Assembly (NCBI GenBank): GCA_000467715.1
Contig: AJFK01000302.1
Coordinates: forward strand, 62,001 to 126,000
Origin: Hysterium pulicare CBS 123377
Lineage: Eukaryota > Ascomycota > Dothideomycetes > Hysteriales > Hysteriaceae
DNA: 64,000 nucleotides
Direction of reading: 5' to 3'
Shown here: in pieces, positions 1-64,000 of the stretch
How positions within the stretch are numbered: position 1 is the stretch's first letter
How the letters are laid out: each line of letters starts with the position of its first letter
Notes under the pieces: generated by a model
Told to the model about the DNA's origin: nothing
The model's database searches: none
The model's input: only the letters and a program-made list of their open reading frames with translations
Program-made: the position numbers and the translations under genes

Positions 1-956
1 GCGATACTAGGTGAATGATGGGGATCAGAGAGGGTTGATATCATGCTAAAAAGTCGGAAGGGATGAACGGGGAGGTCCCCTGGAGAGTGGGCTTTTTGGA
101 TCTACCACCTAGGTAGGCGGAAGTGGTTATGACGACTCGATTATTCATCACATTGAAGCATCCTTGGTCTTTGGGATCCAGAATTATGGCTACTGCAGTT
201 AAAATCTGTTCAAATTCAACCTCATGGTCAACCCTACAAGAATCCCATCCTCGTTCAGTATCCTGTGTTGATCAAAGCTGCCCAAGTTTTCTACGAGGAC
301 CGAATATTCTTTCCGTTGTCCTCTTGAAGCTTACAGCCTTTGAAGCCATTTTCAATTTTTTTCCATTAAGGAACACCCATGGTAATCGTCGGTCCGATGC
401 CGTTGAACTCTGGTCGGGACTTGGGGGTATAAGCTTGTGCGGAGAAGCTCCCGCTTTCCGGCGTCGAGCCAGGATGACTTTTCCCTTTTATAAAGCGCCT
501 CGGCAGCACTTAGAGATCATCTCCAACCCATCTATTCTTCAAGCTGACTAGAACTTACGAGAAGTTAAGGAGTAGGAGCCAGCTTCAAGTAAACCCAGGC
601 TTCCCCGGCTTCGGGGTTACGGAGTAATGGACCGGCATCCAGGCACCGACCGACAAGGCGATAATGTCGTGGCTCAGATGTTCGGATAGCCGCCTCGCAT
701 TTCACAAGGTTTCTTCCTGACTTGAGGTTCTGAAAAGGACGTTGGGCGGTAATACTGAGCAAGAACCCCCCCAGCCAGAGCTGCCACGCTCCGTAGAGCA
801 AAGATGTTGAGAAGGGTAACTCCTGAGTACTCAATGACACCACCATGCGACGTACGTACTTCTATTGAGCCTCAATTCATAGCATCGATGTATTCCGACA
901 TTCGATTGTATTTTTGGCCGCCTATTAATATCTTGCTAGCCCTAGAGGCCTAACCC
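1..956. other. no supported gene (left flank)
   Basis: I see no recognisable coding sequence. Open frames of 142 codons (123-551, +) and 93 codons (565-846, -) have no familiar motif, no supporting intron signals and no continuation. The right part is the downstream flank of the amidase pseudogene. Confidence 0.5.
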
Positions 957-3194
957 CTAGAGAGTAGGAACAGGTCTTTCCGGAAAATTCTCCTCCCAAG
1001 CCAACACAAATTGCAGTACAGTCGCTTCATCATGTTCCTTGACAATAATGCAGATTCCAAATGGACGGGCATTATATTTCAATGTACCAAGAGGCACCAC
1101 GCCGACTGGATAACCGGCGGCGGCAGCATGAACACAGAAAGCTGAGTCGGCTGGGGCGGCTAGAACATCTACCCCGTTCGAATCGAAAGCATCGTTGAAA
1201 ATCTTCTTACCTGGTCCTCTAAGTCCATCTCTCAGCTCAACGATTTCCTCTTCGGACTCGGAATTCTGGGAGAGTTTGACGAGATCGTCTTGGTTCGAGT
1301 ATGCTGCGAAACTCCAGTGTCATCTACTGCGATAAGTATTGCACGATGTGGAAATTTGACTTACGTTGTGAAAGCGCAATCTCCTCGTGCTCTTCGTTGA
1401 AGGCGATGATGTCCTCAAGGGATCGCATTTTGGATTCTTCGAGCGCTGAGAGGAACCTTGGGATGCCGTAGTTCTTGAATTCCCAAACTAAAGCCACCTA
1501 CCATTAGACACTGGAGGAGCTTGGAACAAGTACGAGTCATTGAAGAGGAGAACTAGAGTGCATACGCCCTCTTCCGCCACCATCACGAGTGGATGGAAGA
1601 GAAGCGTAAGCACAAGTGCGCCGGCTGTACCGCAGTAGGATGGGTAGACGACCGTGAACTGGCTTTTGGGAGCGGGACAGAGCTCGTTTGGGGTTGGGAG
1701 CATGAAGCTTCAGCCATATTACAGATGATGAGGGTGTCAGGAAGAACCCGTTCCTCTACGTAAAGAAGCAAACAGGACCTACAGGAAATCGGCATGATGG
1801 CATGCTCGCCATTGACTTTCAGCTCACAGGTCTCGGGGACAACCGGATGTTGAATCGTGGCGCCAATTCCTTGGAGTTTGACAATGGCAGCTTCGTAATC
1901 CTCTCTCTATGATCACTTCAGTACAGTAATCTCCTAATATTAATGAACCACAGCCACTCACCATTTGCTCCTTCGTTCCCTCATTAGAACTCAACGCAAA
2001 ATCAAAGCAACATCGTTACATCATTGAATGAAATCAACAACTATAAATGAGAGCTTTAAATATAATCGCCGCTTGCGCGTGGTTGAGCTTAATCAAACTC
2101 TTCTTCCCTCATGCTGCCGACACATCTCCTCACTCAAGCCCCAATTATCGAAGTCGACAATCCGGGCCGAGAGACCTGACCAACTCTCCTGGACCTCAAG
2201 CTTTAGAGGACGCCTTAACGTAATTTCCAATAGAGGGGCCAGGTCACGGGGAGACTTTGCCGTTGGCCAGCGTTATCGAAGAAATCACTCAACGCGAAGA
2301 TCCCTTCCATGTCGACGTCTGCCACCGTAGGCTTGATGGCATATAAAGCCGCTCTAGTAACAGGAGTTGCTATTGATCCGATAGTTTCGGTTCTGATGGC
2401 TAAAAGGGCGAAGCTAGCTGCTACAGCGACGGCGGAGTCTGTTGACGAGCCGCCGGGAGCCAGTTCGGGCAGTTAGCTGGGGACACCTGGAAGTTGAGAA
2501 AGGTGAAGTGAGGTCCGGGGGAGCTTACCGGATGACCTAAGATCGTCTCGTCCTTTTCAATCCTGGGGACGTAGGGAGATAGTGTTTGGCCTCCATAGGC
2601 TGACCAACTCGGCATCATCATGGTCATTCTGTGCTCGTTAAATAAGTCCAATATGACATGATATTCGGGATGACTGAACTTGAGGCCAAAGAATTCCTAG
2701 AAATCAAAGTTAGCGTGACTCTGCATGTCTCAAAATTGGAGATGCAGTGCATACTGTTAAGTTTGCTTTGCCCAAGATAATCATGCCGGCTTCGACCAGC
2801 CTCTCAATCAAGACAGCGTTCTTCTTCGGTTTCGCGCCCACGAAAGCCCAGGAGCCGACTGTAGTATCCATCCCAAGCGATGGCGCAGTCATGATATTAA
2901 CCTAGTAATGTAAGGACTATACATCTCGTGAGCTCCGGAACGTATCACCTTAAGAACGATCGGAATGCCATGCATAGGACTGCGCAGCTTCCCGGCAGCC
3001 CGCTCCTCGTCGAGAGATGCCGCGGTATTTCTGAGAATGTTGCGTGGAGCAATCGAGACGAGAGAAAGTCCAGCGCTGTTATGCGCAGCGATCTGGGCAA
3101 GGTATCTGTCGATGATTTCAATGCTCGTGATTTCCCTCGTCTGCAATAACGTTTGGAGTTTCATCGCTTTCGTTCTGGGTGGATCAAAATGCAT
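957..3194 (-). pseudogene. amidase-signature (GatA-like) amidase pseudogene
   Basis: This is a relic of a fungal amidase-signature family enzyme, which would hydrolyse amides with a Ser-cisSer-Lys triad. The start at 3194 gives MHFDPPRTKAMKLQ, followed by the MHGIPIVLK motif with the catalytic-type Lys. Exons 2949-3194, 2755-2901 and 2529-2696 join in frame and carry TAPSLGMDTTVGSWAFVGA, KANLT and WSAYGGQT. The next exon (to about 2105) has the glycine/serine motif PGGSSTDSAVA. After an intron come REDYEAAIVKLQGIGATI and AIMPIS, and after a 295 bp intron (1488-1782) EFKNYGIPRFL and the terminal AGYPVGVVPLG block, stopping at 957-959. Three lesions are visible. No in-frame AG acceptor precedes PGGSS; a GAACTG stands where GAACAG would fit. 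A one-base loss near 2270 shifts the frame between FDNAG and AKSPRDLAPLL. A 128 bp insertion lies in the exon at 1985-2112. The family is certain and non-function is likely. Confidence 0.85.
1985..2112 (-). mobile_element. short dispersed element, copy 1, with 9 bp target-site duplication
   Basis: A 119 bp unit (1985-2103) plus a duplicated TTCCCTCAT (1976-1984 and 2104-2112) interrupts an amidase exon. Removing the 128 bp restores the continuous reading CRQHEG-TKEQM. In the orientation of the gene the unit begins GAAGAGTTTGATTAAGCTC and ends GCGTTGAGTTCTA. It matches the copy at 45383-45504 over its shared ~117 bp except one C/T. I see no terminal inverted repeat, no poly(A) tail and no tRNA-like boxes A and B, so the class (SINE-like, MITE-like or introner-like) is open. 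Confidence 0.85.
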
Positions 3195-3895
3195 GTTGGG
3201 CGTATCTTAGATGATGAAAACCGTTCCGAGGTATTAATCTAAGGATGTTGAGCTTCTATAGCGCTGCCATGCAGCGAAGTAGGTATTGGTAATATCGTGA
3301 ATTAGTAACCTACGAGCCTGGCTAGGCAACAGTTCGGGAAGTAGAGGAGATAATGCGATACGGTTCGTTTCCGCGTCCAGGAGTGAATAATCGACGTAGC
3401 TGCAATCAAGGCGTCTGATCCACTAACCTTGGAATATACTAGACGGGCTTGATCACGGTACTGAGTATGAAGCTGATCCAACGAAGTGATAACACAATAA
3501 AAATTCCCATTACTCATAACCATAAATACAGTCTAGGGTATATAAGAACAGATTCAACTGTTCTCTGAACATTCCCTCTATCCAGCCAACAAACACATAG
3601 ACAACAAAAGGGAGTGATAAAAGATGGGTATTTGTTAGTGAAGAAAATAGTAGAAAAACACCACAACATAAAGGCCTTTCCACTCCAGGAAGGAGACATA
3701 GATGGCCAAAAAAAAAAATGGAGTATTAGTACAAATAAAGAAGAATGAAATGTAAGAGATGGTGCTGGATAGAAGAAAACAGTTGAGGATACATTGAGAC
3801 AAGATTCAAGAAGAGGGCATAGATAATGCCACAAGATACTTGACCGCAATCGTGCAGTGATAGCGGATTAGTAGCCAGGATGTTGTATGTCCCCA
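3195..3895. other. intergenic, no supported gene
   Basis: The frames at 3302-3523 and 3514-3849 (-) look like chance reading of AT-rich sequence. There is an A-rich homopolymer near 3707-3718. I see nothing recognisable. Confidence 0.5.
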
Positions 3896-4832
3896 TTAAG
3901 GCTGCGGTGGGCCGAGGAGCTCGGCGATTGAAACTCGTTCAAGATTTTTCTCTGTAGCGGCTCGAGATACTATAGGGAAATGGGTCATTAGTCTCCCTGT
4001 GAACAACGAGGTAACAGGTCTACCCAAGGTAAAACTTACGTCGAGCGCTGGTGATACCTCCACCTTGCACAACGAAACCACCGCTACGGATCAGACTAGC
4101 GACAAGATCGTTGCTGAGAAGATCTTCGGTGTCTTTGTAGGAAAGTTCTCTGATGCTCCAACCATTAGTTTTCCATCCTGGAACATTGTCGTCCCCCTCA
4201 ATTTTGTCATGGATGCTTTGGTCTGTGGTTATACCAATTCGTCCATCCCATTCAACGATCCAGAAGTCACGTCCAAGTTTGCCGACGTCTTTCACAAGCT
4301 TTTTATAGAATGGCTCGTGCTTTTGATGTTCATAATCAATATGAAGGTCAATCTTGGCTTGCACTAGCCAGCTCCATTAGTTTGGTTTTTCAAGTCAAGC
4401 CCGCTAAATGAAGGGAAGCTTACGCCTCTTGCTAGTGAAGTCGCTTGAGACTGTGTCGCCTTCTACGATGACAATTTGGGTGTAAAATCTTTCTATGGCC
4501 TCCATATTCATGAGAGAATCAATATACTTTTCTCTATTTTGCTCCGTGGCGAGCAGCGACTTGTTGATCACTTCCGTGTACCAGCCCATTTGTTGAGCTT
4601 TATCGACGAGGTCTTGCTTGGTAGTTATACCCTCTCCAGGGGGGTTTTCCCTGGTGTGGACGACCTTCCCTTTATTTCTGGCCAGATTGCTCTGTGGCCA
4701 TTGAATAAGATAAATGGGTTGCTGATGTGATAATGTTGCCTCGAGAAGTGCGTGTCTCGCGGTTTTGCCTCCCTTGGCTTGGAGAATAGTTAGGGTCGAA
4801 GTATCCACCGTGTCGGGCAACGTGTTGGCCAT
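3896..4832 (-). CDS. orphan protein, three exons, function unknown
   Basis: Exons 4424-4832, 4040-4363 and 3896-3969 join in frame through canonical sites (GTAAGC...GCTAG and GTAAGT...TATAG) to give a 268-residue protein starting MANTLPDTVDTSTLT and ending AELLGPPQP. I do not recognise the family. It is hydrophilic, with no signal peptide or membrane segment. The middle exon has a charged, aromatic-rich block (FWIVEWDGRIGITTDQ near residues 170-185) and ends in RSGGFVVQGGGITSAR. The clean splice joins and absence of stops argue that it is a real, constrained gene even though both neighbours are decayed. A TATA-like element lies about 280 bp upstream. The function cannot be inferred from sequence or context. 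Confidence 0.65.
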
Positions 4833-5110
4833 TTCGACTTTTGAAGGCGTTGAATTCTGTAGACGCTGTCAAGTATAAGAGTTGTGTCCTCTGGAAGGCT
4901 ACCAAAGTGACCTTGTAGTTGGACCGAGTTTGACAAGAATACTGGGATATGACACGTTCAAGAAAGAGAAGCTTCTGGGAAGTGTGCTTGAAGTATGGTA
5001 GGATTCGGATAGAGGTTAATCAAGTTCCAGAAGATATTTTCTTGAGAGAATGAGGAAAGGTAGAGGATGGATGGTTGTGAAAGTAATGGAGGACCCCCCG
5101 AGCCGATATT

Positions 5111-5116
5111 TTTATA
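5111..5116 (-). promoter_or_regulatory. TATA-like element upstream of the 4832 start
   Basis: TATAAA read on the minus strand (GGTATAAAAATA in context), about 280 bp upstream of the orphan gene's ATG. It is the only clear TATA in that upstream region. Its use as a core promoter is inference. Confidence 0.35.
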
Positions 5117-5289
5117 CCCTAAGTCCATCTGGATGTAGACAGGACTTTGGGCAATGTCTGATGTAGTTATGGACTGCTTTTAGGGCTCATATGATTACTT
5201 GGTGTTAGTAAACTCTCACGGATAGGCATACTGGTGATCGGAGAGTGGTGATGGGTCATGCTTTTATGAACCGAAAGTGGTGACTGCTG

Positions 5290-5830
5290 TCAATATTTTC
5301 ACGAATAATGGCCTTGGAGGAGTCAATTACTGTAGTATAAGAGCCATTAGAAGTGCAAAGACGCTTTTAGAGGCCGTGAGAGGATAGGTTGTGTCATTGA
5401 GGTTGACTAGAGTTGTGACTGCTGATCCTGTACTCATTGGTGATGACGAGAAAGGGTTGTGACTACATTCTGTGGGAGTAATATAGAGTGGAAAGACAAT
5501 ATTGCGGCTTGAGTGCTGTCCTTGTCATCATACATGATGACTAGTATGAATGAGTGATGTTGATTTACTCATTGAAAGTAAAACAAGAAGAGTGAGTGGT
5601 CATTCTGTGGGAGTAATACTAATTGGAGGGACGCTTTGGTGGTCTGAGAGGGCCCTTTTGTGTCATAGACGGGTGGCCAGTACATGTGACTAATGATTTA
5701 CTACTCACAAAGAATGACGAGCAGGTGGTGTGTGTTGATTTCAATGAGTATTAGCGATGGAAAAACGCTCTTGCGGCCTTGGGAAGTCGCCAAACGCGTC
5801 AAAGACACGGACTAGGACTCTTTATCAATG
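5290..5830. repeat. degenerate ~135 bp tandem repeat, four copies
   Basis: The block GACGCTTTT-(g)aGGCC-TGAGAGG recurs at about 5360, 5495, 5630 and 5764, so the spacing is 135, 135 and 134 bp. Shared flanks include CATTCTGTGGGAGTAATA-TA-GTGG before it and TGTCAT-GACTAGTA-GTGAC-GATTTACTCA after it. The copies are clearly diverged from one another. No reading frame is conserved through them, so the unit is probably non-coding. Confidence 0.7.
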
Positions 5831-6170
5831 CAAATCTGTGAGTTGGTGAAAGATATAGGACTCGAATAGCTTCCAAGAAGGTATGAGTCGATCTGCACGG
5901 GTACCATTGAGATCTGCGATACAAGGATACGTCATGAATATGTGGGGAGGTCATTGATTGATACAGTTGACTATGTACTCCTTTGACAGATCGTTGGCTC
6001 CATAGTCATGACCAGATAGCAACATCATTGTATGTGTTTAAGGAATTGGGGGTATCTTTTTCAGATCTGACGCAATCGGCGGCCACGTGAAGGCCCGGAA
6101 TACTAAGGGTGAAGAAAACGAACATGTCCCGAAGGTACCCCATCTGTGAAAATCGACGTGGGACGATTAC

Positions 6171-6986
6171 CTAGTAAGTCATGAGAACGAAACTTGTATA
6201 GAGTACTTGGCTCCGGGATTTCGTGCGGAACTCTATGTACCTCTTCCAGATTGAGGGGAAGGGAACGTCGAGGTTTAGTCCGTCAAGATTACCACGTCTC
6301 GCAGTCTCGCAGTAGAATGCGTCGACTGCAGATGGCATACGAAGTCGAGATCGTTCACTCTGAGTGCTGCTGATACCGGCTAGTGGGTCGTCTGCCAGGC
6401 CGATAAGCATACTCGCGGTCTTGATGGATGCTTGAGATGACCAGTCAAGTGATTAATGGTAAATAGTTGTCGTCGACGCCGCTTTCAATGAGTAACTCGA
6501 GGTTCTTGGATAGATGGTTCGTAACGGAAGTGCACGACTAGCACTAGATGGAGCAGGCATCATTCTTCTGAGTTCGGGCGTGGTTCCGATCACGAGATAT
6601 AGACACTTAGCTGCACTATCAGGAAGGCGTAGAGACCGGGGGTTTGAGGCCTACTTTACCTTGTTGAAAGTAATGGGCCGTAGGATATCGAGCTGACCGA
6701 AGCATGGAATCCTTTCTTCAGGGTAGCCGGAGGTCGCTATGGAAAGCGCGTGGGGCATTCTCAAAAATATTCTCATGGCCGGTTCCCTGGCAAATGCGAC
6801 AACTTGAGGCTGTCCAGATAACCTCAACCGGGTTGAGCTGACGAAAGCATTACTACTGCTCTCCGAAGTTGGGCCAAGAAAAGGCCGCGTGAGAGTATTA
6901 CGTGAGATGACAGTTTTCTCCAGCACCTCCAAGGCCAAGTTGTGCACCGCTATTTGGGGAGCGGGGTCGTAGTAAGCAGCATGCAC
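6171..6986 (-). pseudogene. possible degenerate coding remnant, unassigned
   Basis: Two minus-strand stretches have protein-like composition: 6651-6986 (around HAAYYDPAPQIAVHNLALEV) and 6171-6410 (around MLIGLADDPLAGISSTQSER). They are separated by stops and by a frame near 6470 reading NLELLIESGVDD. The DDPLAGIS string resembles the C-terminal DADPLADIS of metal-dependent amidohydrolases, but the rest does not align convincingly in my reading. I report only a likely gene remnant of unknown family. Confidence 0.25.
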
Positions 6987-8295
6987 GAATATCTCAGCTT
7001 GACGGCGTTGGCTGCATGACAGGATTCCTGATTGGCTGTGGCGCAGGTCATCTCACCAGCCTTGCTGGAAGCTATCTTTGACCCAAAGAAGACGCTTGAT
7101 AGGCGTTCTCATGAGCTTCAGCTGTGGCGTCTTAAATCAAACTCGACTTTTGCTTTTGCTCATCTACGCCTACTGGCATTCCGTGCTCAAATGAGGGTCG
7201 GATAACGTGGACGGAGATGACGAACAAGCTCCCCATCATCCATTCCTCCTGTGCTTCAGATTAACGTCGCAATCACCAAGAGACTCATCAGTCAGCAGCT
7301 GGAATGCAGGTGGTGAGAATAGAGATAGAGTTCAGCTTTGACGATGGCCTGGACATGGGGTTGCATGAGGCCCACGTCTAGCTTCCGCCACATGATAACG
7401 AGACCACCAAACCTGGTCGGCCTTATGATTTTCCGTCCCTATCTTGGCGAGACCTCCGATCCGTCTGGAGTCTCACGCTTCCGTGCCTCTCCCTCCACGC
7501 CTCTTCCATGGGTGCGTACCGGTATTACAGCTCTTTACGCATCAAACCGTGTCTTGATGGTGGACGCTGTCTCATGGCGACCTGGTCCCGATCTATCGGA
7601 TCACAGCGCGAATAAAGGTGGGCGTGTCGATGTTTCCACACATCTCTCGTTCGCGCATGAAGCATACCCTCCCTACTCTCCCCGAAGATCAACGTGCGCT
7701 TCTCAAGCCGCGACACATCTGCCGCGCTATAGGGCAAGAAGCTCGCCGTAATGGAAGCGCGACGAATCGAAGGCAGCGCATTGGCCAACGCTTAAGCCTC
7801 AGCTTCAATCAGCTTTTTATTTATATTCCTGATGACTGATGTGAACAAGCTCAATAGCCCTACCGACTGAGCCCACTGATGCGCGCCCTCTCACTGGTCC
7901 CGCTACTAAACCTACTCGCTACAGCCCTGTGATCCTCTCAGAATCCGACATTTACGCCCCCTCCAAGCCCCCTCCTTGGCCGAGGAACTCATGTCAGCCC
8001 CACCCTATTTCCAGCTGAATCTCACGGGCTGCCGAAGCGGCGTTCGCGAGGGATTCGGTGACAGGGTTTCCATGGCATATCCAGCCATAGCTCAGAAAGT
8101 GTTCCGCTTTCATTCGCCGATATGAGTTGCTCTGTCTAGACTCTACCTCCACCTCAGCCCCGAGCTTCGACTTGGAGCTGTTCATGAAAACGGCTCCTCC
8201 CCCCGGAGAGATGGTACACTGACATTCTTCCACTAATTCCTAGAATCCGAATTCGAGTGATCGCCAGGCAGCTCTACGTAGAGCTTTACCTCCCC
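6987..8295. other. upstream region of the glucan synthase gene, no supported gene
   Basis: Short frames at 7338-7751 (+), 7525-7788 (-) and 7994-8233 (-) have no recognisable motif. The final several hundred bases must include the promoter and leader of the glucan synthase gene. I see no unambiguous TATA box. Confidence 0.45.
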
Positions 8296-11200
8296 ATGAC
8301 CATGAGGGCCTTGCTAAGATGTTTTGTCGCTTTCAACGCGCTCGTGATATCGGCCTTGAAATTCGACAAAGACTACGTCGGGTACAACCTTAACGAGAAC
8401 CAGACAGCGACCAATCCTTTGGACTATTGGGGTGAATGGAGCGGTCACGATTATACTTCATCACCGAAAAACTGGAGGTTTCCATTCTACACCCTGTTTT
8501 TGGACCGGTTTGTGAATGGCGATCCTGCTAACGATGATATCAATGGGACTTTGTATGAACATGATCCTCTGAGCAATCAACTCCGCCACGGCGGTGATCT
8601 GGCTGGGTTGATCGATAGTTTGGATTATATTCAGGGCATGGGGGTGAAGGTAAATATCCAAAGGCCCTTGTGATGTGATATTGTGAACTAACATCCTGTA
8701 GGCGGTGTATATCGCTGGTTCACCTTTCCTTAACATGCCATGGAAGGCAGACAGCTACTCGGTAATTTTCTTGACTTCCATCCCTGTGAGCAAGCACTTA
8801 CGTTCCACAGCCGGTGGATTTCAGCCTCCTCGATAAACACTTCGGAGACATCGCTGAATGGCGAAAAACCGTCGACGAGATCCACAAAAGGGGAATGTAT
8901 GTTATATTGGATAACACAATGTCGACGTAAGTACTATCACGAGCCCACGCATAAGGATGGTTACTAATACTTCGCAGTATGGGAGATTTGCTGGGCTTTG
9001 ATGGCTTCCTCAATGCAACCACACCATTCAGTCCCAAGGAGCACAAAGTCCTGTACAAAAGCGACCGAAGGTACTTCGATTTTACCATCGGCAACAATTA
9101 CAAAAGCACTTGCGAGTACCCGAGGTTTTGGAATGAATCTGGATACCGGGTGCTCAAGGATTCAAGTGCGAATTTCAGTCAACTCGTGGGATGCTTTGAC
9201 AGCGAATTTGACCAGGTCCGTGTCTTCCCCTATTCTACAGTAACCTTACCTAACTTTAGTTCTTGCGCAGTATGGCGATACAGAAGCTTTCGGTGTTTTC
9301 CCTGACTGGCAACGTCAACTCTCCAAGTTCGCTTCGGTTCAAGACCGCCTACGAGAATGGGTCCCATCGGTCCGCGAGAAGATACAACTGTTTTCTTGCA
9401 TAACAATTGCCCAGCTCGACATCGATGGTTTCCGATTCGATAAGGCTACTCAAGTGACAGTTGATGCGCAGGCTGAGTTCGGAGAATTCATTCGACAATG
9501 TGCCCGCAAATTCGGCAAGGACAACTTCTTCATGCCCGGGGAGATCACAGGAGGAAACACTTTTGGTTCAATCTATCTTGGTCGAGGCAGGCAACCTGAC
9601 CAGGTCCCTGAGAATCTTACAGCTGCCGTTAAACTAACGAATGAATCGAGCGATAAATACTTTCTTCGCGATCCTGGAAAAAATGCGCTCGACGCTGCAG
9701 CTTTCCACTACAGCGTATACCGCTCGCTTACAAGGTTCCTGGGACTGGATGGCAACCTCCAAGCGGGTTATGATGTACCGGTAAACTTCGTAGATGCCTG
9801 GAATACCATGCTCACGACTAACGATCTTGTCAACGCTGACACTGGGGAATTCGATCCAAGACATATGTACGGCGTAACGAATCAGGTAAGCAATCCTCTA
9901 TTATTCTGTATGAACGAGACGACCAAATGGACGACTCTGGGCCGGCAATTCACTGTCAAAATTTGTGCTAGGTATCGATACCTTTCTCTCGGATGATACT
10001 GATGTTTCCTAGGATGTCTTTCGATGGCCCGCAATTAAGGATGGCGCTGATCGCATGCTGCTTGGCTTATTTGTTACGACCCTGTATTTCCCGGGAATTC
10101 CGCTATTGCTATGGGGTGAGGAGCAAGCATTTTATGTTCTCGACAGTACCGCCGATAACTACCTCTTCGGCCGGCAAGCAATGTCCTCTGCTCTAGGTTG
10201 GCAGAACCATGGCTGCTACGGGTTAAACAGCTCCCAATATTACGATTTCCCTCTGGATGCCGCTCTTAACGGTTGTCATGATGACACGGTCAGCCTAGAC
10301 CACAGAGATCCGTCAAGTCCAGTCCGCAACATCATCAAGACGATGTATTATCGACGAACTCAGTACCCAATCCTCAACGATGGCTACTTCCTGCAGTCAC
10401 TCTCCAATCAGACCCACGATGTAAAACTTCCCGGCTCGAATGGCACAATAACCGAAATCGGTATGTGGAGCGTTCTCAGAAATCAGTTTCTTGATGTTCA
10501 GAACATGACTGGAGACCTCGCAAGTCAATCTGTCTGGCTCGTCTACCAGAACGAAGATCATGACATCAAATATCAGTTTGACTGCAAGTCGAACGAGACT
10601 GCGTTGATCTCCGGATTCGATACAGGCACCACGGTCAAGAATCTGCTGGCGCCCTACGACGAGTTTGAACTTAAAGACGGACCCAAGAAACTCGGAATAG
10701 ACGGCTCGGAAAAGCTCAACGGCTGCGTCGACGAGCTTGATATGAAGGCATGGGACTTCAGAGCTTACGTGCCCAAAAATAGATGGCTTCCCCCTCAACC
10801 ACTTCTCACAAAATTCCTCCCTGGTCATGATGCACGAATCCAATCAAACGGTGCCATTGGTGACAAACAGATGGTTGACATCGAGTTCCAATTTTCGGAG
10901 GAAATGGATTGCGACGGTATAACCAAGAATCTTGTTATCACTTCTACCACCGAGAGTAAAATCTCCGCAACTCTGGACACGAACTCTGTTTCATGCTCCA
11001 ATTTGTCCGGGGTTGCTGCCTCCGATTATGTTGGTGGTGTCAACTCTCAATGGCGCTGGAAGGGCAGGCTTTCGGACGTCACCCATGGCATCCACACAGT
11101 CTCAGTGCAAAATGCTACTACCGCTGACGGTGAAAGGTTCACCAACTCCAACGATCGACTCATGTTCCGCATTGGCGCCATAGAAAATCCGATTATATTT

Positions 11201-14200
11201 CCCCGTATTGCGAACTACTCCACCGGCGTTCTTTTCAAGGACTCAAGCAAAGGATCGAGTGGTCTCTTTGTTTCCCACAAGGCTGCTGGAGCTGACCGAT
11301 GGCGTTACTCTCTGAACTGGGGCTCCAATTGGAGCCCTTGGATGGACTATACCGGTGGTAACTCTACATTAAATAAACAGCCATGGTCCGGTACGAAGCG
11401 TCAAGAATGGAAAGGTGATCATGTCGTTCTGCAATACTGGAGCCAGATTGCGGGAAGTAGCGATCATATCCAACATGCGGATGCCAATTGGGAGAAGAAA
11501 CCAGCAAGGCGTTATCCCCATCTTTTTGCTCACGGTCCATTCAACCAATTTGGGTTCGATGGCGGCCTTAATAACGATTTTAGCCAAGACTCAGACGGGA
11601 AGTGGAACTTACATTTGATCACTGAATGGCCTTCGAAAGTTCAGGTTAGCGTCTGGGGCATGAATCCAGACGGCCAGCCTGATCATGGGATTGTTATGGG
11701 GGATATCGACAACGATTTCGTTCTCGATCGTCTTCCCCCGGACTCTCTCGCAGAGAACGTATTGAACATCTCAAAGCTACCTCCTGCACCTCACCTAGCA
11801 TATCGCATAGAAATCGACGATGCGCAAAACACGTTCCAGTTCATCCCTGCTGGTAGTCGTCTCAACCAAGTCATTTTATTTGGCTTGCTCTGGTCTATTC
11901 CCGTTCTTACTGGAGTGATCAGCATCTGGACGTATATGGGGGCATTCTACGGCGTCAAGTTCAACAAGATTGGTGTCACCCAGGGCTTGGCCAAAGGCAA
12001 GAAGCTTATACCTTTCGCTTTTCGTCGCAAATTCGAGAGACTTCCTGATCATGATAAGGAAGACACCATGAGTCTCAAGCAGCCGCAAGTGGAGATGGCT
12101 CTGCTGCGCTCTCGGGATTCCTCGCCCGCGCCCGTACCTTCCATCGCTGTTACTGGCGCAGGTAGTAAGAAACGGGCTATGATTCTGATCGCCACTATGG
12201 AATACGATATCGAAGACTGGGAGATCAAGATTAAGATTGGTGGCTTGGGCGTCATGGCCCAACTGATGGGCAAAAATCTCCCACATCAGGACCTTATTTG
12301 GGTCGTTCCGTGTGTTGGGGGAGTTGATTATCCTGTCGATACGCCTGCTGACCCCATGATTGTTACTGTGCTAGGTAATCCTTACGAGATTCAGGTTCGT
12401 CCCAATATGTTCTATCCTCTCCATTGAGCATTCACCCTCTCCCTCCCCAAGTTTGCTGACAACATTTTACAGGTCCAATACCATGTCCTTCGAAACATCA
12501 CCTACGTGTTGCTCGATGCGCCTATATTTAGACAGCAGTCCAAGTCCGAGCCTTACCCTCCTCGAATGGACGACCTCGACAGTGCCGTATACTATAGCGC
12601 TTGGAATGCCTGCATTGCAGAAACGATCAAGAGATTCCCCGTTGATCTGTATCATATCAATGATTATCACGGAGCAGCAGCACCATTATACCTTCTTCCA
12701 GAAGGTCGGACAATTCCTTGCGCTTTATCCCTTCACAACGCCGAGTTCCAAGGTCTTTGGCCCATGCGAACTCCCAAAGAGTCAGAGGAGGTATGCCGCG
12801 TCTACAACCTTGACCAATCCATCGTGGAAAAATATGTTCAATTTGGTGAGGTTTTTAACCTGTTACACGCTGGTGCTAGTTACTTGAGAGTCCACCAGAA
12901 GGGCTTTGGTGCCGTCGGAGTTTCTAACAAGTACGGTTCGCGCTCTTACGCCCGTTATCCCATCTTTTGGGGACTGAAAGAAATTGGAAAGCTGCCCAAT
13001 CCAGACCCTAGCGACACAGCTCCTTGGAACCCGGAAGAAGAGAATCAAGTCATTACCGTAGATATCGAATACGAAAGATCTCGTGGAGATCTCAGACGCC
13101 AAGCGCAGGAATGGGCCGGATTGGAAGTTGATCCGACAGCGGAGCTTTTTGTGTTTGTCGGACGATGGAGCAATCAAAAGGTTTTTAGTTTTCTCATTCC
13201 TTGCAGCATTGTGGCTAATATGTTCAGGGTGTCGATTTAATAGCCGATGTTTTCCCCGCCGTCCTCGAGAAGCACTCCAAGGTCCAGCTAATATGTATCG
13301 GTCCAGTGATCGACTTGTATGGGAAGTTCGCTGCACTTAAACTAGGAAAAATGATGGAAAAGTACCCGAAAAGAGTATATTCGAAGCCAGAATTCACTGC
13401 ACTACCTCCGTTCATATTCACCGGAGCAGAGTTTGCTCTGATTCCATCGAGAGATGAGCCTTTTGGTCTCGTTGCCGTGGAGTTTGGACGCAAAGGCGCT
13501 TTGGGCGTCGGTGCACGCGTCGGTGGTTTAGGCCAGATGCCAGGTTGGTGGTTCACCGTCGAGTCAACAACGACTAAGCATATGATACACCAATTCAAGT
13601 CTGCGATTGAAGATGCACTGGCAGCTAAGACCGAAGTCCGAGCCATGATGAGGGCTCGTTCCGCCAAACAGCGCTTTCCCGTAGCCAAGTGGGTCGAAGA
13701 CCTCAACACTCTCCAGCAAACTGCCATTCGCATCCACAACGAGGAAGCTGGCTCATCACGAGGGAGCAGACTATTCAGACCCAGGTCTCGCTCTTCTATG
13801 AAGGACCCGGACTCTTCATTTTTCTATCCGACCTCACGTAATGTCAGCAGTGATAGGCTTTCAACCTATGAAGCACGTGAAGATACTCCGGAGCAATCAC
13901 TACCGCCCTCCCGAGAATCCTCTCGACCGCCGAATGCCCGGACTGTATCTGATCCATCGCCCGGACTGAATCGAACACTGTCTCTTGGGGTGAGATCTGG
14001 GCCTGGGCACCGATATCCTCCCGTCTTGACGATTCAGAGACCTGGTGGCGTCGAAGGTCTAATTCGAGAGTCCAATGAATCTGACTCTGGACGGAGTTCA
14101 CTGAACATGGACGACGAATATACTCTTAGTCGAGAGCAGGCGGAGAGAGATGTTCGGGAAGCGGAGCGACACCGAACAATGGAGAGACTTGAGAGTGCTG

Positions 14201-16109
14201 CACCGGAGGTTCCACCGCAACCGGAGGATGCATTACTACCATCCCGAGGGCGCAGCCGATCCCGATCCCGCTCGAGACAATCACTAAATCCAGCCGACGC
14301 CGTTCCATTTCGACAGCGCTCGATGAATCACCAACGGAAACGATCCTCTGTTCTCGATTTGAGAGATGTCAAAGGAACGAAGTCGGACTTCAGCTTGCAG
14401 AAGGTTGACGTGACTTTCAATGACACCACTGGGGAATACTATAACGCATTTGAGGACAAGCTCAAGGACCTGAGCGGGAAGACTTCTGAAAGCGACCTTT
14501 GTATTGAAGAATATCTCGTTGACAGTGAGAAGGCATGGTTCAAGAAGATGCGGGGAGAAAGGCTCAGAAAACGCTCGCCGAGCCCGAACCCGTTCGGGGA
14601 CGACGGTAGCCTGCGCCGAAGCCGAGCTTCTTACGGATCCGCGTACGGTGATCGCGATGACGATGACGCTGCCAGTGTGATGTCGGATCGATCTGACCTT
14701 GACGAATTCCTTCTTGGGCCGAACTATCAGCGACCATCATTCCTGAAACGAACGCTGCAGAGAAGAATCGGAGACTGGCCAATCTATTCTTTCCTCTTGG
14801 CGCTCGGGCAAATCATTGCTGCAAATTCGTATCAAATTACCCTTCTGACTGGAGGCCAAGCCGAAACGCCGCAGAAGCTGTATATACTCGGGGCAGTTTT
14901 CATCGTCACATCTTGCCTCTGGTGGATCATGTTCCGAACGCTTAAATCGAAATTCGTCCTCTCGGTGCCCTTCATCTTCTATGGACTGGCATTTCTCTTC
15001 GTCGGTATGGCCCCTTTCCTAAATGCTGGCAGCGGAAGAAATGCCATGCAGTATGTCGCTGCTGGGTGCTACGTTGCAGCATCTTCAAGCGGTTCAATCT
15101 TCTTCGCGCTTAACTTTGGTGACGAAGGTAAGTTTTCACATCACCCGTATCATTTCTTCCTCTCTAACCGTTCTCAGGCGGAGCCCCAATCAAGTCCTGG
15201 ATTTTCCGCGCGTGCATGATCCAGGGGACGCAACAAATCTACCTCACCGCATTGTTCTACTGGGGAACGACCATGACGACCGCCACAGCAAACAGTAAAA
15301 CCAACCACAATGCCCTCACTTCCTCCCACCTATCCGCCGCCATAACTCTCCCAATCGCCGCATTCATGTGGGCGATCGGGGTCATTCTTTTCACCTCCCT
15401 CCCTCCTTACTATCACCAAACCCCCGGCAAGATCCCTTCCTTCTACCACACTCTCATCCGACGCAAGATCATCGGTTGGTTCTTCATAACTGTAATCCTG
15501 CAGAACTACTTCCTGTCCACACCTTACGGGCGTAACTGGCAGTATCTATGGAGTTCAACATACGCACCGCATTGGGCAGTTGTGCTTCTCGTCGTCGGCT
15601 TCTTCATTGGTGTCTGGGCTGCCCTCCTCTTCGTATTCGCAAAGTTGAGTAAGAATCACTCCTGGATCTTGCCAATTTTCGCCATTGGGTTGGGCGCACC
15701 GCGCTGGGCCCAAATGCTCTGGGGCACTTCAGGCATCGGCCTCTGGGTTCCCTGGATGCCCGGAGGTCCTGTGGCTGGCGCACTTGCAGGCCGAAGTTTG
15801 TGGCTATGGCTGGGCGTTCTGGATGCCATGCAAGGCGTGGGCTTTGGCATGATGCTTCTCCAAACTCTCACCCGTATCCATATCGCGGTCTCGCTCATGG
15901 CTGCTCAGTTGATTGGCACGGCAGTAACGATGATCGCCAAGGCTACGGCGCCAGATAAGGATGGACCCGGTGACGTCTTCCCGGACTTCAGCGCTGGGGT
16001 GGTGCAGGGAATCAGTAAACCTTGGTTCTGGATTGCGCTTGCTTGTCAGCTGGTTATACCTTTTGGATTCTTCAAGTTCTTCAGAAAGGAGCAGTTGAGT
16101 AAGCCGTAA
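8296..16109 (+). CDS. ags1: alpha-1,3-glucan synthase
   Basis: This plasma-membrane enzyme makes and links cell-wall alpha-1,3-glucan. Nine exons (8296-8649, 8702-8761, 8811-8926, 8978-9215, 9271-9885, 10013-12394, 12473-13180, 13228-15127, 15178-16109) join in frame to 2,434 residues, the usual size for the family. The start at 8296 (or 8302) gives a signal peptide followed by YVGYNLNENQTATNPLDYWG. Residues about 50-530 are the extracellular GH13 amylase-like domain, with the nucleophile in DIDGFRFDKA (about 305) and the acid/base in PGEITGG. A membrane segment lies near 1080. The cytoplasmic GT5 glycogen-synthase-like domain starts near 1200 with the KIGGLGVMAQ ADP/UDP-sugar loop and holds PSRDEPFGLVAVE near 1563. 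An Arg/Ser-rich linker follows. From about 2008 the C-terminus is multi-spanning, the presumed export channel. No lesion is visible, and no alpha-amylase partner gene lies next to it. Confidence 0.96.
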
Positions 16110-17974
16110 AGCGTGATTCGAGACGGCTACTAGAATAGAGCGATGTGGGATGGGAAGGGCATCGATAAGAGGGTGACGGCATTATTGCGCGGCGTGCAAG
16201 CATAGTAAATCCGATTTGGATGAAGATTGGAGTTCCGGAGTATGGTGACTTTCATTAACATTTAGTTGTTCCAGTACATATTCAATGAAATTCGTTATTT
16301 TATTTGGAGAATTTTGCAGTGAAGAAACTTTCGATTATCCCCAACGGCGGCGATATCTTCCATGAACTGCGGCATATCGCTCGGAGAACATGCAAAATTT
16401 GTGCACTATCTACAAACGAAAAGCCTCCACTGTACTTTCGTGCCCCGGCGCTCCCGGATATCTACAGCATCGCTCGTTTCCAGACCACTTCTTCCGCACG
16501 GGGACAACTCTACCAAAGAGTATGTATGGAGCAAACACTGGGTCGAGAAGAAGGACACAAGAGCTGGGAATGACGAGGGAGTATGATGGCGATGTGGGGA
16601 AGCTGGTCATATCGGTTTGGTACAGGGAATTGGATTTCATGCCTTGATTCCGAACTACCTTTGGAGGTCATGGCAGTTGACTTTGGGAATGAGGCTGCTC
16701 TCAGGTGATCTCTTTCGAACTGAAATTGTTTTGACACATCCGTATCTTCTCATTCCACAAATTCAACGTCCAACTATCTCTATTATGAGCTTTTCCTAGA
16801 TTCTTCTAGGATTAGTCGCTCGTGTTTCCCATTCTGTCCCCACTTAAAGACACAGCATCTCACACAATGAATTTGCATTAGATGCGCTAGGCGAGTATGC
16901 TTCGAGCCTTTTCTGCAGGATTTACATCTCCTAAAGCCGTGCAGTTGAAGTAGCCGTCCAGAAGGGTTAGAGGGAGGCCAGACGCAGCCATACCTGGACC
17001 GTTCCGGTGAGTGAAGCGAAGGATCATGCAGTGCCCACCATGTCATCTTTTCATTGGCTCGGTAACAATGCATCCATGAGATCATAGTATTCCCTAATGC
17101 GGGCGGATCTTTTCGTCTCGGAATCTGCTTCCCGAACTTCCTCAACGTATTTCCAAATTTCATATCTTCAGTGACAGGATTACAAAATTTGGAGGGCACT
17201 CCAAGGTTGTCGAGGTCGCCCACTATAGCTCCGAGGAGGAATGAGGGGGCAACTTCGCCGTGGATTCTACAGCGCATACGCACGGCGCAAAATGCTTCCG
17301 AATTAGATTTCGAAATGAAGCCCGACGGCACTTTATAAGCGCAAGCACACTTCTCTGAAGCGGCATTTGGCGGGAAGAATGTCCGGAGATGCCAAGGTTG
17401 GTACTCCCCGGGCATCAACTTGGACTGAGCACGTTATTGGATTCTTCTCGGTACCAAGGGGTCGGTAAACGTTCTGCAAGTAAGACGCCCCTAATCCACT
17501 TCAAGAGAGCCATTCGTTTACGTTTCCCCATTTCCTTCGTTTCTGCGTTACTGATTGACCCTGCCAACCACTCAAAACTGCATTCGCATTCAAAATACGA
17601 TATGTTGGCGGTGGTTGCATGCTTGTATAACGCCAACGGTGCTCCCACAACACGTTTTCAGGTTTTGAATACACGTCCGCCCCCAAAACCACCTCACATA
17701 GATTGGTGAGCCCATCACTCAGGCGGCGGCCTTACGTGTCTTCGGACTCCATTTGAGATGCAAGGCACGGTTTGGTTCTCCAATCGCGCTCCCATACGTT
17801 CAATCGTCTTGGCCCCATGCGATCTTAGCTTATAAATCCCCTGGGAAGATCCGGATGCTTCGACCGATACCAGCTAGATAAGATCAGCCCGAGACTCCAC
17901 TCCGAAAGATTGGAACTCAATTCCATCCATTTCCCTCAACTGCCATATCGAAGTTGGTGGTGGCGCTTTCTATC
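16110..17974. other. intergenic with an unassigned minus-strand frame
   Basis: A 211-codon frame at 16783-17418 (-) is Cys-rich towards its end (CKSC, HCVRCC) but has no recognisable family, no intron support and low-complexity flanks, so I do not call it a gene. The right end contains the promoter of the SAT4-like gene. Confidence 0.4.
17831..17837 (+). promoter_or_regulatory. TATA box of the SAT4-like gene
   Basis: TATAAAT, 144 bp upstream of the ATG at 17975 and followed by a pyrimidine-rich stretch. Position and sequence fit a fungal core promoter. Function is inferred. Confidence 0.45.
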
Positions 17975-19397
17975 ATGGCTAGTGCCACTCAACTACTTCA
18001 AGCTTTGCTCGACGGACCGGCCCTAGCGCCGCCTCCTGGCGTAGTGCCAAACTTCGTCGATCCCCCGAATCGGAAGGAGATGCTTTTGGCCATCCTCATT
18101 ACTTGCTTAGTCATCCCGATTCTTGCGACTCTGATTCGGTTGTACGTGAAGGTATGGATTATACGCCGCATGCATCTCGAGGACTGTAAGTTACTCTCGT
18201 CACCCGAGCGTACGCTCTTTCATATGTCTTCGCACTAACGCTTACTAGACCTGCTTCTCTCAGCCTTGGTGAGACTACATGGTGACCACGCTCGACACTT
18301 TTGTTAACTGGCATAGATCTGGTACATTGGCTACACGTCCATGGGGTTTCTGATCATCAAGTACTGCGGAGACATTCACCAATGGAACATGCAACTAAAA
18401 CGTCTGAGCACGTACTTGCTAGTATGCCACTCATCATCTCCTATCACGTGCTTATGCTAACCCAGTTCCAGTACCTCCACGTAGGCACAATCATGTACGG
18501 CATAGTAATCGTCCAAATAAAGATCGCCATCCTCCTCCAAATCCTGCGCATCTTTGTACCCGTCGGCTCCCGCGGTCTCGTCTTCTGGGCATGCCACGCC
18601 CTCATCTGGACGAATGCCCTCTTCTACGGTATCTGCACATTCATCGAAATCTTCTCATGTAACCCGATGAGAAAGGCTTGGGATGTTCTTATCCCCGGCA
18701 AATGTTTCAATACTGACGCTGTTAACCTGGCTGCCGGAATCTTCAATGTCGTGGCAGATATTCTCATGTTGCTGGCTCCGCAAAGCGTCATTTGGCGGCT
18801 AAGCATGTCGAGGAAACGGAAGATTGGGCTATCAGCTGTATTTCTCGTTGGAATTTTGTAAGCGACGGTCCTCCATTGAGCCATGAGATTACTAACTTCA
18901 TCATCAGCGCAACGGGATTCGCCGCCCTCAGGTGTTGGTCCGCAGTCCAGTTCATCCGCAGCGGCGACATAACCTACTGGGCAACCATCAATGCCCTCTG
19001 CTCCTTCCCGGAGATGGTCGCCGGTTGTCTCGTGCTCTGCATCCCTGTGACACCGAAGTTCTTCCGGAACGTGAGAGAGAAGATGGGGCTGGTGAATACC
19101 TCTTTTCGATCTTACTTTTCCAGCCTCAGAGAGGTGGACGAGTCTGGCTGGAGTAACGCGCCACGCGACTCACACCGTCGACGGGAGATGACCTACGAGC
19201 GATTTCCGGGAAGCCAGCATTCGGAACTTTTGACCGTCCCAACAAGTAGTGTTGAGGGGAAGAAAGATACCGATATCACGCAGACTGTTCTCATTGAATC
19301 ACGAGAAGGTCCGAAGACCCTCTCAATTGAGCAGCAGGAGCTGCAGTTAAGCAGGCCATGGGCGCAGGATGTGAGGGATAATTTAGATCGGGTGTAA
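17975..19397 (+). CDS. SAT4/Pth11-like fungal rhodopsin-domain membrane protein
   Basis: Five exons (17975-18185, 18249-18268, 18317-18421, 18472-18857, 18908-19397) join in frame to 403 residues. The protein has seven predicted membrane segments in the arrangement of the fungal rhodopsin-domain (SAT4-like) family: ILITCLVIPILATLIRLYV, then RMHLEDYLLL, IWYIGYTSMGFLIIKYCG, YGIVIVQIKIAILLQILRIFVP and ADILMLLAPQSVIWRL. The family's conserved Cys pair is present around FIEIFSCNP and GKCFN. The roughly 130-residue C-terminal tail is hydrophilic and presumably cytoplasmic. Members include Pth11-type surface receptors and many proteins of unknown role. There is no N-terminal CFEM domain, so a receptor role is only a possibility. 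The second exon is just 20 nt. The ATG at 17975 is preferred because the frame upstream lacks another ATG. Confidence 0.88.
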
Positions 19398-20043
19398 AGA
19401 TAAGTGGCTGTTTTGGAGAAAGTCTTCGCGGTTAATCGGGCAGTTTCCATGAGGGGAGAGGGGCTACAGGTTCTTCGCATGTCTTATTCGTAGCTAGTGC
19501 ACTTGATGAACCATAATGACGTTCAAAATACGAATCTCGTTAACTCCAGAGCTCGCGCTCGGCATCACGTGAATTCGTATAGAAGCGATCACTCCCAAGG
19601 AGCAGCCAACAATGAGCACTGTCCAGTCATTCATAGCAAGGAGAAGCTTTCCATACAAGGTGCGAACTGCATCCTCCGGATATCATCGGCCGAGAACCCA
19701 AACCCCGCCATGCGGAGCAGTGCAGTGCGACATTAGGTGAGGACGATTGGAATGACGGGTATCTCATTATTCAGGCCCATTAATGTGAAGGATAGAAGTA
19801 TGGAGATTGGGAGGTAGATAGAGTGATGGGTGCAGTTTTATTAGCATATGAACCCAAGTATAATAAGACAAGTGGGTTGTGGCGCAGGGGGGGTGTGAGT
19901 AGACTGGAGGACGAAGGATGGGGCTGCGCGACCTCTGACATCGACTCCGCCACGCCTCCGTGAACAAGACACCGGTGAGAAACTAGCATAGGTTAAAGAC
20001 CCCACTGTCGAAATGATTTTCCCATTTTCATCAAGTATAATAA
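19398..20043. other. intergenic, convergent 3' ends, no gene
   Basis: This holds the 3' regions of the SAT4-like gene (+) and the beta-galactosidase gene (-). Short frames on both strands have no recognisable content. Confidence 0.55.
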
Positions 20044-23000
20044 TTAATAAGCTCCCTCCCTCAATGCCCACCCCGGCTGGGGGGCCAAAGCGGGTTTGCG
20101 ATATCCCGACCATACCGGCATCTGAGGCACAAGCTCCAAGCCTCCAAGCTGTGCACCCTGAGCATCAAGAGCCCAGAGAGTGAGTGCGATGTAATTGCTT
20201 CCATGGTAGTTGAGGATTCCTTTAGGCACTGGGAAGGCTGTTTGCGGGCCAAGGTTATTGACTGGGCGCAACAAATCAGTGAGACGTTGGCGAGGGTTTG
20301 CCTGAACCACTTACCGTATTTACCAAACTGGTATCCATTTACAAACAGCTGGCATCTGTAGTTGTGGCCTCTTTCATCCATACCCTTGGCCAAAGCGGTG
20401 CTATTGAACAAGAAGCTCATCGGCACATCGTAACCCTCAGCGACGTTGAGGTCGAATGTTGTGGCGTAGAATCCCACTCCAGCTTTCTGGATTCCGTCTG
20501 TGACAGGATTGGAAATGCTGAGGTTGCCGATCGGGGCACCAGGTAGATGGTAACCTTGACGCTCGGGATACATGGCACCCTCGTTCCTTGGACCACGTGC
20601 AAGGTCATGATACTGCTCGCCACCGAAGTTGCCAGTCAGTTTCCAGATTATGTCAGAGGCTGCGTGGCCGGAAAGTGAGTAATCAAGGATGCCACGGGGG
20701 TATTTGATAGCATCAGTCCCGGGCCCTTCCTCATCTTGGCCCATGTGGTCGATCAAAACTGTTAGAACGTAAGATGAGTTTGCTTTTAGGGAGTCTGGGA
20801 GTTTGACGGTTTGAGGCCAGCTTTGAGTCCCTCCTTTTCCGGCCCAGGATCCTACAAATGAGGAGTTGAGCCAAACAGAGTGACCGAACCCAGTACCACC
20901 GGTAACGTTTAAGAAGATCGTGGACTTATTTCCAGTGGCGAAGAAATATCCGCGATATATCAATGACCCGGTATGGAAGCCATAATCACTTGCATAGAGG
21001 GATGTTGGTGTTGTCAACTTCCGGGGATTATTGGTGGTTGGGTTCGAGCACACTGTCCAAAGAGAATCATCATAAGCAGCTTCGATTTCTGGAAGCCCGT
21101 CCCTATACTTCCACTCAACAGTCGACAAATCAGGTATTGATAACGATGGCTTTTCGTACCTAAAGGTAGCGGAAAGCCGACCTGGACGTGTACTGGCACT
21201 TTCAAGCCTTTCTCCGTTGAAAGAAAGCTCCGCAATTTCCACAGGAGCAAAAATGACCTCAATATTAGTGGTTCTGTTCATATCACCACTCAGCAAAAGG
21301 CTATTCCCGACGATGGTCGCAGTTCGCATAAGATAGCCAGCTTTGACGATGGCCAGGGACTTGGTGGGAGAGGTGTAGTTTCCAATCGGCTCTGGGGCTG
21401 GTAACTCCATAATCCAATAGCTATAGGCTTCGTTTCGCCAGAGGAGGTGGACTTCGAGATCTCCGATCGTTACGATGCTTCGCGATGGAGTCACTCGCCA
21501 ATACAATATCCAGGCCGGACCCTTTTGTTGAAAATCAACCTCAGAACCCTCCATCAACTCCGGTTTTCCGACCGATGAGGGGAAAGCAGCTTCGTGGGTT
21601 TCATTTGCTCCGCCGTACAGTATGATTATGCGTTGCGAACCGACGCCTTTTGCCCATGTATAAACATCAGCAGTGGAGTAGATCATATTCATACCGCCAA
21701 TGTCGTAGTCCGTAACCACTATCTTAGAATCGCGACCTTGAAGTAGGAGCTCCCCACCCATCTGAGGCAAGGTGACACTGCCAATGCTTGTGGATAGCCT
21801 GAGCTTGAAAGATGTGTTATCCGTAGAAGTCCAATTCGCATGTCTGATGACGTAGAAATTAGTCTGGGTTCCATTTCCAAAGAGCGGAGTCACCCCGATC
21901 GCGGTCGTGGACGCATATGTGCCATTCGATAGTTTGCCAGGAGTTGCAGTCAAGTAGGCTGGAGAGACCTTGAGGAAGTTTGCTTGGAGCTTTGTTTCGC
22001 TATACTTTTCTCGCCAGACGTGGCGGTCCTCCGAGATAGCTGCTCCATAATCATATGAGGAATCCCCACCCTGGTAGCCCAGGTTTCCCCAGTTTGTTCC
22101 ACCATATGTCTTGTATCACGTGAGCAGCATGACCTTTACTTGTCATGTATGATTACATACCATATAAATATTGAAGATGGTAGCCCCAAAACTGTAGTTG
22201 TTCTTATAAACGACCCTGACAGTTTGCTCATTAACAAGTACGCCGCACTGCTCCTGGTTGACGCTTCCCCTGTCGCGAATATCAGCACTGTCGCCCGCCG
22301 TGATAATTCCAAGAGACCATACCATCCAGTACCACTACCTCCCTGAAATTCTGCAATGGCAAATGGCGTCGCCGGGCTCTCTTTTTGATGAGTGATCTGC
22401 CAATCTGTCGGCCAGCGGATAGTCGGCCAGATATACGGATGCGCACCTGAGTTGCTCAGCGACGAGACTTGTGAGAGGTTCCCGACGACTTACAATCATA
22501 ACGCATGGGATACGCATCGATTCCGTAAAGATCGACAGCCCCCAGCCCTGTTTCGGGCGCAAAGTAGCCCATCACTTCATTATCATTCACTACAAATGGT
22601 ACCACAATACCAGCGTCACGCAATTCTTGTTCGATGAATGCCATGTACTCCTTGTTGAATGTTTTCGGGAAGGTCGTGAAGTTCTCTCTCGGCCAGGTGG
22701 AGTATTCATTCTCGGGTTGGACCATTACGACGGGACCGCCGTTGGTGATTTGGGCATCAGCGATGACCTTTCCAATTATCGCCATGTAAGCCTTCGTCGA
22801 GTTAAGCCATTCCGGATCCATTGATCGCAAAACACCCTTTAATCGGAGAGTCCATCCAGGGAACCCACCCGACGCAGTTTCCGCATTAATGTACGGCCCT
22901 GGCCGCGCAAGCAGGTAGATGCCAGCCTCACTCGCTGCAGAAAAGAACTCCTCGAGACTCCAAATTCCGTTGGTGATCACGTGTCCGGGATTGCCTTCTA

Positions 23001-23341
23001 AAAGACCCCAGTTCGTGTAGAAGGACACGCCGCTGAAGCCCATAGCCTTGATCTTCTGGAAAATATCTAGCCACAGCCCTGGCACTGGTAGCCGGAACGG
23101 ATGAAATTCGCCGGAATAGAACATTATTCGCTCTCCGCGAACGAAGAGGGAATGCTGATCCCATGTCACCTGGAGATTGAGATTATGAGAAAGTCGACCT
23201 GGTATCCAGAACTCCACTAACCAAATCTTGCAAAGGTCCTCGCTCATTAGGTTTCACTTGAACACTATGACCTCTTATGTGTACCGCGGAGACTCCGGAT
23301 ATCAACAGAGAGGTGAGGGAGATGATGAGACTTCGTAACAT
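20044..23341 (-). CDS. secreted GH35 beta-galactosidase
   Basis: It hydrolyses terminal beta-galactosyl residues, for example side chains of plant pectin or xyloglucan, outside the cell. Six exons (23222-23341, 22494-23169, 22323-22446, 22161-22269, 20315-22109, 20044-20261) join in frame to 1,013 residues, matching fungal LacA-type enzymes. The start at 23341 gives a clear signal peptide ([19 protein letters not shown]). The acid/base Glu lies in QPENEYS (about residue 195) and the nucleophile Glu in AEFQGGS (about 298). [13 protein letters not shown] and [12 protein letters not shown] follow, then the beta-domains with many N-glycosylation sequons. The intron after GTGW removes 53 nt that would otherwise read open, which is easily missed. 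No lesion is seen. Confidence 0.95.
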
Positions 23342-24200
23342 GATGACGTAGCGCTATTAGATGCTTATGGATGAGCGAAATGTCGTGAAGCGCGATGCAC
23401 AGAACTTTGTAGCTTGTTCCTCGGCTCACTGAGTCGAATAAGCAAGGATCGCAAGCCATTTCAGCGGCGTAATTGGGATGCAACTTCTAATGTACCGGTA
23501 GATCAGGAATGAGGCTTGGAACCATGATGAGGAAAATCGACCCTGGAAACCAGCAAGAGTTGCTCAGGGCCAATCCAACATTCCTGATATTGGTCTCAAG
23601 CGCATCGTCATAGCATAAGAGATGGGAGTATTGGTGGAGAAATGGAACTCGTCGCTCGAGATCCTCGGGTGAGTTTTGCGGAGATACCATCGCCGGCTAA
23701 ATATGAACCTTAGTAAAGTAGCCGCTAAACTATGAGCGGTTAGCTCTCCTCTCTCAACATTGATCTATCTTTACATATAAGTATATCTTGTCGACATACA
23801 CTTTCACTCTGGCTGTTTTTATGACTTCCGCACCATACGGCTCCAACACTCGAATACTCGCATGACGATGCCATTTCAGGAGTTTCGAAGCCACGTAGGG
23901 ACAGCGTACCACATCGTCCGCAAGAATTCTGGCCGCATCTTGCCGATTGAAAGGTGCTATATCTTCACGCGGAGATGAGCTGAGTTACATATAGCTCATA
24001 GCCTAACGGCAGCTATGCCAAGCTTCTCAACAAGGATAATGTTTGCTTATGTCACGTGCTAAGAATAAGCCCATGCATTATAGCGGGGTTTCCATCTACC
24101 ATCTCCTCACCACCGAAGAGTTTTGAGGACCAGCCACTGGATAACGATCCATTCTATTCTCTTCGAACAAAACCTAAAGCTGCCGGAAGCTTCCTCAACC
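23342..24200. other. divergent intergenic promoter region
   Basis: The beta-galactosidase gene (-) and the DUF7704 gene (+) diverge from this ~860 bp. It contains several AT-rich runs (near 23760-23790). I see no coding sequence and no certain TATA. Confidence 0.5.
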
Positions 24201-24671
24201 ATGCCTAAGACATCCGCGCTCGCCATACCACCCTTCTATCGCGTCTTCTTCACCTGGCTGGACCCCATAATTGCAACTTGGGGCACTTACATGGACCTTT
24301 TCACGCCCGACGTCGTTCTCTCCACACACTTCTCCAGTCCGCAATCTCTTCTCAATCCGGGAATGAACATGGTCCTCCAGCAACGAGGCGGCTGCATGCT
24401 CAACTTTGCTTTCCTCGCTGCGGTCCTCCTTCGTTACTCCAACGACATCAAAGTCTGGAAAATCCACCAAACGGGAATTTTGATTGTTGACGTTGCGTAT
24501 TTGTGGAGTGTATGGGCTGTATTGGCTGGGCAAGGAAGACTGGCTCCGGGGACTTGGAGGACTGAGGATTGGGGGAGTGTTGGAATTACTGGATTAGCTA
24601 CTGTTGTTAGACTGCTCTTTGTTGGTGGGGTTGGCTTCAACAAGAAGGTTAAGGAGGGCAAGGGGGCTTAA
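24201..24671 (+). CDS. DUF7704-type small membrane protein
   Basis: A single exon of 156 residues from the ATG at 24201 (MPKTSALAIPPFYRVFFTW). Four hydrophobic segments are visible, around FYRVFFTWLDPIIATWGTY, NFAFLAAVLLRY, TGILIVDVAYLWSVWAVLA and ITGLATVVRLLFVGGVGF. Order and motifs (PP-YR-FF--W--P, LR-SND--VW, ---D--YLWSV) fit the fungal DUF7704 family of unknown function. The longer frame opening at 24123 lacks a second better start and is hydrophilic there, so the internal ATG is preferred. Confidence 0.75.
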   Translation: MPKTSALAIPPFYRVFFTWLDPIIATWGTYMDLFTPDVVLSTHFSSPQSLLNPGMNMVLQQRGGCMLNFAFLAAVLLRYSNDIKVWKIHQTGILIVDVAYLWSVWAVLAGQGRLAPGTWRTEDWGSVGITGLATVVRLLFVGGVGFNKKVKEGKGA

Positions 24672-25447
24672 ACGCTCCTTGGGGAATAATGGGTTCGGAC
24701 ATCAATTGGTCAATGAAGTATGAGTATGGAAGGAATAAGAATTAGCTCCGACATCTGAATGCTTCAAGAATCACAGCTTCCAATCAATACCTCACTTTCG
24801 TTTCATCCCAAAGCAAGCCCGCTCATCCTCCAACCTTCTATATCGGCCCATAACTAGACTGTACTTTGATCATTTCCAAATGTCACATGACCAGCCGCCA
24901 CTGGATACCTAGATACTTCAGATAGTAGCTAGCCAGGTACAACCGGGGCCGCAAGACGTACTTTGCGGCGGATTATGGATGCGACAACGATAGAAGGTTA
25001 TCGCTTCACAGACACTAGTAAACATGGAGTAGGTGCAGCGAGCTTACCGGATGGTTACATTACATACCTGCTAGCGTGAAGCCCCATGTGTTCCTGACAC
25101 TAAGACTTGAAATGGTTGGGGGTATGAAGGCGAGAAGTTATGATCTGGCTAGCATCTAACACTGATTTCGAGGCTGAGATCTAGATGATAACTTGTCACG
25201 AACTTGGCTATGGATTGAAAAAGCTATTACACATGAGGAGGCCGTGTAGATAGCATGCCATCCTTCGAGGGATTCAACGCTGCCTCCGAGTGAAGCCATA
25301 GAGTGTAAGCCTACGGAGTGGTTTGACGATGAAATTTGCCAAAAGAAAAACCTATTTACACGGTTCGCTCGAAATGCATCAACCCAAAATACATCAATCA
25401 CAAAGCCCACTTCATCAAAACTAGACCCTACTCTGTTCACGTTCACC
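24672..25447. other. intergenic, no supported gene
   Basis: No recognisable coding sequence. The minus-strand frame at 25156-25521 overlaps the end of the neighbouring gene in another frame and is Arg-rich, as expected for a shadow. Confidence 0.5.
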
Positions 25448-26353
25448 TCACCCCAACTCCGCCGGCGCCCGCGGTGTCTCCGATTTACTACTTCCATCCA
25501 CCTCCGCCCTCCTCTTCTCATTCGGCGCCTCTACAAGTACTGCTTGCGACATAGGAGGTTGATCAACATAGTACCCCTGATGATCAAGCTGATACCCTGG
25601 GGACTGTGCAGCGGCGGCAAGTTTCGCACGGGTTCTCCTCTTTCCGAGCCAGTATAGCAGTGCACCGAAGGCAGCCAACGCGGCTAGACAGCCTATTACA
25701 GCGCCTGCAATACTGCCGCCGGAGAGGCCGCTATTAGAGGTGCCAGTGTTTGTGCTTGATGGACTTGAGAACGTAGGTGATGGGTTAGTGGAGGTTGTGG
25801 CTGCGGCACTTGTTGTTTGAATGGACGATGAGGATGTGGATGATGATTTGGATATAGTTGAGGAGGTGGAGCTCGACGAGCTCTCTGCATTAATGAAGAA
25901 GCCAGCGCTCCAGAAACCACCGCCTGTCTGATCTCCAGAGGAACCCTCGGGGTTGACGACGCGGAAGTGGAAGGGGTTGGACAGATTGGGCCATATGGAT
26001 GCTGTTTTCACGTTCCAGTCGAAGGAAGTTTCCTCGGTGTTTACTGGTGAGCATGAGTTGGCAAGTCGTGCAACCTAGGAGGAGGGTTTGAGGCAAGGAC
26101 CACTGTACATACCTACAAGCGGCTGGGAATTTTGATCGTCACCGAATTGCGCGTAATAGAGAGTGCTGCGATTGTATTTGGTGCTCCAGACAACAGTGAC
26201 CTGCAAGCCTTCGTTCCATCTCAGGAAGGTACTGAAGTCATGCTGGTTCGCTAGGTTCGGGGGAAAGGTGAAATTCCCATCTGGATACGGCCCCTGAGCT
26301 CGTAGAAACGGGGAAAAGAAAAGCCAGGTGAGGGCAATATAATTCACAATCAT
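25448..26353 (-). CDS. mucin-like single-pass membrane protein (cell-surface sensor type)
   Basis: Two exons (26117-26353, 25448-26074) give 287 residues when the GTAGGT donor is used. The N-terminus is a signal peptide (MIVNYIALTWLFFSPFLRAQ). A compact ectodomain of about 130 residues follows (NFTFPPN, FLRWNEGLQVTVVW, FDWNV, NPFHFRVVNP), of the type common in fungal surface proteins of unknown function. Then come about 50 residues of almost pure Ser/Thr (O-glycosylation region), a Gly-Ala-rich membrane helix (IAGAVIGCLAALAAFGALLY), a basic stop-transfer KRRTR and a short cytoplasmic tail with PPMSQ and repeated charged residues. The architecture resembles Wsc/Mid2-like wall-stress sensors, but there is no WSC domain, so a sensor role is inference. 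Confidence 0.8.
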
Positions 26354-27058
26354 TGTACGCTCGATGTCTCAACCGTCAAACGTAACCGCAGAGATTCAAG
26401 ATGGTAATGGAAGCAAAAGAATGAGGAAGACAAAGGAAAGGGAGGAGAGAGATGTACCGGTAGGGGTGATGTCGCCCGCAGCAGTGCCCTGGTGAAGGAT
26501 TTCAGCATGCTTATCAACCGTGCCAAACTTCAAACCTTGGCGCAATATGGAAGGATTGGATGCATTGGAGGTTCCGCCCAATGGAGCGATATCGTTGGGG
26601 GTTTTGGGTTGAAGGAATTGCAGCACAGCCATCAAGTCCCATGTCAAACATGTTCCGAGGCGAGTCCTGTCCCAAGGCCACACACATGTCTGCAGGCTAG
26701 GTTGAGCGGCATTTGAGGATGTCAATGTGAGTCTGCTAGAAGTCGCGAGAGAATATGTTGCACATGTTGCACAACATGTCTGCGAAGAAGGGAACAAGGG
26801 AAGAAGGCGATGGGGGATGCTGGGGTATGGGGTTGCCTGCGCGTTGTTGTTGGCTGCCAACGTTGGCGCGAAGCCCCCGTGGGCCCCTGCAGCCCTGTCA
26901 AAGAGCCCCAGATCTAGGCGCCTACTGAGCCACCAGTCAAGCAAAGAGATGCTCAGTGCGCAACCACTCCGCAGAACGGTGCGAGGCTTTTTCCGCACCT
27001 CTCTCACTTTTTTGGCTCAACCTTCTCCCCCCATCAGACCACATGTCTCTTCGACGCC
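26354..27058. other. divergent intergenic region
   Basis: The mucin-like gene (-) and the glycosyltransferase gene (+) diverge from this ~700 bp. A 203-codon minus frame (26396-27007) spans most of it, but it has mixed low-complexity content, no motif and no splice support. I treat it as chance. Confidence 0.5.
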
Positions 27059-28419
27059 ATGTATTTTCGCTCTTCCCGCCATCGTGCATTACTCTCCCTC
27101 GCCATCGCAAGTCTTTTGGTTATCTTTGCCTTGAACCACCTTTATAATCGCGATATAGGCCCGACTCCGCCCATTCCTATCCCCCAGAAAACAACACCGC
27201 CGTCGACGTCGGAATGCCAACGCTTCTCCCCCGCCGATGATATCCTAGTCGTGGTCAAAACAGGCGCCACAGAATTACACCAGAAGCTGCCGATCCATTT
27301 CTCTACGACGCTACGATGTATCCCGCATTTCGTCATCGTCTCGGACATGGAGGACAAGATCGAAGGACATGCCGTACACGATGTCCTGCACTCAATCAGC
27401 ACAAATACAAAGGCGAATAATGAGGATTTTGAGCTGTACAGACAGCTGCAGGAGCATAAAACACAAGGCCGGAACGTGTCGAAACTGATCGAGGGCAATT
27501 ATAAGAAGGCGTGGAATCTGGACAAGTGGAAGTTCCTCCCGATGATGGATAAAGCGCTTCGGACCCGCCCAGATGCGAAATGGTTCGTGTTTTTGGAAAC
27601 GGATACTGCGGTCGTATGGTCGAACCTGTTCACCTGGCTCTCGAAACTAGACCCGGAGAAATCATGGTATCTGGGTGGACAGAGCTGGATTGCGGATGTA
27701 CAATTTGCACATGGTGGCACTGGGTGGATCATGTCAAGGTCTGCCGTGCAATCGGTTGCTGACAAGTGGGTCAACGAGCAGGCCGCGATGGAGAAACAGA
27801 CAGCGGAAGAATGGGCTGGCGATAAGCTTCTGGCGGTGGTGTTGAAAGCCGCCGGGATCGAACTCACAGCCTCGTGGCCTATTCTTCAAGGAGAAACGCC
27901 TTTTACTCTGGATTACACATCTCATCACTGGTGCTATCCGGTCGTGACCTATCACCACGTCAATGACAAATGGGTGAAAGCAATATCGGATTTTGAAGAG
28001 GAGTGGATTCAGAAAGGAGTAAGTTATTCCCTTCCTCATACCCCACAAACTAGCAAAATCGCTAACATGCACACAAGAACTCGCAGAATCCCCTACGTCA
28101 CCGCGACGCCTTCGAGCATTTCGTCCAACCCCACATTCTCTCGAACCAAACGCAATGGGACAACATCTGCCAAGACGAAGAACCCATCGATCCCAGCACC
28201 GCCGACGACTGCCAAAAAGCCTGCGAAGCCAAACCAGAATGCGTACAATGGTACTATACACCTGGGAAATGCAAGACTGGAACGGTCGTCAAACTAGGTT
28301 CCAGTCAGGAACAAGGGGAGGGTTCTTCTGATTCGGTATCGGGATGGATGGTAGATCGCATCACGAAATTCAAGAAGGCTCAACCTAGTCCTTGCTCGCA
28401 GGATTGGATCATCTCGTAG
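27059..28419 (+). CDS. type II membrane glycosyltransferase, GT31-like, with Cys-rich tail
   Basis: Two exons (27059-28018, 28078-28419) give 433 residues. The N-terminus has a short basic cytoplasmic stretch and a signal anchor (ALLSLAIASLLVIFALNHLY), as expected for a Golgi transferase. The catalytic part carries a DXD-type metal/nucleotide-sugar motif in WFVFLETDTAVVW, then WYLGGQSWIADVQFAHGGTGWIMSR and GDKLLAVVLKAAGI. This is the pattern of fungal GT31/beta-1,3-galactosyltransferase-like proteins, so UDP-hexose is the likely donor. After the intron the tail is rich in Cys (ICQDEEP, DDCQKACEAKPECVQWYYTPGKC), resembling a PAN/apple-like module. Reading through the intron gives a false 412-residue product with a basic end. 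Acceptor substrate unknown. Confidence 0.85.
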
Positions 28420-31265
28420 CTGGAAAACGCAGATTTTAGCGTGGACCACCCACTAACACCGCCGAGGGACACTGGCAGATGGAAGACTAGGGCAGGCCCG
28501 TTCAAACTCTCGCGTTCTACCTGAGCCGCGACATTCAACGAAGCCGGGAACGCAAGAAGAGGACATAGTCGCGTCTCCAGCGAAGATCCGAGAAGCCGAT
28601 TCAGGTACCAGCAGAGACGTCCGTGGAGGTTTTGCAAGATGAAAGTTCGAGTCCGCATGTGTCTAGACATGCAGTAAATAGGATGCGTGCGATTTGGCGG
28701 GATATGATCTGTTTGGAGGTTTAAGGGCATATTTTGGGAATGGGAGCGATAGAATTACTAATAGCACACTAATAGCATCAAGAAAGAATTAATCCGAGGC
28801 CGGAAGGCGACGTTACGCATGTCCTTTGCCAATTCCCCCGTTTTTTCTTTCAACATGAGAACATCAGATGTGGCTTACACTAAAGGGAGAAGCGTACTCT
28901 CTCCCGCAAACTATCAGCCATCCCTCAGTCTCCGCGGTATTTTCTTCTTTTGCTCCTAGTGCACTATCGCCTCAAACTTTCAAAGTCCCAGCCGGTGCGG
29001 TATCGAGCCAGCAAGATCCTACCCATGCGGAGAGAACTAGACCTGGCCTCTCAATTACCGACGAGGTGAAATAGAAGGAGAATAAGAGGCAGCTTCAGCA
29101 ATTCCGTTTGCTGTCTCATCCATGGGTTCAAAACTGCCTTGGTCCCCGTATACCGAAAGCCGAAGCGGTATCATCCAGACACGCAGCCATGAAATACAGT
29201 CTCGGTCAAAGATACTTGAGACATACATGCGTTTAAGGCCAGAGATCATGGGTGAAGATGTGGATGGAGGAGGCCAGATAATTGAGGTGGAGAATGAGAA
29301 TGAAGATGAGGTTTTGTATACTACCACGATCTGCTCCAGTTGGGTACAGCCATGGCTTAAGGAAGCTATTAATGAAGAGCTAGAGTCTAAGACCTTGGAA
29401 AAGAGAGGGGTAGGGCTATCTAAGTATACCGCCCTTACCTTCTCTAAGCCAGCTCAGGCTAGAATAAAGGAAGAGAAGGATAAAGTACTAGGTATTACTA
29501 TTAAGGAAAAGACAATTAATGGACTAATTCTAAACCACCCTCTATTCGATAACGTAAAGCTCTTACACCCCGAACCACAAACCCCACCCTCCCAAACAGA
29601 TAGATTCTGGCTGCCCGGCCTAAGGACATAGAACCTTAATGCAAGCTAAGTAGCCTGATGAAAGAGGACGAGTGAAAATACCTCCTCAAGCGTCTGGGAA
29701 GACAAGCCAATAGATGCGGTAGTAAAAGGAGCACGCCTCGCACCCTCCAAACTAGCCTCAGATCTGAATCTCGGCTTTCCAGCGCTTATACAGCGACTTT
29801 GAAGAAAGACAGTATCGGGCAAACGTGGAGATCCAGGCGCTTGCTTGCTTTCCTAAATGGGCCCTCTCTCTGACCATACCTGGTTAGTGGTAAGAAGGAT
29901 GAGGCTACCGGATTTGCGAAGGATTCGAACTCCGGTACTGCCTGTATGGAACTCGTTTCGCGTCGAGCGGAATCTCATGCGTCGGGTCATCTTTCCTCCT
30001 TCGCTAGGATTCCGCAGAGCTCTCTCGTTTAGCGTGCACAGCCTGGGGCTTCTTTCGCTGTCTTGGCCAACAGTGTTTAGAGGAGTCTGGGCGGTTCGAG
30101 ACTGGGATCGTACGTCTCAGCCACTCCATCCATCGTGACCATAGGTTGACTCAGAATTGAGACATCCAAGTTTAAAGTATCCCAGTCCCAGATTTGTTCC
30201 AAATCGCCCACGTGGAGATGAGGAAGACTGGGAACAAAATCATATTGCCCCTCTGGAACCTCCCATTTTTCGATCGTCGCGTTGTTAGCTCGTATCTCTG
30301 GAATGATAGCAGTTGGGGCAGCTGCGGAGGCAAACATGACATCACTCCTATCTTCTTCGGGGGTTCTCTGCGATTCGGAGGATGGGGAAGTCAATTTCAG
30401 GCTTGGCCTTCCTCCGAATCTGGACTCGATCTTGGAGAGCGGGAGTCGATGCTCTCGGAGCGTCTTGGCAAGGGTGGCGTGCGGTTGTGGGATATCATAG
30501 AACATAGGATGGTCGCGGTATCGAAGAGGTAGAAGATGTGGCAGGAGCAACGTGGGTGAATACTGGTTGGTAGATGTTGATCTGGATTCCCGTCAACTAC
30601 CATACCGTACCCTTTTCGTTTTCGGCCAAAACGAGTTGCGCATACATCTACCCACAGTTGCTTCTGTCTTGGATCTCGCATCCTTCTCTTTCCAGTGAAG
30701 ATCGAGTCCGCTTCCGAGAGCAAGCAAAATGGGAAGAGAGAGCTGAAGATGAAGAAAGCATTCGAACACCATCGCCACCCGAGGTCGATCTGTTTTATAT
30801 AATGAATACCTTCTGAATAACCTAAAGGGTGGCAACTGGCTTCTAAGCCTTGTACACAGTCTAAATTGGCTCTGTAGGCGCGGAGTACAGCAGGTGGTAG
30901 GCGCAGACCCACTCTCTGAGAACGACGAATTATGACATTCCTTATAGATCTGATAGGTAGAGGCCGACTGGGTACTACTGCGATCGGTATGGGATAGCAG
31001 AGGATGAATAGCAGTCCGGCCTAGCTTGAGATGGCACAGATCATTCAAATGACATAAGCCCACGTGACTCCTCTCACGAGGCTTCGGAAAGGCCTGATTC
31101 GAGACATTTAGAGCTTCTTTCCTCTGAAGCAACAGGTTGATCACACAATACCCAACACAGGATTGACCCTAGTAGATATTAGAATTAGCAATTATTTATG
31201 TACAGTACGTCTATTTCTTGTTGCAAAATGCCGGACCTCCGAGACGCCAACACCGCACCTCAGAT
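28420..31265. other. gene-poor stretch with unassigned frames
   Basis: Three frames deserve mention but are not called as genes. 29122-29631 (+, 169 codons) has a Glu/Lys-rich middle and unusual CTA/ATA/TTA codon use. 30077-30550 (-, 157 codons) is acidic at the end (QIWDWDTLNLDVSILSQ), like a regulator's C-terminus. 30593-31144 (-) has low-complexity content. None shows a recognised domain. Confidence 0.4.
30077..30550 (-). CDS. possible C-terminal exon of an unidentified protein
   Basis: A 157-codon frame with balanced composition: SKIESRFGGRPSLKLTSPSSES, EKWEVPEGQYDFVPSLP and an acidic/aromatic end. It looks more protein-like than the surrounding frames, but I cannot find a matching upstream exon or a DNA-binding domain. 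It may be part of a decayed regulator or chance. Confidence 0.25.
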   Translation of the reverse strand: MLLPHLLPLRYRDHPMFYDIPQPHATLAKTLREHRLPLSKIESRFGGRPSLKLTSPSSESQRTPEEDRSDVMFASAAAPTAIIPEIRANNATIEKWEVPEGQYDFVPSLPHLHVGDLEQIWDWDTLNLDVSILSQPMVTMDGVAETYDPSLEPPRLL

Positions 31266-33770
31266 TCATTCAAGAAGATAATACGCAATCGTTCCGAACC
31301 CTCCGCACATCTGTGTATCATCACCCGTACATACCATGTTACACGCCGAGTCGTTTTCCAGCGTGGGGTTAGCGGTCGCCAGTGCCGAGCTCATTCCGCA
31401 GAAACATTGCTTGCTATACTCGGTGCCTCCGGCGTTGTATCCGAGAGAAGAGCACTGGTTGAGACACCACTCGGCTGAGTTACCAGCGAACGATTCCAGC
31501 TTGACCATATTGGTCTCGCCGACAACGCGATTGCCTTCGCCGTCAGTGTAACAGCCTTGGTACGCCCATGTTGAGGGTAGACCGGTCTTCTTGATCGTGG
31601 CGACTGGAGCAGCTTCCGGGGTCGAAGTAGAGTATATGCTGAGAAGGTTTCCGCCTCCGCAAATCTCCGCCGAGTTGCCGGAGCATGTCATGGCGCAATT
31701 GGAGTTGGATGGTGCGAGAACACCCTGGTTCTGAATGAGGTTGTCGCAGAAGCACTGTGACGAATACTCCAATCCAGCGATGGAGTAGCCCAATCCAGAG
31801 CAAGCCGCGATACAAGACTCGATAGTGTTGGTAGCGGAGTCGGGCTGCTGGTTCGATAGGATGCGACCATGAGCTCCGTCAGTCCAGCAGCCGCTGTACG
31901 ACCACCCAGCAGGAAGATTGGAAGGAGTTGGCGTGGGAGTTGGTGTAGGTGTAGGCGTTGGCGTTGGCGTTGGCGTGGGTGTTGGCGTTGATGAACTGGA
32001 GGAAGAAACCGAAGAAGAGGCGGGAGATGATCCAACAGTGCCATCGGAATTGATGTATTCGTACATGGAGAGTCGCGAATTTCCTCCGCAAATCTCGGTA
32101 TTGTCGCCAGCACAGGACCATGTACAGCCAGCGTTGCCATCTGGAGCTGGCCCTCCGCCATTGGAGAAGGCATTGCCACAATGACCTAAGAGAATATTAG
32201 TTTTGGGTCGAACTTTGGAGAAGGATCTGCTTACATTCGCTGGAGTACTCGAGTCCGGCATACGAAAACCCGGCAGCGTGGCAACTAGCGAGACATTTTT
32301 CGATAGTGAGTTGCCCGTCATAAGCGCCTAGCGTGGTCAAAGTTCGTTCATACACCTGATCGGTGTAGCAACCGAGCTCAACCCAAGCTGGGCCGGCAGC
32401 GTAGACATTCAACCTATTCGATCCGCCGCACATTTCGCCGCCGTTGCCGCTGCATCCCATGTTACAGCCTGCAGAGCCGTCCGATGCTTGACCTTGGTTG
32501 TTTCGGATGGCGGTGTCACAGTACTGCGAAGCGTTAGTCTAGAAACTAGGCATGGAAACAAATAGAGGGCAGGAAAGGGAGTTTTACGCATTCGCCCCCA
32601 TACTCCACTCCAGCAATCGAATATCCAGCACTAGCGCAACCACTGATGCACTTCTCCACTGTGAGGGATGCAATGTTCAAACCATGCGTTAGGGCACGAG
32701 CTCCAACGTTATCAGTATAGCAGCCGAGCGTTGCCCAGGCCGATGGCAGAGCGATGGTCCCCACAGGTGTTGGAGTAGGGGTCACGATAGTTGTAGCAAC
32801 GGGCGTTGCACCATGATAGCTGTACATGTTCAGAGCGCCCGACCCACCGCAATACTCGCTCGAGTTCCCCTTGCATGCCATGCTGCAGGTTGAGGCTGCA
32901 ATGGGTCCGCCGTTGGTATAAGTGTTATCACAGTAGCATTCGCCCGCATATCTATGGTCACGATCAGCATATGGATTCATAAAAGAGGACAGAAAGGGGG
33001 AAGACATACTCAACGCCGGCAAGACCGTATCCCGCAGAATGGCAGGCATCGACACACAATGCCACAGTCATTACAGACCCTCCACCGGGTGTGTTGACTG
33101 TGTTGGCTAGGGTACGAGCACCAACAGCGTCCGAATAGCAGCCTTCAGAGACCCATCCATCTGGTCCGGGATTTGTACTCACCGCTGCAGGGGGAGCAGC
33201 GGGAGTGGCACCGTCCAGATAGTAAAGATTCATACGATTGGGCCCACCACATGCTTGAGTGGCCGTCTTGGTGCAAGGCATGTAGCAGTCGGATTCTGGC
33301 TCTGAAGTAGCAATCGGGTTGACATAGTCCCCGCAATCTGCACAAATGATTAGTGGAGGTATGCTCGAGGGCAGCAAGGGGATACGCACAGCACTGGCCG
33401 CTGTACTCGACACCGGCGAAGATGTGGCCCAACTGGATACATTGGTATACACAGTTGTCATCATCGACATGTTCACCGAAATGAGCGGGGATGGCAAGTG
33501 TTCGAGCGTCTGTGCTGTCTCTATTTGCAAATCGTCAGCGCTGTATGCCGCAGTGTCGCATTTACTTACGAATAGCAACCCTTGTATTTCCACCCATCAA
33601 ATGAAGGGGGATTTAACGGCTGGGGGGTATCTCGTTTCTGAATGGTGAGACCATTTGAGAGGTTGAACTGGATCGGGTCAGCACAGTTCACGGCAATTTG
33701 GATAGATGTGCCGTACGAAGAAAAGCGCAAGCGACAGGAGAGAGGCTTTCTGGGCCGGGAATGACTGCAT
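31266..33770 (-). CDS. secreted protein with six WSC domains
   Basis: WSC domains are Cys-rich carbohydrate-binding modules, so this protein probably binds wall or host glucans. Seven exons (33717-33770, 33570-33667, 33390-33520, 33010-33337, 32588-32951, 32235-32523, 31266-32185) join in frame to 727 residues. The start at 33770 gives the signal peptide MQSFPAQKASLLSLALFF, then a Kex2-like KR. Six repeats follow, each opening with W--(L/E/K)GCY(S/T)D and closing with C-G--N-(L/M)--Y. A Ser-rich and (Thr-Pro)n linker separates domains 4 and 5. There is no catalytic domain, GPI signal or membrane helix, and the protein ends right after domain 6. Four of the introns cut at nearly the same point of successive domains. 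Using the longer frame from 33862 instead would lose the signal peptide. Confidence 0.9.
31923..31990 (+). repeat. hexanucleotide GGCGTT/GGTGTA minisatellite coding for Thr-Pro repeat
   Basis: About eleven tandem hexamers of the form GG(C/T/A)GT(T/A/G) on the plus strand encode (Thr-Pro)n in the linker of the WSC protein on the minus strand. The hexamer keeps the frame whatever the copy number, so linker length can vary without breaking the gene. Confidence 0.85.
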
Positions 33771-35872
33771 AATGAAGGACAAGTCTGCTCTGGCAGAAAT
33801 ATGGAATGAACGAATGGCAAACGAGTGAGTCCAAAGAACGAGACTTCGCAGATGAAGGGCATGATGGCGGCAAGCAGGCTCGAAGTTTATACTTGTTCCA
33901 GAATCGAGAATGGTCTTCTCAGCTCTGCCACCAGAAACAAAATCTCCACGGCTGAGGATGGTGGGCGTCGGTCTAGACATGCGTTCATGGCTTGGCGGTA
34001 TTGGAAATTGCCCGAAGAGTTGCTGCCGGCATTGCAGAAGCTTGATGCGCTTAGCGACAGCCAAATGGGGAAATGAGGTGGCTTTGCACTCAGCCTCACG
34101 TCTTTATTTGTATCTTGTTGTGCCTTGTTTGTGCCTTGCGTGTACCTTGACCACTACAGTGCGGACTCCGAAGTGGGTAGCGCTCTGATGTTGAACATTG
34201 TTGTCTTTTCAAATACCTCCAAACATGGAGCCTTTTGGTTCAGACGATGTGAGTGATTGTGCTCTGATGCTGGCAGGCATTTTCGAAAAGGGATCGTGGC
34301 GTAGGGCACTAACCAGATTGACGAAGCGAGGAGATATCAGCCGTGTATTGTCTCCTTATCTTTCCATAACCATCGCGAGGCTGCGCTACACATGGTCGAA
34401 GAAGGGCTAAGGCTCTGCCAAAGAGGGAGAAAGGCGTTCGCAGCACACGTGCGTTCGCGCAACCCCTGGATTTCCCTGGCTTTCTTCATCCTCCACGACT
34501 CCCTTTCGAGCCTGTCGATATCGCGACCCGCTTCCAGACTGCTTCGCTTCCTCCAGTTCCAGAACCTCCTCTTCTGCCTCGGCGCTATTCAGCTCTCGAA
34601 CATGGCTCATCACCGAGTGCATGTCCAAGTTGCTCCTCTTCTTCTGTCCAGAAACGAGGCTCGCGGCGGGCGTCGTTATTCGTCGGACTGCACTGCCTTG
34701 GCTGTACAAATCTGGGGAGTACCTATTCCACCAGATACTTTCCACATAACCTCCCAGATGGCAACTGGCTTTGACGCCTTTCCCAGAGTCCAAATCGTCT
34801 TTGCAGGTTGGCGGCAAAGCCGTTGGCAGCGTCCTCCGAAGTATGACACGCCGTGTGGCTCGTCGTCACGCCTGCCCCGAAGTCGCGACCATGGAACGGC
34901 GGCAATGCGCACAAGGAAACACAAGTAACAGCAGTCTCCCAGCGAGGCACAAATAGATAGTGACGGTGATACTGGTGCAAATAGAGTCTGATAATAAGCT
35001 CGTGTGGTACAGAGATAGTTGACCAGTCACGACGCGACCCATCTCCGCCCGCGCATCGACTTCCCCGCGTTGGTGACACCAAGCTTGCCCATCCTCGCCT
35101 ATTACTCAGTGCCATCTTCTGTGAACACTCGCTTTCACACACCTCACATCGTTCATCACCCTTCATACAGCCACACCACAGCCTACTGACATCATTCCGG
35201 ATTCGACTGCTGCTCCCTTCGATCGTCTCGGTTTCGTGCTTGCAAAATCCGATGAGTACCTGGCGACAAGTCTTGATTTAATGAACTGCCAACCCCGCGC
35301 CGGGCCTCCTCTCCACACAACCCAGTCTTGAATCGAATATGAGGAGCGTCATTCCGGAGGATACTGCTTATTGCTCCTAACGATCCATCTAATCCCCCTG
35401 CTCATGGAGTAATTCCCTCTTTATATCCACACCTTCCATTGGCATCGCCACGCTCCTCTTCATAGCCTGAAAGCTGCCTAAAGTCATTCCAGATCTTTCC
35501 GGACCTTGGCGAGTGGTGCCCTCGTATCTGCCGAAGAAGATTGCAATTTGCACGGCTAGGATTGGCCAGTCGCCATGGATCTGTTAAGTCTCCCATATTT
35601 GTTTCATATATCCCCGGCATCCTCGACCTGCTCAACGTGGCTCGTGCATCGCGAGATGAACACCAAGACTGGTCATGCCGGGGAACATAGTATATGATAT
35701 TGATGGACCTTGAATATCAAAAGTATTAAAACATGGCCACTGAAAGCCACTTCCATGCACAGGACGTGCAGCTCGGCTTTATTCTCCACACATAAAGGGA
35801 TTAGAACGACCTTCTGCGTTTAAGCAGTCGGCATCCAAAATCCTCGCTGTCTACTCGCACAACTGGCCCATT
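33771..35872. other. intergenic, no supported gene
   Basis: Several frames of 60-178 codons on both strands (for example 34392-34928 + and 34723-35166 -) overlap one another and carry no recognised motif. The stretch includes the divergent promoters of the WSC gene (-) and the AA8-AA12 gene (+). Confidence 0.5.
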
Positions 35873-37998
35873 ATGCGTTCTATTCAGTTATTCGGCGGTG
35901 CTGTGGCACTTGCGAGCAATGGTGAGTAAACCCATCCTCTGCGAAGATACCCACTCACAACCGTACACAGTCTGGGCACAAGCCGCTTCCAAACAGGCCT
36001 GCGACGCGACAACAAAGATATGCTTCCAGTCCTATACGAGTCCCGAAACCGCGATTACGTATGGAATCGCTCTTCCCACGGTCGTGAATGAAACTTCTCA
36101 AGTCATCGTTTCCGTTACAGCACCAGTCAATACCACCTGGGCCGGATTCAGTTGGGGAGGGATGATGTCATACGTTCCCCTCGCAGTGTCGTGGCCGAAT
36201 GGCAAGAGTGCAGTGATTTCCTCGCGCATGGCATTGTAAGATCACCCATACCGATTTGCGAGCTTTCTAACAAGTAGCAGTGGCCAGAGTCTTCCACAAC
36301 CCTACGCTGACGCAAGTTACACTCTTTTGAAGGGCACAGGGACAAACAGCACCCACTGGAGAGTAGTAGCCGTGTGCAACGGCTGTCTTTCTTGGCAGGA
36401 CGTCGATGGCAACGTGGTCGTTTTGAATTCTACCACGGCGCAATTTGCATGGGCTCAAGGGACGTCCGCTGTCACAACACCTTCCAGCAATACCTCTACT
36501 TTCAACGTCCACAACGCCGTCGGCCACTGGCAACATGACTTGAGCGCCGCACGAAGCTCCAATTTTAGATCCTGGGTCTCTAGCAATTTGATGACCGGTG
36601 CGACGGGCGATGCAGGCCCAACAGCTGCATCAGGCGCAGCAACGACGTTGTCAACAGCAGTTACGTCAGCCAGACCTTCTAACACGCTAGCTAGTGCAGC
36701 AATACCCGCCAGCTGCTCTGGTGCTGGTGCCCCTAGATTCCAATCTGTCCTTGCTAGCGGATGGAAAGCGACCAAGGTCCTTGGCGGTTTGACGAGTCCT
36801 CGCAGCATGATTTTCGACTCGGCCGGAAACATGTTGATCGTTCAATCTGGAAAGGGTGTCACGGTCCACGCGGTGGGAACAGATGGCTGCATCACGTCGA
36901 GCAAGACGTTGATTGCGATGAACGGCTTGAATCACGGCATCACCCTGAGCTTGGATGGCAAGACCTTGTATGCCAGCACCATGACCACAGTCTTCTCCTG
37001 GCCATATACCGCATCGTCCACTTCAGTTGGAACGCGGACAACCGTCATCACTGGCATGTACAATGGTGGCTCGCATGTCACACGTACGCTTCTTCAAGCG
37101 CCTCACAAATCGAACTTGTTGCTTGTTGCCCATGGCACAAACGACAACTGGGATTATGCGGCTGGAAACCCAAAGACAGGTCGTGCCATCATCAAGGTCT
37201 TTGATATGGAGAAGCTCCCCGCTTCAGGATACAACTATCCCAACGATGGATGGTTGGCCGGGTATGGAATGCGTAACGAGGTTGGCATGACATTTGACAA
37301 CAACAACATGTTCGTATCTCTTTTTCCCTCCTCAACTGATATCCACTAACCATAGTCATAGGCTCTGGGGCGTTGAGAACAGCGGAGACAACTTCGCCCG
37401 CACACCGCAAGGCAAGACCAAGTTCGACGTCCACCAAGACAACCCAGCCGAGAAACTCAACTACATCGGCGACGTGACAGCCAACAACGACAAATGGATG
37501 GGCTACCCCACCTGCTTCAACGTCTGGCAGCCAAGTGCTTTCACCGATACAAAGTTCCAAGTTGGTGATTGGTTCGTCGTCTCGCCCAATAGCACCTTCG
37601 GCGACGCAAACTGCAAGGATAAGGCCGTCGCACCCGCCGCTGTCTTCCAGGCCCACTCCGCCCCCATCGACTCCAAATTCGATGCCACAAGCAGCAACCT
37701 CTACGTTACTTTCCACGGCTCCTGGAACCGCTCGCCCACGACTGGGTTCAAGTTGGTCGTCGTCCCATTCACGAAGGGGGCTGATGGCCAGTATAAGCCA
37801 ACGACGCCGTTGAACAGCAACACGGCTTATCAAGATGTCATGTCGAATCCCAACGTCGCGAGCTGCGCTGGTAATGGACCGAGCATGAGTTCGGGATGCT
37901 TCAGGCCTGCGGGGCTGGTCTTTGATAGCGCGGGTAGGCTGTACATGACCAGTGATACTTCTTCGGAGGGAGAGATCTGGGTCTTGGGAAAGCAGTAG
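35873..37998 (+). CDS. secreted AA8 cytochrome-AA12 PQQ-dependent dehydrogenase fusion
   Basis: An extracellular oxidoreductase that would oxidise a sugar with PQQ and pass electrons through its haem b domain, for example to a lytic polysaccharide monooxygenase. Four exons (35873-35921, 35971-36235, 36278-37309, 37362-37998) give about 660 residues. A signal peptide (MRSIQLFGGAVALASNVWAQA) precedes the CDH-type cytochrome domain, with the Met haem ligand in FSWGGMMSYVPL (about residue 79) and the His ligand in HNAVGHWQ (about 182). A Ser/Thr/Ala linker follows, then the AA12 propeller (GLTSPRSMIFDSAGNMLIVQ, NHGITLSLDGKTLYAS, NEVGMTFDNNNMLWGVENSGD, PAGLVFDSAGRLYMTSD). The protein stops at the end of the propeller; no CBM1 is present. 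The last intron uses a GTTCGT donor, supported by the unbroken family reading NNNM-LWGVENSGD. Confidence 0.92.
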
Positions 37999-39556
37999 GG
38001 TAGTGGGTAGTTAGTGTGGACGTGCGATTGGGGGAGATTGTTTTCTATGTACTCAATTAACATATGTCTATCATCATTCGTTTTTTTGATGACACGTGGC
38101 TCATGACTACTTCTTTTGGCCTTGTAAGAAACGTGCACGCAAATACGTGACTTGGGTCTTCCCAGCTCGAGGGTTCCCCACTGCCATGCGCTGAAAGCCG
38201 GACGAGCACGAACATCCTCATTAACGACCTTGTGGAAGTTGTTTTGAGGTTGGTCTTTTCAGCAGTAAGCTAAATGAGGCAAGGTCCTTAAAAGTCTTCA
38301 TCGCGTGCGTTCAAACTAATCATTAAGATAGGGTAGGACAAACAATGTTTTTTTCCTTCAAATCGCATGTCCCCGTCTTTTGGATTCCATCTTCTAAAGT
38401 AGGAGTTTACAAAGCTAAAAGTATATCCCTATCTGTTTGCAAACTTAGCGTTTCGAAGTCGTTAGCCTTACTCTTACCGTAACTCTTTTGAAGAGTTGAA
38501 TCTAGAATCTTACGCTAATATGGGGTTTTAAAGATAATGCTACTTGAATTGCTTCCGAGAATGATTCTTTCTAAAATCAACATATGAGTTCTTAAGACTT
38601 AGATTATAGGCTATCTTTGATTTTTCCATCTCGCAAATTCAAGTCTTCTCGGTAGCTTAAGAACATGAAAAGCTTTTTTATGCATATGCTGCTATAAAAA
38701 ACATGAAGCGAAAGACTTTTGGGTAGGAGGGGACATTTTCATAGGCGGGATTTGAATGGCTAGGAGATTGGTTTGAGAAATGACGGCTTCGCCGTGGTTT
38801 GGCATAGCTTTGAGGCTGATGTGAGTAAACTTCCTTCGGCTGCGTTACTCGGCTCAAGGGAGATTATGTTCCTAGGACTGAGGATCACGAAGTTATACGC
38901 GAAGACCTTATCTTACGCTATTTCTCTATAGTTCTCTCGTGTTTGATTGCCTCCTTCATATATAGACTCTAGAGATCAACCCCCAAAAGAATCAACAGAT
39001 TCCATTAATGCCGTTTTGTGGAATCATTATGTTCTAAAGGTTAATGGTTTGCATTATTAACTGATTTTACTAATTCCACTTTCTAGAATCAGTAAGAAGA
39101 GTTTGGTGACATTCAACCACGGGTTAAGCGGTAATTTTGATTCATACTCTCATTTGAGGTGTAATCTCATTGAATGATGTAACGGTCTTTCCTTGGTTTA
39201 TTCCAGAATTAGTGGAACTAGAAAGTTTGATTTCAGTGTCTTGACACTTATGATATTAGGCAGATTAAGGCTTCGAAGTTCAGTAATTACACATCCCATC
39301 CGAGTTTTCATTACGCGTGCACTTCTGAGCCGTGTGTTTGATGTGCCTTCTTGTTTTTGATGAAGCAAATGCCCATTAATTCCGGCTGTGAACCATTCAT
39401 CTGCACGAGGATGATATCTCATCGTAGACCGGGCGGGCTTCCCATGCAAACATTCCCGTATCAGGGTTATAAACGCCTCTAAGACACGAACGCCACCAAA
39501 GAAAGCCATGTCCATATCCACCTTTCCTTCCATTTGTGTGCATCCATGCATGAACA
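37999..39556. other. AT-rich intergenic stretch with an element relic
   Basis: From about 38270 to 39250 the sequence is AT-rich with many short TTTAAA/CTTAAG-type words and no open frame of note apart from 39198-39563 (-), which has no motif. A diverged copy of the small dispersed element lies at about 39096-39204. Confidence 0.5.
39096..39204 (+). mobile_element. short dispersed element, diverged copy 3
   Basis: Shares with the 2.0 kb and 45.4 kb copies GAAGAGTTTG, TCAACCACG-GTTAAGCGG, CTCTCATTT and TCATTGAATGATGTAACG in the same order and spacing. Possible decayed target duplication: AGAATCAGTAA (39085-39095) against AGAATTAGTGG (39205-39215). It is older than the other two. Confidence 0.65.
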
Positions 39557-40846
39557 TCACCAATATGTACTTGCCGACCTGGTTTCATACATCCCCATTC
39601 TTTCCAGCTTAGCGTTCCTGGGTCCCTCGTCACTCAGGCGCTCGACGTACGCACTTGCCGGTTGGGCGGCTTTGTACATGCCCGTCTTTTCGTTCTCGAG
39701 GTCTCCGTCTAGATCATTATCAATGATATCGAAGGCATCGTCATCGCCGAAATCGCTCCTTGACAGTTGGTAGTCGTCGCCGAAATCGATGATCCTGTTG
39801 AGGTCCGCGACGTCAAAGTTTTCCTCGCCCTGATCAGAGATTTCTTCTTCGGCTTCGTCATCTTCATTACTTCCATCTCTGTTCTCTTTCTCACTTCCTT
39901 CCACGTCTTCGCCTCGGCCTCCATCCTTTTTCTCCACTTCCACCTTCGACCTATCCTCGACTTTGAAGACCATCCAGTTTTGAGTAGACTTACGGGACAG
40001 GATAGCCTTGTAGAGACATGTATCTCCCGTGACGTAGCCTTTCTTACCGTCCCGATGCAAGTAGGTCAAGACATGTTTTCCCCTGTCGAATGAAATAGCC
40101 GAGGAAGCCTCGAGCTTTTGAAAGAGCAATTGGCAATCTAAAGAGCTGAAAAGATGTCAACATGAGACGTGCAATAGAGGCGGGAATCTCAAAAAGCTGA
40201 TGTCTTACTGAATGATAAGGCGGAGGTAACGGTCGAGCTTCGGCTTGCCATATCGAGCCAAGTCCGCCAGTGGAATGACCTCTTCTCTGTACTTCTGGGC
40301 ATCGTTCCTCACAACGACCTCGTAGATGCGCGTATGGGTAGGCTGTGGAGAATCCGGCGATCTATTACGCGCCTCCAACTTGGTCAGTGCCTTGGCTTTC
40401 TTTCGTTCAAAGGCTGCTGCTGCTGCTGCTTCGGCTCTAGCTCTAGCTTTCGCCTCTTGCATCCGTTCGATTTTGTTGATCGCGCCGATCAGCACCGCAT
40501 CCCTCGCCTTTGCGCGCCAGAACCGCGGAACCTGCTTGTTCCTGGAGGTGAAGTCCGGGAACTCTCGGTCGACAGCCTCTTCCAAATCGTCGCAAAGCTT
40601 ATTGAACCGGATCACTTCCTGGGGGGATAGGTCGTACTTCAGGTACGGCTTGAACCAGTGGTAAATAAAATCCTCGACGGCCTTGTACTCGGGGTACGTC
40701 CAGCCCATTCCGCGGAGAATGTCCTTCTTTGTCCATTGGTTTTGCTTGAAGGTGAATTCGTACCAGTCTTCATTTGGAGGGGGTTGGCCGGCACGGTTCA
40801 GTAGCATGAGCAGCGCGTTTGCTGCCTGGAGGGTGAAAGGCGGCAT
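39557..40846 (-). CDS. orphan acidic protein, two exons, function unknown
   Basis: Exons 40209-40846 and 39557-40145 join in frame (GTAAGACA...TTTCAG) to 408 residues. I do not recognise the family. The N-terminal 100 residues (MPPFTLQAANALLMLLNRAG, YEFTFKQNQWTKKDILRGMGWTY) are followed by a helical, coiled-coil-like Ala/Lys/Arg-rich segment with a run of alanines (GCT trinucleotide repeat near 40420-40437). Then comes DLARYGKPKLDRYLRLII, and from about residue 265 a strongly acidic, low-complexity region (KKDGGRGEDVEGSEKENRDG to FGDDDAFDIIDNDLDGD). There is no signal peptide or membrane segment, so it is probably nuclear or cytosolic. The ATG at 40846 is chosen over the one at 40876 because the intervening residues look like leader. 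Confidence 0.65.
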
Positions 40847-41180
40847 CGTTGAATGAACAATTACCGTGATGCTCAAGTTGGAGGGAGTTTGTAACTTGAG
40901 AAAGGATTGGAATGAGGGATAAAACGGTAGGGCGAACCTCCATAGACGGCACGGTGCCGCTTCACTTGTGAGGGTAAAAGAGCAGCAAGCAAAGGGTGTA
41001 GAAAATTAAAGCAAGTCCCGTGGTAAAATGGATTGAGGTGAAGTGGGCCCACTTTTGGTCGCCAAGACTTACCACAACGGTGAAGGACGTCGACACATCA
41101 TGTGACGCGCGAAACAAGGTGAAAATGGGACACGAGATCTATTGCACGTATTTGTTGCGTATCGCTTATCTCTCTTCTGA
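40847..41180. other. short intergenic stretch
   Basis: The promoter side of the orphan acidic gene and the 3' flank of the monooxygenase gene. No coding content seen. Confidence 0.5.
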
Positions 41181-43004
41181 TCATTCAATTTTCTGTGGTA
41201 ACGCTTGAGAGCCTTTTGCTGCATCACTCCCATACTTTCCGAGGTATTCTTTCCACGCTTTACCCAAATCACCGGGCCTGAAAGGCTCAAACATGTCCTT
41301 CCACCACCCCTTTCGGTGCGCATTTACATCGATGCCCTTAAGCAGTCTGTCGGTATAGTTGATCATATCGAACGCCGCAAAATTTCCAAGTTCTCCTTTT
41401 GAAAGGTACCGTCGCCGTGACCATGCAATGAACATTGCGATCTCTTTCTCCATCTCTTCTTTTACAGGGAGGGAGACATTCCTATCAAAGTAGGCCACGG
41501 CCCAGATTGCCTGTATCTCTGCAATGAAAAACTTGTTCCCTGCGGTAACATGGTTCATAAAAAGAATGGAATCGTCGGCCAGCGGGGCTAACATGTTATA
41601 AAGTCGGTAAGGCATGTTGTCGATTCTTTTGTGGAGATGGTTTGGTGGGTTTGCGAGCATAGGAAGCTTCTTCAACACCTTCTCGTCGGCTTCTAGCATC
41701 AATTTCTCCCATTTCGCTGTCGTTTCAGGCGACTCGTCTCCTTGGTTATGAGGCAAGTCAAGCATCACAAGTAGGTCTTTGTTGAAGAACTCGATTCCAG
41801 GCTGCCAACTAGTGCCACATAGGATTGCATCGCAGGGAAAGTGAGTCCTGTCCTGGAGATAGATGTGATGATTTCCCAGCTTCATGACGTCGCCACGATG
41901 AATGGTGACTTTCTCCGCGACCAGATCCCAAAAGTCTGCATGGTGAAGTGCACCACCGGTGTTATTCTGCCAGAAAATGCTTCGAAACATCAGCAAACAT
42001 TCCACTTTATGAGCGAGAGATGTTACCCAGTATTATATTCCAACTTGTCAAAACCTTTCGTACTTTTGCGACCTTTATAATCTGCCCTTTTTTTTGACCT
42101 CTGTATCTAGCAACGAAAATCTCCACTGGATAAGCCAAATTCCTATCCGCGTGCTGTGCAGGAACCATGTCCACCAAGTAACCGGTTGAAGAATATTTGG
42201 CTGCAACGTCGACATGATCCTGGTTTGTGCTGCCTCTACACTATTCTTATACGGAGTTTTCATGTCCAACGGTGCGAAGAATCCAGGCCCGGTGCCAGTG
42301 GTGCTAATAACCCAAGAGACGTGTTTGCCTGCTTTTGTTGCGACATAGAGCATATCCGCAGCCGACTTTCCTGCACCAAGGATCATCACATGCTTTACGG
42401 TGTCGTTAAGGATAACATTAGACTGCCCAAACTCTTCTGAATGGAGGATCTCGCCCCCGAAGGTCTCCTTTCCAGGTAGGTCTGGCATGTTTGGGCGCGA
42501 AAATGTACCGGCCGCGATCATGAGCTTCTCAGTCCAGAAGGTCGAAGAGCTTTGATCAGATCGTGTATAAGAGATCTGCCATTGGCCATCCACCTTCTTG
42601 ATGGAGTCGACGTCTACACCAAATCGGATTCTATCGCGCAGGGAGCGGCCGTCATGCCGCATTTGATCCACGTATTTCTCTAGATATTCAGTCGTATATT
42701 TCGCCCTGAAGCAGTCGTTCCTACAATCGTCCTCGGGAGGCCGTTCCATCGGCATGTCAGAGTACTCCGCAAGTCCGACGGTCCATTGTGTCCAAAATGA
42801 ATCGTATAGTCTCCCTAAGGTGTCCTTGTCTATTATGGCAAGCTTGCAATGAGGATGCGCTTGAAGGTAGCGTTGCGCCGCAACTATCCCCGAAATACCT
42901 AGAGGTGCATTGCTAAACACCATGCCAGGGAGATCTTATTGGGTTATCGACATACCTGCTCCAATAATTATTACTTCATACGAGTTCTCGTTCTCGTGAT
43001 TCAT
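41181..43004 (-). pseudogene. flavin-containing monooxygenase gene with one frameshift
   Basis: This belongs to the class B flavoprotein monooxygenases, which use FAD and NADPH to oxygenate N, S or carbonyl groups. Three exons (42956-43004, 42027-42898, 41181-41979) total 1,720 nt, one more than a multiple of three. The FAD fold IIIGAGISG spans exons 1 and 2, the FMO fingerprint FGGEILHSEEF follows, and the NADP fold is MILGAGKSAADM. Exon 3 has FWQNNTGGALHHADFWDL and ILCGTSW, ending QALPQKIE. The only lesion I find is a run of eight A (42093-42100, T on the plus strand). With seven A the frame reads TEVKKRADYKGRK and continues open to the stop, for 572 residues. It could be a recent inactivation or an assembly error. 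All other features look intact. Confidence 0.85.
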
Positions 43005-44697
43005 GGTTGCGCTCCTTGCAGAACCTGTTAGTAGCGCGAACTCGAGAAATGACACATCCCTAGAGTAGAAGATTGGACTTATAAGGCTCGAACAATAGAT
43101 GTTACGGACCAATTAAACCGGAGATTTACCTTGAGTCGGAGATGCCCAGACTAAGAGATACATAGGCCGGAATATTCGGCGATTATCTTATTCGCTGCTT
43201 ATCTTGGCTTGTTATGCAGAGAAAAGTCGAAATCTGAAAACATAGTCTCCGACTAAGTTGCTTGCACTATATCTATGTCTGCGCAATTGGGGCTTTCGAG
43301 TTGGAAAAATTAAGTTCTGCAGAAAATGCCCGTGAATGATTCTGGAGGAACAAGAAAACCGTGTCAGATGACTGCCCGGAAGTGTATCTTAGTCGCGAGC
43401 TCCTGCTGACCTCGGAATCCTTACATTCCTTCAAGGTGATAATGTATTACTCGGAGCCTATTGGTGAGCCTGGAAGAAATTTTGGCCTCGCCTCTGTTGT
43501 TGGCGCACCCGAGAGCTTGTGGTGCCACAGCCAACTCTTGTCGCAATGACATCCGGATCGTCTCACGACAATCCAAATTGACATTACAATCTGCAAAATA
43601 GCGACGACTTCTATGAGTGAGGTACAGAGAAACAGACCGTGACGCTGAGAGAAGAATCCTCCTTTATAAGCTTGTCAAATTGTCTCGAAAGCCTTGCCGC
43701 TGAACGACAATTTTCTTTTGCCCATTTTAGTACTCGTGAATTCGACTCCGAAACATCGCTTCGGAAAGCTACATCTTCTTCTTGACTGCACGAGAACCAC
43801 TACCATCTCCCATTCTTTGCACATGCTCGTCGAACGAATCGAGTGATACTTCCAATGCAACCAGAAAACTCATCAACTCAGTCGCCCTTACGAAGCTGGA
43901 GTCCGAAGTCGCATGGTACGGAGCTGCTTGTCAGTAGTCGTTGCGGAAACTTGATTAAGCTGGTTCCAACTCCTTGTTATCGAGATCTTTTGAGAATTAT
44001 TCTAACTATGTTACGCGATAGTGTGAACCTGGATATGGCTTGTTCCGATTGATCCGGACAAATCCCCCAAAGCATACTCCTTTTCAAAGTGAATGCCTTG
44101 CTTTGAGAAGAGATCTTTCAGCCATCTCAAAACAACTGAAGGTTTTTGGTCGCTGAAAGTCCACAAGCGTAACGTCAACACGTCTCAGTTTTGGAAGATT
44201 GCCTTTGGGACATCGTGAAAGGTCTGGGTCCGTCTACTTCGCATTCTGAGGAGGATTAGCACTCTCGCCGAAGGCAGGATTTTGCTTTCGATGAATCTCC
44301 AGTACCATCGTGATCGACGCTGCAAGACTGTAGAGTTCCAACAAAGATTCTGGAAGCCGGCGATGAAGTTGATGATGATGCTGATGGCGATGGAATTGAT
44401 GCTAATGGCTAAGCAGGTTGTTGGTGGGCGAGGTCAATCGAAGATGGTCCAAGCGTTGACACGCTTGCTCCCTGGTGTGACTCGTGAAGAAGCTGAGCGC
44501 TCACAACGTAAATTCACTCGAATCGGGATAAAAGTGCGACCCAATTTCACCTTCTACGAGCTGAAACCTAATGCTAGTTGTATTGTTTCGGCTGAGCTTG
44601 CCCAAATGATTTCTCCCTCTCAGCCTTGCCCGATACCCTCGCAAAGCGAAGAGAGATAGAGATCGCAACGACCATCATGACCCGTAAAAGCGAATAT
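43005..44697. other. gene-poor stretch, no recognised gene
   Basis: The frame at 44282-44659 (+, 125 codons) has a Met-rich start and a more protein-like end (GVTREEAERSQRKFTRIGIKV), but no family is recognised and no splice partner found. The rest of the stretch has no notable frame. Confidence 0.4.
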
Positions 44698-45938
44698 TAG
44701 CAGCAGCCGCCTGATCTTACGACACAACAGATCCGCCTCTTGCATATCAGGCCTCGGGCAAGGCGTGGAATCATCGAATCTAACTTGGACACATGCGATA
44801 TCGCCGAGTTGAAGCCCTACACAGCCCTATCCCACACATGGGGTCCGGAAAACCCAACCAAAGGCATCTCAATTAAGGGAAAACTTTATCGAATCCAACA
44901 AAACCTATGGGACTTCCTTATAGTCTTCCAAGGCCAGTTCCCGGAGTCGCACTTGTGGATCGATCAAATATGTCTCGAGCAAGCAAATACTTCCGAGCGA
45001 AACCACCAGATCAAACTTATGGCACACATATACAGGAATGCTATGAGTGTTGTCTCATGGCTTGGATCCTCGGCCGATGATAGTGACTGGGCTATCGACA
45101 TCCTCCACAGTGGACCTAGTTGGGCACAACGGCTCGATAGGGTTACTTCAAGACAGAGCTGTAGAGACCTAAATAACCGCATCGAACGATTTTGTAGCAC
45201 TATCCTACATCTATTCGCACGGCCATACTGGCGTCGGCTTTGGGTCGCGCAGGAGATCTTACTTCCGAAAGAGATAACGTTGCTTTATTCCATTCTAAGC
45301 TCTAGCTGCAAGGGGCTGACCAGCTCTTGGGTAGGCATGCTGCAATGCTGTTGGTTAGTGGTGGCCACCCCTCGTATAGAGAAGAAGAGTTTGATTAAGC
45401 TCAACCACGCGTAAGCGGCGATTATATTTAAAGCTCTCATTTATAGTTGTTGATTTCATTCAATGATGTAACGATGTTGCTTTGATTTTGCGTTGAGTTC
45501 TCAACCTCGTATAGAGAGCAAAGAGGGGATGAAAGAAACCCCACCAATTCTCAGTACGCTCCTTTCATAACACCTGGACCATCTGGGACATAATCCCTCA
45601 CACGATGCTAAGATTCACGATACACGTGTTCAGTATCTTCGAATGGCGCGACACGCGCGAAAAGTATACGGTTTCCTAGGGCTTGACAACATGGAGGATC
45701 GCTTGATAATCGACTACCACATAAGCCATCATTGGAGGTGCTTTGGGAATTCCTTCGGAGTACTCTTAGGAGAGATGCTCTCTGGGCGAAAGAACGTGGC
45801 AGTGAATCGAAATTAATGGGCGAAACGTATCGAACCGGAATCACACTATTGAAACAAATGGAATTAGACTCACAGATAAATGAAAAATTCCTCACCAAGT
45901 CCAAATGTGAGGAGCTAGAAGGACAAGGGAGAACCTGA
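44698..45938 (+). pseudogene. HET-domain (heterokaryon incompatibility) gene, broken
   Basis: HET-domain proteins trigger cell death when unlike hyphae fuse, and such genes decay often. The domain is clear at 44700-45290: PYTALSHTWGPENPTKGI, SHLWIDQICLEQANTSERNHQ, IYRNAMSVVSWLG and RPYWRRLWVAQEI. No ATG fits; the frame opens after a TAG at 44698-44700 that could be a splice acceptor, so the 5' end is uncertain. Downstream, WDIIPHTMLRF, FEWRDTREK, VYGFLGLDN and EVLWEFLRSTLRRD are all recognisable but lie in three frames. This implies single-base losses near 45668 and 45725, besides the small dispersed element inserted at 45383-45517. It is therefore a pseudogene in the reference sequence. Confidence 0.8.
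45383..45517 (+). mobile_element. short dispersed element, copy 2, with 13 bp target-site duplication
   Basis: A 122 bp unit (45383-45504) lies between perfect duplications CCTCGTATAGAGA (45370-45382 and 45505-45517). Excising 135 bp restores the HET reading ATPRIE-SKEGMKETPP. Compared with copy 1 at 1985-2112 (opposite orientation) only one substitution is seen in the shared ~117 bp; the ends differ by a short CAA instead of A. The different duplication lengths (9 and 13 bp) do not fit a cut-and-paste transposase with a fixed stagger. Confidence 0.88.
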
Positions 45939-46818
45939 GGAAACATTTCCTAGATTTACGAAAATGCGAGCCTAATTACGGAGAGCTATGATACGATCCA
46001 CTCCGCCCCCCAGGTAACTTCTTTTCTGAAGCACAGGTATAATACTCAAGACTCGTGTCATATCATGCAATCGATTAATTTGGCCTTCAAAATCCTAACT
46101 TTTGTTCGACAATTTCACTTCGTTAGATAGTAGTAGACATCATACTTCAGGTTCTGGTAGCACCCATGTTTTGCGGTCAAATCTACCCAGCATTCTAATC
46201 ACATGGCAAGCTTCCAACATCCCATATTGGAATTTATTTCTTGGTAAACCACTTCTACCACCCATTTGAGCTATTTCAAAAGCTTTGCCATTAAGTCGTC
46301 CTTGTGAATAACACGTGATCTATCTTTAACCGGTCAATTCCAAATCTTTCCCAGATTTCCCATCTACCCTCCAATGAGTGCTCAACTGAGGTGCTACGAT
46401 GACTCTCCATTTAATGTCTTGATGGAGTTCATTTTTGAAAGAGGGGCTCTCTATATTGTAAATGGGGCAGGGCTTGGGATCCAAGTCAATTTTCGGCAGT
46501 GGAAGACCACCCCACATGAGGTGCAAGGATATATATTGGCAGCCCCATCCCTCACGAATCTTGCCTGCCCCGAAAATTATACGGCCATATCCATATACAC
46601 GGTGTAACCAGGCACATATCAATTACTGCTAGGGGTTTTGGGTAATGACTATCTTAGCCACTGTCGCGTCTATCAACGGCCGAACTTGCCTTATACCCCG
46701 GCTTGGAGAAGATGAAATGGCCGTCACATTCTTTCTAGAAGACGCAGAATACTATTTAGAGTCTTTCCCCTGGCAGGAATACCGGTAGCGAAAGTTGGAA
46801 ACCTCAAACAAAATCAAA
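45939..46818. other. intergenic, no supported gene
   Basis: No recognised coding content. The right part is the promoter of the DUF8021 gene. Confidence 0.5.
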
Positions 46819-47619
46819 ATGCTCAACGTACTCTTTACACTCTGTGCTGCTCTTGCTGCTCAGGCAGCAGCTGAGTGCAGTGCAGCATCCCTCAAAAATG
46901 CCACCGATCAACTCATCGCCGCCCAAACAGCCGGCCAATCTGCAACACTCCCGCTTGCCGACAGCGTCGCATACACCGAGAACAGGAAGACGGCAGACAT
47001 CAAGACCGGCATCCTATCGCAAGCCTTGAAGATCGACCACAATCGCAGCCAGCACGACCTTCCTCAATGTGCCACATACACCGAGCTGGTCGTCACCAAC
47101 TCCGCAAAGCCGTACGTCATCGGCACGCAGATGCGTCTTGATAACACCACCAACAAAATCGCCAAGATTGACACCATCTTCACCACCAAGGGTGATTGGC
47201 TTTTCAACGTCACGGGAACGTTGTACTGGACCTCTAGAGAAACCTGGGATGAAATTCCAGAGGCCAAGCGGGACACGCGCGCTGTGATTCAAGCTGCCGC
47301 CGATGCGTATTGCAACCTGTTCAATGACAAGAGCACCAAAGTTCCATGGGGAACACCATGCGCACGTCTCGAGGGAGGGAGCTATACCGGCAAGGGAGCT
47401 CCTACAGATAGCTGCAATGTCGGTGTTCCCAGCGGAGTTGCGCTCGTGAATCGCCAGTATGTCATTGACGAGGCTTATGGAACGGTTGATATCATGATGG
47501 ATTTCGGAGGCGCTAAGGGATTGCCGGACACTCATGAGTTCCGTGTTGAGAGTGGCAAGCTTCGATATGTTCATACCATGTCGAACTGTGGTGGTGTGAA
47601 GAATTGTGGAGTGTCGTAG
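46819..47619 (+). CDS. secreted DUF8021-family protein
   Basis: An intronless gene of 266 residues. The ATG at 46819 gives a signal peptide (MLNVLFTLCAALAAQAAAE); the frame upstream has only a non-ATG start. The mature part matches the fungal DUF8021 pattern: VAYTENRKTADI, LKIDHNRSQHDLPQCATYTELVV, YVIGTQMRLD, GDWLFNVTGTLYWTSRETWDEIPE, VPWGTPCARLEGGSYTG, CNVGVPSGVALVNRQYVIDE and HEFRVESGKLRYVHT. Paired cysteines and N-glycosylation sequons are consistent with secretion. The fold resembles an SnoaL/NTF2-like lipocalin-sized domain by my reading, but no biochemical role is known to me. It looks intact. Confidence 0.85.
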   Translation: MLNVLFTLCAALAAQAAAECSAASLKNATDQLIAAQTAGQSATLPLADSVAYTENRKTADIKTGILSQALKIDHNRSQHDLPQCATYTELVVTNSAKPYVIGTQMRLDNTTNKIAKIDTIFTTKGDWLFNVTGTLYWTSRETWDEIPEAKRDTRAVIQAAADAYCNLFNDKSTKVPWGTPCARLEGGSYTGKGAPTDSCNVGVPSGVALVNRQYVIDEAYGTVDIMMDFGGAKGLPDTHEFRVESGKLRYVHTMSNCGGVKNCGVS

Positions 47620-47837
47620 TAGGTCAAACGGAGGGAGGGAGTCTGATAGGCTAGAGAGACCCAGATATGGAAATTCACAACCATTCGTTTTATGATTGTA
47701 CTACATGAGAGGTTTTGTCAGGCTTGCAAAACGTCCTAATGGGAAGTGCGACCTACGAAATTTTTGAATTCCTATTCCATGCTCTAGTCATACTTCGTGA
47801 CTCGGGCGCGCGTGAGACAAGCTTATAGTTTGACCTC

Positions 47838-50098
47838 TCAAACTATCCTAACAGTCCTCAGGAATATTGTATTCTTCGGCTTGGCCCATGTACATGAATC
47901 TGGGTCCACTAGTTGCAACTCTCCAAACCAATCAGGTTTCCTTATGAACACGAGGCCTACTCGCATGAACTCTTCTAGAGTCAGGTCAGTGGGAACTAAA
48001 GCAATCCCTGTGAGGTGCCATTCAGACTTTTGCCTGGCGGTGACCAGTAGGCAGTAAATTAGGGTCAAAGGTGCGGAATTGAAATCGTGATCTAGGGCGA
48101 TATGACCAATCTTATCGCCAGATTTAGGGTCTCGAACTACGGTTACCCATCGCCCATACTCCTTGTCATTTCTTTCCTCCAAAGTCTCGTAAGACGAAGA
48201 GTTGCGGGGGTCAGTTACAAGGCATGTTCTCATGTAGCCCTTCAAAGTCAGTTGTTTCACGTGGTCCGACCCGAATGGAGTCAAGCTCGGGATTTTACAA
48301 CAATCCGTGGGGCGCATAAACATCGCGCCCTCGTGCACAACATGGATTGCGTTACTCCGCCAGCCTCTAAAGGCTATGACTTCACCCCGCCGGGATGCCC
48401 AGGACCACGATGGTAAGTGGGAAGGCTCATCGTCACCGAGCTCTAGTTGGCGCTGATTGCGGCACCGGTCGAAAGCCACATACCATGCCAAGCCGATTTG
48501 CAAGTCTTCCTGCCAGAGACCGGAGAGGTATGTGCAGGAATGGGTTCGTCCCATAGCACTGGCGAGCCCCGATAATGCAGGTAAGACATCAGTCGCATAT
48601 GTCAACGTCCGCTCGCTGTAGTTACTGACCATTGCATACCATTCATCGAAGTGATTGTTCCGTTCCAAGGGGGTCTGTCCGGCATTGGGTCCTGGTCGTA
48701 AAGCCAAAGGCGTAAGTGATTGAAGTCATCCGAGCCCCTGGAATAAGACCTCTGCCCGATAGAATGCAACGTTCCAAGTTCCTGGATGGTAGACACCAGC
48801 CCGGTGTATTTAGGTGACCACTCCGAAGAAGATTGACAAAGGCACCGCCAGGACATCTCCCGGGCACCGAAAATCAATCCGCGTCTCGCCAGTACTTGTT
48901 CTTCGAGGACCCATCCGCGGTCAAACAACGGTTCATGAGGTCTGTTGTAACTGTCAAGGCCAACATGAACGGAGGTTTCTACGGTATGCCCATCCAGGGA
49001 GGCTGCGTAGCTTAGCAGACATGGCTTAGTGGACCGAGGGTCTCTATATATAGATAAACCAGCGTTGGCATCCGGGCCACTGGCCGCGAATAGCGTTAGA
49101 GTTGATTGACGAAATACACGGTCCATAGACGCGATCTCCCGTGCTTGATCTCCTTCTGAATCTTGAAGAATGCACAGAGCATCAATCCAAATATACCGAA
49201 ACCCTAGAGCGTGGCTAACTTCTATTGCTTCTCGGAAAGTCCACGGGAGCTCAAGGAGTGGTATTCTTTGCGAGTGTGTGTGATAATTCACGGTGGTGGT
49301 TGTGAACTTCTTCGCAGAACCCCACTTGTAACTTAAGGTTACGTATTGGCCACTCAGACCTTGACCAGAAATCAGGAATGGATATGTTGGGTCTGTGATA
49401 TCAATTATTCGATTGGGTAAAGGCATATCTTGCTCATCTTCTTTGCACGGTTCGTGATTGTGCACGCAGTTCTGAAGCCAGACACTAGCCAGAGCAAGAT
49501 TGGAGAACGAAACAGTGTTGTTGTCCAACCACGGCGAATATAGACGTAAATTTTCCGCAAAAGCTTTAGTAGCCGCAAGCAATTGGAGTTCGTCACTATC
49601 AAACGGGATAATTGAAGTGAGCGAGCGATCCTTGTCTGCTGATTCAGGATCAAGGCAATTTGTTAACGCGGCTAGCATTTTCGAGACAGGGGCTATCACC
49701 AAATCAGGACGAAATCGCGAGTCCGCACCATCATCCAACTCACCTGGCATATTCAAGAAGTGTGTGCTTATAGAATGAAGATCTTCACATTGAACTGACA
49801 ATTCGTATTGGCTGACCGCGGCCAGGCCTTTCTCCCGAATCGATCTTTTGTTGAACCATTGAGAAAGGATCACTTGGTTCTTAGCGAAAGGGAGTGCGCT
49901 GCGGTTCCAAGAAGCGCCCGCCTTGGAGCCAAATAGTCTTTCCCAGATCATCCCGCAGAAGTGGCAACCTTTATCAGCTGAGCTCTTGAGCTCGTCCTTG
50001 GACTCATGGTGGACGTAGTAGACCCGAGCAATGCCCGTGTCTTCGTCCTCGGGAACGAGCGGGCGGAAATGAATATTCGAGCACTTATCACACAGCAT
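47838..50098 (-). pseudogene. HET-domain protein (tol/het-6-like) with one frameshift
   Basis: A nearly complete, intronless incompatibility-type protein. The N-terminus has a Cys cluster (LCDKCSNIHF, KGCHFCGMIWERL). The HET domain lies around residues 240-400: YVTLSYKWGSAKKFTTTT, LPWTFREAIEVSHALG, RYIWIDALCILQDSEGD, SMDRVFRQSTLTLFAASG, DRGWVLEEQVLARRGLIF and EMSWRC. The frame then stops (48602) but resumes in the next frame as NNHFDEWYAMVSNYSERTL, LPALSGLASAMG and LPSWSWASRRGEV, to a stop at 47838. The switch falls at a run of five C (48669-48673, G on plus). Six C would give DRPPLERNN and one frame of about 753 residues. A sequencing error, a recent null allele and a phase-variable tract all remain possible. 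Confidence 0.85.
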
Positions 50099-51693
50099 GT
50101 CGACAGCGAGATAGATGTTACAATGACCTCGATGTTCAATCCAGACGATGATAGTGCGAATTATGCCATGACGGCATGTAGGTCGTTATTAGATGACGAA
50201 ATAATTGCTTGACTGTTGCCGAGGATGTAAGACTTCGAATGTAGCGGGTATGGAAGACGGAGACCAAATTTCTCACGGGTGCCTCAAGGACACCGGGTAA
50301 CATAAATAGGCTGTCTACCGAATCACTGATAAGTGATAGTGCAGATAATTGATTGTGAGAGGAAAGAATCATGGAAAATCGGTGCGGCTGAAAGCGAAAC
50401 TCTGAGCCGAAATGTAGCCGGATGACTAACATTTCACCACCACGTGACTCGAGATCTATCCACATGGCTTCCGGTTCTTTTGCTAATGCTGTGTGTCTAG
50501 AAAGCGTTTCGTAGATTTACTGTATCTAATCATATCAGTCTAGACCTAGAACATACCTCTGATTGAATTGTGCTTAATATCACATAAGAAAGACTTTGTG
50601 CGTTGCGCAGACACTCACCATAAACTTGCATATATGCTCCCATACCAAAGATTGAAGAATCGATTCGAATTCTGGAAATCCAGGGTTCACTGAAAAGGGT
50701 GTTGAAACTCACTACAACCATTAAAGTCATGCTTCTAGAAATGTACAAATACACCGGTAAGACACTATAAAGCCTAGAAATCTGCCAGAACTGTGACGGA
50801 ATCAATGATTCTATGCATTGACTTTTCTTTAGTATAATCAAACTTTTGGTCCTACAAGAGTTTTGGTGCATTGTTGGGTGAGCGTAATTTTCACCCCTGA
50901 GCCACATGCCAGGCAGCAACTTTCTGAGATTGGGATGCATAGAAGCTTCCCCGGAAGTGCACGATCATCTCGTTTCGGGAGATCGACGCCCTGCAGCACT
51001 CTATAGAAATGAATGTGGCGGGGTCGCCGTTGACCATCGGGCTGGCGGTCGAAAGGCAGCCGTCTCATTGGCTACAGCACTCTGCGCTGCGATATATCTC
51101 GTCTCGATTCATAGCTTAACTTGATATAATCAAGGAGCTGGAGACTAGGTGGCGAGCAGCACGTGGATGGTCACGTGGGAAGAACAATCTTTCCTAGAAT
51201 CGTTATTCTAGCCGTCTAGCCGGAAATCGGTTGCAACATATACCCAGTTGCCCAGACCAGTCCCAATTCACAAATTACATTGGTCTTGTCCAAAATATAA
51301 GACAACCCAATCTAAAAGCCTCCAGCCCAATGATGTTTCTGCCGAAGGAGTCCCTGGTAACCGATAAGCTGTGGCCATCGTTAGAGTGAGTATAATAAAG
51401 TAAGGCTCCTTTTGACGCTTAGCAGCAGTGGGTACACGTCCGATTGTACCTTATGGGGCCTTCTTTCATTATCGCATCAAAGTTTGGTTGAGAGCCACAC
51501 CTGCAGGTGGCCACTATCGAAATGGATCTCGACATACCCAATTATCAACCAGCCGTCCCTCCAGGACCCTGGCATTTGTGATCAGAAGCGAAAATTGATA
51601 AAGCGCCTAGCTCCCGCAGTGGTGTTTTATACATTATCTGCCGTTTGCACTTCTTCGATTTCTGTTGCCGTCTAGACAACTTCAGAAGTCAAC
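50099..51693. other. intergenic, no supported gene
   Basis: The minus frame at 50530-50940 (136 codons) is hydrophobic and Ser-rich with no motif. The other frames are shorter. The right end is the promoter of the DUF1996 gene. Confidence 0.45.
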
Positions 51694-52904
51694 ATGCAGT
51701 GGTTCTCCTTGGTCGCCCTCTCGCTCGTCGCGCCCTCCGAGGCTCTGCTCCGATTCGGATGCTCGCAGCTCGTCCGCCAGCGTCTTGACCCCCTAGTCAA
51801 TCCCGGTGTCTCTCCTTCCCCACATGCCCATCAAATTGTCGGAGGAGTGCGTAACTTCGCTTCACCTCATTACGACATCTAGCTGATTGCAATAGAACTC
51901 ATTCAATGTCTCCATGGATCCCGATAACGACATTGGTGCGACTTCGACGTGCACCACCTGTCAGTTCTCAGAGGACTTCTCCAACTACTGGACCGCCATC
52001 CTGTACTTCAAGGCCAAGAATGGAACTTACAAGCGTGTTCCACAGCGAGGCAATGCCGGCTTCGAGGGTGCCAACGGTGGCATGACCGTCTACTATATGC
52101 AAGACGGCCTCGGCGATTACGAACAAAAATCCAAAGTCACTGCCTTCAAGAAGGGTTTCCGAATGCTTATCGGCAACGTCATGGCTCAAACCAAGGCCGA
52201 GGCTGATAAGTATCCCCAACTAACCTACACTTGTCTACAAGACTTGAACACCCGCTACCCCGAAACAAAGGATTTCCCCGCGAAGGCCTGCCCTGCAGGT
52301 ATCATGGCCAACATGCGATTCCCAACGTGAGTCTGCAAATGCACCGAAACCAATGGCTCGTTAACATGGAATAGATGCTGGGATGGCAAGAACCTCGACT
52401 CACCCGACCATATATCTCACATGTCATACCCCGCCAACGGCACATTCGAGAACCAAGGTCCCTGCCCAGACACTCACCCAGTAAGGATGCCGCAAGTCAT
52501 GTATGAAGTTATCTGGGATACCAGGAAATTCAACAACCAAGAGGATTGGCCCGCTAGCGGCCAACCCTTCGTGTGGAGCTTTGGTGACCAGTAAGTGTCA
52601 ATTTATGGCTTTTCTCAGAGATTAGCTAATACGATATGTGTAGGAAGGGATTCGGCAACCACGGTGACTATCTCTTTGGCTGGAAGGGTGATGCCCTTCA
52701 AAGGGCGATGGATTCGGCGACATATGTCCAGACTCCCACCCTGAAGACTCAGACCATGGCCGACCAGAACAACTGCTCAATCGCTCCTACAGTCCATGAG
52801 GATATCGATGGGTGTAAGTTTTGCTCGTGCGCTGTAGTGAGTAGCTCACACTGACGATATTCTTAGGGATTCCTACGCTTCCCGGAAACCCAAACATGAA
52901 TTAG
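51694..52904 (+). CDS. secreted DUF1996 protein, paralogue A
   Basis: Five exons (51694-51846, 51896-52326, 52375-52590, 52644-52813, 52867-52904) give 335 residues. A signal peptide (MQWFSLVALSLVAPSEA) is followed by the DUF1996 domain: [104 protein letters not shown] and [18 protein letters not shown]. The His/Asp/Trp motifs and even Cys content fit an extracellular domain; its activity is unknown. No C-terminal WSC or GPI signal is present; it ends WIPTLPGNPNMN. The last exon encodes only about 12 residues. A second paralogue lies at 60393-62124. Confidence 0.9.
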
Positions 52905-53387
52905 ATTGCTAACGCACGTTGCGATCGTTGACGAATTGGATGTAACTGTTCTTGAATCTCGTCATCGGTGCTTCGCTCTTAATGTTCTTTTACTCATTAA
53001 CAGAGTAGTTAGAATAATCTTTTTATATCCCCTGCTCCCACTCTTCAACCCTCGATGTTTTCTAAACGCGAAAATTGATATGCATAGACATTCAGCTTGG
53101 TTCAAGAATAATTTCTCAACCATGTACATTGGCGTTGTCCATGATCTGCCACCGGGATCTGGACTAACCTTCCAATCACGTCTCGCTTTGCGACAGCAAA
53201 GGTGTCCTTTCATTTCCGCGACCTCGTTCTCCTTCTTCCTCTTCCTCAAGGTCTTGCCCCAGTTGAGATCCTACACCCCATCGCCACAGCAAATATGCGT
53301 AAGTAACCGCCGGATAGAAAAGGATACTGTATTCACATCAGTACAACCATACTCCAACCATAGCGACCGACACTATCTTCATCAAAC
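52905..53387. other. intergenic, convergent 3' ends
   Basis: The 229-codon plus frame 52906-53595 overlaps the small membrane-protein gene antisense and shows no motif, so I regard it as a shadow. Confidence 0.5.
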
Positions 53388-53854
53388 TCACAACAGCAAA
53401 ATCACCGAGATCGCCGCCTGCGCAACCCTCACAGGCCTTTCCCTCCCAACATCCCGCCACGGCCTCTTTCTCCAAGGCCCAAATGCCGAGTCAAGCATAA
53501 GCCACAACCACAGACCGGTCGCAAGGACGCTTTTCGCCGCTTCGAATACCAGAGTCTGGAGATCGCTAGGTTCGACATTGCGTTGTACGAGATAGATGAA
53601 GATTATGGCGGCGGTCATGAGGGAAGTGAGTAAGTATGTGCTTTTATAGGGTTAGTGATGCGGGTTGTTGGTTGGATGAAGGTTTGGGAGAGATACAAGA
53701 AATCGTAATAATATAGGCGGCTGTATGGTTCGATTACCATGATGAGGGCGAGAAAACCGAGGAAGAGCGTTATTGGGATGGCGCAGAGGGCTTGTAAGAG
53801 CCCTACTGTGCGGAGCATATGCCTACCAAGGCTCTGGTTTGAGGAAGCTTCCAT
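53388..53854 (-). CDS. small multi-pass membrane protein, unknown function
   Basis: Exons 53697-53854 and 53388-53640 join with an intron of 56 bp (GTATCT...AAAAG) containing a consensus CTAAC branch site, giving 136 residues. Four hydrophobic segments are visible: VGLLQALCAIPITLFLGFLALIMV, RLYYYDFFTYLLTS, AAIIFIYLV and SVLATGLWLWLMLDSAFG, then a basic loop and a final hydrophobic end (AAISVILLL). The pattern resembles fungal MARVEL-like or similar four-helix proteins, but no diagnostic motif is seen. Without the splice the first exon would run into a stop after IKAHTYSLPS. The start MEASSNQSLGRH at 53854 is preferred to 53947. Confidence 0.6.
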
Positions 53855-54806
53855 TGTGGTCAAAGGCTCGAGATTCGGACAGAAGTGTATCTCTATTTCC
53901 TGGAAACGGAAGCAGCGGCGAGAGAGTAAGTTGAGATTCGAGGACATATGGGTTGCTGCCTAGTTCTGCGGTTCGAAGGATTGAGGCATTGCTTTGAACA
54001 GTGAGGCTGTGGGATGGTGGCCTGATGTTGGATCTGCGGAAGGATTCCGTACGCGATCTGAGGCGTGCCATCATCAAGGCACAGTTATTCCTGCAGAAGG
54101 CTGTGAAGCATCTCGAATGCTCTCGATGGAGAGAAGCCAGAAAGAGAGATGCCGCGAATGCACGCTGATGTCATCACCCGCCCCATCTTCAAGAGAAAGC
54201 GGCGGTCGTATCGTAAACCAGGGGCCCACAAAACGGTACGCGTGCCCTGTTCGAGGTTAATTGACGTCTAGATAGGCTTCGCAGGGCCCTTTGATTCACC
54301 CATGGGTCTGTAGATGAGATTGCGGGGCTCTAAAAGTCTTGACGTTGTTATAGTCTCCTTGCCCGGCTCCCGCTTCCGCTTGTCAACCAGCATTTTACCC
54401 GTGCCGACGTCATACATCTCACAGAGAATCTTGTCAAATTCATTGATCTACACTCACCGGAACATGGCTCGCTCATACACTTATAGGAAAACTACACAAG
54501 AAGCAAAGCTTCCGAAAAGCCCAGCTTCTTTAAGGTTTTCTCTACTTATTCCGCTTTACTTTGAGTACTTTTTCTAAGCAAGTCTTATAAATAACACATT
54601 CTCCCCAGCTTATCCGCTGAACAGAAAGGTGTCAGAAATGTTACTTAGGGAATAAGCAAACTCCCTGTTCGGTAGGAGCTCACATTATGGTCATACCCCC
54701 GAGAATACCTTGACCGTAAGCTATATTGCTAATAATTAGGCTCGAGCTTGTGTCTAAGCTTGTGTCTAGCTATGTAGTACCGATTCTTCAGTCTTATGCT
54801 CATTAT
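53855..54806. other. intergenic, no supported gene
   Basis: Short frames only. AT-rich from about 54530 to 54800. No recognised content. Confidence 0.5.
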
Positions 54807-56498
54807 CTAGATCAGGTATCTGTAGGTTTTCTGGTGTCTTCTCGCAGTAGCAATGCTATTTCCTTCAGTTTCTGCAAGTTTTTGAAGTTTTAGCAGATCC
54901 CCCTCTCTAAGTTGCTGGTCCTGACTCTCCATAATTTCAAGCTGCTTATTTTGGCGCAATAACTTCCACCTCATACAGAGACCAACAAGCGCGCAAACGA
55001 CTTGAAGACCTATGCATATACAGAGCGCCAAAACGTAGTGTGGCGCATCCTTCTCTCGATAGGTGTAAGGCGTCCAGATACTTGCACTGTGCCCAACAGC
55101 ATTCATGAAACCGTACGCCGCTGCTCGTTTTGCTGGGGGTCGTGGTATAGAGGTACTGACCCAGGCGTAAACGGTGGGGACCTGTACAAACGCGAAACAC
55201 ATGAGGAAGAGACTGAAGTAGCGAGGCCCAAATGAATCCGTAGTCATGAAGATGATCCAGCCCACAATGGTGATAGGAATTGGATACATGTAGAACCAAA
55301 AGCGATTTTGCACTCGATCAGAGATCAGGGCATGCCCAATGCTGTAGAAAACCACGAAGATGTATGGTGGAGCGACGAGGAGTAGGGTTATAACGTGATT
55401 ATAGCCCAGAGTTCCAACAAGCGTGGGAAAGAAGTTCTGGAAACCAACAGCACCCGTGATTAAGAAATAACCTAGAGCAAGCATATACGTTTTTGAGTCG
55501 GTGCAGGCCAGTTTGAGGCCTTTTAGCTGGGACATACCTCCAGCCTCATCGATATCGGCTTCGGCAGCGTCAATTGACATGCGACGATTGGCGACATGCT
55601 TCATCTCTGGCGTCAGGCGTCTCCACGTGTGGGGAAAGTCTGGCAAGACTACGCATATTACCAGGCCGAGGAACATCGTTATCGATCCTTCCACTATATA
55701 TAACCACTGCCACGCGGACATACCAAGAGCCCCACTGAGGCCAGAGAGAATACCCGCAGCAATGAGATTTCCGAAAGCGCCGGAGATTAGGGAGCCAGAG
55801 TAGAAGAAGGCCATGCGCAAAGCGAGCTCCTTCTTCGTGTACCACTTCGAGATGTAGAAAAGTACGCCGCAGAAGAATGGCGATTCCACGATTCCTAAGA
55901 TTAGTCTGCACGCCACGATGCCGCCGTAGTTCTTGACTTGTGATGTGAGGCAGGAGACTAGTCCCCAGGCGATGACCTGTGCTAGTATTAGCCATGTACT
56001 CTTGAACGGCCTTCGTTTCTTACCCAAAACCCCAGATAGAGGGAAGGTCTTCCGAGGTGGTTAAGGAGGAGATTCGATGGGACTTGACCTAGAATGTATC
56101 CGACAAAGAGCATGGATAGTCCTGTGACAGTCAGAAAGCATACCAATGCGGCTTATCGGTGTTCAGAAGCATACCAACTTGATACTGATGCTCGCTTAAA
56201 TGTAAGTCTTTCTCTAGACCTTGTAATCTAGCAGAAGCATAATTGTTTCTTTGGGAACCTCAGCAAGTGTCTATTATCGTCGTTTGCTTTGTCTTTACCT
56301 GTCAATGTAGTTCATCACGTACACTACAGTAACCAAGGGCATCATCAGCAGATCGATTCTGCGCACAAGTTTCTTCTCGATGGCGGCTTCTTCTGATGTG
56401 AGCACGCCATATTGCATGGCTTCTTCGTGGGAGGTCTCTGCCTTTTCGCCTAAGACATCATGATCCGCGATCTTGACGTCCATATCTGGAGCAACCAT
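54807..56498 (-). CDS. MFS permease of the Dal5/TNA1 (anion:cation symporter) type
   Basis: A plasma-membrane uptake carrier for a small organic anion or vitamin (allantoate, nicotinate, pantothenate class); the substrate is not predictable. Four exons (56299-56498, 56175-56248, 56024-56121, 54807-55976) join in frame to 513 residues. The cytoplasmic N-terminus ends with RIDLLMMPLVTVVYVMNYIDR in TM1. The family blocks LQGLEKDLHLSEHQYQ, LFVGYILGQVPSNLLLN, IVACRLILGIVESPFFCGVLFYISKWYTKKELALR and WQWLYIVEGSITMFLGL follow. The central loop and TM7-12 are complete, ending in a charged tail. The ATG at 56498 (MVAPDMDVKIADHD) is the first true ATG of the frame. No lesion is seen. Confidence 0.92.
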
Positions 56499-58595
56499 CG
56501 TACCAGAAAGCAAAGCAGATCACTTCAAAGTAAAGCGAGTCGATACATGAAAGGGAAATTGCACGAACAAGATAATGAAGGGCGACAAATATTATAATGA
56601 ATAATCAAGCACCTGCGGGGTACGAGCTTCATATTTCCGACATATTATCCTCCTGGAATCTATCACCTCTCGGAGCGAACCGAAGGGGGTTCCTTTGGTG
56701 TGGGCTACTCAATTGGCCCTCCGGTTGTAAGATCGAGAAATCTGCCAACGAGCACATTACCGTTTACGTGGACGTCCCATTCAGCGCCAGCATGCTAGAT
56801 CTTATCGGATTATCTTTACTCCTTTCGGCTTTGAATCTCCATGTTAAACAAGCATAGACGGGAAAAGCGCTGTAGAAATGACGATGTAATATAGCCGGCC
56901 CGAAAGTGCCGACGCTTATTCACTTGATTATGCGAGCCAATTGGTTCTCATTCAGCCCATTTCTTTGACTAGATATAACAGGGAGCATGCTGCTACTTAT
57001 TCCAGATTGGTAACAAGCATCCAGGTTGAAATTCATTAAGTTCCAACTTCATAACCTCGTCAGCATTTACGTTCACCTTCCGATTTGACTTACATACATG
57101 TCATCATAGCTGTATATTCAGCATACTTTAACCACTTCCTGCCCAGATAGCACTTGAATCTTTAAAACAATATGCCAATACCCACCGTCCGTTATTGCTT
57201 ACTGTGGTCTCCTCGCGATGCCGCGTCAATATGGAATCCTATCGAATGCGGAATTTTGCAACTCGACAGCGAATGATCCCGAATACGCTGATTCATGTAA
57301 GCAAGAGTCGTGCTTTCTTATGCTGGTGAGTCGATTCTCGCGAAATAATTACCTTTACGGCTATATTAAAGAATTAAAAGTATGCCGTAAAGCGTGGTTA
57401 CTTGCACTTGGAGCCACCCCTAAGAATATTCTTTCTTTTCTTCGAATACCATTTAAAGTCCCGACACCAACGACTAACATCCTAATTCTTTCTCCTTTCT
57501 TGCATATCATAAGGCTTAGGGGTTATGTAAACCGTGCGGGTGGGGGCATTTCCAAACACTCGGACCAACGGTTCCCGTGCGCGATCACAGTTCCCACGTC
57601 AAATTCAATCTCGGTCCTAGTCAAGTCGATCGATTGTAACTGGGGAAAAAGCTTCGAAGTAGTCAATTCTAATTTTATCTCTCAGTGTAGGAATGACTGG
57701 ATTAAGCTCAAACCTATTAAGTTTTACACTAGTATAACTTTAAAGTTAAATACAACCACTTGCTACTCTCCTCTTGCTTCGGATCTTTTAGCATTATAAC
57801 TCTTTTTTCTCCATCGCCGTTCAAGCCAAGGTTGAGTGAAGTAGCAAAGAAGCTCCGCGTTCACTGGTCGCGAAAAGCAAGTTCATGGTGGCTTCGAGAA
57901 AACCTACGATTTCTATGGCCATCAGCTCTTTTGCAAGAGTCTGAACGACAGCTGACCCAGCCCTTTGGGAGAGCGGAGGCCAACTCGCTGGCTCGGGTCA
58001 AAGATATGGCACATCATAACTGGGGAAGCTCTTGGCATCTTCGCCCATTCGTTCGATAAGCAGCCACAACGCCAAACTGCGGAGATTTTCACTCGCCGAG
58101 AACTTGGCATCGGGTCAAGCGGACGCACACAGTGGGTGTCATTACTCGGCTTACTACGGACTTCCATGGCCGTACAAGAATAGATAGATCGTATTCTATA
58201 TGCTACTTTCGAATCTACCTAAGGACGCTTTAGCGCCTTTATCATCTACGGAGCCTAAATCAGCTTTATAAGCTGGTGGTAAAGCATATGGTAGATGTAG
58301 ACCCAACCTCCAAAACGACAAATCTGACACACCGAGTGGCATAGTACGTAAAAACGTGGGAAGACACCCCGGAATATGCAGAGTCGAGATGCTTTTTCCT
58401 GGGCGCGACCTCCCCCGCTCTTCGTCTGTCAACTCCAGCTACTGGGCCTATGAAAGATCAGTGGCACTTCAAAATGACTTATAAGGTACTACATTCTCAG
58501 TAATTAATATCGAACTACCTTATGCGTCTCTAAACTCTAGTTTCCACCAAAGCAGACTCCCTTCCAAGTGATCGCTGCTCTACCGCACGCTCATC
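56499..58595. other. gene-poor AT-rich stretch
   Basis: A 193-codon frame at 57218-57799 (+) and others near 57760-58432 have no recognised motif. The region 57000-57800 is AT-rich with TTTAAA/TTAAAG words and may be decayed repeat DNA. The right edge is the promoter of the quinoprotein gene. Confidence 0.4.
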
Positions 58596-60200
58596 ATGAT
58601 GTTCTCAACCCTACTTCTCTTCACATTCCTTCTTTCCACAGTAACCACCCATGAACATGCATACAGATCCAAAACATGGTCAGGTTGGGGCGGCGGTATC
58701 CTCAACAATCGAAACGCAGCATCAAACCACATCATCAATTCCCGCAGCATCGCCACCATCTCTCCACACTGCCAAATACCATACCCCAAAGGCGTCAGCG
58801 CAACACCCGTGGTATCACGTGGACTAACATACTACCCAACCTGGAACGGTCTCCTCGTTGCCCTCGACTACCAGACCTGCGAAGAGAAGTGGAGCGTAAA
58901 CGTGACTTCGATAATTGCAAAGTTCGCTCCAGCCAACGCGGTCCCGGATATCGCAGCGCTGCAACAAGCCGTATCGCGCACAAGTCCGCAGATTGATGAG
59001 AGCGAGGGTGTTCTGTATTTTGGTACTTTGCGCTATGCTCTCGTCATCGCGCTAGATGCCAGGTCTGGAGAAGCAATAGCTGCTGTGCCTGTCAGTGGCC
59101 ATCCTGCAGCAGCCATCACGCAGAGTCCAACTTTTTACAGTGGAACCCTGTTCATCGGAGCATCCAGTAGTGAGTCGGCAGCGGCAGCACGCATACCGGG
59201 GTATAAATGCTGCTCTTTTGCGGGCAACTTCGTCGCACTCACGTTCGATCGCCGGAATCGCGAGTTCCATACCCGCTGGAACATCTCCATGATCCCGCCC
59301 GAGATGGCCGGTCCAGGGAAATGGTCTGGGGCTGCGGTGTGGGGAAGTCAGCCTTCTATTGACACCGAAAGGAATGTGGTGTTCATCGCGAGTGGGAACA
59401 CTTATACTGTTCCTACATCCTATACGGCCTGCCGAAACCAAAGCCTTAATGAGGACGTTGATGAATGTCTTCCCAAGGAGATATGGCAAGATTCAGTGTT
59501 GGCGATTGACATCGATTCCGGTAATGTGAACTGGGTTCGACAAGTCCCATCCCTCAACCCCGAGCAGCAAGCTCCAGCTATTGCAAGCCCAGATGCGGAT
59601 TTCGGTATTGCGCCGACTTTTGTAAAATCAGGCCACGGAGTGGATACGCCAAACGGAGAGGATGTCGTCGTCGTGGGGCAGAAGAATGGGAATCTGTTCG
59701 CTTTCGATGCTGAAACAGGTGAAACCGCGTGGGCAACTGTAGCGGGGCCCGGAGGCGAGCTTGGAGGTCTGAGTTGGGGCATCGCAGTCGACTCCAGAAA
59801 GGTATACTTCACTGTGGAAAATTCTGATAACCAGGCTTGGACTCTTCACTCCGCGCCTCAGACAACCAATGGCAGCTTCCACGGCGCGGTAGGCCTCAAA
59901 GACGGAAGGCTCGTATGGGACTTCGCAGCTCAGGGAACTGGGATTGCTTTCGGACCTCCGAGCACGGTCGGGGATGTTGTTATCAGTAATGCTCCTGTGA
60001 GGTCGAACTCCGCGGGATTGTTGGTGGAGCCGGGGGCGATAGTAATTTTGGAGAAGAGAAGTGGAAAGCAATTAAGAGTAGTAAAGACAGATTCACCAGT
60101 TCACGGAGGCGTGGCTGTGCAGGATAATTACTTACTGTTTGGTACAGGCTATCAGGGATATAATGGGACCGGCTCGCTCTATGTTTTGCATGTACAATAG
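58596..60200 (+). CDS. secreted quinoprotein-like (PQQ-repeat) beta-propeller protein
   Basis: An intronless gene of 534 residues. The ATGATG at 58596 opens a signal peptide (MMFSTLLLFTFLLSTVTTHEHA). The body is a series of PQQ-type propeller blades, each with a ---ALD---G---W core: LLVALDYQTCEEKWSVNV, YALVIALDARSGEAIAAV, DSVLAIDIDSGNVNWVRQV, NLFAFDAETGETAWATV, GAVGLKDGRLVWDF and IVILEKRSGKQLRVVK. Overall it resembles bacterial polyvinyl-alcohol/quinoprotein alcohol dehydrogenases, including a CC pair (YKCCSF) and DFGIAPTF. An extracellular oxidation of an alcohol or sugar is likely, but the PQQ and calcium ligands cannot be confirmed by eye. In this intron-rich neighbourhood the lack of introns over 1.6 kb is notable. 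Confidence 0.85.
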   Translation: MMFSTLLLFTFLLSTVTTHEHAYRSKTWSGWGGGILNNRNAASNHIINSRSIATISPHCQIPYPKGVSATPVVSRGLTYYPTWNGLLVALDYQTCEEKWSVNVTSIIAKFAPANAVPDIAALQQAVSRTSPQIDESEGVLYFGTLRYALVIALDARSGEAIAAVPVSGHPAAAITQSPTFYSGTLFIGASSSESAAAARIPGYKCCSFAGNFVALTFDRRNREFHTRWNISMIPPEMAGPGKWSGAAVWGSQPSIDTERNVVFIASGNTYTVPTSYTACRNQSLNEDVDECLPKEIWQDSVLAIDIDSGNVNWVRQVPSLNPEQQAPAIASPDADFGIAPTFVKSGHGVDTPNGEDVVVVGQKNGNLFAFDAETGETAWATVAGPGGELGGLSWGIAVDSRKVYFTVENSDNQAWTLHSAPQTTNGSFHGAVGLKDGRLVWDFAAQGTGIAFGPPSTVGDVVISNAPVRSNSAGLLVEPGAIVILEKRSGKQLRVVKTDSPVHGGVAVQDNYLLFGTGYQGYNGTGSLYVLHVQ

Positions 60201-60392
60201 AAGGGCGGGGTACGTGAGACCTGATATCGACATTTCCACGGCTGTACATAGACTTGTAAAGCTTGATTGCAGCATTCTACCCAATAGCCCCTAAAAGTAT
60301 GACTCTTGCCGTAGAATAATGGGGTCTGATCGGGGTCCCCTCGTTCCGCCTTATTCCCCTTCACTACCCCGTTCAAGCGCCTTGTCTCTAAC

Positions 60393-62124
60393 TCACTCAT
60401 ACGTAACAGGAACACCTCCCGGAAGTACCGTAAGCCCTAGATCTTCATTAGCCCACATATATCAACCTCCTCACTCGCCCCTCCCATCTTTTACAAAGGG
60501 AGAAACTACTCACATTTGTCCCCATCAACATCCTCCTTAACGTGCTGCCCAATAACACATTTCTCCGCCACCTCGCCTGTTTGGCGGAGGAGCTCTGAGC
60601 AGCGATCACCGCTACAGCGGGCGTTAAGAGCACGTTGAAGCGCATCGCCTTTCCAGCCGAAGAGGTAGTCGCCGTGTTGGCCGTGGCCAGTTCTACGTCA
60701 GAAGAACATTAATCGGTTGACAAACATAGCGACGTGAGGGAGGTTTAAGAGCGAGGTATCATCTCCAAATTCTCGGTAAAAAGAAAGCATCAATGAATTG
60801 AGAAATTGAAGGGAGGCAAAATCAGGGGAGTAGGTAGGAAGGCTGGACTCACCCATCACCCATACTATAAACAAAAGGCTGACTCCCATCCTCATTCCAC
60901 AAACTCTTATCATTAAACGGCCTCGTATCCCACATAACCTCATACATAACCTGCGGCAAATGCACCGGATGACTATCCGGACACTTCCCCCTCTCCATAA
61001 TCGGATCGTACGGGTGACTAACGACGGGATCGTAGTACGGTTCAAACGGAATCTCCGCGTACGCAACGTGGCTCTTATGGTCTGGCGAGTCGAGGTTCTT
61101 GCCGTCCCAACACGTTGGGAAGCTGATGGTCGTGCGGATGCCGCCGGCGCAGAAGGTTGGCGGGAGGGTGGTGGTGTCGTTGCCCGTGCATGGGGGACCG
61201 CCGAAGGGCGTGAAGTCGGCGCCGAGGAAGCAGCGGTGGCAGATTCCTCGGGCGTCGGTTGCGGCGCTGCGGTACATGGGGTCACCGGCTAGCATGCGGA
61301 AACCCTGAGGGGGGATTAGGAAAGATTGGAAGTATAGGGAGTGAGGATGAGGAGAAGGCTTTGTAGAGTATATTGAGAGGGCTGAATGGTGAGGCGTGGC
61401 CTTTTGCGCGAAAAGTCGTGGAAGCTGAGAGACTTTGCTAGTTTAAACGGGAGAATGAATAAAAAGTCGGGTTACTGAGCATGGACTTCGGTACTTCTGA
61501 TAGATGGTATCGAGAATGTAGTTATAAAAACTCGGAGATTGCAAATAAGGTAGGAAGAAAATATAAAAGACCGAGTATGAACATTATAATATGAAAACTC
61601 ATGGAGCATCTCGAGCAGAACCGCAATCTCAAATTTGAAGAAAAGGGAATACTTACCGGCTTAAACGCCGTAACATTACTAATCCCATCATAAGGCGGAA
61701 TATAATAAACCGTCAACCCCCCATTCTGCACCAACCCGCCATTCTCAAACTGCTTCACGCGCTTGAAAGTCCCATTCCTCGCCTTATAATAAAGCGTCGC
61801 AGTCCAATAATTGCTGAAATCCTCACTGAACGTGCAACTCGTGCACGTGGACATGGCAGCTGGGTCGTGGTTGGCAGGGTCCATGGTTACGTTGAACGAG
61901 TTCCCGCCGGCGATTTGGTGTACGTGCGGAGAGGGCGTTTGGCCGGGTGTCCCGATTGGATCGACGCGCTCGACAGTTAGTTGGGAGCAGGCAAAGCGCA
62001 TCATGGCGGCTTGTCGGGAGCCATTTCGTGGGGGTGCTAGTTGTCGGGGAAGTGAGAGGGCAGCGGCATGGGCGATAGAGAGCTGCCCTAAGAGGGCGAC
62101 AATTGTGGGAGTGCTCCAGTGCAT
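60393..62124 (-). CDS. secreted DUF1996 protein, paralogue B
   Basis: Four exons (61657-62124, 60853-61304, 60514-60692, 60393-60436) give 380 residues. After the signal peptide ([21 protein letters not shown]) and a short basic segment comes the DUF1996 domain: [117 protein letters not shown] and [19 protein letters not shown]. The final exon gives [14 protein letters not shown]. If that splice is ignored the frame stops at once after DGDKC, which is the less likely reading because paralogue A has the intron at the same place. Compared with A it has about 40 extra residues with CHRC and CTGND cysteines. Confidence 0.88.
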
Positions 62125-62761
62125 GGTGGTGGATAAGATTGAGAATGGAGATGCGCAAGCCGGAGAGAGGATGTCGTGTGGTACGTTTGACGTTTTTATC
62201 AACTTAGTCCATAGGTACTGCCAATTATTCACATACCAAGCCAGGCAATAGTGTTGCGGGGCGGAGAGGAACTGCCGTAGCTAGAGGATTTGCCAAATTA
62301 CTGTCCCAAAGTTATTACCGGGACTGGAGAGTTTGGTGTTCCTCTCAATATATTTTGCTGGCCTAGAGAAGATCTTCCTAATTAGGCGACATGGGGTCGA
62401 CCCAATGGAACGGTTGATTGTAGAGAGTAATTAAAGTGTGAAAATGAAACGATAAGATAACACGAGTTCAATGATAGTTGACTATCGAATTGGGACCCTA
62501 TTGATCATCTATGAGCTTGGCGATCTATAACATGAATGACCGTACTGGCTGCATGATATCAGAAGTTTGATAGGCAGTTCCGTGGACACTTACTATTGAG
62601 CTACTCTGAGAAACAGTCCCGGCCGAAGTTAGATCTTGTGCAGCTCTATCAGCGCTTCCTTCCATAACTTCGTTCTCGAATCGCAGTCCAATCGCAGTCC
62701 CCAGGGTTTTTCTCCGACTTCATGAACACGCATAGACAAGTCGATGCTGTCTTCTCTCTCC
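62125..62761. other. intergenic, no supported gene
   Basis: Promoter side of DUF1996 paralogue B and 3' flank of the transporter gene. No coding content seen. Confidence 0.5.
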
Positions 62762-64000
62762 TTAGCACCTCGTTCTAATACCCCACCCCCACTTCCATCC
62801 CCTAGCTCCTACAAGTAACGCCGCCCCCACAGCCGTACTCATCGCGGCCCAAATCTGCGCGCCTTCATATCGTCCGTGATCCGCCTGCAGTAGAGCTCCG
62901 CCGATGGGTCCACCTACTAGGGCAGCAAAAGAAATGCTAGTAAACGCCATGCCTAACCTCGTTCCCGTTTTGCTAATATCATCACTAAGCGCTGCGATGC
63001 AACTCGGAAAAAGAGATTGAAACGCAGCGGCCACGACACCGTAAACGGTGGTGAAGGCGTAGAAGCCAGCGGATGAGCGGACGCCGAGCCAGGAGAAAAA
63101 GAGTACCACGTTCAAGATAAGGCTGAACGTGGCGGTATTGAGAATGCCGGTGTGGTTGTCGGCTATGTAACCGGGGAGAATGCGGGCGGGAATACCGATT
63201 CCGTTGAGAATTATGACTAAGTTAACAGAGTTGGTGTACGAGAGACCGATGATGTCGCGGGCAAATGAGGCGATCTGGTTGAAGGATTAGAGTCATGAGA
63301 GATGAATGCAGGAGTGGCTTTGAGTTAAAGACGGTTTAATGAAATGCGGAAGTAAGTGGCACATACGTAGTAGAATGCAAAATATACAGCTACTATAGCG
63401 AAGCATATGCCTACGACGAAAGATACATATGGTATGTCTCGGATAGCTGCAACCTCAATAACTGGACCTGCTTTCCGAGGTGGGAGCCTTGGCTTCATAA
63501 AGGCAATGACAAGAGCCAGAGAGGCGAGATTGATGAACCCCAGGACACGAACAGTCCAGCCAAAGCCTACCTTAGGAAGAAGCTGGCGGACGACGACCGG
63601 ATATATGATGCCTCCAGCGGAGTTCCCACTCGTGGCGATGCCAAGAGCCATGCCGCGATTTTTTGCGAAGTAAGTTGATACCAAGCCCATTACGGGGCAG
63701 AAGAAGATGCCTCCCCCGATACCTGTAAGTACACCTTGACTTAAGAAGAGTTGCCAGTAGTTCTTGGCTAAGCTCATGGTGAAGATGCCGACTAGCTGGA
63801 AAATGATGCCGACAATAATGGTTGGGCGGAATAAGCCTGCATCAAGGGCGCGGCCGGAGAAAGCACCGAGAAAGAACATGAGAAATGCTTGGATACTTCC
63901 AATCCATGATATCGTTGAGGGGTTCTGGGGTAGGATGGAGCCGTAATAGGTTTGAAATGCTCCAAAAGAGTTCACGAAACCCCAAGTATTCAGTATGGCG
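62762..64000 (-). CDS. monocarboxylate-type MFS transporter, 5' end beyond the window
   Basis: The first exon (63367 to beyond 64000) is open to the window edge, starting in mid-protein with AILNTWGFVNSFGAFQTYYG, the TM1 signature of fungal MCT-like (MCH) carriers. It continues with GVLTGIGGGIFFCPVMGLVSTYFAKNRGMALGIATSG, the TM4-5 loop motif, and GGIIYPVVVRQLLPKVGFGWTVR. After an intron (63275-63366, GTATGT...ACCAG) the second exon (62762-63274) supplies TM7-12 (GIGIPARILPGYIAD) and ends GWGIRTRC. About 380 residues are in the window. It probably moves a monocarboxylate or related solute across the plasma membrane. No lesion is seen in the visible part. Confidence 0.9.

Follow-up and report, generated by a model that had tools for sequence, protein, structure and literature searches.

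A short non-coding mobile element with target-site duplications in Hysterium pulicare: a possible LINE-moved retroposon family

The stretch of Hysterium pulicare DNA analysed here, referred to below as the window, is 64 kb long and holds three copies of a short repeat unit, two of which interrupt gene-like sequences. The first, copy a, interrupts a minus-strand reading between amidase-like pieces. Pfam places the amidase domain PF01425 at 2215-2469 and also, below its cut-off, at 2889-3206, and the piece at 957-1316 has no Pfam match and a weak amidase match in PDB (E 0.04). In the same amidase-like reading, a donor-like GTGAGT is found at 1956-1961 on the minus strand. Some 14 bp separate it from the copy a duplication, which places the insertion near a possible exon end. 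The second, copy b, interrupts a plus-strand reading, the upstream part of which is a HET domain (PF06985, E 1.6e-28). At the third, copy c, no gene was recognised, and the one open frame that overlaps it has no Pfam match. The DNA around copy c is AT-rich, with 38% G+C at 38901-39420 compared with 49% in the window as a whole. Copy c is also enclosed by the arms of an imperfect inverted repeat of 18 bp (39078-39095 / 39209-39226, 78%), which overlap the duplications of copy c, and copy c may lie within another small element. Elsewhere in the window, Pfam matches to CDH-cyt and fungal rhodopsin were found, which together with the HET match indicate a filamentous fungus. There are also a 48 bp direct repeat (5466-5513 / 5601-5648, 73% identical, 135 bp apart) and a 37 bp inverted-repeat pair (52376-52412 / 61076-61112, 89% complementary). 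Long open frames cover the arm at 61076, and so this pair may be a coding motif of two paralogues.

A preliminary description of this DNA had reported two copies of about 120 bp, in opposite orientations and with one difference. Indeed, when copy a (1985-2103, plus strand) was compared with the window by BLAST, copy b (45383-45504, minus strand) was identical to it at 117 of 118 aligned bases. In a repeat search of the window, the match of this pair stretches to 1986-2109 / 45378-45501 (124 nt, 98%), because both duplications start alike on that side (TTCCCT / TTCTCT). A search for the unit in the whole genome and in related species had been proposed as a check, and within the window one more copy was found. 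Copy c, on the minus strand, gave a BLAST match at 39096-39199 with 78 of 106 positions identical (74%) and a score of 65.2 bits, compared with 32.8 bits for the best match among 200 random first-order Markov windows. The span of copy c given below is this match with its ends adjusted by eye. Its score against a three-copy profile is circular because all three copies built the profile; its BLAST score is not. Neither BLAST nor the profile search gave a fourth copy above noise in the window. When the bases shared with the target duplications are counted as element, copy a covers 1985-2105 on the plus strand (121 nt; 2104-2105 shared), copy b 45382-45504 on the minus strand (123 nt; 45382 shared) and copy c 39094-39204 on the minus strand (111 nt), with a small net internal gap. 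Copies thus occur on both strands. The presence of a third, older and diverged copy means that the family has at least two ages and is not one duplicated segment. Judged from the sequence, the unit is a small interspersed family made up of a young, near-identical pair and an older member. Two other possibilities were considered and rejected. First, the unit might have been a fragment of a larger transposon, as the preliminary description had allowed. No such carrier is seen in the window: the similarity between copies a and b enters the duplications by only about six bases and stops there, and therefore no longer repeat within the window contains the unit. Second, copy c might have decayed in a RIP-like manner. 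Of its 35 differences from copy b, 17 are transitions, which is not a strong transition excess.

All three copies are flanked by direct repeats. Perfect duplications of 9 bp and 13 bp had been claimed for the young pair, and both are exact. Copy a lies between TTCCCTCAT at 1976-1984 and TTCCCTCAT at 2104-2112, and copy b between CCTCGTATAGAGA at 45370-45382 and CCTCGTATAGAGA at 45505-45517. At random window positions with a spacing of 119 bp and a slippage of 4 allowed at the ends, 5 of 4000 trials gave an exact repeat of 9 bp or longer, and 1 of 4000 gave one of 13 bp. Around copy c, a probable decayed duplication is formed by AGAATCAGT at 39085-39093 and AGAATTAGT at 39205-39213, which are 9 bp long and differ at one position. 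This repeat sits at the point where the alignment to copies a and b stops. It is weaker evidence than the other two, because it has a mismatch, because 19 of 1500 random positions have a repeat of 9 bp or longer when one mismatch is allowed, and because the longest exact repeat flanking copy c is 5 bp. The duplications are therefore unequal in length (9, 13, and 9 with one mismatch), as had been noted for the first two, and variable length is what is expected of SINEs, as far as three copies can tell.

It had also been claimed that removal of the unit restores a known protein at both sites, and here only a part of the claim stands. When the insert and one duplication are removed, an open frame is obtained at both site a and site b. 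However, Pfam gave no match at E values up to 1 for the 61-residue reading across the empty site a, and the sole PDB match of this reading, a histidine kinase at E 0.91, is not meaningful. The amidase match just upstream of site a lies in another frame than this reading. At site b, the HET match ends upstream of the insertion, and the restored frame runs into a stop at about 45568. Introns that escaped recognition could account for part of these observations, and gene decay could do so as well.

The two ends of the unit are of different character. When the bases that also belong to the duplications are counted as element, one end is identical over 12 bases, CAAACTCTTCTT, in all three copies. 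In the orientation proposed for an RNA, copy a would read 5' TAGAACTCAACG ... CAAACTCTTCTT 3'. The opposite end is ragged, with TAGAACTC in copy a, TTGAGAACTC in copy b, and an end about 9-11 bases shorter in copy c. The fixed end overlaps the target by TT in copy a and by T in copy b, and there is no overlap in copy c. Beyond the fixed end, the similarity of copies a and b in TTCCCT / TTCTCT is absent from copy c. We read this run-on as overlap or as likeness between the two targets. Because the similarity enters the duplications, the exact end of the unit, and hence the extent of target overlap, is uncertain.

No coding capacity was seen in the unit, and marks of the well-known element classes were not found either, in agreement with the preliminary description. 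As for terminal inverted repeats, the best pairing is 7 of 16 in each of the three copies, and 71% of 5000 shuffled versions of copy a do as well. The longest A run in copy a is 4 and its longest T run is 3, so that there is no poly(A). SINEs are also marked by a simple tail or by a 3' end in common with a partner LINE, and no clear simple tail was seen at the copy ends. RNA polymerase III promoters are recognised here by their A and B box consensus. Both strands of copies a and c were scanned (copy b is one substitution away from a), and the matches, 6 of 8 for the A box and 5-6 of 10 for the B box, are at the random level, the median of 2000 random 119-mers being 6 for each. No tRNA genes were found in the window with a bacterial-code setting. 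In Rfam, nothing in the window reaches a gathering score; when E values up to 10 are admitted, four matches appear around copy a (the strongest at 15.2 bits, where the gathering score is 50) and none around copy c. A consensus fold of the three copies has three predicted helices, and 0 of its 17 pairs change on both sides. The plus strand of copy a folds no better than its shuffles (z 0.40), and the minus strand slightly better (z -1.44; 21 of 200 shuffles are as good).

Relatives were also sought elsewhere. No match to a long pattern of the unit was found in viral contigs, where 9 stretches match an 18-base pattern, and at least 117 stretches in prokaryote genomes match a 17-base pattern. When these loci were compared with the three-copy profile, the two lowest E values among the matches listed were 0.0075 (37 bases) and 0.0081 (54 bases). 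Both of these matches span the pattern used to pick them, and the viral and prokaryotic loci are thus taken as chance. Open-licence papers were searched for the sequence of the unit in print and for the topics of introners, LINE integration, fungal SINEs and TIR-less elements, and in the parts consulted no description of the unit was met.

Taken together, the results support the claim of a recently mobile family that is non-coding and non-autonomous and makes target-site duplications, and an older member can be added to it. The further statement that the unit could not be matched to a known class is too pessimistic, since the duplication lengths, and the fact that one end is fixed while the other is ragged, point, not conclusively, to a retroposon moved by a LINE. 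We tentatively favour this reading, at slightly less than an even chance: the copies may represent a short (111-123 nt), non-autonomous, SINE-like retroposon family moved in trans by a LINE. From three copies, we infer an RNA intermediate, its polarity and a LINE partner. In the proposed mechanism, a small RNA ending in ...CAAACUCUUCUU would be reverse-transcribed onto a nicked target (target-primed reverse transcription) by machinery supplied from a LINE encoded elsewhere. The fixed end would be the 3' end of the RNA, overlapping two target bases at site a or one at site b. The 5' end would be completed imprecisely, leaving the ragged end, and a staggered second nick would yield a duplication of variable length. 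This type of element is favoured because the duplications are unequal, because one end is fixed and the other ragged, and because the fixed end overlaps the target in copies a and b. The absence of inverted termini also fits, as do the presence of an older copy beside the near-identical pair and the use of both strands. Against it, the pol III boxes are not above chance, and poly(A), an Rfam match at the gathering score and a covarying fold are missing; the fixed end of copy c does not overlap the target, and there are only three copies. An internal pol III promoter, as of tRNA, 5S or 7SL origin, by which a SINE would be recognised, is not seen in copies a and c. No LINE was found among 16 stretches of the window compared with Pfam. 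It is possible, though less likely than not, that the unit stands for a new retroposon family of fungi, as short as 111-123 nt, which spreads with its 3' end fixed and lacks a pol III promoter.

The absence of visible coding capacity would suit a miniature DNA element as well, for example a MULE-derived deletion product without TIRs, on which a transposase acts in trans. The range of target duplications of MULEs takes in 9 bp, and two of the three duplications here have this length, one of them with a mismatch. However, the three copies have no inverted termini above the level of shuffles, one end is ragged, and a 9 bp footprint at site b would need about four further bases to match by chance, which we estimate at about 1 in 256. 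A DNA element of this kind is therefore unlikely. Another possibility is an introner-like element, that is, a mobile spliceosomal intron: the unit is about 120 nt long, is near-identical in two unrelated genes, and has one orientation relative to the gene in both cases (2 of 2). With GTTTGA near one end as donor, AG acceptors that keep the frame are found in 3 of 5 tried at site a and 3 of 7 at site b, but these rates are close to the chance expectation of 1 in 3, and splicing at GTTTGA would leave extra codons. The splice donor consensus is GTRNGT, which GTTTGA/GTTTGG does not fit. Indeed, none of the GT hexamers listed for both strands of the three copies fits it fully; the closest are GTAAGC in copy b, which agrees at 5 of 6 positions and reads GCAAGC in copy a, and GTATGA in copy c, which is antisense. 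Again, no gene was recognised at copy c. Introners with duplications and without TIRs have been published outside ascomycetes, but the ascomycete families are reported, in the parts of the source seen, to have neither TIRs nor TSDs (PMC9860276), and duplications are present here. The introner reading is thus disfavoured, and we hold it to be improbable. Finally, capture of cDNA or DNA fragments from one abundant source at staggered double-strand breaks by end joining, with no dedicated mobile cycle, would also fit the variable duplications and the overlaps of 1-2 bases at one junction, but it is the least probable explanation, as a 12-base end shared by three copies that differ in age suggests that the end is recognised and not captured at random.

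Annotation easily overlooks mobile elements that are very short and bear no recognisable marks of a class. In the present case, the insertions into gene-like sequence are events that can be tested, and the enzyme that moves the unit could be identified from the fixed end. If the unit does stand for a new retroposon family of the kind described above, a LINE in this lineage would be able to move very small RNAs. Beyond these points, the element is an ordinary kind of genome traffic.

The known systems resemble the unit in different respects. MITEs and other non-autonomous DNA elements are short and non-coding and have target duplications. The unit shares these features. It differs in having no inverted termini, by which membership of the DNA transposons would be recognised, and, as far as three copies can tell, its duplications are of unequal length, where a DNA transposon would be expected to make duplications of constant length. 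Fungal introner-like elements (ILEs) are described, in the parts seen, as near-identical spliced introns in unrelated genes (PMC4457414). In the sections available of a further report, some non-ascomycete introners have TSDs and no TIRs, some carry the donor and borrow the acceptor, and some add codons (PMC9860276). Introner-like elements are spliced introns; in the unit, no donor of full consensus was found, and its duplications depart from the reported ascomycete pattern, in which a target-site duplication is absent. Another comparison is with AfuSINE2 of Aspergillus fumigatus, which, according to the portions of the source seen, is tRNA-related, 140-493 bp long and has degenerate A and B boxes and duplications of 4-14 bp; the 3' end of one member resembles a Tad1 LINE (PMC5063351). 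AfuSINE2 differs in its length and its A and B boxes from the present unit, in which the pol III boxes do not exceed chance and Rfam gives nothing at the gathering score. Both are short, non-coding and dispersed, and both have target duplications of variable length.
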